Positions 1 to 64,000 of a stretch of DNA of 64,000 nucleotides are shown piece by piece. Position 1 is the first letter of the stretch, and each line of letters begins with the position of its first letter. The notes beneath the pieces were generated by a model. The model had not been told where the DNA came from. It searched no databases and saw only the letters and a list, made by a program, of their open reading frames with translations. A program made the translations under genes and the position numbers. This DNA comes from an uncultured Opitutales bacterium (GTDB taxonomy: Bacteria; Verrucomicrobiota; Verrucomicrobiia; Opitutales; Intestinicryptomonadaceae): NCBI GenBank assembly GCA_944389885.1, contig CALXNZ010000003.1, forward strand, positions 62,001 through 126,000, in the 5' to 3' direction.

Positions 1-699
1 GAGACTATTTCCGCAAGCGGGGCTTCCGTGGCAACTGTAGCCTTAAGGAGGGTTAACCTTAAGGAAAAAGACGCAAGCGCGGATTTGGCGGAACACCTTG
101 ATCCGTCAAAATATCTCATCTTGCCCAATACTTCTGGGGCAACATGCGCAGAGGAAGCGTTGCGCTTGGCGAGGCTCGGCAGGGAGGCCGGTTTCGGAAA
201 TTTTGTAAAACTTGAGATTCATCCCGATCCCAACTATCTTCTACCCGATCCTGTCGAGACATTGAAAGCCACAAAAATGCTTTCGGACGAAGGTTTTGTG
301 GTTATGGCGTACATGAGCGCCGATCCAATGTTGGCTCTCAGGCTCCAAGATGCCGGGGCGGCCGCCCTGATGCCGCTTGGGGCTCCGATAGGCACAAACA
401 GGGGGCTTGAGACTCGCGGACAAATTAGCATAATGATTGATATGTGCGACAGGCCGGTAGTTGTTGACGCCGGGCTCGGATTGCCATCGCACGCCGCCGC
501 CGCAATGGAAATGGGGGCGGCCGCCGTGATGGTGAATACGGCGGTAGCAGTTGCCAGGGATCCCGTATCTATGGGAGTGGCTTTTGCAAAAGCCGTTGAA
601 GCGGGAAGGGCTGCGTACTTAAATGCGGGGGCGTCGGCTTCTGGGGAAAGCCTATTTGCGTCGGCGACAAGTCCGTTAACCGGGTTTCTTGAGAAATGA
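1..699 (+). CDS. thiG: Thiazole synthase ThiG, 5' end cut by the window
   Basis: ThiG condenses deoxyxylulose 5-phosphate, dehydroglycine and ThiS thiocarboxylate to form the thiazole phosphate of thiamine in the cytoplasm. The reading frame is open from base 1, and the residues before the GTG at base 28 (ending SGASVATVALRRVN) match the family, so that GTG is internal and roughly 25 N-terminal residues lie outside the window. The Schiff-base lysine sits in the VKLEIHPDPN segment (bases about 208-235). Phosphate-binding glycine-rich stretches follow: ALMPLGAPIGTNRG, then DAGLGLPSHA and GAAAVMVNTAVA. The stop codon overlaps the thiH start (ATGA), indicating translational coupling. Only the extreme N-terminus is uncertain. 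Confidence 0.96.
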   Translation, partial: ETISASGASVATVALRRVNLKEKDASADLAEHLDPSKYLILPNTSGATCAEEALRLARLGREAGFGNFVKLEIHPDPNYLLPDPVETLKATKMLSDEGFVVMAYMSADPMLALRLQDAGAAALMPLGAPIGTNRGLETRGQISIMIDMCDRPVVVDAGLGLPSHAAAAMEMGAAAVMVNTAVAVARDPVSMGVAFAKAVEAGRAAYLNAGASASGESLFASATSPLTGFLEK

Positions 700-1820
700 A
701 AGACACTTTTTTAGAAGAGATACAGTCTTGCGATCTGCATAGGCTCGCGGATTTATCGGAAAATGCTTCGGATTCCGATGTGAAGGCGGTTGTCTCTCGG
801 GGCGTGGCGTCGAATTTGGAGGATTTTGCAATACTTATATCTCCGGCGGCGTTAAAATATATAGAGCAAATGGCCCGCATATCTGCGGGTATAACCCGCA
901 GGTATTTCGGCAGGACGATGCGGATTTTCGCCCCGCTTTATGTGAGCAACCAATGCGTAAACAACTGCGTATATTGCGGGTTTGCGGTTCGCAATAAGAT
1001 AGAGAGGCGCACGTTGTCGCTACAAGAGGTGGCGCGCGAAGTTGATGCGGTGCATTCTCTCGGATTTCGCAATATCCTGCTCGTGGCTTCGGAAAACCCG
1101 AAACTTGTGTCGTCGGGATATATGGAAGATGTAGTCAGGATAGCGGCTCGCAAGATGCCTTCGGTGTCGATAGAAATAGCGCCCTCTTCCGTGGAGGACT
1201 ACTCCAAATATGTGGCTGCCGGTTGCGAAGGCCTTACAGTTTTTCAGGAAACCTATGATCCGGAGGTTTATCCTACTCTTCACCCCAGCGGTCCGAAATC
1301 CGTGTATGAGTGGAGGCTTGCCACTCCGGAGCGCGGGGCAAAGGCCGGAATGCGCAAATTGGGATTGGGGCCTTTGCTCGGAGTTAACAGGTGGCGGTAT
1401 GAAATGATTGCCGTGGCTCTGCACGCAAAGTTCCTAACGCACAAAGCTTGGAGAAGTCAAATATCCATAAGCTTGCCCCGAATGCGTCCTGCGGAGGGCG
1501 GATATGTCTGCAAACCCGGAAATATTCCTTCCGACAGCGAACTCGTGCTATCGGTATGCGCATTGCGAATGTTTTTAAGCAGGCTTGCGATAGTTGTATC
1601 CACGCGCGAAAGCAGGGCTTTGCGCGACGGGCTCATGGGTTTGGGGGTCACTCAGATGAGCGCCTTCAGCAGCACTATGCCGGGGGGATATGCCGACCGC
1701 AAGGAAAGCGGGGAACAATTCCGCATAGACGATTCCCGCTCTCCATCGGAATTTGCGGAAGCGCTAAAAGCGAAGGGTTTGGATCCCGTATGGAAAGATT
1801 TTGACTCTGCATTGATTTAA
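696..1820 (+). CDS. thiH: 2-iminoacetate synthase ThiH (radical SAM tyrosine lyase)
   Basis: ThiH cleaves tyrosine with a SAM-derived radical to give dehydroglycine for ThiG; it is the anaerobic alternative to the oxidase ThiO. The 374-residue protein has the radical-SAM CX3CX2C cluster motif at C87, C91 and C94 (CVNNCVYC) and a C-terminal BATS-type region with RESRALRDGL and SAFSSTMPGGY. The length is normal for the family. The ATG overlaps the thiG stop by four bases, so the two are coupled. Presence of ThiH rather than ThiO fits an anaerobic or oxygen-limited lifestyle (inference). Confidence 0.96.
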   Translation: MKDTFLEEIQSCDLHRLADLSENASDSDVKAVVSRGVASNLEDFAILISPAALKYIEQMARISAGITRRYFGRTMRIFAPLYVSNQCVNNCVYCGFAVRNKIERRTLSLQEVAREVDAVHSLGFRNILLVASENPKLVSSGYMEDVVRIAARKMPSVSIEIAPSSVEDYSKYVAAGCEGLTVFQETYDPEVYPTLHPSGPKSVYEWRLATPERGAKAGMRKLGLGPLLGVNRWRYEMIAVALHAKFLTHKAWRSQISISLPRMRPAEGGYVCKPGNIPSDSELVLSVCALRMFLSRLAIVVSTRESRALRDGLMGLGVTQMSAFSSTMPGGYADRKESGEQFRIDDSRSPSEFAEALKAKGLDPVWKDFDSALI

Positions 1821-1839
1821 TTCTAAAATATACACTAAT

Positions 1840-3228
1840 ATGAAAAAAATAATCGCTGCCATATATATAGCATGTTATGCGTTTACAACCTTTGCAGTTC
1901 AGCCAGAGTTCACTATAAGGACATCTTCCCCCGCGAAATTTTCATCTGAGGTGTTTGGATTTATGCGCAAAGTTTTTCCAAATCCCCAGGCGGAAATGGG
2001 GGTTGCGATGGTTTTTGCCCAACTTGGATATCCCGGATTTGATGGAGTGTCAAAATCTGACTCCGTAAGCGCGGCATTTTTTGCAGGCGATAAAGCCGAT
2101 CGCGCTTTTCTGGTTTGCATGGCCGCAGACGAAACTTCGATATTCGCCCGCCAGGTAAAGGCGAGCGGATTTAAAAGCAAAAGGTTCGGCAAATGGCTTG
2201 TAGCCGAGGTAAATTCTGCGAATATTCACAATTTTGAGGAATGTGCGGAATATCTGGTTGCCGAGGCCGAGAAGAAAGCCGTCCACGATATATCTATAAA
2301 AATTGACCCGCTTTCTATTGCAAAGTTGCCTAATTTGTACGCAAACAAAAACTTTGAAGATATTAAAGCTATCTTTGAGCAAGTTGAGTCTTATGAGGTG
2401 ACTCTGGATTTCATGGGAGATATTTTGAAATTGCGCCTTGAATTTGCGGCCCGTTCGGGCAGCGATCTCGCGAAACTTTTTTCGATGGCTTCAAATCGGA
2501 ATTCCGTAGAGATTCCAGAATTGTCGATGATTCCGGAGGATTCGTTCTTCGTATTTTGGGGCTCGATGAATAAATCTGCAATGAAGTCGGACATCTTAAA
2601 ATCCATCAATAGCATTGTCGCAAATGGAAACTCGGGCGACATACTTGCGAGTTTGTCTGAAAAATCCAAAGGAACTTTTGCCGCGGCTCTTTTTATGCGC
2701 GGCTCCAATCTTAAATATCTGAGCCTTGCTGGAACCTCCGCAAGTTTCGATGAAATATATAAAGCTACCGAAGTGGTTTTAAAGAATGCTTTTTCAGCAG
2801 ACGCTGGCGTGTCGTTAAAGCTTTCCAAAGTAGATGTAGATTCCATAGAGTGCGGTAAAATTGAAACAATTATATCGCCCGATACCGCATTTACAACCGA
2901 GCTGTTTTTTGTGAAAGACTCGTATAATATTCAAGCTTCCGATGAGGAGGTCGTAAAAGAAATTTCTAAAATGGGCGGAGAAAAAGCTTCTTTCCCGTTT
3001 AGAAATCTAAAAAAGAAAGATTGGGATATGGCCGGCGTATTCTTTGCGGATAAACTCATCGGGAAGTCTGGAAATAGCCAAACAGTTCCCGCTCTCATGA
3101 GCGGTAGATTTATTGACAGGCGCTTTGAGTTAGTTTCGGAAATTCCATATTCTTCTATAAAGGCTGTCGTTGATTATGTAAACGCTATGGAAATACCTTT
3201 GGAAGAAAAAGCGGTTGAAATGAAGTGA
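1840..3228 (+). CDS. Exported protein of unknown function
   Basis: The 462-residue product begins MKKIIAAIYIACYAFTTFA, a typical Sec signal peptide, with likely cleavage near residue 19-20. There is no lipobox cysteine at the cleavage region, so a periplasmic or outer-membrane-associated protein is likely. No motif or family was recognised. The mature part is mixed alpha/beta in composition with many charged residues and no further strong membrane segments. It starts 19 bases after thiH without a clear Shine-Dalgarno, and its last codons overlap the GTG start of priA by four bases, so it probably shares a transcript with both neighbours. No link with thiamine or replication restart can be inferred from sequence alone. 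Confidence 0.8.
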   Translation: MKKIIAAIYIACYAFTTFAVQPEFTIRTSSPAKFSSEVFGFMRKVFPNPQAEMGVAMVFAQLGYPGFDGVSKSDSVSAAFFAGDKADRAFLVCMAADETSIFARQVKASGFKSKRFGKWLVAEVNSANIHNFEECAEYLVAEAEKKAVHDISIKIDPLSIAKLPNLYANKNFEDIKAIFEQVESYEVTLDFMGDILKLRLEFAARSGSDLAKLFSMASNRNSVEIPELSMIPEDSFFVFWGSMNKSAMKSDILKSINSIVANGNSGDILASLSEKSKGTFAAALFMRGSNLKYLSLAGTSASFDEIYKATEVVLKNAFSADAGVSLKLSKVDVDSIECGKIETIISPDTAFTTELFFVKDSYNIQASDEEVVKEISKMGGEKASFPFRNLKKKDWDMAGVFFADKLIGKSGNSQTVPALMSGRFIDRRFELVSEIPYSSIKAVVDYVNAMEIPLEEKAVEMK

Positions 3229-5465
3229 ACGGCTCCGGAAAAGTAGTGGAAGTCGCGCTTTTTCGCGGAATTGAGAGAGAGCTTTCGTATTTTGTTCCGC
3301 CGCGGTTGGCGAATAAAGTCGGAATCGGCTCTCTCGTTTCGGTTCCCTTGCGGGGGGCGAGCAGTCCGGCCATTGTCGTAAAAGAGTTCTCCCAGGGCGA
3401 GTTTGTGGGGGACGGCAAGTTTAAGCTTAGATCGATTTATTCGCTCGTTCAAGATGAGCGCGTTTTCGGCAAGGATTTGATTGAGGTGGCGTATTGGATG
3501 CGCGATTATTACGGCTGCAGCCTTCAAACTATATTCGAGGCCATGATTCCCGCCGCCGTGCGGGCGGGGAAAAGCGCCCTTGAGGCCAAAGAAATTATTT
3601 TGGCAAGGCGCCCATCGCGCGACGAATTGTCTAAAATGCAGGCTAAGGCGCCCAGGCAGTTTAAAATACTCAAATTTATGGAGGGTTTTGGGGCTCCAAT
3701 TTTAAAGACCGCCCTTCTTAAATCTTGCGATGTATCTTCGCAGGCAGTGGACGCGCTCGTCAAGAAAGGTATGCTTGTCCAGCGCGACAAAGAAATAGGC
3801 CGCAAAGCTTATGACGACGAGCTCTCAAAATCAGACTGCGAGGTTGCCGTTGAGCACTCGTTAAATTCCGAGCAAGAGGAAACCCTTGAGTCGATATGCG
3901 GAGATATTGATTCTTCCGAATTCAAAACGCGCCTATTGTACGGGGTGACCGGTTCCGGCAAAACGGAGGTGTATATAAGGGCGATGCGGAAGGTATTGTC
4001 GGAGGGAGGCTCGTGCATTTATTTGGTTCCTGAAATATCCTTGACTCCGCAGACTGTAGGGCGCCTTAGAAGCCGCCTGGGAATCGGCTCCAACCTTGTG
4101 GTTTGGCACAGTAATCTTACCGACGGCCAGCGCCTTGACGCGTGGAGAGAATTGGCGTCCGGAAAATCAAAAGTAGTGGTGGGAGCCCGCAGTTGCATTT
4201 TCGCTCCCATGGATTCGCTGCGCCTGATAATAGTTGATGAGGAGCACGATTCCGCCTATAAGCAGGATAAAAATCCGCGTTATAATGCCAGGGATATTGC
4301 GGTATTGAGGGCAAAATTCTGCAAGTGCGCCTGTGTTCTTGGTTCGGCCACTCCGTCTTTGGAGACATTGTACAATGCAAAAAACGGCAAGTATGGAATG
4401 TCCCGCATAAAGTCGCGCGTTGACGGGCGCAAGATGCCATTGGTCTTTATACTCGACATGAAGCGCGAAAAGAGCGGGGCGGCATTGTCAAATATGTTGG
4501 TGGAGAAAATCGCCGCAAGGCTCGATAGGGGAGAGCAGACAATACTTTTTTTAAATAGGCGGGGATATTCTAAAATATTTGAATGCCCCGATTGCGGTTG
4601 GACTGAAGATTGCCCCCATTGCTCCGTATCTATGACATGGCATAAATCTGAGAACTTGGTTAAATGCCATATATGCGGATATTCCAAGTCCGCGCCCTTT
4701 GTTTGCGCAAAATGCGGTTCCCAGCGGGCCCGTTGGCATGGCGACGGCACCCAGAAAATAGAGGAAATAGTGCGAAAGCTTTTCCCTTCGGCAAGGATTG
4801 GGCGCATGGATAGGGACGCCATGAGACGGCGCGACAATTACCGCCGCATTCTTGGAGATTTTAGGGCGGGGCGCCTTGACATTCTGATAGGAACCCAAAT
4901 GATAGCAAAAGGTCTCGATTTCCCACGGGTCACTCTCGTGGGAATAATAAACGCCGACGTGAGTTTGCACATGCCAGATTTTCGGGCGTCCGAGCGCACA
5001 TATCAACTTATAGTGCAGGTTGCCGGAAGGGCCGGGAGGGGCGACGGCGCGGGAGAAGTAGTGGTGCAGACATTGGTTCCAGAAGCCGATCCGATTCAAT
5101 ATGCGAAATCTGACGATATGGATTCATTTTTAGAGGCGGAAATGGAAGCCCGCAGAGAGTATGGCTATCCTCCATACATGCGTTTGGTCCGCCATCTTTT
5201 CCGTGGGCGCAATCCTGATAGATTGGCGTTCTACACTGAAGAATGGGCTAAACTCGCGGAAAAATATATGGGGGAAATTTGCCAGTTGCGCGGTCCGGCT
5301 CCGGCTCCGCTCGAGAAATCCGAGGATTATTATAGATGGCACATGTGGTATTTTTGCAAGTCGGTAAGGCCGGTTATGGCCGCGGTTGCCAACATGCGCA
5401 GGGAATTTGAATTTCCTCCGGATATCGACGAGATTATAGACGTGGACCCTATGTCTATGATGTGA
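3225..5465 (+). CDS. priA: Primosomal protein N' (replication restart helicase PriA)
   Basis: PriA recognises stalled forks, unwinds DNA 3'-5' and loads the primosome. The 746-residue product shows the N-terminal 3'BD domain (VVEVALFRGI onward), Walker A GVTGSGKTE near residue 240, a DEEH box near 336 (Walker B), and the zinc-binding cysteines between about residues 453 and 500 (CPDC, CPHC, CHIC and CAKC pairs). Helicase motifs V-VI are visible as GTQMIAKGLDFPRVTLV and QVAGRAGRGDG. The start is GTG at 3225 inside a GTGA overlap with the upstream gene; no in-frame ATG precedes the conserved N-terminus. Length and domain order are normal. Confidence 0.95.
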   Translation: MNGSGKVVEVALFRGIERELSYFVPPRLANKVGIGSLVSVPLRGASSPAIVVKEFSQGEFVGDGKFKLRSIYSLVQDERVFGKDLIEVAYWMRDYYGCSLQTIFEAMIPAAVRAGKSALEAKEIILARRPSRDELSKMQAKAPRQFKILKFMEGFGAPILKTALLKSCDVSSQAVDALVKKGMLVQRDKEIGRKAYDDELSKSDCEVAVEHSLNSEQEETLESICGDIDSSEFKTRLLYGVTGSGKTEVYIRAMRKVLSEGGSCIYLVPEISLTPQTVGRLRSRLGIGSNLVVWHSNLTDGQRLDAWRELASGKSKVVVGARSCIFAPMDSLRLIIVDEEHDSAYKQDKNPRYNARDIAVLRAKFCKCACVLGSATPSLETLYNAKNGKYGMSRIKSRVDGRKMPLVFILDMKREKSGAALSNMLVEKIAARLDRGEQTILFLNRRGYSKIFECPDCGWTEDCPHCSVSMTWHKSENLVKCHICGYSKSAPFVCAKCGSQRARWHGDGTQKIEEIVRKLFPSARIGRMDRDAMRRRDNYRRILGDFRAGRLDILIGTQMIAKGLDFPRVTLVGIINADVSLHMPDFRASERTYQLIVQVAGRAGRGDGAGEVVVQTLVPEADPIQYAKSDDMDSFLEAEMEARREYGYPPYMRLVRHLFRGRNPDRLAFYTEEWAKLAEKYMGEICQLRGPAPAPLEKSEDYYRWHMWYFCKSVRPVMAAVANMRREFEFPPDIDEIIDVDPMSMM

Positions 5466-5528
5466 TTTTTTTCTCAAATAAGCCAGACATTTGCCCGGTG
5501 CGTCCACTTTAATTCTTTGTTTAACTAA

Positions 5529-5556
5529 CAAAAAAGGGAACAAAAAGCTGTTCCCC
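5529..5556 (-). terminator. Intrinsic terminator for the LOG-family gene
   Basis: Read on the minus strand, GGGAAC pairs with GTTCCC around an 8-base loop, and the 3' arm is followed by a run of T. It lies just past the end of the LOG-family gene in the gap between two converging genes. Confidence 0.75.
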
Positions 5557-5578
5557 TATAAGTTGCCTTCGGTTAATT

Positions 5579-6478
5579 CTATAAAGGATTGCCCAATTCC
5601 TTTGTCGGACGCAGGCGTTGAAGCTCGCTCGTGATGAAATCGTAAGCTTCGTCAACGGTATCGGCGTAGCGGAAGAATTTTAGGTCTTGGCGCGTTATCA
5701 CGTCAGTCTTTACCAAGTAGTCGAAATCTACGACGTTTTCCCAGAATTTCCGCCCAAATAGAACTGTGGGAATATATTGATGAGTCTTTCTTGTCTTCAT
5801 AAGGGTGAAGACTTCAAAAAATTCGTCGAAAGTTCCCGTTCCGCCGGGGAATGCGATTAGGGCTTTTGCAAAAAACAATAGCCAGAATTTTCGCATCAGA
5901 AAATAGTTAAAATTCACCCATACTCCGCGGTCGAGGAATACGTTGCGCTTTTGCTCGTCGGGAATGGTGATGGTGGCTCCAACGGTTTTCCCGCCAGCGC
6001 GATAGGCCCCTCTATTTGCCGCTTCCATTATTCCGGGGCCGCCTCCGGTCATTATGTAATATTTGTCTTCCGGCTTTACATTGAGGCAATTAGACCACTC
6101 CTGCAGGCGGCGCGCCAGCTCTTCGGCGGCGGTGTAGTATTTAGACATTTCCACCGCCATCTTGGCTTTTTCAAGCGCTTCTTTGGCGCGCTTTGTCGAA
6201 TGGTTCCTTTTTAGAAGAGATTCATATTCGGCTTTAGCAACATGCTCAGGCTTTATGCGCGCCGAACCAAACATTGTTATGGTGTTTTGAATGCCCTCCC
6301 TTTGAAAGACAAATGCCGGCATGAGCAGATCTCTCTGTATGCGCATGAGGCGTTCCGACATGTCTGAGAATACGCATTCTATCGGCTGTTCGGAACTTTT
6401 ATCCTTCAATTTTTTTGCCCGCGCAATTTTACCGGAGGTCTTAAGTCGTATAGATGTCTTTGAACTCTTTGTTGCCAT
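5579..6478 (-). CDS. LOG-family protein (TIGR00730 type)
   Basis: Members of this family are nucleoside 5'-monophosphate phosphoribohydrolases; plant and actinobacterial LOG release cytokinin bases, and E. coli PpnN cleaves nucleotides. The 299-residue product has the diagnostic PGGTGTFDE motif (catalytic Glu and phosphate loop) and the upstream GGGPGIMEAANRGA motif. An N-terminal basic extension of about 30 residues precedes the core. It lies 5 bases downstream of a TIG-type lipoprotein gene and is probably co-transcribed with it. A real functional link between the two is not evident. The exact nucleotide substrate cannot be read from the sequence. Confidence 0.9.
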   Translation of the reverse strand: MATKSSKTSIRLKTSGKIARAKKLKDKSSEQPIECVFSDMSERLMRIQRDLLMPAFVFQREGIQNTITMFGSARIKPEHVAKAEYESLLKRNHSTKRAKEALEKAKMAVEMSKYYTAAEELARRLQEWSNCLNVKPEDKYYIMTGGGPGIMEAANRGAYRAGGKTVGATITIPDEQKRNVFLDRGVWVNFNYFLMRKFWLLFFAKALIAFPGGTGTFDEFFEVFTLMKTRKTHQYIPTVLFGRKFWENVVDFDYLVKTDVITRQDLKFFRYADTVDEAYDFITSELQRLRPTKELGNPL

Positions 6479-6483
6479 TTCTG

Positions 6484-7587
6484 CTATTTAGATTCAACTT
6501 TTGTATCGGCGGTTTTAGTAGCTTTTACAGGATTATTTGAAGGCGTGTCTTTTGCTGCGTCGGCGGGCTTTTTATCCGATTGTTCTTTGTCTTCCTTATT
6601 AGACGCGGCCGCGGCATTTTTATCGGCGGCTTCGATTGCCGGGGCGAGTTCGTTCATCACGTCTTCTTGCGAGTCCGATTCGAGAACTTCAATCGGTATT
6701 TGTTTCTCGTTAAAGCCCAATCCGTTTATATACAGAAATCCTTTGCCGGGAGCTGCGGCTTTTAACATTACGCTTGTCGAAGACTCTCCTTCAGGCACTA
6801 CGACTTCGTCCATTATGACGGAGCTCGGGATATTCGTTTTTACGTCTATGGGATAGCCGCCCTTCGGAGCGGTGAATCCTATGTTGAATATGATATTTGT
6901 TATATCTCCGCTCTTAAGCTCTATCGACGCCGGAGATACGTTCATGTTTGCCACATCGACCCTGAATGCCCCTACCCAAATTTCGCTATTTGTGCCCACG
7001 AGAGCAACATCGTATGTTTTTCCAGCCGCCAATGGGGGCACAGTGAAGTTTAGGGTATTGCGCGACACATATTCCGTGTCGGCCTGCACGTCTCCCACAT
7101 ATATCTTATCGAGGCGGTCAAATCCCCTGCCGAGTACCGGCACTACGGTTCCAACCGGGCCGCGTTCGTTTTGGAGATTTACCACGTAGCGCGATATGGG
7201 CTTGAGCGTGTACACCGTGCGGCTTTTCATCTCGCGTTCCTTGCTTACGCCCTCGATGTTGTTTGAAACTTTATATTTTAGAAGAAAATAGTATTTTGCT
7301 TCGGTGCGACCCTTCGGCATGACGTAGTCGTATTCATATATGCGGTCGTATTTCATATCCGAGGTTTCCCTCATAGGGATAATTTTTTCGTCGATTACTA
7401 TGAACGGCTCAATCGAGTCCTGAATGAGGTCTCCGTCGTTTATATAAGCGCTCATGCTGAGCGTATAGGTGCGCGACGCGTTTTCCGGAACTTTTTCCGG
7501 AGTGAGGTTTGAGAGGCTTGAGCAGCCGCCCAAGGCTATAGTCAAGGCCGCTATGGCAATGCTTGTTAATTTCTTTGCTTTGTGCAT
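6484..7587 (-). CDS. Lipoprotein with IPT/TIG-like domain
   Basis: The 367-residue product has a lipoprotein signal: a basic N-terminus, a hydrophobic core and a GGC lipobox with C22 as the lipidated cysteine. Residues about 130-210 resemble an IPT/TIG immunoglobulin-like fold (RGPVGTVVPVLGRGFDRLDK, then the NTLNFTVPPLAAGKTYDVAL stretch). A second beta-rich segment follows. The last 60 or so residues are low-complexity, rich in Ala, Lys, Asp and Thr, consistent with a flexible tail in the periplasm. Such domains mediate binding or assembly in envelope proteins; no partner is identifiable. It is first in a two-gene unit with the LOG-family gene. The start lies 9 bases from a TATATT -10-like box. 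Confidence 0.75.
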   Translation of the reverse strand: MHKAKKLTSIAIAALTIALGGCSSLSNLTPEKVPENASRTYTLSMSAYINDGDLIQDSIEPFIVIDEKIIPMRETSDMKYDRIYEYDYVMPKGRTEAKYYFLLKYKVSNNIEGVSKEREMKSRTVYTLKPISRYVVNLQNERGPVGTVVPVLGRGFDRLDKIYVGDVQADTEYVSRNTLNFTVPPLAAGKTYDVALVGTNSEIWVGAFRVDVANMNVSPASIELKSGDITNIIFNIGFTAPKGGYPIDVKTNIPSSVIMDEVVVPEGESSTSVMLKAAAPGKGFLYINGLGFNEKQIPIEVLESDSQEDVMNELAPAIEAADKNAAAASNKEDKEQSDKKPADAAKDTPSNNPVKATKTADTKVESK

Positions 7588-7592
7588 GGCTT

Positions 7593-7620
7593 TTGTAATA
7601 TATTTTTCAAGCTATATAAC
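7593..7620 (+). promoter_or_regulatory. Predicted promoter of hemW
   Basis: TTGTAA and TATAAC are separated by 16 bases. The -10 ends 11 bases before the hemW ATG at 7632, so the leader would be about five bases and has no ribosome binding site. Confidence 0.5.
7597..7602 (-). promoter_or_regulatory. -10 box of the TIG lipoprotein gene
   Basis: TATATT on the minus strand ends 9 bases before the ATG. No good -35 is visible at 17 bases. The position implies transcription starting only a few bases ahead of the start codon. It overlaps the divergent hemW promoter. Confidence 0.4.
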
Positions 7621-7631
7621 ATAGGCCGTTT

Positions 7632-8783
7632 ATGCAAGAATTTTTACCCGGTTTCGGAATTTATGTTCACGTTCCGTTTTGCGTTCGCAAATGTTCGTAT
7701 TGCCGCTTTTACAAATCCAATCCGAGCGTTGGCGACATAGATTTTTACATATCTTCGATAGCCTCCGAACTGGGATTGGAAATTGAGCGCGCCGAACGCT
7801 CTGGCAAGGCTTTGCGCAAACCGGATACGATGTTTTGGGGCGGGGGAACTCCGAGCATGCTTTCGGAGCCCTCCATTGAGAGGCTCGCGTTGGCTTTGAA
7901 GCCTCTGTGGCCTTCCGGAGAATGGACTGTTGAGGTGGCCCCGCAAACAATTACGCCGTCTAAATTGTCTCTTTTAAAATCGCTTGGAGTAGATAGAATC
8001 TCAATGGGAGTTCAGAGTTTTAATCCAAAGACATTAAAATCGCTTGGCAGAGATTATCCGGCGCAGGCGGCTTTGAAGAGCGTAGAGCTTGTCGCCGATG
8101 CGGGGTTTGCAAAGTTTGGCATAGATTTGATTTTTGGAGCCGATGGACAGTCGAAGGGAGAGTGGCTCGACGATCTGCGACAAGCCGTAGCCCTTCCCGT
8201 AAACCACATAAGCGCATACTGCCTTGAATACGAAAGCGGAACTTCGTGTTGCGGGGGCGGCAGGCTTTCCGATTCGGCCTATAATAAAGCCGCTCGCGAA
8301 GCAGAATTATTTGAGGCGGCCATGGATTTTTTGCCGGCCAACGGATTTCCACAGTATGAGGTATCAAATTACGCAAGGAATGGCGCGGAGTGCGTCCATA
8401 ATATTTCCACTTGGAAAATGGGGGAATGGCTTGGCTTTGGCCCGTCCGCGGCGAGTCAATTTTCCGGGGTTCGCCGTAAGAATCCGGCTTCGCTTGAAGA
8501 TTGGGGCAAAATAGCGGCCGGAAACTCCGCCGCATACGAGGATGTCGTCAAACTCGACGACTCCGAGATGTTTGTGTCTGCTTTGATATTCGGACTCAGA
8601 ATGAGGTCGGGGATAGATTTTTCGGAGCTTTGCGGGCGATTTCCTGCGGCAAGGCATTTGGAAAAATTGAATATTTTGAAAGACATGCAGTCATACGGCC
8701 TTGTGGATATATCAGGCGAAAGAATACGTCTTACAAGAGCCGGAATATTGGTGGCCGACGCTGTCGCGGTTGAATTGATTTAA
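7632..8783 (+). CDS. hemW: HemW-like radical SAM protein (heme chaperone family)
   Basis: HemW is related to the oxygen-independent coproporphyrinogen oxidase HemN but acts as a heme-binding chaperone in characterised bacteria. The 383-residue product has the radical-SAM motif at C17, C21 and C24 (CVRKCSYCRF; HemW carries F after the last Cys where HemN carries C), the MFWGGGTPS glycine motif, and the HemW-type segment HNISTWKMGEWLGFGPSA. The HN-x2-x-W element corresponds to the reported heme-binding motif HNxxYW with Thr replacing Tyr. The gene ends two bases from the end of the converging permease gene. True HemN activity is unlikely given the absence of the fourth HemN cysteine. Confidence 0.9.
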   Translation: MQEFLPGFGIYVHVPFCVRKCSYCRFYKSNPSVGDIDFYISSIASELGLEIERAERSGKALRKPDTMFWGGGTPSMLSEPSIERLALALKPLWPSGEWTVEVAPQTITPSKLSLLKSLGVDRISMGVQSFNPKTLKSLGRDYPAQAALKSVELVADAGFAKFGIDLIFGADGQSKGEWLDDLRQAVALPVNHISAYCLEYESGTSCCGGGRLSDSAYNKAAREAELFEAAMDFLPANGFPQYEVSNYARNGAECVHNISTWKMGEWLGFGPSAASQFSGVRRKNPASLEDWGKIAAGNSAAYEDVVKLDDSEMFVSALIFGLRMRSGIDFSELCGRFPAARHLEKLNILKDMQSYGLVDISGERIRLTRAGILVADAVAVELI

Positions 8784-8785
8784 AA

Positions 8786-11074
8786 TTATGAGTCGCTTTT
8801 AGGGTCAGCGATGTCCCGCAGGACGTCCCCGAGCATGTTAAAGGCCAAAACAGTCGCGAATATCGCCACTCCGGGGCTCAATAGCCACCAGAATCCGAGC
8901 ATTAAGACCTTCGTATCGTTTTGGGCCTGAGCTAACATAAGGCCCCATGACGCCGACGGCTCTTGGATTCCGAGACCCAGAAATGACAGGGCTGCCTCGC
9001 CGAGTATGTAGGACGGAATTGAAAGCGTTGCGCCGACTATTATATAACTCAATACGTTGGGCAGAAAGTGCTTTAGTATTATTTTTAGAGGAGATTCGCC
9101 CATGCTTTTTGCCGCCAGCACATATTGCCTATTGGCCAGCGACAGCGACATTCCGCGTATGACGCGCGCGGTTGAAGCCCAGCCGAATAGCGAGAGTATT
9201 ATCACTATCATTAGATACATTTGCGCGCTGTCGAAGTGCGGCGCCAAGGCTGAGCGCATTGCCAATAACAGGTATAGTCCGGGAATAGCCATTAAAAATT
9301 CGACAAATCTCATGGAAAGAAAATCGAAAGTTCCGCCAAAATATCCGGCGAGCCCTCCAACTATGAACCCTATTACCATGGTTATTGCTATGCCTATGAA
9401 TCCTATGCTTAGCGAAATTCTGGCTCCGTAGAGCAGGCGGGAGAATACGTCGCGGCCGGTTGCGTCGGAGCCGAGCAGGTATATTCTCGCGTCTGCTTGG
9501 GAGCTTTCCACGCCGAATAGACGCGTCTTAAAGGGTATCATTCCGAATATCTTATAATCGCTTTTCGGGTCTTCCACAAAAAATTTTACGGGAAGGCCTT
9601 CCCCCTCTATGGGTTCGTATTTAGCGATGCTTGGATCGGTATTTGCATATACTTTTGCCATAAGGCGGCCGTCTTTAAAAAACAGTCCGGTTGGCGGATG
9701 GAAAGATTTATCGAGACATTGTTCGGTGGGGGCGTACGGAGCTATGAATGGCGCGAAAATCGCCAATATATAAAAAATCCCCAGCGCTGAAATGGATATT
9801 ATTCCGCGCGCGCTTTTGAGCACCCCGCCGAGCAGATTTTTTGCAAAGAAATATGCCCCCCAAATCAACCCTATTGCAAGCAGTATTACGAGTATTCCCG
9901 CCAGAGCGAATAATGCGTAAGTGGAAGTCGTCTTTAGAAAATCCAAAGCCGATTCCGACGTTTCGCAAATCCATGTCAGGAGAATCGTGGCGGCGAGCGC
10001 AATGGTTCCAAAAATCGCAAGGGGTCTGGCTGGTATTTTTTCGGAATCCAATCTGATGCGGGGATCCGTTAAGGCGAGTAGAATATCCGCCAGGAGTTGT
10101 CCGGCCACCAGCATTGAACAACCTATTACCACGCCGGCCATTACCACATACTGGTCCTGTTTTACTATCGCCGAATATATGAGCTGTCCGAGCCCGGGAT
10201 AGTTCATGACGTTTTCGACCAATAGCGCTCCGGATAAAAGTCCCGCGAAGGCGAATCCAAACGACGTCACTATGGGATTTATCGCGTTTCTTAGAACGTG
10301 TTTAAACATTATCGCATTTTCGCCCAATCCCTTTGCGCGGGCTGTGGTCACAAATTCCGCTTTGGAATAGTCGAGGAAATTTCCCCTCATTACGCGCGCC
10401 ATGGAGGCTATGCCGCCGAGCGACAGTACAGCAGTGGGCAGAACCAGATGTTTTAGCCAGTCGGCAATCTGTTCCGGGAAGGGCATGAAATCGTGCATTA
10501 TCGACACTTGTCCGCCCGTAGGGAATATTCCCGTGACAGCGGCAAATAAGACTGCAAGGAGTGCGAGAAAAAAGTATGGAATACTCAATGCCGCATAGGA
10601 TAGGAACGAGCATATTTTGTCGAACCAGGAGTCTTTTTTTACCGCCGCGAGAACCCCGAGCGGGATTGCGACGATATATATTATAAAAGTGCTCGAGAGC
10701 GCGAGGGCGAGTGTGGCGAGCAGGCGTTGGCCTATTAGTCGCATTACGGAAATTTTATAGCTCCACGAGTATCCAAAATCCGGAAGCCCAAAATATATTA
10801 GGGAATGTTCGGCTCTTTGGGTGTCTGGCAACAGCAGATTGGTTTTTATTGGGGAGACTCCGTTTAGCCATCTCCCGTATTGGATAAACCAGGGCTTGTC
10901 CAGGCCGAGCCGCATTTCTTCCTGTCGCACTATTTCCGGACTTATGTCTTTTGAATTGCGGGCTTCGCTTAGAAAGTCTCCGGGGGCAAGGTACATCAAA
11001 AGAAATACCAAAAAGCTTATCGCGATCAACAGCGGAATCAGCCAGAGAAGTCTGCGAATTATGAATCTAACCAT
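8786..11074 (-). CDS. Fused OppB-OppC peptide ABC permease
   Basis: This 762-residue membrane protein contains two complete DppB/OppB-type and DppC/OppC-type permease domains in one chain. Residues about 1-330 are OppB-like (RRLLWLIPLL start; EAA loop ARAKGLGENAIMFKHVLRNA). A linker with two or three extra hydrophobic segments follows (about 350-420). The remainder is OppC-like, with a soluble loop of about 100 residues, an EAA loop AAKSMGESPLKIILKHFLPN and the ending LSFLGLGIQEPSASWG. OppB and OppC are normally separate polypeptides. The ATG lies inside the end of the upstream binding-protein gene (8-base overlap). No OppD/OppF ATPase is encoded nearby, so it must be supplied from elsewhere. 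Peptide uptake is inferred from family. Confidence 0.9.
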   Translation of the reverse strand: MVRFIIRRLLWLIPLLIAISFLVFLLMYLAPGDFLSEARNSKDISPEIVRQEEMRLGLDKPWFIQYGRWLNGVSPIKTNLLLPDTQRAEHSLIYFGLPDFGYSWSYKISVMRLIGQRLLATLALALSSTFIIYIVAIPLGVLAAVKKDSWFDKICSFLSYAALSIPYFFLALLAVLFAAVTGIFPTGGQVSIMHDFMPFPEQIADWLKHLVLPTAVLSLGGIASMARVMRGNFLDYSKAEFVTTARAKGLGENAIMFKHVLRNAINPIVTSFGFAFAGLLSGALLVENVMNYPGLGQLIYSAIVKQDQYVVMAGVVIGCSMLVAGQLLADILLALTDPRIRLDSEKIPARPLAIFGTIALAATILLTWICETSESALDFLKTTSTYALFALAGILVILLAIGLIWGAYFFAKNLLGGVLKSARGIISISALGIFYILAIFAPFIAPYAPTEQCLDKSFHPPTGLFFKDGRLMAKVYANTDPSIAKYEPIEGEGLPVKFFVEDPKSDYKIFGMIPFKTRLFGVESSQADARIYLLGSDATGRDVFSRLLYGARISLSIGFIGIAITMVIGFIVGGLAGYFGGTFDFLSMRFVEFLMAIPGLYLLLAMRSALAPHFDSAQMYLMIVIILSLFGWASTARVIRGMSLSLANRQYVLAAKSMGESPLKIILKHFLPNVLSYIIVGATLSIPSYILGEAALSFLGLGIQEPSASWGLMLAQAQNDTKVLMLGFWWLLSPGVAIFATVLAFNMLGDVLRDIADPKSDS

Positions 11075-12926
11075 CTCCGTTTTCCTCCTCGTACAATTCG
11101 TCTATATTCCAAATTATGGAGCCCAATGGAGGAATTTGCACATTGCGCCAACGTTCCGAAATCCCGGAATAACTCATGGGAGTCACCAGAAAAAGAAGAG
11201 GAAGCTCTTCAGAGAAAATGTCTTGCATCTCATATACCATTTCACGCCGCTTTTCGGGATTCATTTCCGATTCCTGGGCGTCAACAATGGCATCTACACG
11301 CTTTTCCCATTCAGTTTGAGGCGACTTTTGGCGGGGATTCCAAACGTGCAGAAATCCGTCGGAACGGTATATCGCCTTGCCTCCGGAGGGGTCGCCGCCT
11401 CCGCTGAATCCCATCATGGCCGCGTCGTATTCAAAAGTGTTGTCTATCTTTGATATCATTGTGCCAAAGTCCATGAACTTTAGCCGGACTTCTATTCCTA
11501 TTGCGCGGAGATTTTCCACAAAACAGGTGGCCATGACAGAGGAGTTTTGAGATCCTTCTCCTACTAACAAATCGAACGATACTGGAATGTTCCGGCGGTC
11601 GAGCAGTCTGCCGGTGTCGCTGTATTTGAATCCGGATTCAAGCAGAAGCTTTCGCGACAGTTCCGGATTGTATTCGTATTTTTTTGTGTTTGGATTATGC
11701 CATTTACGGTTTGCCGGGCTTATTATGCTGGACAATTTTTGAGCCCTTCCAAACCATACGCTTTTTATTAGGCCGTCTCTATCTATCGCAGTCATTATAG
11801 CCTTGCGAAAGTTTCGGTCGGAAAACCATTCGTACTTGAATGTTTCCATATACGGTTTTCCGCTCTCGTCCTTATTGGGATTTTGGTTGAACCATATAAA
11901 GAATATGCCTGAGTCCGGGCCGCGCTCGTATATTTTAAACGAATATGTTTCAGCGTATTTTTTAACCCACGCGTAGTCGTTGGCGCCTATTTGAGCGGCG
12001 TCGCATTGGCCCGTGGCGAATAGTATAGTCGAAGTATTTACGTCGGCCACAAACTTATATATAAGATAATCCAGATAAGGGAGCCGATTTCCCGCGGAAT
12101 CTGCCCTCCAATAGTGTGGGTTCGGCGCAAGTACGAGGCGCTCTCCGGGCTTGTATGAGAATATTGTGAAAGGTCCCGTCCCCACCATGCTTTGCGGGTT
12201 GTTTATTGCCGTTTGCGTAGTCCAGGCTTGTTGAAGCGTATTGTCTGCGACCGCCTTGCCGAGCGCATGCGAGGGAAGTATCTCAATAAACCCTATGTCG
12301 TTTAAGAATGGAGCGTAAACTTTGCTTGTCGAAAATTGGACTGTGTGCGAATCTATTTTTTTATATTTTATATATTCGCCGCCTATCGTGTATTGCCCGG
12401 CGTAGCGCGACGGATTTTGCAATAGCGGCTTGCCGGTAGCGGGGTCTATTACGGGTTTCCCGTCTGCACCGAGCTTCGGGGCGAATATCGCGTCGAAAGT
12501 GAATATGACATCGTCCGCGGTAAAGTCCGCGCCGTCGCTGAACTTTACGCCCCTGCGCAGATGGAAAGTGTAGGTTTTTCCGTCCGGCGATATATCCCAC
12601 GATTTCGCAAGGGCGGGAACTACCTCCTCTTTTATCGGGTCGTAAGTCACAAGCGGAGATAGCATCATCGATATTATCTGGCTGGAGTATACGTCGCTTG
12701 AAATTAGCGGATTGAACGTCTTGGGTTCTTGCGACATCGCCAGAACGAATATCCCGCCGTACTTTCCGGGTTTGCACGACGATATCTCGGCGTCTTCCGG
12801 CAGGGGATATTGTTTTCTTTTAAAATCTTCATTCTTGCCGCAGGAAACCGCAAATATTGCAACTAAGGCCAGTGCCGAAACTGCGGCGGCGGCTTTAAAA
12901 AGTCGCATTGTGTAGAATCTTGCCAT
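11067..12926 (-). CDS. Extracytoplasmic peptide-binding protein (SBP family 5)
   Basis: The 619-residue product is an OppA/DppA-type solute-binding protein that would feed the fused permease encoded just downstream. An N-terminal hydrophobic segment ends AIFAVSCGK, a plausible lipobox with the cysteine near residue 29. The family signature region follows (SQEPKTFNPLISSDVYSSQI, then WDISPDGKTYTFHLRRGVKF, LRRGVKFSDGADFTADDVIF). Annotation-typical late motifs such as FRKAIMTAIDRDGLI are present. Two start candidates exist, six codons apart; the first ATG lies 6 bases after tatC. The gene order tatC, binding protein, permease suggests co-transcription. Substrate is probably oligopeptide but other SBP-5 ligands (nickel, sugars) cannot be excluded. 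Confidence 0.9.
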   Translation of the reverse strand: MARFYTMRLFKAAAAVSALALVAIFAVSCGKNEDFKRKQYPLPEDAEISSCKPGKYGGIFVLAMSQEPKTFNPLISSDVYSSQIISMMLSPLVTYDPIKEEVVPALAKSWDISPDGKTYTFHLRRGVKFSDGADFTADDVIFTFDAIFAPKLGADGKPVIDPATGKPLLQNPSRYAGQYTIGGEYIKYKKIDSHTVQFSTSKVYAPFLNDIGFIEILPSHALGKAVADNTLQQAWTTQTAINNPQSMVGTGPFTIFSYKPGERLVLAPNPHYWRADSAGNRLPYLDYLIYKFVADVNTSTILFATGQCDAAQIGANDYAWVKKYAETYSFKIYERGPDSGIFFIWFNQNPNKDESGKPYMETFKYEWFSDRNFRKAIMTAIDRDGLIKSVWFGRAQKLSSIISPANRKWHNPNTKKYEYNPELSRKLLLESGFKYSDTGRLLDRRNIPVSFDLLVGEGSQNSSVMATCFVENLRAIGIEVRLKFMDFGTMISKIDNTFEYDAAMMGFSGGGDPSGGKAIYRSDGFLHVWNPRQKSPQTEWEKRVDAIVDAQESEMNPEKRREMVYEMQDIFSEELPLLFLVTPMSYSGISERWRNVQIPPLGSIIWNIDELYEEENGDG

Positions 12927-12932
12927 CTTCGG

Positions 12933-14351
12933 TTATTTTTTCTCCTCCGGCGCTGTATTTTTATCGACGTTGTCGTGCGGAGGCTCTTGTACTTCCGAAG
13001 TATCGGCATTTTGCCCGGCGGAATTTAATTCCCAATTTGGGGACATATAGCTGTAATCTTTTTTATTCAAACTCCAATCGGGGGCGAACTGCGGCGTGGG
13101 ACGGGATAATTTGCCGTAGTCTATGTACGATTCAATGCCGTAATCTTCATCGGAATCGTTGTCGTCGTAGGCGTAATCGTAGGCCGGATCTGAGGTGTCT
13201 CGAGTTCCGAAATCCTGTTGAAGCTCGTAGTGGGAGGTGTCTATGGGGCCTATGTCGTCAGAACTTGATTCTGATTGGGAATCGGCGTCGTATTCGGCTT
13301 CTCTGGCTTGTTCTTCGAGGCGTTCGCGGGCAATTTCTCTGGCGTATTCCCTGCGTTCTTTTTCGTCCTCGATTTCCGCCAGGCGCTCTTCGCGAGCTTC
13401 CTTTGCAAGCTTTTTTTTACGTAAACGCTCCCCTATTACGAGTGACGCCTCGTACATTAGGTAAAGCGGGATTGTGAGCGATATTTGCGTAATCACGTCG
13501 GGGGGCGTGACTATCGCGGCAAATATGAGTATTATTACAAATACTATGCGGCGGTTCTTTTTAAGCCAATCCGGATTTAGGACTCCGAGATAGATGAGTA
13601 TTATTACTACGAGGGGAAGTTCAAACGTTATGCCTATTGCTATGGTGACGAATATCACCAAGCTGTAATAACTTTGGGCGTCGGGAAACATTTCAAGATT
13701 CATTCCCTGGGCCATCCACGACATAAATGCTATTCCTGCGGGCAGTATAAACAAAAAGGCGAACGCCGAGCCCAATGCAAATAGAAGCACGGCTATTACC
13801 ATAGCCGGCCTCATTAGTCTTAGCTCTTCTTCTTTAAGTCCCGGGGCTACAAATTTTGCCGTAAAATACAGCATCGCAGGAAGCGATATTCCGAGCGCTC
13901 CCAAAAATCCCACATAGAAGTAAACTATTATGGGGGTAGCGAATGTCATGGAGCGCAGTTTAATGTCGTTATACCATGTTCCCGCCTGCGATATACCTTC
14001 GGCGGTCAGGGTTATTTGCCCGTCTTCTTTTGGCAGTATCCAGAATGGCCCGTCTTTAATTTCTTTTCCGTCGGCGCCTTCCTTCACAAGGAATACGGGC
14101 CCTATCTTGTCGGTTTTTGCCTCTATTTTATGTTCTGACGCCCCAGTGTATACGGCGAGCAGTTTCTTCGCCGAATTCAACGGATACATCATCAAGGCGT
14201 TGAAGTAATGGAAGCACACCAATACCCCTATGAGCGCGAGTACAAAAACTGAAATACTGCGTAAAATAACGCCCCTCATTTCCTCGAGATGCTCGAGAAA
14301 ACTCATTTCGGCTCCGTTGTTTACGGTGCTTGCCTTTTTTCGACCAAACAT
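12933..14351 (-). CDS. tatC: Twin-arginine translocase subunit TatC with long C-terminal tail
   Basis: TatC is the signal-receptor subunit of the Tat pathway in the inner membrane. The core is clear: MSFLEHLEEMRGVILRS at residues 16-32, the conserved periplasmic-loop and TM2-TM3 region around 130-175, FELPLVVIILIYLG near 243-256, and VTPPDVITQISLTIPLYL at 281-298. The protein has 472 residues against about 250 normally. Extra material is a periplasmic insertion at about 64-130 and a cytoplasmic tail from about 311 to the end, first basic coiled-coil-like, then Asp/Ser/Tyr-rich and disordered. No tatA/B is adjacent. It sits 35 bases after pheT and 6 before the peptide-binding gene. A Tat-type signal is seen in the DUF362 protein at 44044. 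Confidence 0.92.
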   Translation of the reverse strand: MFGRKKASTVNNGAEMSFLEHLEEMRGVILRSISVFVLALIGVLVCFHYFNALMMYPLNSAKKLLAVYTGASEHKIEAKTDKIGPVFLVKEGADGKEIKDGPFWILPKEDGQITLTAEGISQAGTWYNDIKLRSMTFATPIIVYFYVGFLGALGISLPAMLYFTAKFVAPGLKEEELRLMRPAMVIAVLLFALGSAFAFLFILPAGIAFMSWMAQGMNLEMFPDAQSYYSLVIFVTIAIGITFELPLVVIILIYLGVLNPDWLKKNRRIVFVIILIFAAIVTPPDVITQISLTIPLYLMYEASLVIGERLRKKKLAKEAREERLAEIEDEKERREYAREIARERLEEQAREAEYDADSQSESSSDDIGPIDTSHYELQQDFGTRDTSDPAYDYAYDDNDSDEDYGIESYIDYGKLSRPTPQFAPDWSLNKKDYSYMSPNWELNSAGQNADTSEVQEPPHDNVDKNTAPEEKK

Positions 14352-14386
14352 TTTTTATTTAAGTGGGCCTATTTTTATTAACCGGC

Positions 14387-16831
14387 TTATGTGCGCAACT
14401 TGTGCTTCTTGCCGACTTCCGCGCACACTGCGTCAAACACTTCGTTTACCTCTTCTGTGAGCAGAGTTTTTTCCGGCGAGCGGAAAGATATTGCGAAAGC
14501 CAGACTCTTCATTCCTTCAGGGACTCCGTCTCCGGAATAAACATCAAAAAGATTTACTGATTCCACGTCAAAGCCTTTGCCCTTCGATTTTGACTTGGCT
14601 ATTTTTGAAATATCTGAACACAACTCTGCCGCGGATTTTGAAGAATCCACTATCACTGACAAATCTCTTACCGCCGCAGGAAATTGGCTAAACGGCTCGT
14701 ACTTCTGAGTCTTGCGCTTTCGCGATACGACGTCGTCGCGGAAAGATAGCTCTCCCCCCCATACCAGCTTTTCGATGCCGAGCCTTCTCAATTCGGATAC
14801 TTTTACGGCTCCAAACTTTATGCGGAAACCTTCTCTTTTTACCGAGCCGAACGAGGCCGCGTATCCGCTTTCCCACATCGGGTCGTCAAGATTGGAGAAA
14901 TTCAAGCGCGATGCGTCGACGCCGAGTATCGCCAGGAGGTCAAACATTGCAGATTTTACAGTGAAAAAGTCTGGCTTTTGGCGCTCCGCCCATTTGCGCT
15001 CTCCGCAATCCTCGGTCAATACAAACGCTGTCGAGCACAGCTCGAGAATCTCTCCGGCGGAATCGCTGTCGAAAATCTTCCCGTTCTCAAAGAATCCCTT
15101 AAAACAATTTCCGTTTGAAAGATTGAGCTTTACGACGTCGAGCAAGCCGGTCAACAGGGTAGAGCGCAGGCAGTCTTGGTCGCTGGCCAAGGGATTGGAA
15201 AGCTTGAGGAATTTCGTGTTGGGGCTTGTCTTTTCCTGCTCTGAAGAGTCGCGGAGAGTGTAGTTCTGGCATTCGTTTAATCCGGAATCGGCGAGATAGT
15301 CGGCGGCGTTCCCAAAAAATGTAAACAGGGGATCGTCGTCGCGCGTAGAAGCGTTGGCCGACATTGGAGCGTCGGGAATCTTGTCGGAGCCGTACAGCCT
15401 TATAAATTCCTCCACGAGGTCTATCGGCCTGTCAACGTCGCTTCTGAAGGACGGGACCGTCACGGATAGCGTTTCTTGCCCATTCTTTTCAACCGAAAAA
15501 CCGAGATTTTTGAAAATTTCCGAAACCTCGTTTTCCGATACTTCAAATCCGAGCCTATCGTTTATGTATTCTACGGAAATGTCTATATTTCTATCTCCGC
15601 GCGGGGCTTTGCCGACTACGCAAGATATTTCTTCGGCAGAGCCTCCCGCCACTTCGAGCATCAAGTCCACGGCGCGCCTTGAAGCGTCGAATACGCCTTG
15701 AGGATCGACGTCCCGCGAAAATCTGTATGCGGCGTCGGAATTTATCGAAAGTTTTCGGCTTGTGGCGCGCACGTTGCCGTGGTTGAAATATGCCGATTCA
15801 AGGACAATATTTGCGGTGTCGGGTTTTACTTCAGAGTTTAGCCCGCCCATGACGCCGGCGAGCCCTATGGGGCCTTCGGCGTCGCAAATCAAAGTTGCCT
15901 CGCTTGTAAGGGTATGGGTCTTATCGTCGAGGGTCTGTATTTTTTCCCCGTCTTTGGCTTGCCTTACCACTATTTTTTTCCCGCGGAGGTCGCGGGCGTC
16001 GAAGGCGTGCAGGGGTTGACCGTACTCGAGCATTACATAGTTTGTGACGTCAACTACGTTATTGATGGATCTCATTCCGGCCGCTTCAAGCGAGCGCCTC
16101 ATCCAGTCCGGGCTGGGGCCTATTTTTACGCCTTTTATGCTTGATGCTATATAAAGGGGGCAGTTTGGAGTTTCGAGTTCCACGGCATCTATAAGGCCGC
16201 CCTCCGGTTTTTCCGAGTACTTCGGGGCATATTTTAGCTCTGGTTTTGTAAGTTTTTTGCCGAATCTCGCGGCGAGTTCGCGGGCTACCCCTATATGGCT
16301 GAGGCAATCGCCGCGGTTGGCGGTTAACTCTATTTCAAAGACGGTGTCAGAGTCCGGAAATACCTCGTTTATGGGAGTTCCTATTTCGGGGCGAGATTCG
16401 AGTATCAAGAGTCCGCTGTGGTCGGAGCCGAGCCCCAATTCGCGGGCCGAACACATCATGCCGTTGCTCTGCACGCCCCGCAACTGCGAAACTTTTATCT
16501 GAAATTCTCCGCCGTCGGGAGTTGGCAGCGCGGCTCCCGGAAGGGCCACCGGAACTCTGTCGCCGGGCTTATAGTTTGTGGCTCCGCAAACAATTTGTAT
16601 AGGGGCGGCATCGGGGGACACTTTTACTTCGCACACGCCGAGTTTGTCGGCGTTGGGGTGTTGTTGGCGGCTCAGTATTTCGCCTACCACGACTTTGGGC
16701 ATGGATTTAAGGCCGGTGGTTTCCACACTCTCTATTTCGAGCCCCAGCATTGGCAAAGCTTCGGAGATTTGCTCAATCGACAAATCCGATAAATCCACAT
16801 ATTTATTTAGCCAGTTTAAGCTTACTTTCAT
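14387..16831 (-). CDS. pheT: Phenylalanyl-tRNA synthetase beta subunit
   Basis: PheT forms the alpha2-beta2 enzyme with PheS and carries tRNA binding and editing functions. The 814-residue product shows the start MKVSLNWLNKYVDL, an EMAP-like tRNA-binding domain (about residues 40-150, including QIVCGATNYKPGD), the B3/B4 editing region (with VTNYVMLEYGQPLHAFD), B5, and a C-terminal ferredoxin-fold anticodon-binding domain (about 720-814, PAAVRDLSVIV). Length is normal. It begins 31 bases after pheS and is followed by tatC. Confidence 0.97.
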   Translation of the reverse strand: MKVSLNWLNKYVDLSDLSIEQISEALPMLGLEIESVETTGLKSMPKVVVGEILSRQQHPNADKLGVCEVKVSPDAAPIQIVCGATNYKPGDRVPVALPGAALPTPDGGEFQIKVSQLRGVQSNGMMCSARELGLGSDHSGLLILESRPEIGTPINEVFPDSDTVFEIELTANRGDCLSHIGVARELAARFGKKLTKPELKYAPKYSEKPEGGLIDAVELETPNCPLYIASSIKGVKIGPSPDWMRRSLEAAGMRSINNVVDVTNYVMLEYGQPLHAFDARDLRGKKIVVRQAKDGEKIQTLDDKTHTLTSEATLICDAEGPIGLAGVMGGLNSEVKPDTANIVLESAYFNHGNVRATSRKLSINSDAAYRFSRDVDPQGVFDASRRAVDLMLEVAGGSAEEISCVVGKAPRGDRNIDISVEYINDRLGFEVSENEVSEIFKNLGFSVEKNGQETLSVTVPSFRSDVDRPIDLVEEFIRLYGSDKIPDAPMSANASTRDDDPLFTFFGNAADYLADSGLNECQNYTLRDSSEQEKTSPNTKFLKLSNPLASDQDCLRSTLLTGLLDVVKLNLSNGNCFKGFFENGKIFDSDSAGEILELCSTAFVLTEDCGERKWAERQKPDFFTVKSAMFDLLAILGVDASRLNFSNLDDPMWESGYAASFGSVKREGFRIKFGAVKVSELRRLGIEKLVWGGELSFRDDVVSRKRKTQKYEPFSQFPAAVRDLSVIVDSSKSAAELCSDISKIAKSKSKGKGFDVESVNLFDVYSGDGVPEGMKSLAFAISFRSPEKTLLTEEVNEVFDAVCAEVGKKHKLRT

Positions 16832-16862
16832 TTCAAAAAATCCTTCCTTTTACGGCGTTTTC

Positions 16863-17909
16863 TTACCTGTTTTGGAATTGTTTTAGGAATCTGACGTCGT
16901 TGGCGTAAAAGTGGCGTATGTCGTCTATTGAGTGCACCAGCATGGCCACTCTTTCAACGCCGAGTCCGAAAGCGTATCCGCTCCATATTTCCGGATCCAG
17001 GCCGACATTTTTTAGAACATTTGGGTCAACCATTCCGCAGCCCATGATTTCAATCCATTTGTTGCTGAGCTTGCCCAGATTTTCGGTCATAAAATCCACC
17101 TCAAAGCTCGGTTCGGTGAACGGGAAGAAACTTGGGCGCAGGCGCGTCTTTGCGGAGTTGCCAAATAAAGATTTAAAGAGGTAGTCGAGCACGGCTTTAA
17201 GATCGGTGAGGCGCACGTTTTTGTCGATGTAAAGGCACTCTATCTGGTGGAAATTTGCGGAGTGTGTGGCGTCAACGGTATCGCGTCTAAAGGCCCTTCC
17301 GGGGGCGACTATCCTTATGGGGGCGCCCTCCTTGAGCATGGCCCTTATCTGCACCGAAGACGTGTGGCTGCGCAGCAAATAAAGTTCGTCGCCGTGCTTT
17401 GATATATTAGCCACTTTTGTTTCCCGCGGCATGAACAATGTGTCTTGGGCGTCGCGGGCGGGGTGGTCGGCGGGCGTATTCAGGGCGTCGAAGCAGAACC
17501 ATTCGGTTTCGAGATCGCCGGCTTCGGCCACGGTAAATCCTGCCTTTTTAAATATGCCGCAAATTTTGCGTATGGTGAGAGTGAGGGGGTGCAGGGTCCC
17601 CCTCTGGGCGTCTATATTTGGGAGCGAAATATCCGGTTTCTCTCCGAGGGCGGCCGCCATCTTCCTATTCTCTATTTCCGCATATGCGGCGAGTATCATA
17701 GGCTCTATCTTGCGTTTTGCGGCGTTTATCAATTTTCCCGCGGCGGGGCGTTCCGACTTGTCGAGGGTGGGGATTAGTTTCATGAGCGCGGTAAGGTCCC
17801 CGTTGGGCCCCGTGGCGGATGCGCTGATTGCCGCGACGTCGCTGGCCTGTACGGCCTTGGGCAGTTCGCGTTCAACTCTTGCTATAATTGCGTTGATTTT
17901 GTCTTCCAT
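16863..17909 (-). CDS. pheS: Phenylalanyl-tRNA synthetase alpha subunit
   Basis: PheS is the catalytic subunit charging tRNA-Phe. The 348-residue product has an N-terminal helical coiled-coil arm (about 1-100), then class II motif regions: ETEWFCFDALNTPADHPARD, RSHTSSVQIRAM, FRRDTVDATHSANFHQIE, and the C-terminal motif 3 segment GYAFGLGVERVAML. A Shine-Dalgarno-like GGGAG lies six bases ahead of the ATG, so this gene has a normal leader. It is first of a likely pheS-pheT-tatC-peptide transporter unit. I see no T-box or attenuator peptide in the 248-base divergent gap with rpmI. Confidence 0.97.
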   Translation of the reverse strand: MEDKINAIIARVERELPKAVQASDVAAISASATGPNGDLTALMKLIPTLDKSERPAAGKLINAAKRKIEPMILAAYAEIENRKMAAALGEKPDISLPNIDAQRGTLHPLTLTIRKICGIFKKAGFTVAEAGDLETEWFCFDALNTPADHPARDAQDTLFMPRETKVANISKHGDELYLLRSHTSSVQIRAMLKEGAPIRIVAPGRAFRRDTVDATHSANFHQIECLYIDKNVRLTDLKAVLDYLFKSLFGNSAKTRLRPSFFPFTEPSFEVDFMTENLGKLSNKWIEIMGCGMVDPNVLKNVGLDPEIWSGYAFGLGVERVAMLVHSIDDIRHFYANDVRFLKQFQNR

Positions 17910-18157
17910 TGATTTCTCCCGGTGGTACCGGTTTTATTTGTACGCGACAAACCACATCGGAAAGCGTTTGCCGCCCGTTAAGATATATAATAAAGTGGGC
18001 AGTCAAACATCATAGCTCTGTTTTGGCAACATTTTATTCAAAACTATTTAACCGCCTCCGGATTTGTGAAAATTGTTAAAATTTGAATTTTACGCGAAAA
18101 TTTTGCTCGACAGAAAAAAAATAGGATGTTCAATGGCGGACTTTCTTAACGGAAATC

Positions 18158-18349
18158 ATGCAAAAAACTAAGAAATCCATAGCAAAACGCTTCAAGATTA
18201 CTGGAAGCGGCAAGGTTCTTCGCAGAGGGGCTGGGAAACGCCATCTGTTGAGCGCCAAGTCGGTAAAGCAGAAGCGCAATATGGGGCGCGACAAGAGCGT
18301 ATGCCCCGGAATTGCAGCAAACGTAAAGAAGGCTATGCCTTTTGCGTAA
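18158..18349 (+). CDS. rpmI: Ribosomal protein bL35
   Basis: The 63-residue basic protein begins MQKTKKSIAKRFKITGSGKV and continues with the bL35 hallmark HLLSAKSVKQKRNMG. It is a small component of the 50S subunit. It is paired with rplT 82 bases downstream, the usual order, but infC, which normally precedes rpmI, is not upstream here; pheS diverges instead. The leader is A/T rich and its Shine-Dalgarno is weak (GGAAA). Confidence 0.95.
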   Translation: MQKTKKSIAKRFKITGSGKVLRRGAGKRHLLSAKSVKQKRNMGRDKSVCPGIAANVKKAMPFA

Positions 18350-18370
18350 ATCTGGAAGCAAACAAATGAT

Positions 18371-18410
18371 GAACCCGGCTGAAAGGGTGAAGGCGACCCC
18401 CAGGCCAATT
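18371..18410 (+). other. Structured spacer between rpmI and rplT
   Basis: The 82-base spacer contains a nested hairpin: GGGT (18385-18388) can pair with ACCC (18396-18399), and GGCTG (18377-18381) with CAGGCC (18401-18406, one bulge). It lies directly before the rplT ribosome binding site (AGGAG). L20 autoregulates this operon in other bacteria by binding mRNA that mimics its rRNA site; whether this element does so is inference. Confidence 0.35.
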
Positions 18411-18431
18411 AAAGATTAGGAGATATAAAAC

Positions 18432-18791
18432 ATGCCAAAAGTGACAAGTTCGGTAGCATCGCGCAAGCGTAGATTGCGTACCTTAAAAGCAGCGAGAGGT
18501 TATTTCGGGAATAAATCCCGCCTTTTCCGCTATGCAAAAGACGCCGTTCAGCGCGCCGGAAAATACGCCTATAGAGACAGGCGTGTGCGCCGCCGCGAAT
18601 TTCGCCGTCTTTGGATTGCGCGCATTAACGCCGCATGCAGGGCTGCGGGCCTAAAATACAGCGTATTTATGGCCCAGTTGAAGGTCATGAACATCGCCCT
18701 CGACAGAAAACAGCTTTCTGAAATGGCTATCCATGACGAAGCTGCTTTTGAAGCCCTCATAAAGAAGGTTTCCGAAAAGCTCGCCAAGTAG
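18432..18791 (+). CDS. rplT: Ribosomal protein bL20
   Basis: The 119-residue product is a standard bL20: the basic N-terminal extension binding 23S rRNA (SVASRKRRLRTLKAARGYFG), then DRRVRRREFRRLWIARINAA and a globular C-terminal region. It is required early in 50S assembly and often represses its own operon. A good AGGAG Shine-Dalgarno lies nine bases before the ATG. A strong intrinsic terminator follows the gene. Confidence 0.97.
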   Translation: MPKVTSSVASRKRRLRTLKAARGYFGNKSRLFRYAKDAVQRAGKYAYRDRRVRRREFRRLWIARINAACRAAGLKYSVFMAQLKVMNIALDRKQLSEMAIHDEAAFEALIKKVSEKLAK

Positions 18792-18817
18792 CGCTGGCAT
18801 TCATTGATTTTATTTTG

Positions 18818-18848
18818 CGGCGAATTCTAAAGATTCGCCGTTTTTTTT
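18818..18848 (+). terminator. Intrinsic terminator of rpmI-rplT
   Basis: CGGCGAAT pairs with ATTCGCCG (8 bp, 7-base loop) followed by eight T residues, 26 bases after the rplT stop. Confidence 0.92.
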
Positions 18849-18870
18849 GCGCTTAATCGGCAAAAATGGC

Positions 18871-18899
18871 TTGAAGCAAACGCGCCTGTACGATTGAAT
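18871..18899 (+). promoter_or_regulatory. Predicted promoter of the 18907 lipoprotein gene
   Basis: TTGAAG and TTGAAT are 17 bases apart, immediately after the rplT terminator. The -10 ends 7 bases before the ATG, so +1 would fall at the start codon. The -10 matches consensus at four of six positions. Confidence 0.4.
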
Positions 18900-18906
18900 C
18901 CGCCGC

Positions 18907-20169
18907 ATGAAATTTTATAAGGGTGCCATAACTTTGGCTCTCGCGGTGTTTCTCGCGGGTTGCGGCCTGATAAAAGAATCCTCTCTAAGAAATGACGACG
19001 CAAAACTATGGAGTTTTGGTCAGGAACTTTCTTTCTTCTCAAAATACGGCGTGCAAACCGTATTGCTCGAGGAGGGCGACTCCATAATAGCGGTTTCTCC
19101 GGAATGGCAGGCGCGCGTCATGACTTCAACATTTGACGGCGTTGAAGGCGGAAGTCTCGGGTGGATAAATCGGGAACTTATAGTATCGGCAAGGAAAGAC
19201 GCCGCTTCCGCTCCGCTATCTACCGAACAGATAGGGGGGGAAGACAGGTTCTGGATAGGCCCGGAAGGGGGAGATTTATCCATATTCTTCGACGATCCTT
19301 CCAAAATGACGGTAGAGCATTGGAGAGCCCCTAAAGCCCTTTCTTCGGAGCCGTGGAATTTTGTGGGCAAGAATAAGACCCAGGCGAAGTTTGAGAAGGA
19401 AGCGGAATTTCGCAATGTCAAAGGCAAATCTATTAGGGTGAAGGCCGAGCGTGAAATTTCCCTTATAAATAAAACCCAGGCATCTGAAATATTGGGAATA
19501 GAAATTCCGGAATCGGTCAAACTTGTGGCGTTTCAGAGTTTCAATAAGCTTACAAACACGGGCAATGTGCCATGGTCTCCCGACAACGGCATGGCAAATA
19601 TAAGCGTGCAGTCGTGTTTTAACGCAAACAGAAAAGTAAAAGTGTTTATACCATATAGACAGGGAGACTCTTCAAAACTTGGCAATATAGTAAGGGATAA
19701 TTTCTATCAGCCCACCTTGTCGGGCGATTCCCGATTGCTAATAGAGTCGGAATACATACGTTTCATAGCGGACGGCAGAAATCTATCCGGAATAGGCGTT
19801 CCGCCAAAGCGCAGCGAAGGTATAATTATTTCATTCGACGCCGAGAATGTCATTCTAACGGTGATATTGTATATAAAGCCTTCGGGCGATAGGTCCTATT
19901 TGTCCTCCGGATGGAGGAGAGGAGCCTCGACTTTCGACGGCGACGCAATTTCTCTTTTCAACAATGGGCCGCTCTCTACGACATCTGCTCCGGCCAATCC
20001 GTACTACGAGGTTTCGACATATTCGCCGGCGCTTGCGCTGGAGTCTGGCAAGAGCCAGTTCCATATACAGCGCGTCTTTCACTTTGGTGGCTCAGAATAC
20101 GATCTCGGGTTGATAGCCTACAAGTTGACGGGAATTTCCATAGGACAGCTCAGGGGAACGGCCGAATAG
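18907..20169 (+). CDS. Lipoprotein of a conserved uncharacterised family (DUF6786-like)
   Basis: The 420-residue product begins with a lipoprotein signal ending FLAGC (C19 lipidated). Near residue 70 it reads SPEWQARVMTSTFDGVEGGS followed by LGWINRELI, a pattern I associate with an uncharacterised family common in Bacteroidota and Verrucomicrobiota (DUF6786); its fold is thought to resemble aldose-epimerase-like beta sandwiches, which I cannot verify here. There is no Shine-Dalgarno before the ATG. The gene lies between the rplT terminator and an M42 peptidase gene 44 bases downstream. Function is unknown; a surface or periplasmic location is likely. Confidence 0.75.
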   Translation: MKFYKGAITLALAVFLAGCGLIKESSLRNDDAKLWSFGQELSFFSKYGVQTVLLEEGDSIIAVSPEWQARVMTSTFDGVEGGSLGWINRELIVSARKDAASAPLSTEQIGGEDRFWIGPEGGDLSIFFDDPSKMTVEHWRAPKALSSEPWNFVGKNKTQAKFEKEAEFRNVKGKSIRVKAEREISLINKTQASEILGIEIPESVKLVAFQSFNKLTNTGNVPWSPDNGMANISVQSCFNANRKVKVFIPYRQGDSSKLGNIVRDNFYQPTLSGDSRLLIESEYIRFIADGRNLSGIGVPPKRSEGIIISFDAENVILTVILYIKPSGDRSYLSSGWRRGASTFDGDAISLFNNGPLSTTSAPANPYYEVSTYSPALALESGKSQFHIQRVFHFGGSEYDLGLIAYKLTGISIGQLRGTAE

Positions 20170-20213
20170 ACGATTTCAAATTTTGAATAAGATTTACAAC
20201 ACATTAAAAAAAG

Positions 20214-21284
20214 ATGGCCAATCAACATTTTGAAATGGACGAATTTCTTTTGGAACTATTGCGCTCCCGCTCTCCGACAGGAACGGAGCAGGAGGCCGGG
20301 CGCCTCGTGGAAAAATACATGTCCGGATATGCGGACACGATTCTCAGGGATAATATAGGCAATAGAATAGCCTATCTCGGCGACGGTAAAAAAATCCTGA
20401 TGCTGGCGGGGCATATGGACGAAATAGGGTTTCTCGTTTCCTATATAGACGACGACGGCTATATATTCTTTCAACAACTTGGAGGGCATGATAACGTAAT
20501 GCTTTCCGGCAGGCGCGTTCAAATTCTCACCAAGAACGGCCCGGTTTACGGCGTCACCGGCAAGAGGGCCGTACACCTTATGGACGCGAAAGAGCGCAAG
20601 GAGGTTCCTGAGACCCATCAAGTATGGATAGATATAGGGGTAAAGGGAAGGGAAGAGGCTGAAAAACTCGTGAAAATAGGAGATCCCGTAGTTTACGATA
20701 CAATCGTGCACATGCTCTCCGGGAACCGCTGTACTGCGAGGGCCTTTGACGACAAAGCCGGGTGCTATTGCGTTTTTGAAGCGATGCGCAGGCTTGCGCG
20801 GGCAGAATCAAAGCCGGCGTATAAAGTCGTGAGCGTGGCGACCACCCAGGAGGAAATTGGAACGAGGGGGGCTTGGCCGGCGGCGTATGCGGTTAATCCG
20901 CATGTTGGGCTGGCAGTGGACGTTGACCACGCCACGGATTTCCCAAGTTGCGATAAGCGCAAATTTGGCGGAATAAAGTTGGGCGGCGGCGTTGTGATTT
21001 CACGCGGGCCGAATATAAATCCAAAAGTTTTTGAACGCTTGGTGGGGTGCGCTGAAGATAACAACATTCCATACCAAGTAAGCGCCGAGCCCCGTCCAAC
21101 CGGCACCGACGCCAGAATTATACAAATGGTCCGCGGAGGCGTGGCAACAGGGCTTTTGGGGATTCCGCTTAGATATATGCATACTCCCGCTGAGGTCGCC
21201 GATCTGTCGGATATAGAGAATTGCGTGAAACTCATAGAATCATTCGCGCTTTCACTCTCCGAAAATGACGATTTTACATATTAG
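20214..21284 (+). CDS. M42-family metallo-aminopeptidase
   Basis: M42 enzymes are cytoplasmic, usually dodecameric, dizinc or dicobalt aminopeptidases trimming short peptides. The 356-residue product has the metal ligands and catalytic residues in order: GHMDEIGF (H67, D69), FDDKAGC (bridging Asp), TTQEEIGTRG (catalytic Glu and ligand Glu), DVDHATDFP (Asp ligand) and MHTPAEV (His ligand). No signal peptide is present. It lies between a lipoprotein gene and hemD. Possible role is recycling peptides imported by the transporter at 8786-12926 (speculative). It could be annotated as endoglucanase M in older databases; the peptidase assignment is better. Confidence 0.92.
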   Translation: MANQHFEMDEFLLELLRSRSPTGTEQEAGRLVEKYMSGYADTILRDNIGNRIAYLGDGKKILMLAGHMDEIGFLVSYIDDDGYIFFQQLGGHDNVMLSGRRVQILTKNGPVYGVTGKRAVHLMDAKERKEVPETHQVWIDIGVKGREEAEKLVKIGDPVVYDTIVHMLSGNRCTARAFDDKAGCYCVFEAMRRLARAESKPAYKVVSVATTQEEIGTRGAWPAAYAVNPHVGLAVDVDHATDFPSCDKRKFGGIKLGGGVVISRGPNINPKVFERLVGCAEDNNIPYQVSAEPRPTGTDARIIQMVRGGVATGLLGIPLRYMHTPAEVADLSDIENCVKLIESFALSLSENDDFTY

Positions 21285-21322
21285 TAAATGCCACAAGGCC
21301 CATTTTCACAGAGGAAGATTAA

Positions 21323-22102
21323 ATGTCCGAAGATAGAATATTTAAGGGGAAGCGCATATTTCTCACCCGCGAGAATAATTCTGTATTATCCGAAAGGCTG
21401 TCGGGATTAGGGGCCGATGTTGTGGAAATGCCCCTAATACATGTGGCTTTTGAATCGGATGCCGCGGATTTGGCCGATATACTTGAGGAAACCGGCCATT
21501 ACGATTGGATAACATTCTCCAGCGTAAACGGCGTGCGGGGATTTTTTAAAGAGTTCTTTAAAGTGTTTGAAGACGTAAGGTGCATAGGATTTGCCAGAAT
21601 AGCCTGCGTCGGGGAAACGACCGCTCGTGAAGTCCGCAAATATTATCTGAATCCCGCGGTTGTTCCGCAAGAGTTCAACGCCGAAGCTATGGTAAAGGCC
21701 ATGTCGGAATACGAGACGCTCGACAACCTGCGCATATTGTGCGTGCGCGGAAACTTGAGCTCGGGCGACGCCCTCCAAAAACTTGAGAGGGAACACGGCG
21801 CCATAGTCGATGAATTAAAAGTATACAATGTTTCCCTCAACGAGATTCCAGCTTCGCTGCCCGCCGCCAAAACCTTCCGCGATAAAGGCGCCGATGCGAT
21901 AGTATTTTGTAGCCCTTCCGCGGTAGAAGCTTTTACAAAAAGCGCGAAAAATTTGCAGCTGTCGCCTTCGGCCAAAGTTCCGAAAATCGTAGCCATAGGT
22001 TCGACTACCTCCGAAGCCCTTGCAAAGTTCGGCATGAGAGCCTCTGCGGTGGCGGAGTGCGCCGACATTGAATCCGCCTTGAGAAAAGCGTTAGGTGAAT
22101 AA
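21323..22102 (+). CDS. hemD: Uroporphyrinogen-III synthase
   Basis: HemD closes the linear tetrapyrrole hydroxymethylbilane with inversion of ring D. The family is poorly conserved, but the 259-residue product has its typical layout: GKRIFLTRENNSVLSERLSG at the N-terminus, YDWITFSSVNGVRGF (the S-x-N-G motif), FARIACVGETTAREV, ADAIVFCSPSAVEAF and VPKIVAIGSTTSEALAKFG. A GAGGA Shine-Dalgarno lies 6 bases before the ATG. It overlaps mnmA by eight bases. hemW in this window serves the same pathway, but other hem genes are not present. Confidence 0.88.
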   Translation: MSEDRIFKGKRIFLTRENNSVLSERLSGLGADVVEMPLIHVAFESDAADLADILEETGHYDWITFSSVNGVRGFFKEFFKVFEDVRCIGFARIACVGETTAREVRKYYLNPAVVPQEFNAEAMVKAMSEYETLDNLRILCVRGNLSSGDALQKLEREHGAIVDELKVYNVSLNEIPASLPAAKTFRDKGADAIVFCSPSAVEAFTKSAKNLQLSPSAKVPKIVAIGSTTSEALAKFGMRASAVAECADIESALRKALGE

Positions 22103-23192
22103 GTCAAAAATATTGGTGGCTCTGTCCGGAGGCGTTGATAGCGCCGTTTCCATGGCCCTTCTCAAAGGTGAGGGGTACAGCGTATCCGCCGCGTATATGA
22201 AAACGTGGATGAACGAAGAGGGTATCGACGTGTTCGGAGATTGTCCGTGGCATCAGGATATAGAAGACGCCCGCGCCTGCTCGGAAAAACTTGGCGTAGA
22301 TTTTACGGTAGTCGATTTTATTAAAGAATATCGGGAACAGGTAGTAGAATATTTAATAGGGGAGTATAGGGCCGGGCGCACTCCGAATCCGGATATTATG
22401 TGCAATAGGCGCATGAAGTTTGGGAAGTTTCTCGACTACGCGCTTTCGAGGGGATTTGACGCGGTGGCCACTGGCCATTATTGCTCGTCGCGCTTAAATG
22501 GCGACGGTTCTAAAGATCTTCTAATGGGAGCGGATCCGAGCAAGGACCAATCCTACTTTCTTGCGATGATTACTCAGGAGCAGCTTCAGAGGGCGGTGTT
22601 TCCGATAGGAGGAATACCCAAGCCCCGCGTCAGGGAAATCGCCAGGCTTTACGGCCTGCCAAATGCGGATAAAAAAGACAGCCAGGGCATATGTTTCCTG
22701 GGCAAAATTCGGATTCAAGACTTTTTGAGGTATTACATTCCCGAAAACGAGGGCGAAATAGTAAATGCAGCAGGAAAAATTTTAGGCCGCCATAAAGGAT
22801 TGCACAATTATACAATAGGCCAGCGCAAAGGGATAGGCGTTCCGTCCAATACCGACAGAAAAAGCTATGTAGTAATAGCAAAAGATTTTGAGGGCAACAG
22901 GTTGATTGTGGATTTCGACGGGCCGAATAATCCTATGCTTTATACGAACACTGCGCTTGTTCACGACATCAACTGGATAAATAAGCCCGTGAGAGAGACG
23001 CGCGAGCTTGAATGCAAGGTGCGCTATCGGGACGATACCGTAAAAATGCGGTTTATACCCATAGGTGAATCAAAGGCCCAAGTAGAATTTGAACAACCTC
23101 AGCGGGCAATAGCCTCCGGGCAGATATTGGCGATTTACGAAGGCGACGTTCTCTTGGGCGGGGCGGTTTTTGATGATTTACCGCGCCATTAA
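22095..23192 (+). CDS. mnmA: tRNA-specific 2-thiouridylase MnmA
   Basis: MnmA adenylates and thiolates U34 of tRNA-Lys, -Glu and -Gln. The 365-residue product has the PP-loop SGGVDS at residues 11-16, the catalytic pair C103 (in IMCNRRMKFG) and C200 (DSQGICFLG), and the C-terminal beta-barrel region. Initiation must be at the GTG (22095) because the PP-loop is only ten residues in and no ATG precedes it. It overlaps the end of hemD by eight bases and ends two bases short of the converging regulator gene. Confidence 0.95.
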   Translation: MNKSKILVALSGGVDSAVSMALLKGEGYSVSAAYMKTWMNEEGIDVFGDCPWHQDIEDARACSEKLGVDFTVVDFIKEYREQVVEYLIGEYRAGRTPNPDIMCNRRMKFGKFLDYALSRGFDAVATGHYCSSRLNGDGSKDLLMGADPSKDQSYFLAMITQEQLQRAVFPIGGIPKPRVREIARLYGLPNADKKDSQGICFLGKIRIQDFLRYYIPENEGEIVNAAGKILGRHKGLHNYTIGQRKGIGVPSNTDRKSYVVIAKDFEGNRLIVDFDGPNNPMLYTNTALVHDINWINKPVRETRELECKVRYRDDTVKMRFIPIGESKAQVEFEQPQRAIASGQILAIYEGDVLLGGAVFDDLPRH

Positions 23193-23194
23193 CA

Positions 23195-24772
23195 TCATCG
23201 CGGCTTAAACCAAGATGTTGAAATGGAATACTTGGCGATCTTGTAGTTTATAATGCGTTCGCTAATGTTAAGTTTTCTCGCCGCGGCAGCGGCATTGCCG
23301 CGGTTGGCTTTTAACGCTTCCGTTATAAGTTCCCTCTCAAAGGACTGTATCATTGATGTGAAGTCTAAATCCTCTCCGTACGGGAACTTGCGGTGGGCCC
23401 CGTATCCGGCGGCCCGCACGGGCGCAGATAGATTATATCCGGATATGGCGGAATCGTTCGACGACACTACCGCATGCTCTATGCAATTTTCCAGCTCCCG
23501 TACATTTCCCGGCCATGAGTAAACTGTCAGCATATTTATGGCCGGTGTGGATATGCGCTTTATTCTCTTTCCATATATGGCGTTGAATTTTTCGAGGAAG
23601 AATTCCGATAGCAAGAGAATGTCGCTCCTTCTGTCTTTGAGCGAAGGCATATGTATGGTGTTGGGAGTTATTCTCCGGTAGAAGTCGGCATTGAAAAGCT
23701 TTTTTTCCAGCAGCCTCTCTATGTCGTCGCACGAGGCGAATATTATGCGGGCCTTGGGCTTTATTTCATCTTTTCCGCCAAGTCTGCGGAAAGTTCCGGT
23801 CTTTAGAAATGAGGCTATTAGAGCCTGGGCCGGAAGTGAAATTTCGCTTACCTCGTCGAGAAATACCGTTCCTCCGCCCGCGGTTTCCAAGAGGCCCTGG
23901 CGCGTATTGTGGGCGTGGGCGAGGGCGTTTTTTTCGTATCCGAATATCTCGGCTATTATGGCAAAGTCGGGCAGGGCGGCGCAGTTGACCACAGAGAACG
24001 ATTCTCCAAATCTGCGATCGGCAGCGCATATCGCGCGGGCCGCAAGCTCCTTGCCCGTTCCCGAATTTCCGCGTATGAATACGCACCCCTTACGCGTCGA
24101 TGCCTCCGCTATCGCCGCATAAACTTTTTGCATGGCCCCGCAATTTCCTATCATATTTTTGGGGCGCAAAAGCCCGGTGCTCAATTCAAGTTTGAGCTTG
24201 CGGTTTTCGTCTATCAGTTTATCGCGCTCCTCCTGCCTCAGATATAGCGAAGATATCGCGTCGGCAAGCATATTAGAGACTGTTTCAAGCAACTCGGCGA
24301 GCCTTTCGAGGGCGTTCTTTGAATGGGATTTAACGTCTATGCTCAAGGTGCCTATTATTTGCTCCATATAGGTTATCGGAACGCATATAAAAGAGGTTCC
24401 CTTCAAACCTTTGGCGCGGGCCCGCGTACGGTTTAGAAAATTCGGATTTTTTGAAATATCGGGTATGATTATGGTTTTTCCGTTTGCGGCTACAGCTCCG
24501 GTTATTCCCTCTCCGACTTTGTAAACGCCGCGCTTAGCGGCTTCGTCGCTCATACCGTAAAAAGCTTCTATGAATAGGTAATCTCCCTGCCTAAGAGTTA
24601 TTGCCCCGCATAGTATTTCCAAATGTTCGTGGAGAATTTCGAGCGTTTCCGACATTAATTGAGCGGAACTTCGGCGCCTTACAACTGCGCGGCTGACCTT
24701 CAACAAAACCGCCATTTCAAGTTCTTCAAAGAAGGAACTCTTTTGTGTGGAGGGTTTGTTTGCAGCTGCCAT
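23195..24772 (-). CDS. NifA-like GAF/AAA+/Fis regulator with degenerate sigma54-contact motif
   Basis: The 525-residue product has the architecture of NifA-type enhancer-binding proteins: GAF domain (about 25-180, with GEGITGAVAANGKTIIIPDI), AAA+ domain (about 205-435) and a Fis-type helix-turn-helix (about 480-515, RGNAAAAARKLNISERII). Walker A GNSGTGKE (235-242) and Walker B LDE (305-307) are intact. The sigma54-contacting GAFTGA loop reads NALAHA (282-287), and the first arginine finger (canonical FREDLYYR) is Asn361, giving FNADFYRR with only R367 kept. It may therefore not activate sigma54 promoters and could be a repressor or use another partner. It lies 10 bases after purL. What the GAF domain senses is unknown. 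Confidence 0.9.
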   Translation of the reverse strand: MAAANKPSTQKSSFFEELEMAVLLKVSRAVVRRRSSAQLMSETLEILHEHLEILCGAITLRQGDYLFIEAFYGMSDEAAKRGVYKVGEGITGAVAANGKTIIIPDISKNPNFLNRTRARAKGLKGTSFICVPITYMEQIIGTLSIDVKSHSKNALERLAELLETVSNMLADAISSLYLRQEERDKLIDENRKLKLELSTGLLRPKNMIGNCGAMQKVYAAIAEASTRKGCVFIRGNSGTGKELAARAICAADRRFGESFSVVNCAALPDFAIIAEIFGYEKNALAHAHNTRQGLLETAGGGTVFLDEVSEISLPAQALIASFLKTGTFRRLGGKDEIKPKARIIFASCDDIERLLEKKLFNADFYRRITPNTIHMPSLKDRRSDILLLSEFFLEKFNAIYGKRIKRISTPAINMLTVYSWPGNVRELENCIEHAVVSSNDSAISGYNLSAPVRAAGYGAHRKFPYGEDLDFTSMIQSFERELITEALKANRGNAAAAARKLNISERIINYKIAKYSISTSWFKPR

Positions 24773-24782
24773 TGCGCTTGTC

Positions 24783-27700
24783 CTATTTGAAATAGGAGAC
24801 CCCCGACGCGAAAATAGGCTGTATTTTCTCGCCTGGAATGTTGACTCCTATATTTGTCCCGCAGCGTTCAGTATGCCCCATTTTCCCGAATACGAGGCCG
24901 TCGGGACTGCATATGCCTTCTACGGCGCACATCGAACCATTTGGATTGTACGGCATTTCTTGCGTCGGCTCTCCGTTCGGTGAAACATACTGGGTGGCTA
25001 TTTGTCCGTTGTCGGCAAGGGATTTTATCAAGCTTTCGGGCGCGATAAACTTGCCTTCCCCATGCGACACGGGTATTGTATAGACTTCGCCAACCGAACA
25101 TTGTGAAAGCCACGGCGAGAGCGTACTGGATATTCGCGTTTGGACGTAGCAGCTGACGTGCCTGCCTATATTGTTGTATGTTAGTGTTGGGCTGTCTTCG
25201 GATAATTCGCGTATCTCCCCGAACGGCACGAGGCCGAGTTTTATCAGGGCTTGAAATCCGTTGCATATTCCCAGTACGAGACCTTTTCTATCTTTTACCA
25301 GTCCCATTACAGCGTCCGATAGCGCCGCGTTGCGAAATACTGCGGCTATGAATTTTCCGGAGCCTGCGGGTTCGTCTCCGGCGCTGAATCCTCCGGGTAT
25401 CATTAACATCTGCGATGAGCCTATGCGTTTTCTCATCTCTTCTATCGATTCCGCGACATCGGAGTCGCTCCTATTTCTAAATACAAATATATCGGTTTCA
25501 GCTCCAGCTTTTTCAAAGGCTCTTGCGGTATCGTATTCGCAGTTTGTTCCGGGGAATACGGGAATGAAGACCTTTGGCTTTGCATATTTGTTCGGAGACA
25601 AGAATGGAATCTTTGGCGAAAATGCAGGTTTGATGGCTTCCAAACTTTGCGGCATTTTCGCGGTCTTTGTAGGATAAACACTCTCAAGGGGGGCTTCCCA
25701 CGCGGAAATTAGTTCGCAAATTGGAATTGACGTTTCTCCGACTCTTATTTCCGGAGAGGCTATTGTATGGCCTATTTTTTCGGCCTCCAATTCCGACGGA
25801 TTCACATTTTCGGCCAATTCTACAACTATCGCTCCGTAGTCCAAGGCGAATGGGTTTGGAAATTCTTTTGTGAATTCAAAGCCTATGCCGTTGCCGAATG
25901 TCATTTTTGATATTGCTTCCGCCAAGCCCCCGAATCTTAGGCTGTGGGCGGCGAGGACTTTTTTCTCTAAAATCGCCTTGTTCAAAGCCGCATATTTTCT
26001 CTTGAGCTCATCCCAATCGGGAATGAAGTTTTCGTCTTTTGCGATTCTTATCAAGGCGACTTCAGAGCTTGGGCGTTTGAATTCGGGGGAAATGACGTTG
26101 CGGACATCGCATGTGGTTATCGCGAAACTTACGAGAGTCGGAGGAACGTCTATATCGTTAAACGATCCAGACATTGAGTCCTTGCCGCCTATGGCTGGGC
26201 ACCCGAGAGCCATTTGCGCGTCGAGGGCCCCGAGCAGGGCGGCAAGCGGTTTTCCCCAACGCTTTGGATTCTTGCGCAGCTTTTCAAAATATTCTTGAAA
26301 TGTAAACCTGATTTTTGAAATGTCGCCGCCTGAAGCGGCTATTTTGGCGACCGATTCAAGCACGGCATATACGGCGCCGTGGTACGGGCTCCATGACGAT
26401 ATATTCGGATTGAATCCGAACGCGAAAATTGTGCCGAGATTTGTGTCTCCTCTCAGGAGGGGTATTTTTGCGCACATCGATTCCGGCTGAGTGGAGAGAT
26501 TTTTTCCGCCGAACGGATGGGTCACCGATGCCGCCCCTATGGACGAATCAAATCTTTCGACCAATCCTCTTTGTGAACAGCAGTTGAGGTCTTGCAGGGT
26601 TTTAATCCACTCATTTTTGTCGGAAGGATTCTTTGATGTGGAATCGAAGGGTGTGGACTTGCTCGGGGCCGATATTTCGGCTCTTGCGGAGGCCGTTGTG
26701 CCATTGGTGTCGAGGAAGGCCCTGCTCAGGTTTACGATTGGCTTGCCGCGCCACTTCATTACGAGCCTTCCGCTGTCCGTGACAACCGCCACCGGCGTAC
26801 ATTCGAGATTTTCTTCGTCGGCGAGTTTTGTGAATTTCTCCGCGTCGAGCGGCGACACTACAACGGCCATTCTCTCTTGGGATTCCGATATTGCAAGTTC
26901 TGTGCCGTCGAGGCCGTCGTATTTCTTGGGGACGGCGTCGAGATTTATTTCCAGGGAGGGGGCGAGTTCACCTATGGCCACACTTACGCCGCCTGCGCCG
27001 AAGTCGTTGCATCTTTTTATGAGCTTGCTGGCTTCGGGATTGCGAAACAAGCGTTGAAGTTTGCGCTCCATAGGGGCGTCGCCCTTCTGGACTTCGGCGG
27101 AGTTCTCGAGGGCTTTTTCCGTATGGTCTTTAGAAGATCCCGTTGCCCCGCCTATGCCGTCCCTTCCGGTTCTTCCGCCCAGAAGGAGAATCACATCTCC
27201 TTTTTCCGGGCGCATCCTCTTTACCCATGACTTGGGTGCGGCGGCTACGACAGCCCCTATTTCCATGCGCTTTGCAAGGTATCCTGTGTGGTATATTTCG
27301 CACACCTGTCCCGTCGCCAAACCTATTTGATTTCCATAGCTGCTATATCCGTTTGCGGCTTCGGTGACTATCTTTTTTTGGGGCAGTTTTCCCTTTAAAG
27401 TTTCTTCAAACGGCTTGCGGGGATCGGCCGCTCCCGTGACGCGCATTGCCTGGTAGACATAGCTCCTGCCGGAGAGCGGATCTCGAATCGCCCCGCCCAG
27501 GCATGTGGCGGCTCCTCCAAATGGCTCGATTTCGGTTGGGTGGTTATGCGTCTCGTTTTTAAACATGACCAGCCATTTTTCTGAATGCCCGTCGATTTCA
27601 GCGTCCACTTCTATGCTGGCGGCATTTATTTCCTCGCTCTCTTCTATGTCCTGAAGCTTTTCGGCATTCTTAAGGGCCCTCATTCCTATTAGAGCCAAAT

Positions 27701-28514
27701 CCATAAGGCTTTCTGGTTTGCCGCGTTCGGCGAGCTTTAGCTCTCCGCGCAGCCTGCGGTATTCGGCGAGAGAAATCTTTGCCGGTGTATTAAATTCGGC
27801 GTCCTCTATCTTTATGTCCTCAAGTTTGGTCAGAAAAGTGGTATGGCGGCAGTGGTCGCTCCAGTAAGTGTCGAGAACTCTTATCTCGGTTATGCTTGGG
27901 TCGCGTTTCTCGTCTTTTGCGAAATAGTCGCGGCAAAATGCGAGATCCTCGACCGACATCGCCAGCGACATCTTTTTATGGAGGGCGGCAATTTGCGCTT
28001 CGTCCATATTTGCGAAACCGTCTATTGTTTGAATATCGGCGGGCACTTTTGTCTTCCTCTCGAGCGTCTGAGGCTTGTCGAGAGACGCCTCGCGGCTGTC
28101 AACCGCATTTATGAGGTATTTTTTTATTTGTTCTATCTCGTCTTGCGAGAGATTCCCCTTTAAAACGTATATTTTTGCGCAGGCAACTTTGGGCCTCTTT
28201 AAAGCCGCTATTTGAATGCATTGTTCCGCTGAATCGGCCCGCTGGTCGAATTGTCCCGGAAGGTATTCCACGCCGAACACCGTTTCGTCATCCGACAGCG
28301 GAAAAGTTTCCTCGTACAGATTTTCAACCGGGGCTTCCCTAAATATTAGGTTCTTTATCTTATTGTAGACTTCTGAATCCAGCCCCTCTGCGTCGTAGCG
28401 CTGAAGTATTCTAAGGCCGCCTATCGACTTTATATTTAGCGAAGCCTTAATATCGTTTAAAAGGGCTTTTGCCGCGTGTCCGTTTTTATCCTCTACAAAT
28501 ACTCTGCGAATCAT
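24783..28514 (-). CDS. purL: Phosphoribosylformylglycinamidine synthase, large fused form
   Basis: PurL converts FGAR, ATP and glutamine to FGAM in purine synthesis. This is the single-chain form (1243 residues) joining the synthetase halves to a C-terminal class I glutaminase, unlike the PurS-PurQ-PurL form. Visible features are YWSDHCRHTTF, GIGGATGSSKD, FGAGGVSVAIGE, IGGKDSMSGSF, and the glutaminase with nucleophile Cys in LVLGICNGFQALIKLG and the catalytic His in VSHGEGKF. A rather divergent oxyanion segment GGFSAGDEPAGSGKF replaces the usual GGFSYGDY-type motif. It stands alone, followed by the degenerate regulator. Its start lies 35 bases from a TTGCGA box (weak). Confidence 0.95.
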   Translation of the reverse strand: MIRRVFVEDKNGHAAKALLNDIKASLNIKSIGGLRILQRYDAEGLDSEVYNKIKNLIFREAPVENLYEETFPLSDDETVFGVEYLPGQFDQRADSAEQCIQIAALKRPKVACAKIYVLKGNLSQDEIEQIKKYLINAVDSREASLDKPQTLERKTKVPADIQTIDGFANMDEAQIAALHKKMSLAMSVEDLAFCRDYFAKDEKRDPSITEIRVLDTYWSDHCRHTTFLTKLEDIKIEDAEFNTPAKISLAEYRRLRGELKLAERGKPESLMDLALIGMRALKNAEKLQDIEESEEINAASIEVDAEIDGHSEKWLVMFKNETHNHPTEIEPFGGAATCLGGAIRDPLSGRSYVYQAMRVTGAADPRKPFEETLKGKLPQKKIVTEAANGYSSYGNQIGLATGQVCEIYHTGYLAKRMEIGAVVAAAPKSWVKRMRPEKGDVILLLGGRTGRDGIGGATGSSKDHTEKALENSAEVQKGDAPMERKLQRLFRNPEASKLIKRCNDFGAGGVSVAIGELAPSLEINLDAVPKKYDGLDGTELAISESQERMAVVVSPLDAEKFTKLADEENLECTPVAVVTDSGRLVMKWRGKPIVNLSRAFLDTNGTTASARAEISAPSKSTPFDSTSKNPSDKNEWIKTLQDLNCCSQRGLVERFDSSIGAASVTHPFGGKNLSTQPESMCAKIPLLRGDTNLGTIFAFGFNPNISSWSPYHGAVYAVLESVAKIAASGGDISKIRFTFQEYFEKLRKNPKRWGKPLAALLGALDAQMALGCPAIGGKDSMSGSFNDIDVPPTLVSFAITTCDVRNVISPEFKRPSSEVALIRIAKDENFIPDWDELKRKYAALNKAILEKKVLAAHSLRFGGLAEAISKMTFGNGIGFEFTKEFPNPFALDYGAIVVELAENVNPSELEAEKIGHTIASPEIRVGETSIPICELISAWEAPLESVYPTKTAKMPQSLEAIKPAFSPKIPFLSPNKYAKPKVFIPVFPGTNCEYDTARAFEKAGAETDIFVFRNRSDSDVAESIEEMRKRIGSSQMLMIPGGFSAGDEPAGSGKFIAAVFRNAALSDAVMGLVKDRKGLVLGICNGFQALIKLGLVPFGEIRELSEDSPTLTYNNIGRHVSCYVQTRISSTLSPWLSQCSVGEVYTIPVSHGEGKFIAPESLIKSLADNGQIATQYVSPNGEPTQEMPYNPNGSMCAVEGICSPDGLVFGKMGHTERCGTNIGVNIPGEKIQPIFASGVSYFK

Positions 28515-28611
28515 CTCCGCAGAATCCTAAATTTGGCGTGGATTCGCAACCTTTTTTTCCGAAAAGCTCCATATGGCGCCGCTTTCTTGAAAATAATTGT
28601 AAAACCCCAAG

Positions 28612-28636
28612 AAAAGTCTTTTGTTTGAGGACTTTT
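28612..28636 (+). repeat. Inverted repeat upstream of the 28656 gene
   Basis: AAAAGTC and GACTTTT form a perfect 7-base inverted repeat with an 11-base spacer, covering the expected -35 region of the 28656 promoter. It could be an operator or a weak hairpin. Confidence 0.35.
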
Positions 28637-28640
28637 GCGC

Positions 28641-28646
28641 TATAGA
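28641..28646 (+). promoter_or_regulatory. -10 box of the 28656 gene
   Basis: TATAGA ends 9 bases before the ATG; no good -35 is seen at the usual distance, where the inverted repeat lies instead. Confidence 0.35.
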
Positions 28647-28655
28647 TTTTTTGGT

Positions 28656-29576
28656 ATGTTAAGAATTTTTACGGCAATACTGCTTGTTTCTCTCTTTTCG
28701 GCGGTTTCATTTGGGCGCATTAGCTCTTTTGGAGCTCCCGCTGAATACGGGTTAGCTTCGGACACGGAGTGCTGGTACGATATAAATCAGCATACTTGGG
28801 ACGTGTTTGTATCAATGGATTCAGACAAGATTTTGGGGATAAACGACAAGCGTCTTACCGTATTCCAAGTGGAGTACTATTCTACGGCCGTATTGGAGGG
28901 TCTGAAAGTTGGCGACAACACTGTCTGCGCCTCTTTCTCCGACAGGGGTGGATTCTTCGGGGGTGAAGGTTATATGGACCTCTTTTATTACGCTCCCATA
29001 GACGTCCCGCGCTACGCCCAGCAAGCCGTTTTTTACGGAGGCTGGAAATATAATTTGAACAGGTATGTTGACATAGATCTCGGAGGCATTTTTACATATT
29101 CCACAAAGCGCGTGGCAGGTCCCGGAATAGCCGGATACGGCGGAGAAACTTTCCGAGACGATTTTTATGTGGGTTTTTGTTTCGACAAGATTTATGTAAA
29201 TCCCTTTGTATATTTCGACTATTGCTCCGAATATGACGCTAAAAAGTATATGGCTGGCATAAGGCCGTCTTTCGATCTTGAGCCGTATACTGCCATAAGC
29301 GGATTATCTTTGGATCTGCAGCTCACTTTGGGGTATGTGAGCGCGTGCAGGTTTGCCGGCGAATATGAGATAGGCGGCATGTATTGGAGAAACGACTACT
29401 CATATATACAAGGCGAGGCGAATCTCGTGTATTGCATAGATAAAATACGCATGTTTGTCGGGATTGGCTGGGCGTGCAATAATGCCGGTAAAAGGGAAAC
29501 AGTGGGGTCGGTGGCGATAGATATGGGGCCGGACCAGATGGTATGGGGAGCTTGCGGAATAGGATATGTATTTTAA
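28656..29576 (+). CDS. Putative outer-membrane beta-barrel protein
   Basis: The 306-residue product starts at the ATG that gives a clean Sec signal (MLRIFTAILLVSLFSAVSFG); a TTG seven codons upstream lies within the promoter. The mature sequence is rich in Tyr, Phe and Gly with alternating hydrophobic residues (YVDIDLGGIFTYST, KIYVNPFVYFDYCS, GLSLDLQLTLGYVSA) and ends in Phe (GIGYVF), as expected for a small outer-membrane barrel. No family was recognised; it resembles the TorF-type protein at 54809 in style only. It is divergent from purL. A transport or structural role is inferred. Confidence 0.65.
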   Translation: MLRIFTAILLVSLFSAVSFGRISSFGAPAEYGLASDTECWYDINQHTWDVFVSMDSDKILGINDKRLTVFQVEYYSTAVLEGLKVGDNTVCASFSDRGGFFGGEGYMDLFYYAPIDVPRYAQQAVFYGGWKYNLNRYVDIDLGGIFTYSTKRVAGPGIAGYGGETFRDDFYVGFCFDKIYVNPFVYFDYCSEYDAKKYMAGIRPSFDLEPYTAISGLSLDLQLTLGYVSACRFAGEYEIGGMYWRNDYSYIQGEANLVYCIDKIRMFVGIGWACNNAGKRETVGSVAIDMGPDQMVWGACGIGYVF

Positions 29577-29733
29577 ACTGTTTCTTGAAATTGAGAACGC
29601 CATGGCGTTATAAGCTTCATGGGATTTTTGTCGCCGCTCCCAGGCTATCAGAACCTCTTTGTGGATTAAAGGAGGGCGTTTTTTCAAGGCGCGCTGCCGA
29701 TAAAAAGTATTCTGGGTAAAAAAGGCTCAACGC

Positions 29734-29760
29734 TTGACATTCGCATACGGCGTGTATTTG
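29734..29760 (+). promoter_or_regulatory. Predicted promoter of the 29769 gene
   Basis: A perfect TTGACA lies 35 bases before the ATG. The best -10 is a poor TATTTG at 15 bases spacing. The placement would put +1 at or next to the start codon. Confidence 0.4.
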
Positions 29761-29768
29761 CTGTTTTC

Positions 29769-30755
29769 ATGAGACAAGCCTTTGGGTCAGTTTGCATTTT
29801 TACGATTTTATTTTTTCAGGCTGGTTTTGCGTGGTCCCAGCCGGCGAAAACTTCTTCATTGCCTCCGGCCCTTGAAATTCTTTCAAAAGTCCTAAATTCT
29901 GAGGATATAAAATTCGACATAACCAAGTCCGATCCGCGCCGTATAGAAATACCCTATTCTGTGCGCGATTTTACCGCGTGCATAATAGCGGCGATGGAGA
30001 CCCGCAGCATATTTTCGATGACCGGTTTTGTGGCCGCCGACTCAAAGAAATACCCTCTTTCAAAAGAGAAGCTTTCCGAGATTGCCCAGTATTTGAACGA
30101 CAACACCAGGCTGTCGAAATATGTTTTTTCCTTGCGCAACAACGCTGTGATATTCCAGTTTAAACAAATAGTAATAGACGGAATTTCCGAGAGGGAAATG
30201 GCCATGATGTTTGCGTTGGCGTCGGCGGAGATTCGCTCTTGCATATTGACAATGCGTTTCGTGTGCGAGGATTCTATAGCGATAAATCGCGCGCGCGCCC
30301 TCTCCGACGGGTTGGCGTTCGACGGCCTGCCAATGAAATTTGCCTGGATTAGAAAATACGAGGAGCGCCCTATGGGTTATATGGCAAAGCTTGAACGCGA
30401 CGGCGCCGAACTCGACGAATACAGATATGATCTGGGCAGGAAATGGAAAGACGGAACGTCAGATCCAAATTTTGACTCCCATTTTAAGGAACTTTCCGCG
30501 TCGATGTTAAAGCTAAAAGATTTTTCTGATATAAAGAGCGTTTCAACAGGAAACGAGAAGATAGGCGGGTCGGATTTCCGCACCGAGACATTTTCGATGA
30601 AGCGCGACGGAAAATCTTTTGAGACAACAGTTTATCTCAGCGCGAAAGGCGGGAAGCTTCTAAAATTTAGATCAACTTTCAACGAACCAGTAAAAGAGGG
30701 GATTAAGGATATCGTAAAGCAGTGCATAGCAAAGCGCACGAGCGCGGAATTTTGA
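29769..30755 (+). CDS. Exported protein of unknown function
   Basis: The 328-residue product has a Sec signal peptide (MRQAFGSVCIFTILFFQAGF ending near AWSQ). The remainder is soluble, charged and alpha/beta in character. No family was recognised. Short hydrophobic stretches near residues 68-85 may pack in the core rather than cross a membrane. It is preceded by a perfect TTGACA box and is followed by a 226-base leader region of the next gene. A periplasmic role is likely; nothing in the context points to a pathway. Confidence 0.7.
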   Translation: MRQAFGSVCIFTILFFQAGFAWSQPAKTSSLPPALEILSKVLNSEDIKFDITKSDPRRIEIPYSVRDFTACIIAAMETRSIFSMTGFVAADSKKYPLSKEKLSEIAQYLNDNTRLSKYVFSLRNNAVIFQFKQIVIDGISEREMAMMFALASAEIRSCILTMRFVCEDSIAINRARALSDGLAFDGLPMKFAWIRKYEERPMGYMAKLERDGAELDEYRYDLGRKWKDGTSDPNFDSHFKELSASMLKLKDFSDIKSVSTGNEKIGGSDFRTETFSMKRDGKSFETTVYLSAKGGKLLKFRSTFNEPVKEGIKDIVKQCIAKRTSAEF

Positions 30756-30775
30756 TTTTATACAGCCTGTTTTTC

Positions 30776-30806
30776 TTGCGGTTTTCCGGATTTGTTCCAT
30801 TATAAT
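30776..30806 (+). promoter_or_regulatory. Predicted promoter with a long leader
   Basis: A perfect TATAAT (30801-30806) with TTGCGG 19 bases upstream. It would give a leader of about 168 bases to the pyrophosphatase start at 30982, unlike the near-leaderless starts elsewhere in the window. Confidence 0.5.
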
Positions 30807-30834
30807 TTAAAAGCGTAATAAATTGTTCTGGAGA

Positions 30835-30936
30835 ATGGCATTTGATGGTTTATGGACAACAAATCCGATTTATTCTTTCAAAGGTCTCTACTTTTGGGAA
30901 GTCCGATTTTTTCGGAAAGATATGAAAGTTTCTTAA
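30835..30936 (+). CDS. Possible leader peptide (uORF)
   Basis: A 33-codon open frame with ATG 28 bases after the TATAAT box and GGAGA immediately before it, ending with TAA 45 bases before the pyrophosphatase ATG. The peptide starts MAFDGLWTTNP and is rich in aromatic residues (two Trp, five Phe, two Tyr). Its coding status is unproven. It could be a chance frame in a transcribed leader or a regulatory leader peptide. It also contains a short TCCGA/TCGGA hairpin near its end. Confidence 0.25.
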   Translation: MAFDGLWTTNPIYSFKGLYFWEVRFFRKDMKVS

Positions 30937-30981
30937 GTGGAATGCCTCTGATGGTTGCTGGTAAAAATATGGAGATTTAAA

Positions 30982-32652
30982 ATGGCGGGAAAAACCGTTT
31001 ATATACTCGGCCACAAAAATCCTGATGTCGATTCCATATGTTCGAGCATAGCCTATGCCGAATATAAGAAGGCAATGGGATTCCCAAACTATGTCGCCGC
31101 TCGCTGCGGGAATTCAAACGCCAGAATAGACATGATATTGCGGAAGTTCGGATTTGAGCTTCCGGAATTCGTTGGCGACGTTCGCCTGCGCGCCGAAAAC
31201 GTTATGAAAAGGGATTTTCTCAGCCTCGGAGAGAACGTTTCGTGCTATTCTGTCATGGAAACCATAGACAAGTACGATTTGCGCACAGTCCCTCTTTTAA
31301 ATTCCGCGGGAAAGCTCTTGGGGGAAGTGTCCGTTTTCGACTTGGGTGAATTCTTCATACCGCGGCCGAGGGAAGTGCGCGAGGTCAGGCGTTTGCGGGC
31401 TACGCTTCGGGACGTCATAAACACTCTGAACGCTACTGTCCACGTTTCCTTTAGGGAGGACGACATGGAGGATTTGTATGTGCGCATAGGGGCCATGGAA
31501 GTCTCGAGCTTCGATTCTTTCATAGAGGGTGAAAAACTCCCTCCCGAGAATAATTTGATAGTGGTTGGCGACCGCTTCGACATACAAATAAAAGCCATAC
31601 AAATAGGGGTGCGCGGCATAATTATAACGGGCGGATACGGCGTGGATTCCTCCGTGCTTTCCATGGCAAGGGCAAACTCTGTGAGCGTGGTTTCCTGCCC
31701 GTACGATTCCGCCACGACAGCTTTGATGGTTAGAATGGCAACGAGGGCGCGTTCAATAATGCGCACTGAACTCGCAGTTGTGAAGCCGGCCCAACTCCTT
31801 TCCGGCATAGCGGCTTCTACAAAGAAATTTTTCGGAAAGACGATTTACGTCTGCGACGATTCCGGAAAACTCTTGGGAGTGTTCTCATATACGGATTTAA
31901 TCGACCTACCGCGCCCTAAAATAGCCCTCGTGGACCACAACGAACTCTCCCAGGCGGTCACCGGGGCGGAGGAGGCCGAGATAGTCGAAATAGTGGACCA
32001 CCACCGCATAGGTTCGGTTCGCACAAATTCCCCCATACTGTTTATAAACGAACCCGTTGGCTCAACGTGCACCATAATCAGCAGAATGTTCGCCCGCTCC
32101 GGCATAAAACCTTCACCGTCTTTGGCCGGCCTGCTGCTTAGCGGGATTGTGTCGGACACCCTCAATTTGAGAAGTCCCACTGCGACTTCGGAGGATTCCG
32201 CGGAGCTCGATAGGCTGTCTAAAATAGCTGGAATAAGCGGCGCCGAGCTCTCCGGCTATATTTTTGGGGCGGGTTCCATCATACTTTCAAGTTCCGCGGA
32301 CGACATAGTGCGTTCTGACTGCAAACTGTACGAAGAAAATTCAAACGCATTTTCTGTGTCGCAAATAGAGGATTTGGACTACGACAACTTCTTTGGAAAA
32401 ATTGAAGATATACGCGCGGCTTTGGAACGTTTTAGAGCGGAAAAGAATCTTCTATTTTCCGCATTGTTTGTCACAAATGTGACTTCGCAGGATTCCTTGC
32501 TGATGGTGTGCGGTTCCGAAGAATTCATATCCAGAATAAGTTTCGCGCGCGATCCCGAAAGGGGCTGCTTTGAGCTTCCAAAAATGGTGAGCCGCAAGAA
32601 ACAGCTTGTGCCGTACTTGTCTACTCTTTTGCGCGAGCCAATGGCCCAATAA
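30982..32652 (+). CDS. DHH-family manganese-dependent inorganic pyrophosphatase with CBS/DRTGG insert
   Basis: Family II pyrophosphatases hydrolyse PPi; the CBS-containing group is regulated by adenine nucleotides. The 556-residue product starts at the ATG with a GGAGA site 6 bases upstream. The N-terminal metal motif is GHKNPDVDS (H11, D15, D17). A regulatory insert follows with CBS-like repeats (SVMETIDKYDLRTVPLLNS and TIYVCDDSGKLLGVFSYTDL) around a DRTGG-type domain. The DHH catalytic half resumes with ALVDHNELSQ and IVDHHRIGSV, and a DHHA2 domain ends the protein. It is preceded by a long leader with a possible uORF. Length and order match known CBS-DRTGG pyrophosphatases. Confidence 0.9.
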   Translation: MAGKTVYILGHKNPDVDSICSSIAYAEYKKAMGFPNYVAARCGNSNARIDMILRKFGFELPEFVGDVRLRAENVMKRDFLSLGENVSCYSVMETIDKYDLRTVPLLNSAGKLLGEVSVFDLGEFFIPRPREVREVRRLRATLRDVINTLNATVHVSFREDDMEDLYVRIGAMEVSSFDSFIEGEKLPPENNLIVVGDRFDIQIKAIQIGVRGIIITGGYGVDSSVLSMARANSVSVVSCPYDSATTALMVRMATRARSIMRTELAVVKPAQLLSGIAASTKKFFGKTIYVCDDSGKLLGVFSYTDLIDLPRPKIALVDHNELSQAVTGAEEAEIVEIVDHHRIGSVRTNSPILFINEPVGSTCTIISRMFARSGIKPSPSLAGLLLSGIVSDTLNLRSPTATSEDSAELDRLSKIAGISGAELSGYIFGAGSIILSSSADDIVRSDCKLYEENSNAFSVSQIEDLDYDNFFGKIEDIRAALERFRAEKNLLFSALFVTNVTSQDSLLMVCGSEEFISRISFARDPERGCFELPKMVSRKKQLVPYLSTLLREPMAQ

Positions 32653-32707
32653 TGGATTCTAAAATCTTGACTCAGATTATACTTTGTCGAAAGTCTTATA
32701 TATTTGC

Positions 32708-34468
32708 ATGAATAAGTTATTGAGATTTTACGTTTATGTGCGCCCCTGTATTAAACAGCTTGTAGGGGCTGTAATCTTTGGGGCCCTTTTCGGGATTTGC
32801 AGCGGTTTTGGAATGCCCGTGATATTCGACAAGGTGTTGCGCAAGATTTTCATGGAGCAGTCGTCAAGCTCCCAGTCAATATGGTACATAGTTGGCGTGG
32901 CGATGATGTTGCCGACTATTTTTGCGCTGAGAGCCATATTTGGATACCTAAGCGGCTATCTCATGACCTATGCGTCCCTCGAAGTATTGCGCAGGTTAAA
33001 ACTCGAGATTTTCAGCAAGCTGCAAAGCTATCCTGTCGCATTTTTCGAGCGCTTTAATACCGGCGATTTGCTCACAAGGCTCACCAACGACACCGCGTCG
33101 GTGCAGTCGATTTTGTTGTCATTTTCTTCGGAAATATTTCGCCAGCCCCTTCAGGTGGCGGGCGCTTTGGGATTTTTACTTTACCTTTGCTTTACAAAGG
33201 GGCAGGTGATATTTTTGCTGTTTTTTTTGGCGGCGGTGCCGTTTTGCATAATGCCCGTACAGCTAATACGCAAAAATATGAAGCGTTTTGCGGGGAAGGC
33301 CCAAATAGGGCTGAGCGATATGGCGCAGTTATTCGGTGAAAACCTTGACGCCGTGCACGAGGTCAGGGTGTTTAATCTTCAAAAAAGCCAGATAAATAAA
33401 TTTTCGGGAATCAACGATCTCATAAAATATTACAGCTTGAAACTGGCCAAATATGAACTGATGCAGCAGCCGTTCATGGAGTTTCTGGCGGCGACTATGG
33501 TGGCGGTGACGTTTGTGTACGCTTATTTTGGAGGAATAGACTTCCCGACATTTTCGGCTATAGGAATCGCTCTGTATTTCACTATAGATCCTATAAAGCG
33601 CATAATCAGAATGTCCACGGATTTGATTAAGACTTTGCCCCTTATAGATAGAATCTTGGAGATACTCGATTACAAGACGACGGTTCCCGAACCTGAAAAT
33701 CCCGTGGAAATAGGAAGGGTAAAGGGCGATTTGAAGTTTGAAGGGGTGAGTTTTGCGTATGGCGATAAAACTGTCCTTAAAGATATAAATATTGAGATAC
33801 CGTCCGGATTGAGCTGCGCGTTGGTCGGCGAAAGCGGGGCGGGTAAAAGCACGTTTGCAAAACTTGCAATGCGCTTGTACAATCCTGAGTCGGGCAGCAT
33901 CACAATGGACGGAGTGGACTTGCGCGATATCCGCGGGGCAGATTATGCCGCCAACCTTGGCAGCGTGCCGCAATATCCTGTGCTGTTCAACGATACCGTG
34001 TATAACAATATCATCGCCGCCAAGCCGGACGCTTCCGAAGCCGAAGTTTATGCCGCCGCAAAAATGGCGTACGCCCATGAATTTATTCTCGAATTGGAAA
34101 ACGGCTATCAGACTGTCGTGGGAGAGCGCGGAGACAGGCTTTCGGGCGGGCAAAAACAGCGAATTGCCCTGGCTCGGGTATTTTTGAAAAATCCGCCTTT
34201 CATAGTTCTCGACGAGGCTACTTCCGCTCTCGACGTAAACAGCGAAGCGTTTATCCAGCAGGCCGTTGATTCGCTTATGCGCGATAGGACTATGTTGATA
34301 ATAGCGCACCGCTTTAGCACCATAAGAAATGTCGGCAGAATAATAGTGTTTCGCGAGGGGGCTATAATAGGATACGGAACCCACAACCAGCTCATGGCTT
34401 CGTGTGAATATTATAGGGGGCTTTACGAGAGCCAGATGGCGAAATTAGGTTCCGAGGAGTCTATTTAA
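32708..34468 (+). CDS. ABC exporter, MsbA-like (membrane and ATPase domains fused)
   Basis: The 586-residue half-transporter has a six-helix type IV exporter membrane domain (about 1-315; SYPVAFFERFNTGDLLTRLT near the start of the intracellular loop) and a C-terminal ATPase. Walker A GESGAGKST is near residue 375, the signature LSGGQKQRIALARVF near 478, and Walker B FIVLDEATSALD near 500. Such dimeric exporters move lipids (MsbA, lipid A core), drugs or peptides. In a Gram-negative-type cell lipid export is plausible, but substrate is unknown. The ATG at 32708 is preferred to a TTG eight codons upstream. Confidence 0.9.
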   Translation: MNKLLRFYVYVRPCIKQLVGAVIFGALFGICSGFGMPVIFDKVLRKIFMEQSSSSQSIWYIVGVAMMLPTIFALRAIFGYLSGYLMTYASLEVLRRLKLEIFSKLQSYPVAFFERFNTGDLLTRLTNDTASVQSILLSFSSEIFRQPLQVAGALGFLLYLCFTKGQVIFLLFFLAAVPFCIMPVQLIRKNMKRFAGKAQIGLSDMAQLFGENLDAVHEVRVFNLQKSQINKFSGINDLIKYYSLKLAKYELMQQPFMEFLAATMVAVTFVYAYFGGIDFPTFSAIGIALYFTIDPIKRIIRMSTDLIKTLPLIDRILEILDYKTTVPEPENPVEIGRVKGDLKFEGVSFAYGDKTVLKDINIEIPSGLSCALVGESGAGKSTFAKLAMRLYNPESGSITMDGVDLRDIRGADYAANLGSVPQYPVLFNDTVYNNIIAAKPDASEAEVYAAAKMAYAHEFILELENGYQTVVGERGDRLSGGQKQRIALARVFLKNPPFIVLDEATSALDVNSEAFIQQAVDSLMRDRTMLIIAHRFSTIRNVGRIIVFREGAIIGYGTHNQLMASCEYYRGLYESQMAKLGSEESI

Positions 34469-34618
34469 CATTTGTACAATATTATGCAATGGCCGTCTGA
34501 TTGTTGTAGAGGCCGTGTTTAAAGTTTGCATCATATTGACTTTTTGTGAAATTTGTCGAAATTTGTTTTGAAGTTTGCCCCGATATTAAAATATTGTCCG
34601 CTCTACAAGGAGAGCGTT

Positions 34619-35485
34619 TTGAAAAATCATATTACGGAGTTCACAACTGAGTCGCACTTGCAGGGAAACAAGTATTTCAGGGTAGTGCACGGTCGAACGG
34701 ACAAGTCGCATTCGGTGGGCTTGCACAGGCACGAGTTCGTGGAGGTATTGTGGGTAAAAAGCGGAGGCGGGCTTCTTATTTCGGGGGGAAGGGAACGATT
34801 CTTCTCAAAGAATTTCCTGTACATTTCAAAACCTTGTGAAGTCCATGTTTTGGATCCCGAGGGAGGGGCGCCGATGGAGTTTTCCTATATTGCTATAGCG
34901 CGGGAAGTCGTGGAGCGCTTTATGCGCGATATTCTCGCTGAGGAGAACGATTCTTATAAGGACGGATTCATAGGAATGTCGGCCAAGCTCACGCCGTTTG
35001 AGACGGCCTTTCTCGACAGGGCCGCAATGGAGCTCGCCGATAATGGGGACTCTCTGATGGCAATTTTTAGGTTTTTATTGAACCTGTATTGGCGAATGAG
35101 AAATTCCCTAATTTCATCGCTCCCTGACGATATTCCTGATTGGTTGAGGGACGCCTGCCAGCGGGCATTGAATCCCGAGAATTTGTCCATTGGCCTTCCT
35201 AAATTCAGGCGGATATGCGGTAAAAATACTTCGTATATAAACCGCGCCATGCGGCGTTATATGGGCTGCACTCCTACGGAATTTCTGAACGACGCCCGCT
35301 TGCGCTATGCAAAATGGCTGTTGGAGACTTCGAGTTTCAGCGCGGGCAAAATTTCGTCCATGTGCGGATTTTCGGATCTCCCGTATTTTTGTCGCAAATT
35401 TAGGGAAAAGTACGAATCCACGCCGATGGAATTTAGAAAGAAGCTGCGGCGCGGCGAGATAATGTACGTGGGGGAATGTAAGTAA
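34619..35485 (+). CDS. AraC-family transcriptional regulator
   Basis: The 288-residue product has an N-terminal cupin-like sensor (HRHEFVEVLWVKSGGG, with His ligands typical of the AraC_binding fold) and a C-terminal pair of helix-turn-helices (FRRICGKNTSYINRAMRRYM, then AGKISSMCGFSDLPYFCRKF and STPMEFRKK). I place the start at the TTG at 34619, which has AAGGAG six bases upstream; longer frames exist upstream without a ribosome site. It probably senses a sugar or related ligand. No adjacent sugar-use operon is evident. The only candidate targets in the window are the GH50-like enzyme and MFS permease far downstream (speculative). Confidence 0.88.
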   Translation: MKNHITEFTTESHLQGNKYFRVVHGRTDKSHSVGLHRHEFVEVLWVKSGGGLLISGGRERFFSKNFLYISKPCEVHVLDPEGGAPMEFSYIAIAREVVERFMRDILAEENDSYKDGFIGMSAKLTPFETAFLDRAAMELADNGDSLMAIFRFLLNLYWRMRNSLISSLPDDIPDWLRDACQRALNPENLSIGLPKFRRICGKNTSYINRAMRRYMGCTPTEFLNDARLRYAKWLLETSSFSAGKISSMCGFSDLPYFCRKFREKYESTPMEFRKKLRRGEIMYVGECK

Positions 35486-35551
35486 TGCGCCGTGGCGTTT
35501 TTTTGCGGAATCCCTGAATGGCGTTAAATATTATTAGTGGCAGGGAGTGAA

Positions 35552-35815
35552 TTACTTCTCAAAATATTGTTTTGATATCTTGTCCCGCTCAAAGATTTTG
35601 AACCCCGCCTTTTTGATTTTAGTTGTGTCCGACAGTTCCCGCTCACGTCCCGGAGTATATTGGATATTTATATTTGGCGAATCGTAAATGCGTTTTACGG
35701 GTTTGCCGTTTACAGGATGTTTTTCAAGCGGCGGGGCGGAAATTGGCTGTTCGACTTCGAATATTTCAGGTTCGGAGCCGTTGGTTTCTATTGTGGTGTA
35801 TGTGTATATTGGCAT
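35552..35815 (-). CDS. Cysteine-free FmdB-like small protein
   Basis: The 87-residue product starts MPIYTYTTIETNGSEPEIFE and continues QPISAPPLEKHPVNGKPVKR. It follows the pattern of FmdB zinc ribbons (MPIYEYxCxxCG...KISDPPL...CPxCG) but has no cysteine at all, so it cannot bind zinc in the usual way. Related cysteine-free proteins occur in other PVC bacteria, as far as I recall. A cysteine-containing paralogue is encoded at 37506-37754 in the same tightly packed unit. It is last of four genes and begins 4 bases after the M50 protease gene. Function unknown. Confidence 0.8.
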   Translation of the reverse strand: MPIYTYTTIETNGSEPEIFEVEQPISAPPLEKHPVNGKPVKRIYDSPNINIQYTPGRERELSDTTKIKKAGFKIFERDKISKQYFEK

Positions 35816-35819
35816 CGTC

Positions 35820-36485
35820 TTATATTGAGTATATTAGATCGGCAAAAAGCAAGAATAGATGGGCGAGGCTTCTTATCAATATGCCGAGAATTTCCGCTGT
35901 AAATGGAATTATTATAATTAGCAAAAGTACAATGGTTCCAAATCGAGAGTAGTATGCGAAGGTAAGCTCGCTCATTCCCGTAAAATATTTTAGAACCCGC
36001 CCGCCGTCGAGAGGCGGAACAGGTATCATATTTATCACGAACAACGCGCAGTTTATGCATATAGACAGCATAGCAACTTTTGCGAATTCTTCGAGATTGA
36101 ATCGCGCCAATACGGCAAGCAATACCGCAGATATTGCAGCCACAACAAGGTTCATTCCAACTCCGCCGAGCGTTGAGAAAAGGTCTATCTTATCGCGGTT
36201 TTTCGCGTCGTTTAATGCCACTTGCACCGGCTTTCCCCAGCCGAATACAATGGGAAAGTTCGCCCCTATTGATACCGCTATTGTCAACAGCGGAAGTATT
36301 ACTGTGCCGAATGGATCTATATGGGCAAGCGGGTTTACGGTCACGCGCCCTTGTAGGCGCGGCAGCGGGTCTCCAAGTTTGTCGGCAAACCATGCGTGTC
36401 CAAACTCGTGCATGGTTATTGCTATGAGAAGAAGAATGTAGAGTATTCCGCCTTCGCGGATTTGCGATACAAGTTCGTAGTTCAT
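35820..36485 (-). CDS. M50-family site-2-like membrane protease
   Basis: The 221-residue polytopic membrane protein carries the HEFGH zinc motif at residues 26-30 inside a hydrophobic helix, a NPLAHIDPFG loop and PVPPLDGGRVL (the family's NPDG-like C-terminal metal-ligand motif). It matches the compact SpoIVFB-like/rhomboid-independent M50B group without PDZ or CBS domains. Such enzymes cleave transmembrane substrates, often anti-sigma factors. No obvious anti-sigma substrate is encoded next to it. It begins one base after the TPR lipoprotein stop and belongs to a four-gene operon. Confidence 0.9.
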   Translation of the reverse strand: MNYELVSQIREGGILYILLLIAITMHEFGHAWFADKLGDPLPRLQGRVTVNPLAHIDPFGTVILPLLTIAVSIGANFPIVFGWGKPVQVALNDAKNRDKIDLFSTLGGVGMNLVVAAISAVLLAVLARFNLEEFAKVAMLSICINCALFVINMIPVPPLDGGRVLKYFTGMSELTFAYYSRFGTIVLLLIIIIPFTAEILGILIRSLAHLFLLFADLIYSI

Positions 36486-36486
36486 T

Positions 36487-37503
36487 TTAATAAATAAAAT
36501 CCTTTTTTAACGCGTGTGGAAGCTCTTGCCCGGAAGTTTGTTTTTCAGGCGGAGTTTTTAATTCCTCCGTTTTTTTTGACTTTTCAATTTCGTAGAGAAG
36601 GGCGGCCTTGTCTTCGGCAAGTCCCTCCAGCCTTATGGATTTCAATATGGATTCGGCTTCGGCGTCCCTCCTCAATTCCATGAGAACCCGGGCTTTGTTT
36701 ATTAGGGCGGTTTGGCGTTCAAAATCGAAAGTGCTGTCGGCTACTATTTCTTCCCACAGCTTTAAGGCGGCATTCCAGTCGGCTTTCCCAACTTCATAGA
36801 ATGCGGCTGCATATCGCCATTTTGCCTCTCTGTCGTTTGGGGTCAATTCAAAGGCCTTCTTGTATGCCGCCAGCATTTCTGCGTCGAGCTCTTTTTGTGT
36901 GTGCTTGCCGTCGGAAATCATAAGTTGGCGGAATACCATTATTAGCTGTGCAAGCTGCGTGTGATACACGGGATTTTTCGGCTCAAGCCTTACGGCGTCG
37001 CGAATGTGGCCATAAGCTTCTTCGTACATTCCCGATTCGGCTTCTCGCGTGCAGAGCTGTTGCTTTACCACCGCAAGGTTGGGATTGATGGAGTCGGCGT
37101 CCTTGAATATCATATAGGCAGTGTCGGCATCGCCTATGGCCCGTCGGAATTTTCCGTATATAATCAGGGCTTCGACATCGTTTGGGTTTGTAATTAGATA
37201 TTCTTCCCAAAGCGATTGTATGCGCCGGGCGGCCGACGATGTGTCCGCAGCCGACATTATCGACTTATTGTTGGCTTGCGAAAAAAAGCGGCTTTGCTCG
37301 TCGATGATTTCAAGGAGTTTTCTGTTTGACAGTGAAAAGCTGCTTTGATTCGTCGTGGTGGCATTGGCTTCGTTAGCCGCTTTAGACGGACTTTCGGAGA
37401 CTTGCTGTTTGGAGGAGTCTTTATTATGGATTTCGCGCGGAGCCGACGAACAGCCCGAAAGGCAAATCAGCGCTATCGCTGTCAAAGCGTATGTAATGCG
37501 CAT
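36487..37503 (-). CDS. TPR-repeat lipoprotein
   Basis: The start is placed at the ATG at 37503, which gives a 338-residue protein with the lipoprotein signal MRITYALTAIALICLSGCSS; longer frames read back through the neighbouring zinc-ribbon gene. GGAGG lies nine bases upstream, inside the end of that gene. After a Ser/Thr/Asn-rich linker, residues about 100-300 contain degenerate tetratricopeptide-like helical pairs (NPNDVEALIIYGKFRRAIGD, MYEEAYGHIRDAVRLEPKNP and similar). Such lipoproteins scaffold envelope complexes. Operon context with an M50 protease and two FmdB-type proteins suggests an envelope role. Confidence 0.82.
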   Translation of the reverse strand: MRITYALTAIALICLSGCSSAPREIHNKDSSKQQVSESPSKAANEANATTTNQSSFSLSNRKLLEIIDEQSRFFSQANNKSIMSAADTSSAARRIQSLWEEYLITNPNDVEALIIYGKFRRAIGDADTAYMIFKDADSINPNLAVVKQQLCTREAESGMYEEAYGHIRDAVRLEPKNPVYHTQLAQLIMVFRQLMISDGKHTQKELDAEMLAAYKKAFELTPNDREAKWRYAAAFYEVGKADWNAALKLWEEIVADSTFDFERQTALINKARVLMELRRDAEAESILKSIRLEGLAEDKAALLYEIEKSKKTEELKTPPEKQTSGQELPHALKKDFIY

Positions 37504-37505
37504 TC

Positions 37506-37754
37506 CTATCTGCCTCCGCAACAACATCCTCCGCCGTGCGGGCAAGAATGGCCGACCTGGCGGGATTTTGTGCAAACCCTGCCTTCGCGGCAGGCTTTTG
37601 CGGCATTGTATTTTGACGATCCCGCGCAAAACTGCGATATCAGTTTTTTTAGGCGTTTTGAGCCGCATTCCGGACAAGACGGGGTTTGCCCGCTTCTGAT
37701 TAGCAGTTCAAATTGCGCGCCGCACTTATGGCATTTGTATTCAAAAATCGGCAT
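37506..37754 (-). CDS. FmdB-type zinc-ribbon protein
   Basis: The 82-residue product starts MPIFEYKCHKCGAQFELL and has a second CPECG knuckle, giving a classical CxxC...CxxC FmdB-type zinc ribbon. The C-terminal third is Cys/Gly/His-rich (HSCPHGGGCCCGG) and may bind another metal. It is first in a four-gene operon with the TPR lipoprotein two bases downstream. FmdB-family proteins are putative regulators; function here is unknown. Confidence 0.88.
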   Translation of the reverse strand: MPIFEYKCHKCGAQFELLIRSGQTPSCPECGSKRLKKLISQFCAGSSKYNAAKACREGRVCTKSRQVGHSCPHGGGCCCGGR

Positions 37755-37787
37755 TTTTAAGAGTGATGTTCAGATTCGTAAAAATAG

Positions 37788-37815
37788 TTGAATGTTTTGC
37801 GACTCTTTTTTTAAT
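37788..37815 (+). promoter_or_regulatory. Predicted promoter of mutS
   Basis: TTGAAT and TTTAAT are separated by 16 bases. The expected transcript start lies about 32 bases before the ATG at 37854, and a GAGGA Shine-Dalgarno precedes it by seven bases, so mutS has an ordinary leader. Confidence 0.4.
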
Positions 37816-37853
37816 GTACAGTCAATTTAGACAGCAAACAGCGAGGAATGTTC

Positions 37854-40427
37854 ATGGAGAAAAAATCCACCCCCATGATGGAGCAGTATTGGCAGGCGAA
37901 AAATTCCCTGCCAAAAGATGCAATATTATTGTTCAGGCTTGGGGATTTTTACGAGATGTTTTACGACGACGCCGTCGAAGGCGCGCGAATATTGGGCATA
38001 GCCCTGACTAAGCGGCAGGATTACCCCATGGCGGGCATTCCATACCATGCCGCCCAGCAGTATCTCCCAAAACTTTTGGCTGCCGGCAAAAAGATAGCAA
38101 TATGCGAGCAGGACGAAATTCCCCAGCCCGGAAAACTCGTGAAGCGTTCCATAAGCAAAATTATAACTCCCGGAACTGTTTTGGAGGCCGAACATCTCGA
38201 CTCGAGGCACAGCAATTTTTTGGCGGCGATAGATATAGATTCTAAGCATAGGCTTTACGCTGCGTGGATAGACGTTAGCGCGGGGGAATTCTATTGCGCT
38301 GAATTCGACAATCCTTCGGACTTTTTCCCAATATTTTCCGCCTGCAATCCACGAGAAATTCTTTTGCCGGAGTCGGCGTCGCAAGATTGGAAGAACGACC
38401 GTTCCCTATTCGGGTGGAATACAGTGTTCAGATCCCTCGCGGATCTGCGCCCGGTGACCCTATTGCACGACTACAGATTTGAGCCGAGGTCTGGCGCGGA
38501 ACTCTTGCGCGATCTGTTGAAAGTGTCTTCCCTCGACGGATTTGGAATACCTTCAGATTCCCGTTTATCCGGGCCGGCCGGCGCCCTCGTCTTTTATGTC
38601 ACCGAGAATTTGCGGGGGAAGCCTGGAAATATTCGTACAATACGCAGGTTCTCAAGCGGCAAGAGCGTATTGATAGATCCCGCCACCCAGCGCAGTCTGG
38701 AAATATTCGCCTCAACTTCAGGAACAAGGGAAGGCAGCCTTTTGCATGCAATGGACGCAACAAAGACTTCGGCGGGAGCGCGCCTTCTCGAATCGTATCT
38801 TGCCGCTCCGGTGCGCGACATAGAAGAGATATCGCGCAGGCAGAATCTTGTATGGGAGTTTTATATGTCTCCTACTGAATCAGCGCGTCTGTCGGAATCG
38901 CTGTCGCAGGTTCGGGATATTAAAAGAATAATGGGGAGGCTGCAAAATAGAGTGAAATCCCCGAGGGATTTGGGAGCTATTCTTTCAACCCTTGAACAAG
39001 TGGAGCCCATACGCTCGTCGCTGTTGTCCATAAATTCCTCTGCGTGCGCGGAAACCGCGGGAAAAATTCCGGATTTTTCCGAATTGAGGGGATTTCTGCG
39101 TTCGGCTCTCGCAGACGAGCTTCCCGCGAAAGCTCAGGACGGGGGTATGATACGCCCTGGATTCGATGCTGAACTCGACAAATTGCGCTCTATGTCGCAC
39201 GACAATATCGCATGGCTCGCCGATCTTGAGAAGCAGGAGCAGACCCGCACGGGGATAAAAAATCTTCGTGTAAAGTACAACGGGGCCTTCGGATATTTTA
39301 TAGAAGTGACAAAATCGAATTTGTCGCTGGTGCCGCCGGAATACATAAGGCGCCAGACAATGACCAACGCCGAAAGGTTCACTACGGAAGAGCTTCGCCG
39401 CAAAGAGGGGGAAATTCTGCACGCCGACGAAAATGCGAGGGCAATGGAATTCGCAATTTTTGAAAAGTGCGTGGATTATACGCTCCAATTTTCAGAAGCG
39501 CTCGACACTGCTGCCGCGATATTGTCGGAGATTGACGTGTTCCGCGGGTGGGCGGAAATAGCCAGGGAGCGCGATTATTGCAAGCCCGAGGTAGATGACG
39601 GCGATTCGATTTCCGTGAAAGACGGCAGGCACCCCGTGGTGGAACAGATGCTGCGCCGCGACAGGTTGGGGCTTGCCCGCAGCGATTCTTTTGTCCCAAA
39701 CGACATCTTTATATCATCGTCGGAGGAGCAGATAGCTTTGATTACCGGGCCGAACATGGCGGGAAAATCCACTTATATCAGGCAGGTTGCATTGACTGCG
39801 ATAATGGCTCAAGTCGGCAGTTTTGTGCCTGCGCGCAAGTGCCGCATAGGAATTGTGGATAGAATATTCAGCAGGGTCGGGGCCAGCGACGACCTGTCGA
39901 GGGGAAATTCCACTTTTATGGTGGAGATGAATGAGACGGCAAATATATTGAATAACGCTACTGACAAGTCCCTGATAATATTGGACGAGATAGGCCGCGG
40001 CACGAGTACGTATGACGGTCTCAGCATAGCTTGGGCGGTGGTGGAATTCATACACGGTTCGGGTAGAGCCGGGCCAAAGACTCTTTTTGCCACGCATTAT
40101 CACGAGATTACTCAACTCGAAAAATTTCTGCCGCGGCTTGTGAATTATCGCGTATGCGTAAAGGAGTGGAACGACGAAATAATTTTTGTGCGCCGCATAG
40201 AGCGTGGGGCGACTGACAAGTCCTACGGAATACAGGTTGCCAGGCTCGCGGGATTGCCGCAAAAGGTAATAGAGAGGGCAAAGGAGGTTCTTTCCGAGCT
40301 TGAGAACGAGGGCGGTGAAATGGCAGGGAATCTTGGGGGGCGCAAGAAGGCCCGCAAAATAACTCCGCGGAACGATTTCGACGACGGCGGCGGAGAAAGC
40401 AATTTTAGACAATTATCGCTTTTTTAA
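37854..40427 (+). CDS. mutS: DNA mismatch repair protein MutS
   Basis: MutS recognises mismatches and recruits MutL. I choose the ATG at 37854 because GAGGA lies seven bases upstream; an ATG two codons earlier abuts the same site. The 857-residue protein has the mismatch-stacking motif GDFYEMF near residue 30, connector and clamp regions, and the ATPase with Walker A GPNMAGKST (about 635), the DLSRGNSTFMVEM region and Walker B LIILDEIGRGTSTYDG. The C-terminus ends in a basic stretch and SNFRQLSLF, resembling the terminal beta-clamp-binding motif (QxxLF type). It is followed 17 bases later by uvrC. Confidence 0.96.
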   Translation: MEKKSTPMMEQYWQAKNSLPKDAILLFRLGDFYEMFYDDAVEGARILGIALTKRQDYPMAGIPYHAAQQYLPKLLAAGKKIAICEQDEIPQPGKLVKRSISKIITPGTVLEAEHLDSRHSNFLAAIDIDSKHRLYAAWIDVSAGEFYCAEFDNPSDFFPIFSACNPREILLPESASQDWKNDRSLFGWNTVFRSLADLRPVTLLHDYRFEPRSGAELLRDLLKVSSLDGFGIPSDSRLSGPAGALVFYVTENLRGKPGNIRTIRRFSSGKSVLIDPATQRSLEIFASTSGTREGSLLHAMDATKTSAGARLLESYLAAPVRDIEEISRRQNLVWEFYMSPTESARLSESLSQVRDIKRIMGRLQNRVKSPRDLGAILSTLEQVEPIRSSLLSINSSACAETAGKIPDFSELRGFLRSALADELPAKAQDGGMIRPGFDAELDKLRSMSHDNIAWLADLEKQEQTRTGIKNLRVKYNGAFGYFIEVTKSNLSLVPPEYIRRQTMTNAERFTTEELRRKEGEILHADENARAMEFAIFEKCVDYTLQFSEALDTAAAILSEIDVFRGWAEIARERDYCKPEVDDGDSISVKDGRHPVVEQMLRRDRLGLARSDSFVPNDIFISSSEEQIALITGPNMAGKSTYIRQVALTAIMAQVGSFVPARKCRIGIVDRIFSRVGASDDLSRGNSTFMVEMNETANILNNATDKSLIILDEIGRGTSTYDGLSIAWAVVEFIHGSGRAGPKTLFATHYHEITQLEKFLPRLVNYRVCVKEWNDEIIFVRRIERGATDKSYGIQVARLAGLPQKVIERAKEVLSELENEGGEMAGNLGGRKKARKITPRNDFDDGGGESNFRQLSLF

Positions 40428-40444
40428 GGGTAAAAGGTAAAGGC

Positions 40445-41947
40445 ATGCCAGACTCCGACGCTACCGAGGATCTTATGGAAAAAATTAGGCACTTGCCGCG
40501 GACGAGTGGTGTCTATATTTTTAAAGATATTTTTGGGAGGGTAATATACATAGGCAAAGCGGTCAACTTGCGCCGCAGGGTTTCGAGTTATTTTATGCCG
40601 TCGGGAAAGGACAAGGCATACAATCCCAAAATAGCCTCTCTTAAAAAATCCGTGGCGGATATGGAATTTGTGCAGACGCGCGGAGACGCCGAAGCCGTAA
40701 TTCTCGAGAGCCGTTTGATAAAGCGTTGGAAACCCCGCTACAATACTCTTGAAAAAGACAACAAGAATTTTTTGCTTTTGCGTGTCGAGACTTTTCTGCC
40801 TTTGCCGCGCTTTACTTTCGCCAGGAACCGCAAGGACGACAATTCCGCCTATTTCGGGCCCTATCTCGGAACGGCGGCAATACGCAGCACTCTTGTGGAA
40901 CTGAAAAAGAAATTTGGCATAATACTTGGAGACGCCCGCCCGGTCGATAACGGAGACGGCACATGGAAACTCTACGACGACGCCAGAGCCGATATAAGCA
41001 GATTTCCAAATGTTGTCACAGCCGAAGAATATTCCAAGAGGGTTTTGGCCGCGATGGATTTCCTGAAGGATAGGGATTCCAAGAACATCGAGGAGTCCGA
41101 GGCTGAAATGCTCAAAGCCTCGAAATCTCTCGATTTTGAAAGGGCCGCAAAGATGCGTGATCTAATATCGGCGATAGTTGAGACGCGTAGAATGTACAGG
41201 GGAGAAAGCGTTGACATATCGCGCCCGCGGCCCGAAATAGCGATGCGCGCGGCCGATTCTTTAAAGAAGGCGCTGGGATTAAAAGAAGAGCCCGTTTCGA
41301 TAGAATGTTTCGACATATCCCACATATCCGGGAGTTTTTGCGTGGCCTCAATGGTTAGGTTTGAACATGGAGAGCCGGCGAGAAACAAATACAGAAGGTT
41401 TAAAATAAAATCGTTTGTTGGGAACGATGACTTTCGGGCTATGGAGGAGGTCGTGGGCAGGCGCTATTCCCGCATGGTGTCTGAAGGGTCCCCATTGCCC
41501 GACATAGTCTTGATAGACGGCGGGAAAGGGCAGGTTTTTTCGGCTATGAAGGCTTTTGATGCGGCCCGTATTCCGCAGCCCTTTATAATAGGGCTGGCAA
41601 AGAAAGAGGAAACCGTGGTAATGGCGGATTTCTCGGAGAAAAAACTCTCGAGGCGTCACGAAGGCCTGAAATTGCTTCAGCGGGTTAGAGACGAGGCCCA
41701 TAGGTTTGCAAATTCTTTCAGCGCCGAGTTGCGCCTGAAAAAAATTCGGGAGAGTATTCTCGACGATATGCCGAACCTCGGCCCCAAGCGAAAGGCCGCT
41801 TTATTGTCGCATTTCGGTTCCATAGGCGCCGTAAAAAATGCAGATGTAAGCGAATTGCAGAAAGTGGAAGGCATAGGATTTGAGACGGCGCTTGCCCTGC
41901 GGGAATTTCTCGATGCCACCCTCGCAAAAGGAGAGTGCGATGAGTGA
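40445..41947 (+). CDS. uvrC: Excinuclease ABC subunit C lacking the four-cysteine motif
   Basis: UvrC makes the dual incisions of nucleotide excision repair. The 500-residue product has the GIY-YIG nuclease (GVYIFKDIFGRVIYIGK, residues 22-38, catalytic Glu in ESRLIKRW), a UVR domain (about 215-245), the RNase H-like nuclease (IECFDISHISG, VLIDGGKGQ, VRDEAHRF) and a C-terminal helix-hairpin-helix region. Between about residues 155 and 190, where most UvrC proteins carry four conserved cysteines (Cx5-6C..RC..PC) that bind an iron-sulfur cluster, this protein reads LGDARPVDNGDGTWKLYDDA and has none. It is shorter than the usual 600 residues. It is followed by gluQ with overlap. Confidence 0.93.
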   Translation: MPDSDATEDLMEKIRHLPRTSGVYIFKDIFGRVIYIGKAVNLRRRVSSYFMPSGKDKAYNPKIASLKKSVADMEFVQTRGDAEAVILESRLIKRWKPRYNTLEKDNKNFLLLRVETFLPLPRFTFARNRKDDNSAYFGPYLGTAAIRSTLVELKKKFGIILGDARPVDNGDGTWKLYDDARADISRFPNVVTAEEYSKRVLAAMDFLKDRDSKNIEESEAEMLKASKSLDFERAAKMRDLISAIVETRRMYRGESVDISRPRPEIAMRAADSLKKALGLKEEPVSIECFDISHISGSFCVASMVRFEHGEPARNKYRRFKIKSFVGNDDFRAMEEVVGRRYSRMVSEGSPLPDIVLIDGGKGQVFSAMKAFDAARIPQPFIIGLAKKEETVVMADFSEKKLSRRHEGLKLLQRVRDEAHRFANSFSAELRLKKIRESILDDMPNLGPKRKAALLSHFGSIGAVKNADVSELQKVEGIGFETALALREFLDATLAKGECDE

Positions 41948-42764
41948 CTCTGCGTACAGGGGGAGACTCGCCCCTACGCCTTCCGGCTTTTTGCATTTGG
42001 GGCATTTGCGCACATTCAGGACGGCTTGGGAACGCGCCCGCGCGGCGAATGGCACTCTTGTATTGAGAATAGAGGACATCGATTTCGAGCGTTGTAGAGA
42101 TGAATACGTGGTCGCGATATTGAAAGATTTGCGAGATAGCGGGCTTGATTGGAGCGAGGGCGTGGAAAAAGGAGGCCCCTATGGGCCTTATTTGCAGAGC
42201 CAAAGAATGTCGTTTTACAGGGCGGCCTTGAGCCGGTTGGTGGAGTCGGGGGCGGTGTATCCTTGTTCGGTTTCGAGAAAAAAAATTGCCGAGAGCGGGC
42301 TTTTAGCGCGCAGAAAATTTGATTTCATGGAGCCGGAATATATATTTCCGCCGCAATTCAGGGTCGATTTTCCCGGTGGCGACGCTCTTTCGGACATATA
42401 CTCTGCAAATTGGCGTTTTAAAGTTCCCGATGGGGAAAGCGTAAAATTCTCCGACAATTTTTTTGGTGATGTATCATTTACCGCCGGGATAGATTTCGGG
42501 GATTTTGCGGTTTGGCGTGGAGGGTTTGGCCCCATGTACGAGCTTGCTGTTGTGGTTGACGACGCTAATATGCATATTAGCGAGGTTGTGAGGGGGGCGG
42601 ATCTGCTTCTTTCAACGGCGCGTCAGATTCTCTTGTACAAGGCGCTGGGTCTTGAAGTGCCGGAGTTTTACCACTGCGAGTTGCTGCTGGGAGATGACGG
42701 AAGGAAACTGTCAAAAAGTACCCTTCCCAAAAATAGTCCCAATATAATCAGAAACAGGAAATGA
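41940..42764 (+). CDS. gluQ: Glutamyl-queuosine tRNA(Asp) synthetase-like, short C-terminus
   Basis: GluQ-RS resembles a glutamyl-tRNA synthetase without anticodon domain and attaches Glu to queuosine in tRNA-Asp. The 274-residue product has APTPSGFLHLGHLRTF (HIGH motif), LVLRIEDIDFER and the GRKLSKS KMSKS-type motif near residue 256, but ends only 14 residues later where homologues continue for several tens of residues. The zinc site also appears partial: YPCSVSRKK replaces the usual CxC. The start ATG overlaps the uvrC stop, with AGGAG seven bases upstream. It overlaps the converging downstream gene by 17 bases. Activity could be altered or the C-terminus eroded. Confidence 0.85.
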   Translation: MSDSAYRGRLAPTPSGFLHLGHLRTFRTAWERARAANGTLVLRIEDIDFERCRDEYVVAILKDLRDSGLDWSEGVEKGGPYGPYLQSQRMSFYRAALSRLVESGAVYPCSVSRKKIAESGLLARRKFDFMEPEYIFPPQFRVDFPGGDALSDIYSANWRFKVPDGESVKFSDNFFGDVSFTAGIDFGDFAVWRGGFGPMYELAVVVDDANMHISEVVRGADLLLSTARQILLYKALGLEVPEFYHCELLLGDDGRKLSKSTLPKNSPNIIRNRK

Positions 42765-43845
42765 CTATACTGGCGGCCTTTAAGGCGTCGTCTAAAGAGT
42801 GCCTGAAATCGAGCGGGACGGCCAAGAGGGAGGATTCCTCTTCAAGCGTGCGTTTATCCGCGCCTTTTCCGAAGCCTCCCCAGTAGATGCAAGGCCTAGC
42901 TCCGACTTTTGAAAGGGCGTCGTAAACGGAATCTCTCAACGATGGCTTTGAAAATTTCAATATTGGGGCAAATATGCTGCAATCTTCCAAATTCTCGAAA
43001 TTCGAGAATTTGCGGTTTAGTTCTTCCACATGGGGATTGCCTGCCGACAATACGGCATTTGAAAAAGCCATTGCGTTTTCCGCGCGCGCAGCTTCGATTT
43101 TTTTTATGTCCAAGCGCCTCAGCGTTTTTTGCGAAAATGCGCTTATGGGGGAAAAACGCCTGCGGGAATTCAGCTTTGTCTCAGCCCTGTAATACAGGTA
43201 TTCGTCCTCCGTATGGCTTATGGGCCCGTATGTTCCGCAGAGAGCCGCCGCTTGAAGAAAATCCGCGGCAAAGTCGCATATTCCTGCCGGGGACATATTG
43301 GAAAACATCGGAGACGGATTCCCGCGAGCCGTATATAGAAAGGCTCCGTCGGGGATTGGAAGAGATTTGCGAAATGAGGCAAATACGAAGTCGAAGGCAT
43401 CGCATTCTTGCGCGCGGCAAAACGGAGCGTGGGTGAAATCTCCAACGAGCGTTATTTTAGGATTTTTGGATTTCCAGTTCCTCCAGGAATCGATGTTTAT
43501 GTGATTTCCTCTCAAACCGAAAAAGTTTACCGCCAAAACGACATCTCCCTCCGTTGCATTTAGAGTATTGAATTCGGGGAGAGGCATACTTGGGTAGTCG
43601 TCGTAAAACTGGATCTGAAAAAATTCCGATAGCGGTTTAAGCAATGGGGGACAGAAAAATCTGGGAATCCATAGGGCTGGTTTTCCCCCTAATATTTTAG
43701 CGATTCTAAACATGGCGTCTCTACCCGAGGCGAATAACTCGCGTTTGGCGAGAAAGTTTCCGATTTCGCATGCGTCCGACGAACGCAGAATGTCGGGGGA
43801 CGGGAGCGGCATGAAAGGAGTTATTGCCTTTGAAAAAGTGCGCAT
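42748..43845 (-). CDS. DegT/DnrJ/EryC1-like PLP-fold protein
   Basis: The 365-residue product resembles fold-type I PLP enzymes of the DegT (sugar aminotransferase) group. It shows VGDFTHAPF (Asp136, position of the pyridine-N ligand) followed by FDFVFASFRKSLPIPDGAFL with K160 where the Schiff-base lysine is expected. Upstream, the substrate-cradle region YDDYPSMP and VVLAVNFFGLRG is typical of the family. Overall similarity is weak and no sugar-nucleotide genes are adjacent. It might act on a surface-polysaccharide sugar (inference). It could be divergent or non-catalytic. Confidence 0.7.
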   Translation of the reverse strand: MRTFSKAITPFMPLPSPDILRSSDACEIGNFLAKRELFASGRDAMFRIAKILGGKPALWIPRFFCPPLLKPLSEFFQIQFYDDYPSMPLPEFNTLNATEGDVVLAVNFFGLRGNHINIDSWRNWKSKNPKITLVGDFTHAPFCRAQECDAFDFVFASFRKSLPIPDGAFLYTARGNPSPMFSNMSPAGICDFAADFLQAAALCGTYGPISHTEDEYLYYRAETKLNSRRRFSPISAFSQKTLRRLDIKKIEAARAENAMAFSNAVLSAGNPHVEELNRKFSNFENLEDCSIFAPILKFSKPSLRDSVYDALSKVGARPCIYWGGFGKGADKRTLEEESSLLAVPLDFRHSLDDALKAASIVISCF

Positions 43846-43994
43846 GCCAGGCAGATTTTATCCGTTTTTTACGAACCGCAACTCTATTCTTAATAAATGG
43901 GGGATTTATCGCCGGCGATTCTCTTAAATATCTAAAATTAACTGCTCGACAAAGTTCCCGATTATATTAGAATAACTTGAAAATTCGATGTTTA

Positions 43995-44023
43995 TTGACG
44001 TCGTATTTGCATTAAATTATAAC
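43995..44023 (+). promoter_or_regulatory. Strong predicted promoter of the DUF362 gene
   Basis: TTGACG and TATAAC are separated by exactly 17 bases, in A/T-rich DNA. The transcript would start near 44030, leaving about 14 bases before the ATG at 44044. Confidence 0.65.
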
Positions 44024-44043
44024 AGAAACCAATTATGTAAAAA

Positions 44044-44985
44044 ATGAAGAGGCGTGATTTTATATCTACCGTTGGGGCGGCTGCCGCCGCATTACCTTTT
44101 GGAAATTCGGCGCTCGCTGCCGCGGCTCAGTCTTCCGAAACTCCTGATCTCGTCGCCTTGTACGGCGGTACGGCAGTTGAGATGTTTGAGCGCGGAATCG
44201 CCGAGATAGGCGGAATGAATCGCTTTGTAAAGAAGGGGCAGACTGTCGTATTGAAGCCCAATATTGGTTGGGACAGGGGTCCGGATTACGGAGCCAATAC
44301 CGATCCTGACTTGGTAGGACGCATAACAAAGGCTTGCTATGACTCCGGGGCAAAAAAAGTTTTCTGTTTCGACCACACTTGCGGCAACGATTGGGCGGAA
44401 CGCTATAAGGTCAGCGGAATCCGTGCGGCTGTTGAGGCTGCGGGCGGAGAGATGGTTCCCGGAAATAGTATAGAGATGTATGTAGAGCAGAATATACCGC
44501 GCGGGGTCTCCCTTAAAAAGGCGCTTGTGCATAAGCTTGCCGTGGATCCTGACGTCTTTATAAATATTCCCGTTCTCAAGCACCATAGCGGCGCAAAAAT
44601 TACTTGCGCCCTGAAAAATTATATGGGCTGCATATGGGATAGACAGTGGTGGCATAAGAATAATATGCCGCAGTGCATAGCCGATTACGCGACATACCAG
44701 AAAACCACTCTAACTATAGTTGACGCCTATCGCGTTATGCTCGATTTCGGGCCGCGCGGCAAGAGTCCGGAGCTGTCTCCGGTTTCAAAATATCAGATAA
44801 TATCTACCGATATTGTCGCGGCCGACGCAGCCGCCATACAGATATTTGCAACTGTCGCGTCGCAAATAGGCAAGGGCATACCGTGGAAACTATCCGATAT
44901 TAAGTATATGAAGCCAGCCGAGGATTTGGGCGTTGGCACTACGGATCTCTCAAAACTTAAGGTAAAGAGAATTTCTGTGGCATAG
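44044..44985 (+). CDS. DUF362-domain protein with Tat signal
   Basis: The 313-residue product starts MKRRDFISTVGAAAAALPFG, a twin-arginine motif (RRDFIS) with hydrophobic core and a SALAAAA cleavage region, so it is predicted to be exported folded by Tat. The body matches DUF362 (KPNIGWDRGPDYGANTDPDL, INIPVLKHHSGAKITCALKN, YMGCIWDRQWWH). Conserved Cys, Asp and His residues may bind metal, but its function is unknown. DUF362 proteins often accompany ferredoxin-like membrane proteins; here the next gene is one, across a strong terminator, so both have their own promoters. TatC is encoded at 12933. Confidence 0.85.
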   Translation: MKRRDFISTVGAAAAALPFGNSALAAAAQSSETPDLVALYGGTAVEMFERGIAEIGGMNRFVKKGQTVVLKPNIGWDRGPDYGANTDPDLVGRITKACYDSGAKKVFCFDHTCGNDWAERYKVSGIRAAVEAAGGEMVPGNSIEMYVEQNIPRGVSLKKALVHKLAVDPDVFINIPVLKHHSGAKITCALKNYMGCIWDRQWWHKNNMPQCIADYATYQKTTLTIVDAYRVMLDFGPRGKSPELSPVSKYQIISTDIVAADAAAIQIFATVASQIGKGIPWKLSDIKYMKPAEDLGVGTTDLSKLKVKRISVA

Positions 44986-44993
44986 CAAACTTT

Positions 44994-45034
44994 GTTGCGG
45001 CGGCGGAGAAGATTCTCCGCCGCAACTTTTTTTT
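44994..45034 (+). terminator. Intrinsic terminator of the DUF362 gene
   Basis: GTTGCGG plus CGGAGAA pair with TTCTCCGCCGCAAC (14 bp with a three-base bulge, short loop), followed by eight T residues, directly after the DUF362 stop. Confidence 0.92.
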
Positions 45035-45052
45035 AATTGCGGCGTTGTAGTT

Positions 45053-45058
45053 TATAAT
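45053..45058 (+). promoter_or_regulatory. -10 box of the polyferredoxin gene
   Basis: A perfect TATAAT ends 13 bases before the ATG at 45072. The -35 region falls in the terminator T-run and is weak (TTTTTA). Confidence 0.45.
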
Positions 45059-45071
45059 AAATACTTATCGT

Positions 45072-46919
45072 ATGAGATTATTTTTTAGGTATATGCGTTG
45101 GGTCCGCATAGTTGTCGGACTTTTTGTATTTTTCCTGATTACCTTGCAGTTTGTGGACATATATCACGCTCTGCCTAAGACATATTTCATGTATAATCCC
45201 ACGGGGTCCCAATTCTTGCCGTCTCTTTTGAAGCTGTTGGCGGGGTTCGGAATAGTTTCTTGCTGGGCTTTTATAACGTTTTCAGTCTTGGCTCTCATAG
45301 CGGGAAGGGCGTATTGTTCGTTCGTGTGTCCATTCGGAATTCTTATGGATATCTTGCGCAGGATTGCGATATTCCCGTCCACATCAAAATGGCTTAAAAA
45401 TTCCGGATTGGGAAAATTCTGCCGCAAGAATTTCGCCTCGAATAAATATGCCCCCGCCCGCAATGTAATGAGGACTTCATTTCTCTTATTGGCGGTCATA
45501 GCGATATTATTTGGATATACATCTTTGCTCGGCTTAATTGATCCATATTCGCTTTACGGTAAAATCATGGGCGGAATATTGCATCCGGCAGCCGCAATGG
45601 GCGCCGACTGGTTGGGGTTGACCCTGTCAAAATTTGATATTTACGCGATACCCGCCGTAGATGGAAATCCGGCTGTTCCGCTGGCGTCGTTCGGTTTGGC
45701 AATTTTAATTCTTGCGGCTTTGTGGCTGGCGAGCGCGTTAAAAGGTAGGCTCTATTGCAACACATTGTGTCCAGTGGGGGCTTTTCTTGGCTTCTTGGCG
45801 AAATTTTCGCTCCTCAAAATACGCATAAATAAAGATGCCTGCGTCTCTTGCGGGCTTTGCGAGCGCAATTGCAAGGCCCAGTGCATAGACGCAAAGTCCA
45901 AGACTTTGGATTATTCTCGCTGCGTGGACTGCTTTGATTGCGGAGCGGGATGCCCCAGAAATGCGATAAGCTTCTCGACGGGATTCGGCGCCAAAAAAAG
46001 CGATAATTCCGAAAAAGAATCCCTTCGGAAAACATCTGCAAAAGTTTCCGAGAAAGCTCGGATTGCGGAATTATCTTCAGGTCCGGGCATTGGAAGGCGC
46101 GAGTTTTCCGCTTCGCTTTTGCCGATGGCCGTGCTTCTGGGGGTTGCTGCAGAAAAAGATTCTAAATTTGGATTTAGAGGCCGCGGAGCTGGAGGCCCGG
46201 GCAGGGGCGCGGGCTTGGGCGGCGGCGGAGCTTGCGGCTTGGGCGCCGGAGCATGTGAGTCTGTTGACGAAACTATATATACGCCATTTCCCTCAAAAGG
46301 CGATCGCCCCGACAAGCGTCTGTCTCTTCCGCCTGGGGCGCAGAGCTTGGAGAATTTTGCCGAGCATTGCACAGGGTGTCAAATATGCGTTTCCGCATGT
46401 AAGGCTCAAATATTAAAACCGGCCATAACTGAATATGGACTTTCCGGTTTTATGCAGCCCTATATGGATTTTGCGGAGGGATTCTGTCTTTATACATGCC
46501 ACTCGTGCACCAAAGTATGCCCTACGGGAGCCATAAAATTTTTGTCGCTTCCGCAAAAGCGCACTACAAAAATAGGAACAGCCATATTTAAGCCGTCGCT
46601 CTGTGTTGTAAAGACCGACGGAACTGATTGTTCGGCATGCGGGGAGCATTGTCCGGTGCAGGCCATCGAGATGATACCGTTCGGCGACAGAAAAAAGAGT
46701 TTGTTTATTCCAAAGGTGCACGAGGAAGTCTGCATAGGATGCGGAGCGTGCGAGTATATATGTCCGGTGTCTCCGCACAAGGCCATTGTAGTTCGCGGAT
46801 TGAGGGTTCAAGGCGTCGCCGAGGAATTCAACGAATCAAAGAGATTTTATAAGCCTCCTGAAGATAATCGTAAAACGTCCGCTCCCGTTCAGACTGGAGG
46901 AAATCCGTTCCCGTTCTGA
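45072..46919 (+). CDS. NapH-like membrane polyferredoxin fused to a ferredoxin domain with internal Tat-like motif
   Basis: The 615-residue product joins two modules. Residues 1-300 are NapH/YccM-like: several membrane helices, the cytoplasmic cysteine motifs YCSFVCPFG (82-89) and YCNTLCPVG (229-236), and two 4Fe-4S motifs (CVSCGLCERNC at 257-267, CVDCFDCGAGCP at 284-295). A linker follows with GRREFSASLLPMAVLLG (341-357), like a Tat signal, and a Gly-rich stretch (about 369-394). Residues 430-600 carry four more cysteine clusters (CTGCQICVSAC, CHSCTKVCP, CSACGEHCP, CIGCGACEYICP), a NapG-like ferredoxin. It probably moves electrons between quinone or ferredoxin and a partner such as the DUF362 protein; the partner is unknown. 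Confidence 0.88.
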   Translation: MRLFFRYMRWVRIVVGLFVFFLITLQFVDIYHALPKTYFMYNPTGSQFLPSLLKLLAGFGIVSCWAFITFSVLALIAGRAYCSFVCPFGILMDILRRIAIFPSTSKWLKNSGLGKFCRKNFASNKYAPARNVMRTSFLLLAVIAILFGYTSLLGLIDPYSLYGKIMGGILHPAAAMGADWLGLTLSKFDIYAIPAVDGNPAVPLASFGLAILILAALWLASALKGRLYCNTLCPVGAFLGFLAKFSLLKIRINKDACVSCGLCERNCKAQCIDAKSKTLDYSRCVDCFDCGAGCPRNAISFSTGFGAKKSDNSEKESLRKTSAKVSEKARIAELSSGPGIGRREFSASLLPMAVLLGVAAEKDSKFGFRGRGAGGPGRGAGLGGGGACGLGAGACESVDETIYTPFPSKGDRPDKRLSLPPGAQSLENFAEHCTGCQICVSACKAQILKPAITEYGLSGFMQPYMDFAEGFCLYTCHSCTKVCPTGAIKFLSLPQKRTTKIGTAIFKPSLCVVKTDGTDCSACGEHCPVQAIEMIPFGDRKKSLFIPKVHEEVCIGCGACEYICPVSPHKAIVVRGLRVQGVAEEFNESKRFYKPPEDNRKTSAPVQTGGNPFPF

Positions 46920-46991
46920 TATCGCGATTGTCATGGCGGCTGAGCGCATTTGTCTTGCGCCCATACGCTAAAATATCTCTGGGAGATGTTG

Positions 46992-47669
46992 TCAACCGCC
47001 GAAGGCAAACATTGATGCCGCGCAAAGCATAATTGTTGCTCCGGTGAGAGCGTGTCCCCAGCGCGTTATTGAACTTGGAATATTCTTTATTCGGTTTATT
47101 CCCGTAAACAATGCGGCTACTGCTATTGCCATTGTCGCTACGCTCGCCAGCGAAAAAGTCAGGGCGACCCAAATTACGCCGGCCCAGTCGGAATTTGATG
47201 CTGGATATATTACAAGCGGTATCAATATCTCACACGGCCCCAACAGGAATATAGCAAACATTGCCCAGAAATCGGGGGAGCTTAAAAGTTTCCTTTCATG
47301 ATTATGGTTTAGGCAGCCGCAATGGTCTCCGCCTTTTTTAGAGCGTAAGGCGGTTTTAATGCCGCATATTAAATACGCAGTTCCGAATGCCAAAAGCATC
47401 CAGCGCACCGCGCTTGTCCGAACTTCGTTTACGCTTTCAATACCTCCGAGAGCCGCCCCGAGCGCAACTCCCACAATTCCAAAGATTAAGGACGAAACCA
47501 TATGTCCGGAACCGCATGCCAATGTTGCGGCCTCCGCCTTCGAGAGGCTCCACGAGTTGCTTTTGGCAAGCGCCACAAATGGGATATAGTGGTTTGGCTC
47601 TATTATAGTGTGGAAAAATCCAAGCCACGCCGACGTTATCAATACGGCTGTAAGATCGTAATCCTGCAT
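46992..47669 (-). CDS. NicO/UreH-like membrane permease, probable nickel transporter
   Basis: The start is set at the ATG at 47669 (AAAGG nine bases upstream); a TTG six codons earlier lies in the end of larB. The 225-residue protein has about six membrane segments with an N-terminal SAWLGFFHTIIEPNHYIPF motif of the divalent-metal/UreH-type family and a His/Cys-rich cytosolic loop (DHCGCLNHNHER). Similarity and its position four bases after larB in the lar cluster argue for nickel movement supporting the nickel-pincer cofactor. An alternative annotation would be sulfite exporter TauE/SafE-like. Direction (import or export) cannot be read from the sequence. Confidence 0.75.
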   Translation of the reverse strand: MQDYDLTAVLITSAWLGFFHTIIEPNHYIPFVALAKSNSWSLSKAEAATLACGSGHMVSSLIFGIVGVALGAALGGIESVNEVRTSAVRWMLLAFGTAYLICGIKTALRSKKGGDHCGCLNHNHERKLLSSPDFWAMFAIFLLGPCEILIPLVIYPASNSDWAGVIWVALTFSLASVATMAIAVAALFTGINRIKNIPSSITRWGHALTGATIMLCAASMFAFGG

Positions 47670-47673
47670 AGAT

Positions 47674-48411
47674 TTATGCCTTTGCAATCAGCCATGCGGA
47701 ATATGCGGCGCCGAATCCGTTGTCTATGTTTACTACGCTTACGCCGTTTGCGCAGCTGTTAAGCATTGCCAAAAGAGTCGCCAATCCCCCGAAGTTTGCC
47801 CCGTATCCGACGCTCGTTGGGACGGCTATTACCGGAATTTTTATGAGCCCCGCCAATACGCTCGGAAGGGCTCCCTCCATTCCTGCCACTGCTATCGCCA
47901 CTCGGGCTTTGCCTATTGACTCGGCATTAGAAACAAGCCTCTGGAGCCCCGCCACCCCGCAGTCAAAATACGTTTTTGTCCTGCATCCGAAAAATTCCGC
48001 GCATACGCGGGCTTCTTCCGCCACAGGGATGTCGGCGGTTCCGGCTGTGACTATGGCCACGTCCCCTTTTGGCGATGGCTTGTTGCGGCGTCTATCCACG
48101 ACCGCAGTTCGCGCGGCTTCGTTTATATCCGCGTCGGGAAATGTATCCTTTATAAGCTGCGCAGCTTCCTCCGATATGCGCGTGGCGAGAACGCGTTTCT
48201 CGGAAGATATTATCTGCCGCATTATTTTTACTATCTGCATCGGAGTCTTGCGGCGCCCGTAAACGACTTCCGCGGCTCCAGTGCGCTTTTTGCGGTTGCT
48301 GTCTATCTTGGCAAATCCCATATCCACAAAAGACAGATTCCCGATTTTACGCTTTGCGGCAGACAAGCTAATCTTGCCGGATTTAAAGTCTTTCAATATG
48401 TCGTCTATCAT
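47674..48411 (-). CDS. larB: Nickel-pincer cofactor biosynthesis protein LarB
   Basis: LarB carboxylates and hydrolyses nicotinic acid adenine dinucleotide to pyridinium-3,5-biscarboxylic acid mononucleotide, the first step of the nickel-pincer (NPN) cofactor. The 245-residue product has the PurE-like core: GDVAIVTAGTADIPVAEEAR, RVAIAVAGMEGALPSVLAGL and VPTSVGYGANFGGLATLLAM, then NGVSVVNIDNGFGAA at the C-terminus. It lies 4 bases after larE and before the permease. Length is normal. Confidence 0.93.
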   Translation of the reverse strand: MIDDILKDFKSGKISLSAAKRKIGNLSFVDMGFAKIDSNRKKRTGAAEVVYGRRKTPMQIVKIMRQIISSEKRVLATRISEEAAQLIKDTFPDADINEAARTAVVDRRRNKPSPKGDVAIVTAGTADIPVAEEARVCAEFFGCRTKTYFDCGVAGLQRLVSNAESIGKARVAIAVAGMEGALPSVLAGLIKIPVIAVPTSVGYGANFGGLATLLAMLNSCANGVSVVNIDNGFGAAYSAWLIAKA

Positions 48412-48414
48412 AGC

Positions 48415-49212
48415 TTATTGCGTTTCTATATTCATTGAACCGCGCGAGTATTCCCGTACTTGGCTCGAGAGTATTCCAAGCCCAAGCCGCTTTATTTCCG
48501 CGGATATTTTTTTAAAGTCGTCGGTATTTGAGAAATTGTCTATCGCTTTTAAATTTTGAAGTTCAAGGGTTGCATAATTGCCGCGCATGCGCACGCGGCA
48601 GCCGGGGTATCCCAGGCTGGAAACGAATTCTTCGGCTTTATCGACAGCCCCCAACTTTTGCGGCGTGATGTTTTCACCGTGCGCAAAACGCGTCATAAGG
48701 CATGCGGAGGCCGGAGCCACTTCAACTCCCAAGTCTTTAGCGATTTTAAATATGTCTTCCTTTCCGATTCCCGATTCAAGAAATGGGCTGCGTATTTTAA
48801 GCTCGGCAAGAGCTTTCATTCCCGGACGATAGTCGGAGAGGTCCGATGCGTTTGTCCCGTCGGCGAGAATTTCGTATCCGAGATAATTTGCCCTGCGTTT
48901 GATGGCGGAAAATATTTTGGATTTGCAAATGTAGCATCTATCTGGTGGATTGCTTAGAATCTCGTCGGGAATTTGCATATTTTCTATCTCGAGTTTTACG
49001 CCGAGATTCGAGCAGAGCCCTTTTGCCGCCGCGCTTTCCGAAGCGCGCATATAGGGGGTGTGAACGCTCAAGGCCAAGCAGTTGTCTTTGCCGAGAGTTT
49101 TGGCTGCCAAAGTTAGCAGTACGGAGCTGTCCGACCCCCCGGATAGGGCTATGGCGATTTTGCCATAGGAGAGCAGGATTTCTCTAAGCTTTTGAATTTT
49201 GGAATTCGGCAT
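48415..49212 (-). CDS. larE: Sulfur transferase LarE for the nickel-pincer cofactor
   Basis: LarE adenylylates the LarB product and converts its two carboxylates to thiocarboxylates. The 265-residue protein has the PP-loop SGGSDSS (24-30) and PASACLMTRFAHGE, with C171 in the position of the sacrificial cysteine of L. plantarum LarE (Cys176). Extra cysteines at DRCYICKSK (93-96) could support another sulfur route. The ATG lies inside the end of larC (29-base overlap), so translation is coupled or a later non-ATG start is used. It is followed by larB. Confidence 0.92.
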   Translation of the reverse strand: MPNSKIQKLREILLSYGKIAIALSGGSDSSVLLTLAAKTLGKDNCLALSVHTPYMRASESAAAKGLCSNLGVKLEIENMQIPDEILSNPPDRCYICKSKIFSAIKRRANYLGYEILADGTNASDLSDYRPGMKALAELKIRSPFLESGIGKEDIFKIAKDLGVEVAPASACLMTRFAHGENITPQKLGAVDKAEEFVSSLGYPGCRVRMRGNYATLELQNLKAIDNFSNTDDFKKISAEIKRLGLGILSSQVREYSRGSMNIETQ

Positions 49213-50410
49213 AGATTTTTCTGGCCGCGGCGCCTATGGGGACTTTGTTCTCAATGGCGATTTTTTCAAGATCGCCGTATTCTATTTTTAACTTTTCCTT
49301 TCCGCAAAATTCGGAAATCTTTATTTTCACCTTGCCGAGTGAGCTGTTGAATATTTCAAATTTGCGTGGAAGAAAATGGCGCTTTACAGCGCGAGAACGC
49401 ACTCCGAGCGTGCTTGTATGGGCTAAGAAGGCGTCGCGGACTTCCTTTGCTGAACCGGGCTTTGAAAGGGCGCAAAGCATGAATGCGCTCCTGTTTTTCT
49501 TCATCAATATATTTTGAACCCATACGTCGATTGCCCCGGCTTCAAATATTTTAGATTGGGCAAATCCCAGATCTTCCGGGGTCATATCGTCAATATTCGC
49601 CGATATTTCCACGATTTCTTCAGAGTCGTTGTCTGATTCTGTTTCGATTGTTAAAATGCGCAGAAAATTGGGCAATTCCCGGCAATCCCTGTGCCCGATG
49701 CCTATGCCTGAAGCCGTTATTTTTCCCGGAGGAACCGCTTGAATGTCCGTATTTGAAAGGGCGGCTATTATTGCGGCTCCTGTGGGAGTTGTACATTCGT
49801 GGGGAGCTCCTCCGATTTTAGATCTGAATGTTTCCGCGAGCTTTGCGGTTGCGGGGGCGGGTACCGGCATTACTCCGTGCGCGCAGCGCACCGTACCGGA
49901 GCCGAGTTCGACTGTGGAGGCTGCTATTACATCGGGCTTTAGCATGTTTATGCAAATGGCGCACCCGACGATGTCCACGATGGAGTCCACAGCGCCGACC
50001 TCATGGAACGTCACTTCTTCCACTTCTTTGCCGTGTACTTTTGCCTCAGCTTCGGCGAGGCGCGAGAATATTTTAACTGCTATATCTTTTGCTCCGTCGG
50101 AAATCGTTGAATTTAAAATGAGGGATTTTATGTCTTTCCACGAATTGTGCTCGTGGTGGTGTTCATGGGTATGGCTGTGGTGGTGATGTGTAGAATGCTC
50201 TTGATGATTGTGTACATGGCATTTTACGTCTGCGAGCGTTCCGCGCACGCCCCCTCTTGAATCGCCGCTTGTCGAAAGCGACCACCCGTCCACGCCGAGT
50301 TTTTTTAATTCGGATTCAAGGGCGAGCTTATCTATGCCCATATCTATAAAGGCTCCGAGAGCCATATCGCCGCTTATTCCCGCGAAGCAGTCGAAGTAAA
50401 GGATTTTCAT
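49184..50410 (-). CDS. larC: Nickel insertase LarC, single-ORF form
   Basis: LarC inserts nickel into the pincer cofactor using CTP. The 408-residue product begins MKILYFDCFAGISGDMALGA and has a His-rich segment at residues 65-88 (14 histidines) likely to bind nickel, then GAVDSIVDIVG and HGVMPVPAPATA of the N-terminal half and a LarC2-like C-terminal half (EISANIDDMTPEDLGFA). In L. plantarum LarC is made by ribosomal frameshifting between larC1 and larC2; here it is one uninterrupted frame. It is first in larC-larE-larB-permease and has a near-ideal promoter immediately upstream. Confidence 0.93.
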   Translation of the reverse strand: MKILYFDCFAGISGDMALGAFIDMGIDKLALESELKKLGVDGWSLSTSGDSRGGVRGTLADVKCHVHNHQEHSTHHHHSHTHEHHHEHNSWKDIKSLILNSTISDGAKDIAVKIFSRLAEAEAKVHGKEVEEVTFHEVGAVDSIVDIVGCAICINMLKPDVIAASTVELGSGTVRCAHGVMPVPAPATAKLAETFRSKIGGAPHECTTPTGAAIIAALSNTDIQAVPPGKITASGIGIGHRDCRELPNFLRILTIETESDNDSEEIVEISANIDDMTPEDLGFAQSKIFEAGAIDVWVQNILMKKNRSAFMLCALSKPGSAKEVRDAFLAHTSTLGVRSRAVKRHFLPRKFEIFNSSLGKVKIKISEFCGKEKLKIEYGDLEKIAIENKVPIGAAARKIYAEFQNSKA

Positions 50411-50416
50411 GGGGCG

Positions 50417-50445
50417 ATTATTTTTTTTATTCCCATTTTTTTCAA
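50417..50445 (-). promoter_or_regulatory. Promoter of the lar operon, predicted leaderless
   Basis: On the minus strand TTGAAA (50445-50440) and AATAAT (50422-50417) are separated by exactly 17 bases, and only six bases separate the -10 from the larC ATG. The first base of the ATG is at the expected +1. Confidence 0.6.
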
Positions 50446-50480
50446 TCTTTTAAAAGTGGGATAAATTTAGACTCAAAAAT

Positions 50481-50506
50481 TTGACAAAATTGCAAAAAGT
50501 TAAAAT
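50481..50506 (+). promoter_or_regulatory. Predicted promoter of the ThiF-like gene
   Basis: A perfect TTGACA lies 36 bases before the ATG at 50517. TAAAAT (50501-50506) is the best -10 but at only 14 bases spacing. No Shine-Dalgarno precedes the ATG. It is divergent from the lar promoter. Confidence 0.45.
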
Positions 50507-50516
50507 CTCTAATTGC

Positions 50517-51209
50517 ATGTTTGAAAAGTACGCGAGGCAGATTTCGCTTCCGGATTTTGGAGAATCCGGACAGCGCCGTTTATCGGAGTCGGCTTTGGCC
50601 ATTATAGGGGCAGGAGGGGTAGGGAGTTCGGCTCTGCCTTTGCTCGCTGGGGCGGGAGTTGGAAAAATCTTAATTGTGGATGCAGATACAGTCTCGCGCG
50701 ATAATCTTCATAGGCAGACTCTTTATTCTTCATCTCAAGTCGGAAGCTCGAAAGCCCTTTCAGCCGCTGACCGCGCGCGTTCAATTAACGGCGGGATAGA
50801 GGTTGAAGCTTGTGAGGCTTTTCTCGGCGATTTCGAGGCCGCCACATGCTTGTTGGGGGCTTGCGATATGGTAATTGACGCAACAGACTCGTTTGCTTCG
50901 CGCATCTTTATATCCCACGTTTGCAGGGAACTCGGCATTCCGCAGATTGCCGCCTCCGCCCAGGGATATGTAGCTCAGTCGTTTTGCTTTGGCGGAGACT
51001 TTTATTTCGATTCGCTCTTGGAAGATAAAGAGTCCGTTTCCCGCGAGAATTCCGGAGGATTGGCTATCTTTCCGCCCGCCGCGCACATGGCGGGCGTGGT
51101 TGCCGCTTCCGACGCCTTGCGATTCCTCGCCGTTAAAAAATATGAAATCGGCAAATTTTTCTTTGCCGATTTGTCGCGGGGAGCGTTTTTCTGCAAAAAT
51201 ATTGTATAG
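50517..51209 (+). CDS. ThiF/MoeB/HesA-family adenylyltransferase
   Basis: E1-like enzymes of this family adenylate the C-terminal Gly-Gly of ThiS, MoaD or similar carriers. The 230-residue product starts MFEKYARQISLPDFGESGQR at the ATG and has the nucleotide loop IIGAGGVGSSALPLL, DADTVSRDNLHRQTLY (with the substrate-contacting D, N, R) and DMVIDATDSFASR. It lacks the paired CxxC zinc motif and a downstream rhodanese domain, so it is a short form. It may serve ThiS for the thiGH pathway in this window, or a molybdopterin or cysteine pathway; context does not decide. It ends nine bases from the converging hydrolase gene. Confidence 0.85.
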   Translation: MFEKYARQISLPDFGESGQRRLSESALAIIGAGGVGSSALPLLAGAGVGKILIVDADTVSRDNLHRQTLYSSSQVGSSKALSAADRARSINGGIEVEACEAFLGDFEAATCLLGACDMVIDATDSFASRIFISHVCRELGIPQIAASAQGYVAQSFCFGGDFYFDSLLEDKESVSRENSGGLAIFPPAAHMAGVVAASDALRFLAVKKYEIGKFFFADLSRGAFFCKNIV

Positions 51210-51217
51210 TGCCCCGT

Positions 51218-53419
51218 TTATTTATCCTTTTTGTCTGCGTTTCTTATGGCGTACATCTTTGAGGATATTTCGTGCATGGCCTTCACCATGGGATATTCGG
51301 GAGTGTCGCATATATCTACTATTCCGAAGGCGTAGTTCTCGCCGTCTGGCCTTCCTGTCACGGGTTGGTCGGCCCATGCAAACCAATGCGCCCCGATTAT
51401 TTTAGGATTATTAAGGGCGTCGGTTATATAGTCTTTATACCTTGAAATCCGCTCTTTTTGCGATCTGCATGCGCAAGCTCCGTAAACCCCGAAATTGCCC
51501 TTGTCGATTCTCGCGAACGTAAATTCGCCTATCATAATTGGGGTGTCGGCAAATCCTTCCGGAATATTTGTCTTTTCACTCGGAAGCAGGCCGTAAAGGT
51601 TCATCGCCACAACATCGCAAATCTTCGACGCCACTATTACGGGTATTGGGTTTCTCCACGCAAACCTGCAACTTATGTAAAGCGTTCCAGGCGATATCTT
51701 CTTTACGGCGTTTCGGCACGCGGAAAAATATTTTTCGGCAAAGATTTTCTCGAAAGAATCCATATCTCCTGAGAAGGCTGGGGTATCGGAGGTTTTAAAA
51801 TCCGTATTTGAGAGAAAATCGTCCCAATCTTTATAATCGAATTTCCACGCCTCATTGAGCTTTTCTATGTCAGAATATTTTTTGCGGAGCATTTTGCAAA
51901 ATTCGATTTTTGCCGGCTGGTCGGGAGGGCTTGACAGTAGAGCATTTCCGAGAACACCACTTTTCGACTGCCACGAAAGCTCGTTATCCACCAGAACCCC
52001 TATGCAGTACGGCGATTCTATTAAAGCCCTATTCTTTTCCAAAATCGATTCAAGCTTCTCTTGGAAATTAGGCATAAAGAAATCCGGCATAGAACTCCAG
52101 TGGGATATCATTTCCGAAGAAGAAGTTTTTATGAGAATATCGCGCGGAGAGTTTACTTGTATTATATACGGCATGCGCTGGCTCTCGAGGGCGGGGTTGT
52201 ATGACCATGCCCCGAGCGTGTTCAATCCCCATTTTTGCAATCTATCGACGAGCCGTTTGGCTTTTTCCATTTTCCCGTCCCTATGCCCGTCTGAGCCGTA
52301 TTTTATGAAATCGTTGCGGCGTGTGAAGCTGTAAACGCGGGATTTTTCTCCCGGTTTTCCATATCCTTTTGAATGGTGGGTTCCAGGAAATATATAATTT
52401 TTGTCGAGCTCCGAGAAATAAAATTCACGTTCGTCCAAAGTAGTGTACGAGGGACTTCCTACTGCGTTGCACCCAAGAGACCAGAATGGATTGCCCTCAG
52501 GAGTCACGAAAAACCATTTATCATTTATTTTTGCCAAATTAAATTTTCCCGTCGGCTGAAACTTATACTTTGATATCCAACCGCCGTATTTGTCTCTATC
52601 TTCTATCTTTTTTAGCGATGCGTTGAATTTCTTTTCCTCATCTAAACGCTTTTGGAAATCCTCGTCACAAGTAATTTTGCCTTTCCATTGGCGGTGTCTG
52701 AATTGTCCGTATTGGTCGAGCATGGGGAAAAATTTATCGCGCGGAATCTCGAATATCGGATCGTCGAGCTTTGTGAAGTTGCGCTCAACAAGAGTGTTTT
52801 TTACCCCGAAAAATATTTTTTTGTCAAAGAACCAATCTCCGTTCCAATCCCGCTCTACGAGTTTGAAGTTGTCTATGGCTATCCTTGAACCTTTATATGA
52901 TGTCATGGCAAGACGAGTCGGAATTTTCGAGTCGGCAGGGACTCTCGCTACGCATTTTATGCTGCCTTTTTCTCCAACTTTTCTTCCAAATTTTATGTAG
53001 TCTAAAAATCCCTCGCCGCCGCGTTTTTTATCGCGGTGAAAATATACATGATTGCTCTTGCCCTCGCCCAATTTTATGACTTTGTAGTCGAAAGTGCATA
53101 TGTAGAGCTTGCCATTTTTAAATGTTTCGGGCTTGAACGAGAACAGCATCGGGAATTTGTCGCGGCTCGACATATTATCCAGCACAAGCGAATTCTCTCC
53201 GGACACGACTTCACTTTTATCGCCAGCCTGGGCGATTGCGGAAGTGTAGTCGGCTATTTCAAGTATTTGGACGTCGTCGGGAGATTCAAATCCAGTTTCA
53301 ACCAAGACTTTTTCTCCGGCATTGGATAAAAGCGCAAATAAGAATAACGCCGTTGTAGCAAACAGCCTTTTTACGCTTATTGACAAATATAACTGCGGTT
53401 TGAGAAATTTGTAAGCCAT
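51218..53419 (-). CDS. Secreted GH50-like (beta-agarase/GH42-superfamily) glycoside hydrolase
   Basis: The 733-residue product has a signal peptide (hydrophobic core at 19-32, cleavage near SNAG). An N-terminal beta-sandwich-like domain (about 38-190) resembles a carbohydrate-binding module. The catalytic barrel matches the beta-agarase GH50 pattern as I recall it: YGGWISKYKFQPTGKFNLAK, WFFVTPEGNPFWSLGCNAV, acid/base Glu480 in VDNELSW, nucleophile Glu632 in MIGEFTFARID, and AHWFAWADQPVTGRPDGENY near the end. The natural substrate may be agarose or another galactan; it might instead be a generic exo-galactosidase. It is downstream of an MFS permease gene (47 bases, same strand). No TonB or sulfatase genes accompany it. 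Confidence 0.8.
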   Translation of the reverse strand: MAYKFLKPQLYLSISVKRLFATTALFLFALLSNAGEKVLVETGFESPDDVQILEIADYTSAIAQAGDKSEVVSGENSLVLDNMSSRDKFPMLFSFKPETFKNGKLYICTFDYKVIKLGEGKSNHVYFHRDKKRGGEGFLDYIKFGRKVGEKGSIKCVARVPADSKIPTRLAMTSYKGSRIAIDNFKLVERDWNGDWFFDKKIFFGVKNTLVERNFTKLDDPIFEIPRDKFFPMLDQYGQFRHRQWKGKITCDEDFQKRLDEEKKFNASLKKIEDRDKYGGWISKYKFQPTGKFNLAKINDKWFFVTPEGNPFWSLGCNAVGSPSYTTLDEREFYFSELDKNYIFPGTHHSKGYGKPGEKSRVYSFTRRNDFIKYGSDGHRDGKMEKAKRLVDRLQKWGLNTLGAWSYNPALESQRMPYIIQVNSPRDILIKTSSSEMISHWSSMPDFFMPNFQEKLESILEKNRALIESPYCIGVLVDNELSWQSKSGVLGNALLSSPPDQPAKIEFCKMLRKKYSDIEKLNEAWKFDYKDWDDFLSNTDFKTSDTPAFSGDMDSFEKIFAEKYFSACRNAVKKISPGTLYISCRFAWRNPIPVIVASKICDVVAMNLYGLLPSEKTNIPEGFADTPIMIGEFTFARIDKGNFGVYGACACRSQKERISRYKDYITDALNNPKIIGAHWFAWADQPVTGRPDGENYAFGIVDICDTPEYPMVKAMHEISSKMYAIRNADKKDK

Positions 53420-53466
53420 TGCGGAGTTGCTAAGTATTTAATGTGGATTTTGCAAGTTAAAACTTG

Positions 53467-54717
53467 TCAGAGCTTTATTTCGGGAATGGAGCGCTCTCCG
53501 AATGAAAGGGCGAATGCCCCCGCGGCGATTAGCGCGCAAACCGCCATGGATAGGATATCGGATATTCCCGATAAAAACCCGCAGATCGCCATTCCTATTC
53601 CGGAAGTAAGCCCCCATAGGGCGCTCATCACGCTCATCATCCATCCGGAATGTTCCTTTGGAACGCTTTGGGAAAATATGCTTATAAGGGCAAAATAAGA
53701 CATGGAAAATCCCGCTGGGAATAGTATTGTGACAGCCCACATTACAGCCTCAAACGGACTTGTTGCGGCTATGATTACGCAGAATGCAGAAGTTAGGAGC
53801 GTCGCCCTCAACATGGCGAACGGAGAGAACCTTGCTATCAGCCTGTCTCCAAATGCGAATACAAGTGCTGAAAAAACTCCCATAACCGACATGAATACAG
53901 CGGTCTTTTTTACGCTAAATGAGAAGTCCTGTATTAGCAAAAGCGGAATTATCGTAACCATAATTCCTCCCGCGATTTGATTCAGCGAGAATATTGAGAG
54001 CAGGCGGGTAGCTCCGCTGGCGTTTTTTAATTTCATTATGTCTCGCAACCCTTTGAACCACTCGACTTTTTGGGTAGATTGTTTTAGGGGGCGCGCACGC
54101 CTGCTCCCATATGTCACATTTAACACCGGAATTGTCACGGAGAAGCATATCGCGAGAACAAAAAACGGTATGCTCCAAGCCAGAGTCGTGGCATTCTCGT
54201 CTATCATTGACGCCGAAAATGCAGGGCCGAGTATAAATCCGAGGCTCATCGCCAAGAGCGTCATTCCAAGATATCTGTTCTTTTGGGCTTGAGTGGAGCA
54301 TTTGTCGAGGAGCGCCGCTTGTATCACCCCGTCAACCCCGGCGGTAGCCCCCACCAAAATGCGTCCCACTATAAATATGGGCAGGCTGAGAAACTCCATG
54401 CCGAATCCTTGGGCTATGCTTCCCGCCACAGTTCCTATAAGCGCGGCGGTCAATATCGGCTTGCGCCCTATCGTGTCGGATAGTGAACCCAGCAAAGGCG
54501 CGCATATGAATATTGCTATCGGATATATCGCCAGGCTTATTCCGTAGAAAAATTTGTGCAGCCGCGGGGAAAATCCCAAGAGCATATCGTGCGCTTCCGA
54601 TATCGGAGATGCGAGCGTTGGCGCCAGCACAGGTATAACCATGCTCTCGCATATCATATGGAAAAATAGGATAGCGAGCAACGCTGTGGCGAGTGTTCTA
54701 TCCGGGGATTTTTGCAT
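53467..54717 (-). CDS. Major facilitator superfamily transporter (TetA-like)
   Basis: The 416-residue protein has 12 predicted membrane helices, the MFS motif in the first loop as GSLSDTIGRKPILTAAL, and the family motif C-like region GRILVGATAGVDGVIQAALL. It is closest in style to TetA/drug or multidrug exporters of the DHA1 type. No substrate can be assigned. It sits upstream of the GH50-like hydrolase on the same strand, separated by 47 bases, so co-expression is possible, but uptake of the hydrolase product is only a guess. Confidence 0.85.
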   Translation of the reverse strand: MQKSPDRTLATALLAILFFHMICESMVIPVLAPTLASPISEAHDMLLGFSPRLHKFFYGISLAIYPIAIFICAPLLGSLSDTIGRKPILTAALIGTVAGSIAQGFGMEFLSLPIFIVGRILVGATAGVDGVIQAALLDKCSTQAQKNRYLGMTLLAMSLGFILGPAFSASMIDENATTLAWSIPFFVLAICFSVTIPVLNVTYGSRRARPLKQSTQKVEWFKGLRDIMKLKNASGATRLLSIFSLNQIAGGIMVTIIPLLLIQDFSFSVKKTAVFMSVMGVFSALVFAFGDRLIARFSPFAMLRATLLTSAFCVIIAATSPFEAVMWAVTILFPAGFSMSYFALISIFSQSVPKEHSGWMMSVMSALWGLTSGIGMAICGFLSGISDILSMAVCALIAAGAFALSFGERSIPEIKL

Positions 54718-54758
54718 ACTTTAAACGGCGATTGTTTTTTATTATTTTGGTAAAGCAA

Positions 54759-54782
54759 ACGGCGCGGCATAAGCCGCGCCGT
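54759..54782 (-). terminator. Hairpin after the TorF-type porin gene
   Basis: A perfect 10-base stem (ACGGCGCGGC/GCCGCGCCGT) with a 4-base loop 26 bases past the end of the porin gene. On the minus strand it is followed by TTGCTTTACC, a weak T tract, so it may be a terminator. Confidence 0.7.
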
Positions 54783-54808
54783 GCATTTTCAGATAAAAAC
54801 CTTAAGCC

Positions 54809-55735
54809 TTAGAATCCGAAGCTTACTTTGGCTCCGAACCAAAGGTTGCGCTCACGGCCACAAAGTTCGGCATGGTCCACAGGTTCGCCTTCATTGCCGC
54901 CGTCGCGCTGCGAGTAGCGTATACCGCCGCTTATCGTGCAGTAGTCTGTGAGGGCGTAAGCTATATCGGCGCTGGCTCCATAATAGAAATAGGATACACC
55001 GGCGTTATCTATGCCGTCTATATCACCGTATTTGCGTCCCGCGCTGAGGTAGCCGCCGTAGAGATTGAGGGGCATGGTGAGCTTGTCGTTGTCTATTACC
55101 CATTCTCCTATCGGAGCTTCATAACCTATGGAAATCTCAACTACCTGCTGTTTCAATACCCAGTTGTAGAAGTAGTAGGCAGACGGATTGAGGTTGATTC
55201 CAAGGTAGGAAGAGGTGTCCACCGTCACTCCGCAGTAAACTTCCATGTCGCGCGAAACCGATTCGGATTCGGAAGTCACTTCCGGGTACCAGTAGTAAAT
55301 ATAGCCTACGTCGAATGTCACGGCGCCGTATGTATAAGTGGCTCCGGCGTAGATATCGAGTTCTGTGAGCTCGTCTTTTTTGGAGCCTTGTACGGGGGAC
55401 GTGTACCAACCGCCGGCATAGATGTCTATTCCGTATATGGGATAGGCGAACTCAAGTCCGGGTTGTATGCTGTGCCCGGCGTATTTCTCGCCGCGGAATA
55501 CATATTCCGACTCGTAGCCTATGGTCGCCGATACGCTAAGCAATGATAGCGACAGTTCCGGAGTGTAATCCTTATATTCGACGACATCTCCGCCAAGAAC
55601 CGTCGTAGTGGGAGTGGTTGATTCCCCTACGCTCGCCGTCACGCCGTTTGGAAGAGCCGCAACTTCCTGTGCGCTCGCGCAGTTCATAGCTGCGGCTGCC
55701 GTAATAGCAATAATTCCTGTTAGGATTTTTTTCAT
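54809..55735 (-). CDS. TorF-family putative porin
   Basis: The 308-residue product has a signal peptide (MKKILTGIIAITAAAAMNCA, cleavage after ASA). The mature protein is beta-barrel-like: alternating strands with GYESEYVFRGEKYAGHSIQP, the TorF-type opening, many aromatic residues, and a terminal F (KVSFGF) for the outer-membrane insertion machinery. It likely forms a small outer-membrane channel. It stands alone between the MFS gene and ahcY with a terminator hairpin behind it. Substrate is unknown. Confidence 0.85.
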   Translation of the reverse strand: MKKILTGIIAITAAAAMNCASAQEVAALPNGVTASVGESTTPTTTVLGGDVVEYKDYTPELSLSLLSVSATIGYESEYVFRGEKYAGHSIQPGLEFAYPIYGIDIYAGGWYTSPVQGSKKDELTELDIYAGATYTYGAVTFDVGYIYYWYPEVTSESESVSRDMEVYCGVTVDTSSYLGINLNPSAYYFYNWVLKQQVVEISIGYEAPIGEWVIDNDKLTMPLNLYGGYLSAGRKYGDIDGIDNAGVSYFYYGASADIAYALTDYCTISGGIRYSQRDGGNEGEPVDHAELCGRERNLWFGAKVSFGF

Positions 55736-55800
55736 TTCGTTAGCAATGTAGTTTGTTTTTGTTGTTTAGTCCCTCGGAACACCATGTTCTCCGGAAAATT

Positions 55801-57210
55801 TTAGTATCTATAGAAGTCAGGCTTGAAGGGGCCCTCTTGCTTAACTCCAATATAGTCTGCCTGCTTCTTTGTGAGCTTTGTAAGCTTTGCTCCTATGCGT
55901 TCAAGATGCAGCCTCGCGACTTCCTCGTCGAGCTTCTTAGGCAATATGTAAACTTTGTTTTCATACTTGCCGCGATTTTCCCACAAATCGAGCTGAGCAA
56001 GGGTCTGGTTCGTAAAAGAATTACTCATTACAAATGAAGGATGCCCGGTGGCGCAACCCAAATTGACAAGGCGACCCTCCGCCAAAAGGAATATGGAATG
56101 TCCGTCCGGGAAGGTGTATTTGTCAACCTGCGGCTTGATATTTGTCCGCTTTATCTTCGGGAACGATTGGAGCTTGGCTACTTGTATCTCGCTGTCGAAA
56201 TGTCCGATATTGCACAATATGGCCTGATCCTTCATCTTTTTCATGTGGTCTATTGTGATGATGTCGCAGTTGCCTGTTGTGGTCACGAAAATATCGGCAA
56301 ACGGCAGGGCGTCTTCCACTGTCATTACTCTATATCCCTCCATGGCGGCTTGTAGCGCGCATATGGGGTCTATCTCCGAAACTACTATTGTGGCTCCAAG
56401 CCCCTTTAGAGCCTGCACGCAACCTTTGCCTACGTCGCCGTATCCGCAAACCATTGCGGTCTTTCCGGCTATCATAACGTCGGTGGCGCGTTTTATCCCA
56501 TCTACAAGGGATTCCCTGCATCCGTAAATGTTGTCGAATTTGCTCTTTGTGACGGAGTCGTTCACATTTATGGCGGGGAAGAGCAACTTGTTGTCGGCCG
56601 CCCTTTGATAGAGCCTATGTACGCCGGTAGTCGTTTCTTCGGACACGCCCACTATTTCTTTGGCGACTTTATGCCAATGTTGCTTGTCGTTCTTGTAAAT
56701 TTTCTTTAGAAGCTTTTTTATGACTTCTTCTTCGTGGGAATCCGATGGAGAATCCACCCATTTATCTCCGTTTTCAAGCTCATAGCCTTTGTGTATGAGG
56801 AGCGTGGCGTCGCCACCGTCGTCAACTATCAGTTGAGGCCCTTTGCCGTTCTTCCATGTGAGGGCTTTGAATGTGCAATCCCAGTATTCTTCAAGGCTTT
56901 CGCCTTTCCAGGCAAATACTGACACTCCAGCCTTCGCCATTGCCGCCGCTGCATGGTCCTGCGTGGAGAAAATGTTGCAACTTGCCCAGCGAACGTCCGC
57001 GCCGAGTTCTTTTAGCGTTTCTATCAGCACGGCGGTCTGGATTGTCATATGCAAAGATCCGCTTATGCGAACACCTTTTAAAGGCTTCTTTGCCGCGTAT
57101 TTTTTGCGCAAGGCCATAAGTCCGGGCATTTCGTGTTCGGCTATCTCAATTTCTTTTCTACCGAATGCCGCGAGTTTTATGTCTGCTACCTTGTAATCGT
57201 TTTTTGCCAT
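55801..57210 (-). CDS. ahcY: S-adenosylhomocysteine hydrolase
   Basis: AhcY splits SAH to adenosine and homocysteine, removing inhibitor of methyltransferases. The 469-residue protein has [20 protein letters not shown], the NAD-binding [20 protein letters not shown] (aa about 255-275), the [15 protein letters not shown] loop and the C-terminal KPDFYRY ending that is strictly typical. It is transcribed after metK with a structured 150-base gap containing a terminator, so the two are separate or attenuated units. Length is normal for the bacterial form. Confidence 0.96.
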
Positions 57211-57265
57211 ATTCGTTTTTTTTGACGGGTTGCAAATAAAAGACTATTGTATTTATTTTTTAAAT

Positions 57266-57307
57266 AAAAAAATGACCCCATTTCACTGATTTTTCAGTGT
57301 CGGAGTC
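57266..57307 (-). terminator. Structured terminator between metK and ahcY
   Basis: On the minus strand GACTCC pairs with GGGGTC (one G-T pair) outside and CACTGA with TCAGTG inside, followed by a run of T. It is a good intrinsic terminator after metK. Confidence 0.75.
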
Positions 57308-57313
57308 AAAAGT

Positions 57314-57342
57314 GCGGGGATCCGAACCCTGCGGGTCCCCGC
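57314..57342 (-). other. Second hairpin in the metK-ahcY gap
   Basis: GCGGGGA and TCCCCGC form a perfect 7-base stem with a 15-base loop, directly upstream (minus strand) of the terminator. It is not followed by a T run itself. It could be part of an RNA element reading metabolite levels, or simply a stabilising 3' hairpin. Confidence 0.4.
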
Positions 57343-57360
57343 AAATGTCTGCGCGGCGTA

Positions 57361-58536
57361 TTATTCCAAACCGGCCAACTTGCGGAGCTTGCCGGCCATA
57401 TCTACGCTTTCCCAGGGCAAATCAGCCTTTGTGAAATGCCCGTAATTGGTGGTCTTGCGGTAAATTGGGCGCAGCAGATCGAGCTGTTTTACGATATCGG
57501 CGGGTTTAAAGCTAAACGCAGCTCTTACGGCTTTTTCAATGACATCGTCGCCGACTTTGCCGGTTCCGAACGTTTCGATGGCTATGCTTAGCGGTTGAGG
57601 ATGTCCTATTGCGTAGGCTACTTGTATCTCGCATTTGTCCGCGAGCTTAGCCGCGACTATGTTTTTTGCGACCCAACGGCACATGTAAGCGGCCGAGCGG
57701 TCAACTTTGCTGGGATCTTTTCCGGAAAATGCTCCGCCTCCGTGCCTGCCGTAGCCGCCGTAGCTGTCAACTATTATTTTTCTGCCTGTGAGCCCCGAGT
57801 CGCCTTGCGGGCCTCCCACTACGAAATTGCCGGTCGGGTTTACGAGAAATTGAGTCTTGGGTGTTAACAGCTTCTTTGGGAGAACTTTTTTTACCACTTT
57901 TTCGACTATATATTTTTCAATGGTGTCGTGGTTGATTCCAGCGGCGTGCTGCGTGGATACTACTACATTTTCTATATATGCCGGCTTATTGTTCTCGTAG
58001 GCCACAGCGACCTGGCTTTTGCAATCTGGGCGCAACCATTTAGGGCCCTTGCCGCTCTTGCGTTGTTTTGCAAGTTCCGTGAGAATCCTATGGGCAAACA
58101 TTATCGCCGCGGGCATATATTCGGGCGTTTCGTTTGTGGCGTAGCCGAACATTATGCCTTGATCCCCGGCGCCCTGTTCCGCGGTTTTTTTGCCTTTTGC
58201 CTTGCGGGCGTCAACGCCCTGGGCTATGTCTGGGGATTGTTTTGTTAATAGGTTGGTTATAAATACTTTATCGGAATGGAAAACGTCGTCGTCGTTTACA
58301 TATCCGATTTCTCTTATGGCGTTGCGGACTATTTTTTCGTAGTCGAGTTTTGCTTTTGTGGTTATTTCTCCGGCAACTATTACACAATTACTCTTGACGA
58401 GAGTTTCACAGGCGACGCGGCTGAGTTTGTCTTGTTCGAGGCATGCGTCGAGAATGCTGTCGGATATATAATCGGCAACTTTGTCGGGATGTCCTTCGCC
58501 GACCGATTCCGATGAGAATACGAATTTATCTGTCAT
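57361..58536 (-). CDS. metK: S-adenosylmethionine synthetase
   Basis: MetK makes SAM from methionine and ATP. The start is set at the ATG at 58536 giving the canonical [20 protein letters not shown]; a TTG 13 codons upstream opens a longer frame but is unlike the family. The 391-residue protein has GEGHPDK (ATP binding), [34 protein letters not shown] and the rest of the three-domain fold. Upstream, only 66 bases separate it from the preceding FkbM gene, too short for a SAM-I riboswitch. No Shine-Dalgarno is visible. Confidence 0.96.
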
Positions 58537-58602
58537 AATGGGGTGTGAGTGTGGATTATTGCTTTTGTATTTCAAGTAAAATAAACGTACAAAAATGCGC
58601 TG

Positions 58603-59331
58603 TTAATCAAAAAGCTTGGTTTGGAAAAACGTAAATTCTTCCTGATTTGCGGCGGAGTACACAAGGGAAAATCCGCAATCTTTTAGGATTCTGAATATGT
58701 GTTTGGTTCTCTTGACGAGGTTTTTGTCGAATCTAAAATGAAATTCAACGCATATTTGGTTTATATTTTTTAGGACTCCGTGTGCCGCCAGGCTTTCAAG
58801 AACTTCGTACTCATTGCCTTCTATGTCCATTTTTAGGAGATCTATTCTTTCATGCCCGAATTTCCGCATGAGAAATTCGATTGAATGGCAGGGCACCTCT
58901 ATGGTGTCGGTCGAAGTCCCGTCATTTTCTATAAGGCTGCCGGATACATGATTTTGGTTCTTTGGAAGGTGAAATTTCTTAATTCCGTCGTCTGCCGCCA
59001 AAGCGTATGGATAGACTTTTATCAATGGCAAATTTTTCGCTTCCTTTTCCACAAATTTTAGGGATTTTGGAGTGGGGTCAAAAGCGTAAACTGTGCAGTT
59101 GTGCAGACGCGCTATATCAGATTCAAAACGTATGTCCTCTCCGAGCCCGAAAGAGTACACTATGCTGTCTTCTTTAAGATTATCCGGGATTATTCTCCAG
59201 TGACATTCTTTTGAGCCGTATGATTTTGTTTGGCGCTTATATGCAAACTCAAATATAGATTTCCCAAACAGATATCTGATAAAGGACCTTGTCCAGCGAT
59301 ATCCATTCAAAAGACTTTCCACTGTTTTCAT
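58603..59331 (-). CDS. FkbM-family methyltransferase
   Basis: The 242-residue product shows the FkbM SAM-binding fold: SIVYSFGLGEDIRFESDIAR, CTVYAFDPTPKSL and the diagnostic LLKMDIEGNEYEVLESL (with the acidic KMDIEG motif). FkbM enzymes methylate hydroxyl groups on sugars or polyketides and are common in surface glycan clusters. It stands upstream of metK on the same strand and a direct metabolic link (SAM use) is coincidental. The substrate is unknown. A perfect TTGACA lies 38 bases before its ATG. Confidence 0.88.
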   Translation of the reverse strand: MKTVESLLNGYRWTRSFIRYLFGKSIFEFAYKRQTKSYGSKECHWRIIPDNLKEDSIVYSFGLGEDIRFESDIARLHNCTVYAFDPTPKSLKFVEKEAKNLPLIKVYPYALAADDGIKKFHLPKNQNHVSGSLIENDGTSTDTIEVPCHSIEFLMRKFGHERIDLLKMDIEGNEYEVLESLAAHGVLKNINQICVEFHFRFDKNLVKRTKHIFRILKDCGFSLVYSAANQEEFTFFQTKLFD

Positions 59332-59340
59332 TCATAAAAT

Positions 59341-59369
59341 TAAAAATAATTCGGCCCCTATATTGTCAA
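59341..59369 (-). promoter_or_regulatory. Predicted promoter of the FkbM gene
   Basis: On the minus strand a perfect TTGACA (59369-59364) with a 17-base gap to a poor TTTTTA; the ATG at 59331 is 38 bases from the -35. The same sequence on the plus strand forms the -35 region of the lptF candidate promoter. Confidence 0.4.
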
Positions 59370-59391
59370 CATTATTGAGGCGTTTTTTATA
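59363..59391 (+). promoter_or_regulatory. Candidate promoter of the lptF-type gene
   Basis: TTGTCA and TTTATA are separated by 17 bases. It overlaps the divergent FkbM promoter. It would give a leader of about 55 bases, without a clear Shine-Dalgarno. Confidence 0.35.
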
Positions 59392-59452
59392 TCGGGAATA
59401 ATTTTGTTGAAAGAAGGACGGCTTTTTGGAATAGTGCACAGGCTTTTACCAT

Positions 59453-60565
59453 ATGAAGATTCTCGACCGCTACATATTGTTAGAATGGATTAAGATTTTT
59501 GCCATCGCTCTCGGAGTGACTCTCGGCATATTGGTAATGCACGATATGTACGGAAATCTGGGGCATCTCATAGAATGGGGGACGTCCACTGAACAAATTC
59601 TTCTGTATTACGTTCTCTTTATTCCAACTCTGATTCCCCTTGTATTGCCCATAAGCCTTCTTCTATCTCTTATATATCTGTTGGGGTCGCTGCACCGCAA
59701 CAACGAAATTACCGCTATGAGAGCTTCGGGCATGAACGTGTTTAGAATAACGCGTTCCCTGTGGATTGTGGGGTTCCTTCTTTCAATCCTGATGCTGTGG
59801 CTCACTGCGAGCGTAATTCCCCAAGCAAAGCAGGATTCGCGCCTAATATATGAATCGGCCAGATTCGCCGACCAACTTAAAACTACCGACGCCTCGCGCG
59901 TGGGGCTCGTTCCCCAACTCGGCTTTAACAATCGCCGCGACGGGCGCTTATGGTATATGAATTCTTTTAGCCAGGTGACAAATCGGGCCCACGGTGTTAG
60001 CATTTCGGTTCTCGACAAAGAGGGGAGGGAGGCGTCCCGCATAATGGCGCGCGAAGGCGTTTACGACGATGTCGATAAATGCTGGTACTTTCTCGACGGG
60101 CATGTGTCTGTCTTAAATCCGGAGACGCGCCGTACCATATCCGCCAAAGGATTTGAAAAGCTATACTTCCGCGACTTCAAAGAGAATCCGAAAATTATGG
60201 TTCTCTCCATGAAAAATCCCAAGGATTTGTCGCTGTTTGAGACAAAACTTTTAATAGACGCCCTCCACGACGATTCCGCTCCGGAATCCCTGCCGTATTT
60301 AGTCAGATGGTATTCCATATGGGCGAGCTCTTTCGTATGTATAATAGTTGTGGCAATTGCCATACCGTTTTCCGTGTCCGGGGTTCGCACAAATCCCATG
60401 GTTGGGGTCTCAAAGACTGTGGGCCTATTTTTCCTGTATTATATTATAGACAGCATATTGACCGCTATGGGGGGCAGGGGAATTATATCGCCCTTGGCGG
60501 CGGCTGTGATACCCAACGCAGCAATGTTGGTTTTTGCGCTGTCGCTATATAGAAAAGCAATTTAA
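59453..60565 (+). CDS. LptF/LptG-type lipopolysaccharide export permease
   Basis: The 370-residue membrane protein is of the YjgP/YjgQ family: MKILDRYILLEWIKIFAIAL at the start, a segment LPISLLLSLIYLLGSLHRNN, then EITAMRASGMNVFRITRSLW (the conserved cytoplasmic coupling region) and a large periplasmic domain between about residues 130 and 265, then two or three C-terminal helices. With LptB it extracts LPS from the inner membrane, implying an LPS-type outer membrane here. Whether it is LptF or LptG cannot be told. The gene is followed 13 bases later by purD. Confidence 0.92.
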   Translation: MKILDRYILLEWIKIFAIALGVTLGILVMHDMYGNLGHLIEWGTSTEQILLYYVLFIPTLIPLVLPISLLLSLIYLLGSLHRNNEITAMRASGMNVFRITRSLWIVGFLLSILMLWLTASVIPQAKQDSRLIYESARFADQLKTTDASRVGLVPQLGFNNRRDGRLWYMNSFSQVTNRAHGVSISVLDKEGREASRIMAREGVYDDVDKCWYFLDGHVSVLNPETRRTISAKGFEKLYFRDFKENPKIMVLSMKNPKDLSLFETKLLIDALHDDSAPESLPYLVRWYSIWASSFVCIIVVAIAIPFSVSGVRTNPMVGVSKTVGLFFLYYIIDSILTAMGGRGIISPLAAAVIPNAAMLVFALSLYRKAI

Positions 60566-60578
60566 ACGTTTCTGTAAA

Positions 60579-61865
60579 ATGGATAAAAAACTAAAAGTAT
60601 TACTTATTGGCAGCGGCGGCCGCGAGCACGCCATAGTTAAAGCGATTAAAAATTCGCCCATTCTTTCGGAGTTGGTTTGCGCTCCAGGGAACGGAGGCAT
60701 TGCCCGAGATTGCAAAACGGTCGATATCTCCGCCGAAAATATTGATAAAATAGTGAAGTACGCCGTTTCGGAAAAGTTTGACCTTGTAATAAGCGGCCCT
60801 GAAGTTCCGCTATCGCTGGGATTGGGCGACAAGCTCCGCGAAGTCGGCATACCCGTTTACGGGCCTTCTAAGAACGGAGCTCTTTTGGAGGCAAGCAAGG
60901 CGTTCTCTAAGGATTTTATGAAAAGAAACGCCATTCCTACCGCCGAAGGAGTCAGCTTTACCTCTTTTCAAGAAGCCTCAAAATATATAGAGTCTGTACA
61001 GCATCGCGTAGTAATAAAGGCGAGCGGATTGGCTGCCGGCAAGGGCGTAGTTCTGCCGGAGACCAAAGAAGAGGCGCTTGAAGCGGCTCGCGAAATGCTC
61101 GAAGGCGGCATGTTCGGGGAAAGCGGAAGGGAAATTGTCGTCGAAGAACGCATGGAGGGCGAAGAAGCCAGTATAATGCTGGTCGTCTGCGGCCGAAAAT
61201 ACGTTATGCTCCCGGCGAGCCAGGATCATAAAAGGGTCGGAGATGGCGACACCGGGCCGAATACCGGCGGCATGGGGGCGTATGCCCCGGCGGCCGTTGC
61301 AAACGCCTCGGTCCTTGCCGACGTTCGTTCAAATATAGTGGAGCCAACCCTCGCGGCCCTCGAAAAAGAAGGTATAGATTACCGCGGCACTCTGTATGTG
61401 GGAATTATGATTACCAAGAGCGGGGCGAAGGTCGTGGAATTCAACGTCCGCTTTGGAGATCCGGAATGCCAGGTTTTGATGCCGCTAATATCGTCGGACG
61501 CATTGGAGATGCTTTATGACACCGCGTGCGGCAGGCTAAATCCGGATTCCGTAAAAATAGGCGGCGGATTTGCCACTATAGTGGTCGTATGCGCAAAAGG
61601 GTATCCGGGATCGTATCCTAAAGGTTGTGAAATCGTTTTGCCGAATTCGGATTCAATTCCAAAAGACTCATGGATAATCCATGCGGGGACTAAGGCCCAG
61701 AACGGTAAAATATTGTCTGCCGGAGGACGAGTTTTGGGATTGGTCGGCAAAGACTTAACATTGCGCGGAGCATTGAAAAAGTCGTACGGGCTCGCGGAGA
61801 TGATAGATTTTCCCGACGGATTTTATCGCAAAGATATCGCCCATAGGGAGCTTGAGCGCGGGTAG
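60579..61865 (+). CDS. purD: Phosphoribosylamine-glycine ligase
   Basis: PurD joins glycine to phosphoribosylamine with ATP in purine synthesis. The start is set at the ATG at 60579; a longer in-frame opening exists but not in homologues. The 428-residue ATP-grasp protein has VLLIGSGGREHAIVKAI, VIKASGLAAGKGVVLPET (ATP-grasp loop), GEEASIMLVVCG, GPNTGGMGAYAP and FGDPECQVLMPL. It is downstream of the lptF-type gene, 13 bases, and upstream of purF with a 196-base gap. Confidence 0.96.
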   Translation: MDKKLKVLLIGSGGREHAIVKAIKNSPILSELVCAPGNGGIARDCKTVDISAENIDKIVKYAVSEKFDLVISGPEVPLSLGLGDKLREVGIPVYGPSKNGALLEASKAFSKDFMKRNAIPTAEGVSFTSFQEASKYIESVQHRVVIKASGLAAGKGVVLPETKEEALEAAREMLEGGMFGESGREIVVEERMEGEEASIMLVVCGRKYVMLPASQDHKRVGDGDTGPNTGGMGAYAPAAVANASVLADVRSNIVEPTLAALEKEGIDYRGTLYVGIMITKSGAKVVEFNVRFGDPECQVLMPLISSDALEMLYDTACGRLNPDSVKIGGGFATIVVVCAKGYPGSYPKGCEIVLPNSDSIPKDSWIIHAGTKAQNGKILSAGGRVLGLVGKDLTLRGALKKSYGLAEMIDFPDGFYRKDIAHRELERG

Positions 61866-62061
61866 GCAATTTTTATAGGCGCATTGCGCAATTCTGCGAA
61901 TTTTGTAATTGTCGCTGTTTTGCCCATTATTCCGACTCTTTCGCAAAAATTTCCTTTTGAATCTGGGCTATTTTGGAAAATGCCTTGAATCAAAAAAATT
62001 TTCGATAAGACTTGCCAACTGACACAGGCTGTAAAAAATCCATAAACAATTTTTATCATAT

Positions 62062-63978
62062 ATGAGCGACCCTATTAAGCACGAGTGCGGTATAGCACTG
62101 ATTAGATTACTCAAGCCCCAACGCTACTATTGGGAAAAATACGGATCTCCTATTTACGGATTCAATAAACTCTTCCTGCTGATGGAAAAACAGCACAACC
62201 GCGGACAGGACGGAGCCGGAATAGGTGCCGTGAAAATAGGGGTACATCCCGGTCACAACTATATATTTAGAGAGCGCAGCGCAAAAACCAACGGGTTGTC
62301 GCAGATATTTAAAGAACAGCTTGAGGATTATAACGATAAAGTCAGGCGCGGCATAATACATCCCGAATTTCCGAATACGGTAAAGGATAACTTTGACTAC
62401 GCCGCAGAACTTCTCATAGGGCATTTGCGCTATGGCACGAGCGGTTCATACGATAAATGCACATGCCATCCGTTTTTCAGAAAGAGTACATGGCCCGCCC
62501 GCAACCTTCTGCTGGTTGGCAACTTCAACATTACAAATTCCGACGATCTCAACAAGCGCCTGATAGAGCGCGGCGTGCATCCCGTATTTACCACGGACAC
62601 CCAGACTATTCTTGAGGAAATCTGCTTCCATCTCGATATAGAGCATGCCGAAATATATAGGCATTTGAGAGACCAGGGATATGCGGGGGAAGACATTCTT
62701 CGCATGATGAACGAATCTTTGAATCCCGTGCGCATAGTTAGCAACGCTGCAAAGAAATGGGACGGCGGCTATACAATAGCTGGGGCCATTGGGAATGGGG
62801 ACGCCTTTGTAATAAGAGATCCACACGGAATACGTCCATGCTTTTACCTAAAGAATGACGAGATTGTGGCATTTGCGTCGGAGCGCGTGGCGTTAATGAC
62901 TATTTTTGAGGCTTCGGCGGACCAAATAAAGGAGGTTCGTCCGGGCCATATATTTGTGGTTAAGAGCGACGGAACCGCTTATGAACAGCCTTTTACCAAA
63001 GAGGGCGAGCGCAAGTCTTGTACGTTTGAACGCATATATTTTTCGCGCGGGAACGATCCCGAAATCTACAAGGAGCGCAAGGCGCTGGGCAAGGCGCTTT
63101 GTCCCAGAATATTTGAAAGCATAGACCGCGATTTCAAAAACAGCGTATTCAGCTATATTCCAAATACCGCGGAAATAGCCTATTACGGTATGCTTCACGG
63201 CCTGCGCATGATTCGCCGCGCCCAAGTTAAAGAGACGCTTTTGAAGCTTTCGGAGGAGGGAAAAAAATTGACTCCGGAACTCATTGACAGCCTGATAATG
63301 GACAACTGGCCGCGCGGAGAGAAAATAGCCCATAAGGACATAAAACTGCGCACATTCATATCTAAAGAGAAAGATAGAATGGAATTGGCGTCCCATGTTT
63401 ACGACATCACCTACGGGGTAGTCACTCCGGACGACGTTCTGGTGTGCCTTGACGATTCAATTGTGCGCGGAACTACCTTAAAGCTTCAAATATTGCGCAT
63501 ATTGAGCCGCACAAATCCCAGAAAGATAGTGATAGCCTCAACGGCTCCGCAAATACGCTATCCCGATTGCTACGGCATAGACATGAGCGAGATAGGAAAG
63601 TTTATAGCTTTTCAGGCGGCTATAAAGCTTTTGAAGGAGACCGGAAACATTGGCATACTTCAGGAAGTATATAGGCTCTGTTGCGAGCAGTGCGACAAAC
63701 CCGCCGAAGAAATGGAAAACTATGTCAAAATGATTTACGACAAGTTTACCGCCGACCAGATTACGCAGAAAATTTCCGAGCTTGTGTATCCGCAAAACGT
63801 CGATTGGAAGGGCGAGGTTGAAATAGTGTATCAAAGTATAGAAGATCTGCACAAGGCGATACCGTCGTGTTCCGGAGATTGGTACTTTACCGGAAATTAT
63901 CCTACTCCCGGAGGCTATAAGGTCTTGAACAACGCATTCATAAATTATTACGAAAACAAGGAAGGACGCAGCTATTAA
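62062..63978 (+). CDS. purF: Amidophosphoribosyltransferase-like, long form
   Basis: PurF makes phosphoribosylamine from PRPP and glutamine. The 638-residue product carries a short propeptide with the nucleophile Cys at residue 9 (HECGIALIRLL), NRGQDGAGIGAVK, and the LRYGTSG motif in the glutaminase, and VCLDDSIVRGTTLKLQILRI (PRPP loop) in the C-terminal transferase half. It is longer than the common 470-500 residues, with insertions in both halves, as in some Bacteroidota and Verrucomicrobiota. The leader is A/T-rich and promoter candidates there are weak. The start of any following gene lies beyond the window. Confidence 0.9.
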   Translation: MSDPIKHECGIALIRLLKPQRYYWEKYGSPIYGFNKLFLLMEKQHNRGQDGAGIGAVKIGVHPGHNYIFRERSAKTNGLSQIFKEQLEDYNDKVRRGIIHPEFPNTVKDNFDYAAELLIGHLRYGTSGSYDKCTCHPFFRKSTWPARNLLLVGNFNITNSDDLNKRLIERGVHPVFTTDTQTILEEICFHLDIEHAEIYRHLRDQGYAGEDILRMMNESLNPVRIVSNAAKKWDGGYTIAGAIGNGDAFVIRDPHGIRPCFYLKNDEIVAFASERVALMTIFEASADQIKEVRPGHIFVVKSDGTAYEQPFTKEGERKSCTFERIYFSRGNDPEIYKERKALGKALCPRIFESIDRDFKNSVFSYIPNTAEIAYYGMLHGLRMIRRAQVKETLLKLSEEGKKLTPELIDSLIMDNWPRGEKIAHKDIKLRTFISKEKDRMELASHVYDITYGVVTPDDVLVCLDDSIVRGTTLKLQILRILSRTNPRKIVIASTAPQIRYPDCYGIDMSEIGKFIAFQAAIKLLKETGNIGILQEVYRLCCEQCDKPAEEMENYVKMIYDKFTADQITQKISELVYPQNVDWKGEVEIVYQSIEDLHKAIPSCSGDWYFTGNYPTPGGYKVLNNAFINYYENKEGRSY

Positions 63979-64000
63979 ATTTGCCTTTATGAACCCCGAT

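Follow-up and report, generated by a model that had tools for sequence, protein, structure and literature searches.

Enhancer-binding proteins (bEBPs) that lack the GAFTGA motif and work with sigma70 have been described in several bacteria, among them NtrC of R. capsulatus, VpsR and the NtrC of Caulobacter (PMC10274813) as well as TyrR, DhaR and HupR (PMC3162934). About 110 homologues with such deviations in the motif were found in a survey from 2011 (PMC3162934), and transcription activation is lost in most mutants of the motif (PMC7175178). The regulator described here, termed paralogue A, resembles these proteins: like A, they combine a bEBP AAA+ core with a C-terminal helix-turn-helix (HTH) domain, lack the GAFTGA loop and belong to lineages that descended from sigma54 activators. 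Its N-terminal domain is a GAF domain, compared to the receiver domain of the NtrC and HupR examples. Unlike the known examples, members of the A family also lack one or both arginine fingers, and the genome that encodes A carries two paralogues of it, one canonical and one likewise degenerate. MphX, considered as an earlier case of a degenerate paralogue repressing its activator, was rejected, as it shows at most 15% identity to known regulator families (PMC3063778).

Paralogue A is encoded at positions 23195..24772 on the minus strand of the window (the whole stretch of 64,000 nucleotides that was analysed) and comprises 525 amino acids from an ATG start. Pfam assigns the domain order GAF, Sigma54_activat, AAA_lid_14 and HTH_8, and the Sigma54_activat match covers residues 207-373 with 141 bits. 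All following features lie on the minus strand as well. The GAF domain spans residues 38-174 (24251..24661; Pfam match over 38-173), the AAA+ lid with sensor II residues 376-440 (23453..23647, Pfam) and the Fis-type HTH residues 476-520 (23213..23347). Walker A reads RGNSGTGKE (residues 234-242, 24047..24073) with Lys241, and Walker B reads VFLDEV (residues 303-308, 23849..23866) with Asp306 and Glu307, which together with the Pfam domains bears out the initial annotation of an intact enhancer-binding-protein architecture with intact Walker motifs. Two further statements of that annotation were verified by alignment to NifA and ZraR: NALAHA (residues 282-287, 23912..23929) occupies the GAFTGA position of loop L1, and the first arginine finger is replaced by Asn361 (23690..23692) within the stretch FNADFYRRI that starts at residue 360. 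The position of the second finger is occupied by Arg367 (23672..23674). Thus, A has the Walker A and B motifs of a sigma54-dependent bEBP and lacks the GAFTGA motif and the pair of arginine fingers, and it matches the GAFTGA-less, bEBP-derived regulators, in which an AAA+ core and a Fis-type HTH are maintained by selection.

The protein had also been called NifA-like, which holds as a statement of similarity and fails as a family assignment. A shares the GAF-AAA+-HTH arrangement with NifA of Azotobacter vinelandii (9qq6) and can be aligned to it over residues 15-516, but it lacks the GAFTGA motif and finger 1 and scores 324.7 bits against the NCBIfam NifA equivalog, for which the cut-off is 528.85 bits. 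Moreover, no convincing nifH was found in the genome, where the search for a nitrogenase reductase gene returned two weak partial matches to PF00142, both within one 264-aa frame. An AlphaFold model of A, a monomer that carries no information on rings, reached a mean pLDDT of 87.1 and predicts that the AAA+ fold of bEBPs is kept. The best matches to this model in the PDB were NtrC1 and ZraR. It also matched the crystal structure of the likewise GAFTGA-less VpsR (7v2b, E 1.5e-18); the two proteins share about 30% identity in the aligned portion and are not closely related.

To determine how far the motif loss extends, we compared the A copies of 13 same-genus genomes, including that of the window, and related copies from two sister genera. 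Genome G010 was excluded as a test of loss, since even a RecA query gives no match there. A normal GAFTGA in close homologues would have pointed to an assembly error or to the decay of a single strain, as the initial annotation had stated; the motif is missing from all 13 same-genus copies and from the related copies of both sister genera. Loop L1 varies among the orthologues (e.g. DSFARA, DAFAHA, RSPFGA) and is deleted in two of them (L028 and L029). Hence, it is the absence of GAFTGA that is fixed; the exact string NALAHA, whose fixation had been in question, occurs in the window copy alone. Finger 1 is lost in 13/13 same-genus copies and finger 2 in 11/13, the window copy being one of the two that retain the arginine. 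The Walker A lysine, the Walker B Asp-Glu pair, the switch asparagine and the sensor II arginine are kept in all 13, whereas the sister-genus copies have lost the Walker B glutamate, too. As GAFTGA is missing from all same-genus and sister-genus copies, its loss is old and shared by the family. In another family of the same order, two proteins (L033 and L034) also miss finger 1 and carry an altered GAFTGA motif (GLFAGA and GSFSGA, respectively); this erosion is possibly independent of that in A.

The losses are concentrated in particular regions of the protein. When A orthologues are compared pairwise, mean identities of 36% for L1, 37% for L2 and 40% for the finger region contrast with 63% for GAF, 80% for the lid, 81% for sensor II and 75% for the HTH. 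The corresponding values for the orthologues of the canonical paralogue, termed B, are 87%, 84%, 89%, 71%, 75%, 89% and 72%. Within residues 271-374, positions conserved at 80% or more number 21 of 104 in A versus 85 of 104 in B (p = 1.5e-19). The difference is not clear for GAF, lid and HTH combined (139/248 in A versus 159/248 in B, p = 0.08). Synonymous sites are saturated or strongly diverged (dS of 1.2 or more where estimable), and dN in A amounts to 0.03-0.45, well below dS wherever the latter could be estimated, with values of 0.03-0.17 for lid and HTH. Regional conservation and the excess of dS over dN indicate that the sigma54- and ATP-coupling surfaces of A were lost selectively under continued selection rather than by general decay. 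The fast evolution of the middle of the AAA+ domain could also be expected of a decaying, pseudogene-like paralogue or of an assembly error. This explanation is hardly credible here, as the reading frames are open and free of internal stops in the 13 same-genus genomes and the sister genera, and GAF, lid and HTH are about as conserved as in B. Chance or assembly error is excluded by these intact orthologues, which share about 52-63% identity and conserved GAF, lid and HTH domains.

The genome of the window does encode RpoN (G000:C2:63920-64396, E 1.6e-55), which the initial annotation had proposed to check. Since Walker A and B are intact and the AAA+ fold is predicted to be so, A could in principle still activate sigma54 through an alternative L1 sequence. 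We consider this very improbable: no substitute motif is conserved in L1, which two orthologues have lost altogether, both fingers are gone from most A orthologues, and GAFTGA mutants mostly do not activate (PMC7175178). The initial annotation had claimed that A likely does not remodel sigma54, and the disappearance of L1, L2 and the fingers throughout the family, with constraint maintained elsewhere, lends this good support. Judged from its sequences, A has throughout the bacterial family lost the parts that contact sigma54 and consume ATP and kept those for sensing and DNA binding. Such a sequence would fit each of the roles suggested initially, namely a repressor, a sigma70 regulator or a ligand-controlled DNA-binding protein.

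Four strong Sigma54_activat proteins are encoded in the genome of the window: A, B (L071), a third paralogue C (L073) and an NtrC-type protein with a receiver domain (L090). B has the same domains as A with about 44-50% identity, and all its motifs are canonical. In C, L1 is shortened and finger 1 is kept; all 12 orthologues have another residue in place of the Walker B glutamate, and 10 of the 12 lack finger 2. In a phylogenetic tree, A, C and the degenerate copies of the sister genera form one clade (100/98), which is sister to B. Near C, at 2124-3035 of L073, lies an ORF of 303 amino acids with short N-x-G-type repeats (NTGSGNIGSSNAG...).

Unlike A, B has a complete set of sigma54 and ATPase motifs; it belongs to a gltB-gltD-B arrangement near sigma54 promoters and paired CTACAAAATTGTAG enhancers. 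Its orthologues usually follow gltB-gltD, and divergently from gltB runs a glnK-amtB-glnN operon for P-II, an ammonium transporter and a type III glutamine synthetase. The gap between gltB and glnK contains sigma54 -24/-12 sites in both directions and CTACAAAATTGTAG-type palindromes, of which 11 were counted over eight regions compared to a mean of 0.016 after shuffling; paired copies are 32 bases apart. This promoter anatomy, i.e. sigma54 sites with paired palindromes, suggests that B is probably an activator of nitrogen assimilation and that, in Verrucomicrobiota, the genes from gltB to glnK-amtB-glnN probably form a sigma54 nitrogen regulon. In L092 (G000 contig C24), this arrangement of divergent sigma54 promoters and paired CTACAAAATTGTAG-type palindromes lies at about 4090-4470, and it is conserved in several genomes. 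Searches of genome G009 found neither gltB nor amtB; there, a sigma54 promoter with two palindromic enhancers spaced by 33 bases runs divergently from B (L103, about 630-1130) and precedes a small ORF of ~60 aa, judged by eye. A genome-wide scan with the sigma54 consensus gave 114 matches versus 65 in a reversed control and was too noisy to define a regulon.

The common ancestry of A, B and C and their GAF, lid and Fis domains raise the question of whether A, and likewise C, acts on B as a dominant-negative subunit, in mixed rings or by competition for enhancers, so that sigma54-dependent nitrogen genes would be lowered or tuned. In a mixed ring, finger 1 of C and Walker B of A could complete some ATP sites, and A and B occur together in most same-genus genomes with data, the exceptions being G004 and the fragmented draft G006. 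Yet the finger, L1 and L2 faces that form part of a working ring are eroded in A, and HTH residues 509 (Asn in A, Leu in B) and 515 (Tyr in A, Leu in B and C) show no variation within A and have diverged from B, which suggests that A would bind a different operator. Furthermore, a search of G004 (97% complete) with B as query returned A, C and the NtrC-type gene and did not detect B. As A and C are intact in this genome, without longer branches in the tree, this argues that they do not need B. Neither gltB nor amtB was found in G004; since gltB, gltD, B, glnK, amtB and glnN normally share one locus, the missing B could reflect a single assembly gap. Taken together, we regard an action of A on B as possible, though rather unlikely. 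A more elaborate version, in which a canonical sigma54 nitrogen activator is tuned across the lineage by the motor-dead A and C through mixed rings with complementary half-sites (A contributing an ATP site with few or no fingers, C a finger 1 without the Walker B glutamate), appears doubtful.

The surroundings of A were compared over flanks of 1-2 kb of the orthologous loci. A convergent mnmA-like gene (22095..23192, plus strand) adjoins A in all 13 same-genus copies. Upstream, the stop codon of purL (24783..28514, minus strand) is 10 bases away from the ATG of A, as the initial annotation had reported. The suggested link with purine synthesis was not supported by the comparison, since this neighbourhood is not conserved: of the same-genus loci for which 1-1.5 kb of upstream flank was available, the window alone has purL beside A. 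Co-regulation with purL was rejected as a general feature; 8/12 other A copies are divergent from dnaX (recognised by eye). A perfect palindrome, TCCTATTTGAAATAGGA, was noticed by eye at 24781-24797; it spans the stop codon of purL immediately before A and may be due to chance. A TTGAAA box followed by AT-rich sequence about 17 bases downstream lies upstream of A in nine orthologues, an arrangement that, read by eye, resembles a sigma70-type promoter. The window copy is without this promoter because purL now lies upstream. Enhancers of the B type and ACAA-N2-TTGT sites were not found upstream of A and C, and the matches to sigma54 promoters at both genes were isolated ones inside genes or at the locus edge. 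Inverted repeats were considered as autoregulatory operators of A and C and discarded, since a dyad search gave none common to enough orthologues. No operators or target genes of A were found.

Since the surfaces for sigma54 contact and ATP coupling were lost selectively, we consider it fairly likely that A is, in the manner of TyrR, VpsR or R. capsulatus NtrC, a GAF-controlled, sigma54-independent DNA-binding regulator. Its history would go back to an ancestral GAF-type sigma54 activator that was duplicated before the bacterial family diversified. One copy, B, would have stayed a normal sigma54 activator, probably for nitrogen assimilation, while the A lineage would have lost L1 with GAFTGA, L2 and the arginine fingers and become a ligand-gated regulator independent of sigma54. 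The GAF domain of A may sense a small molecule, and its state, together with ATP that is probably bound without productive hydrolysis, may set the conformation or the oligomer of the protein. The Fis-type HTH could then bind operators of its own and repress or activate sigma70-type promoters. The retention of the Walker B Asp-Glu pair in all same-genus copies suggests that some ATP chemistry may persist, which counts against this otherwise best explanation.

Single GAFTGA-less relatives of sigma54 activators were already known; here, a working copy is accompanied by two degenerate ones that have been retained. Annotation of A as a 'sigma54-dependent regulator' or as 'NifA' is misleading. The presence of A together with the intact paralogue B in many genomes offers a clean natural series, in which a sigma54 AAA+ activator appears to lose its motor and to be kept as a plain regulator. 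In addition, B, gltBD and glnK-amtB-glnN point to a probable nitrogen regulon governed by a GAF-type activator and sigma54 in uncultured Verrucomicrobiota.
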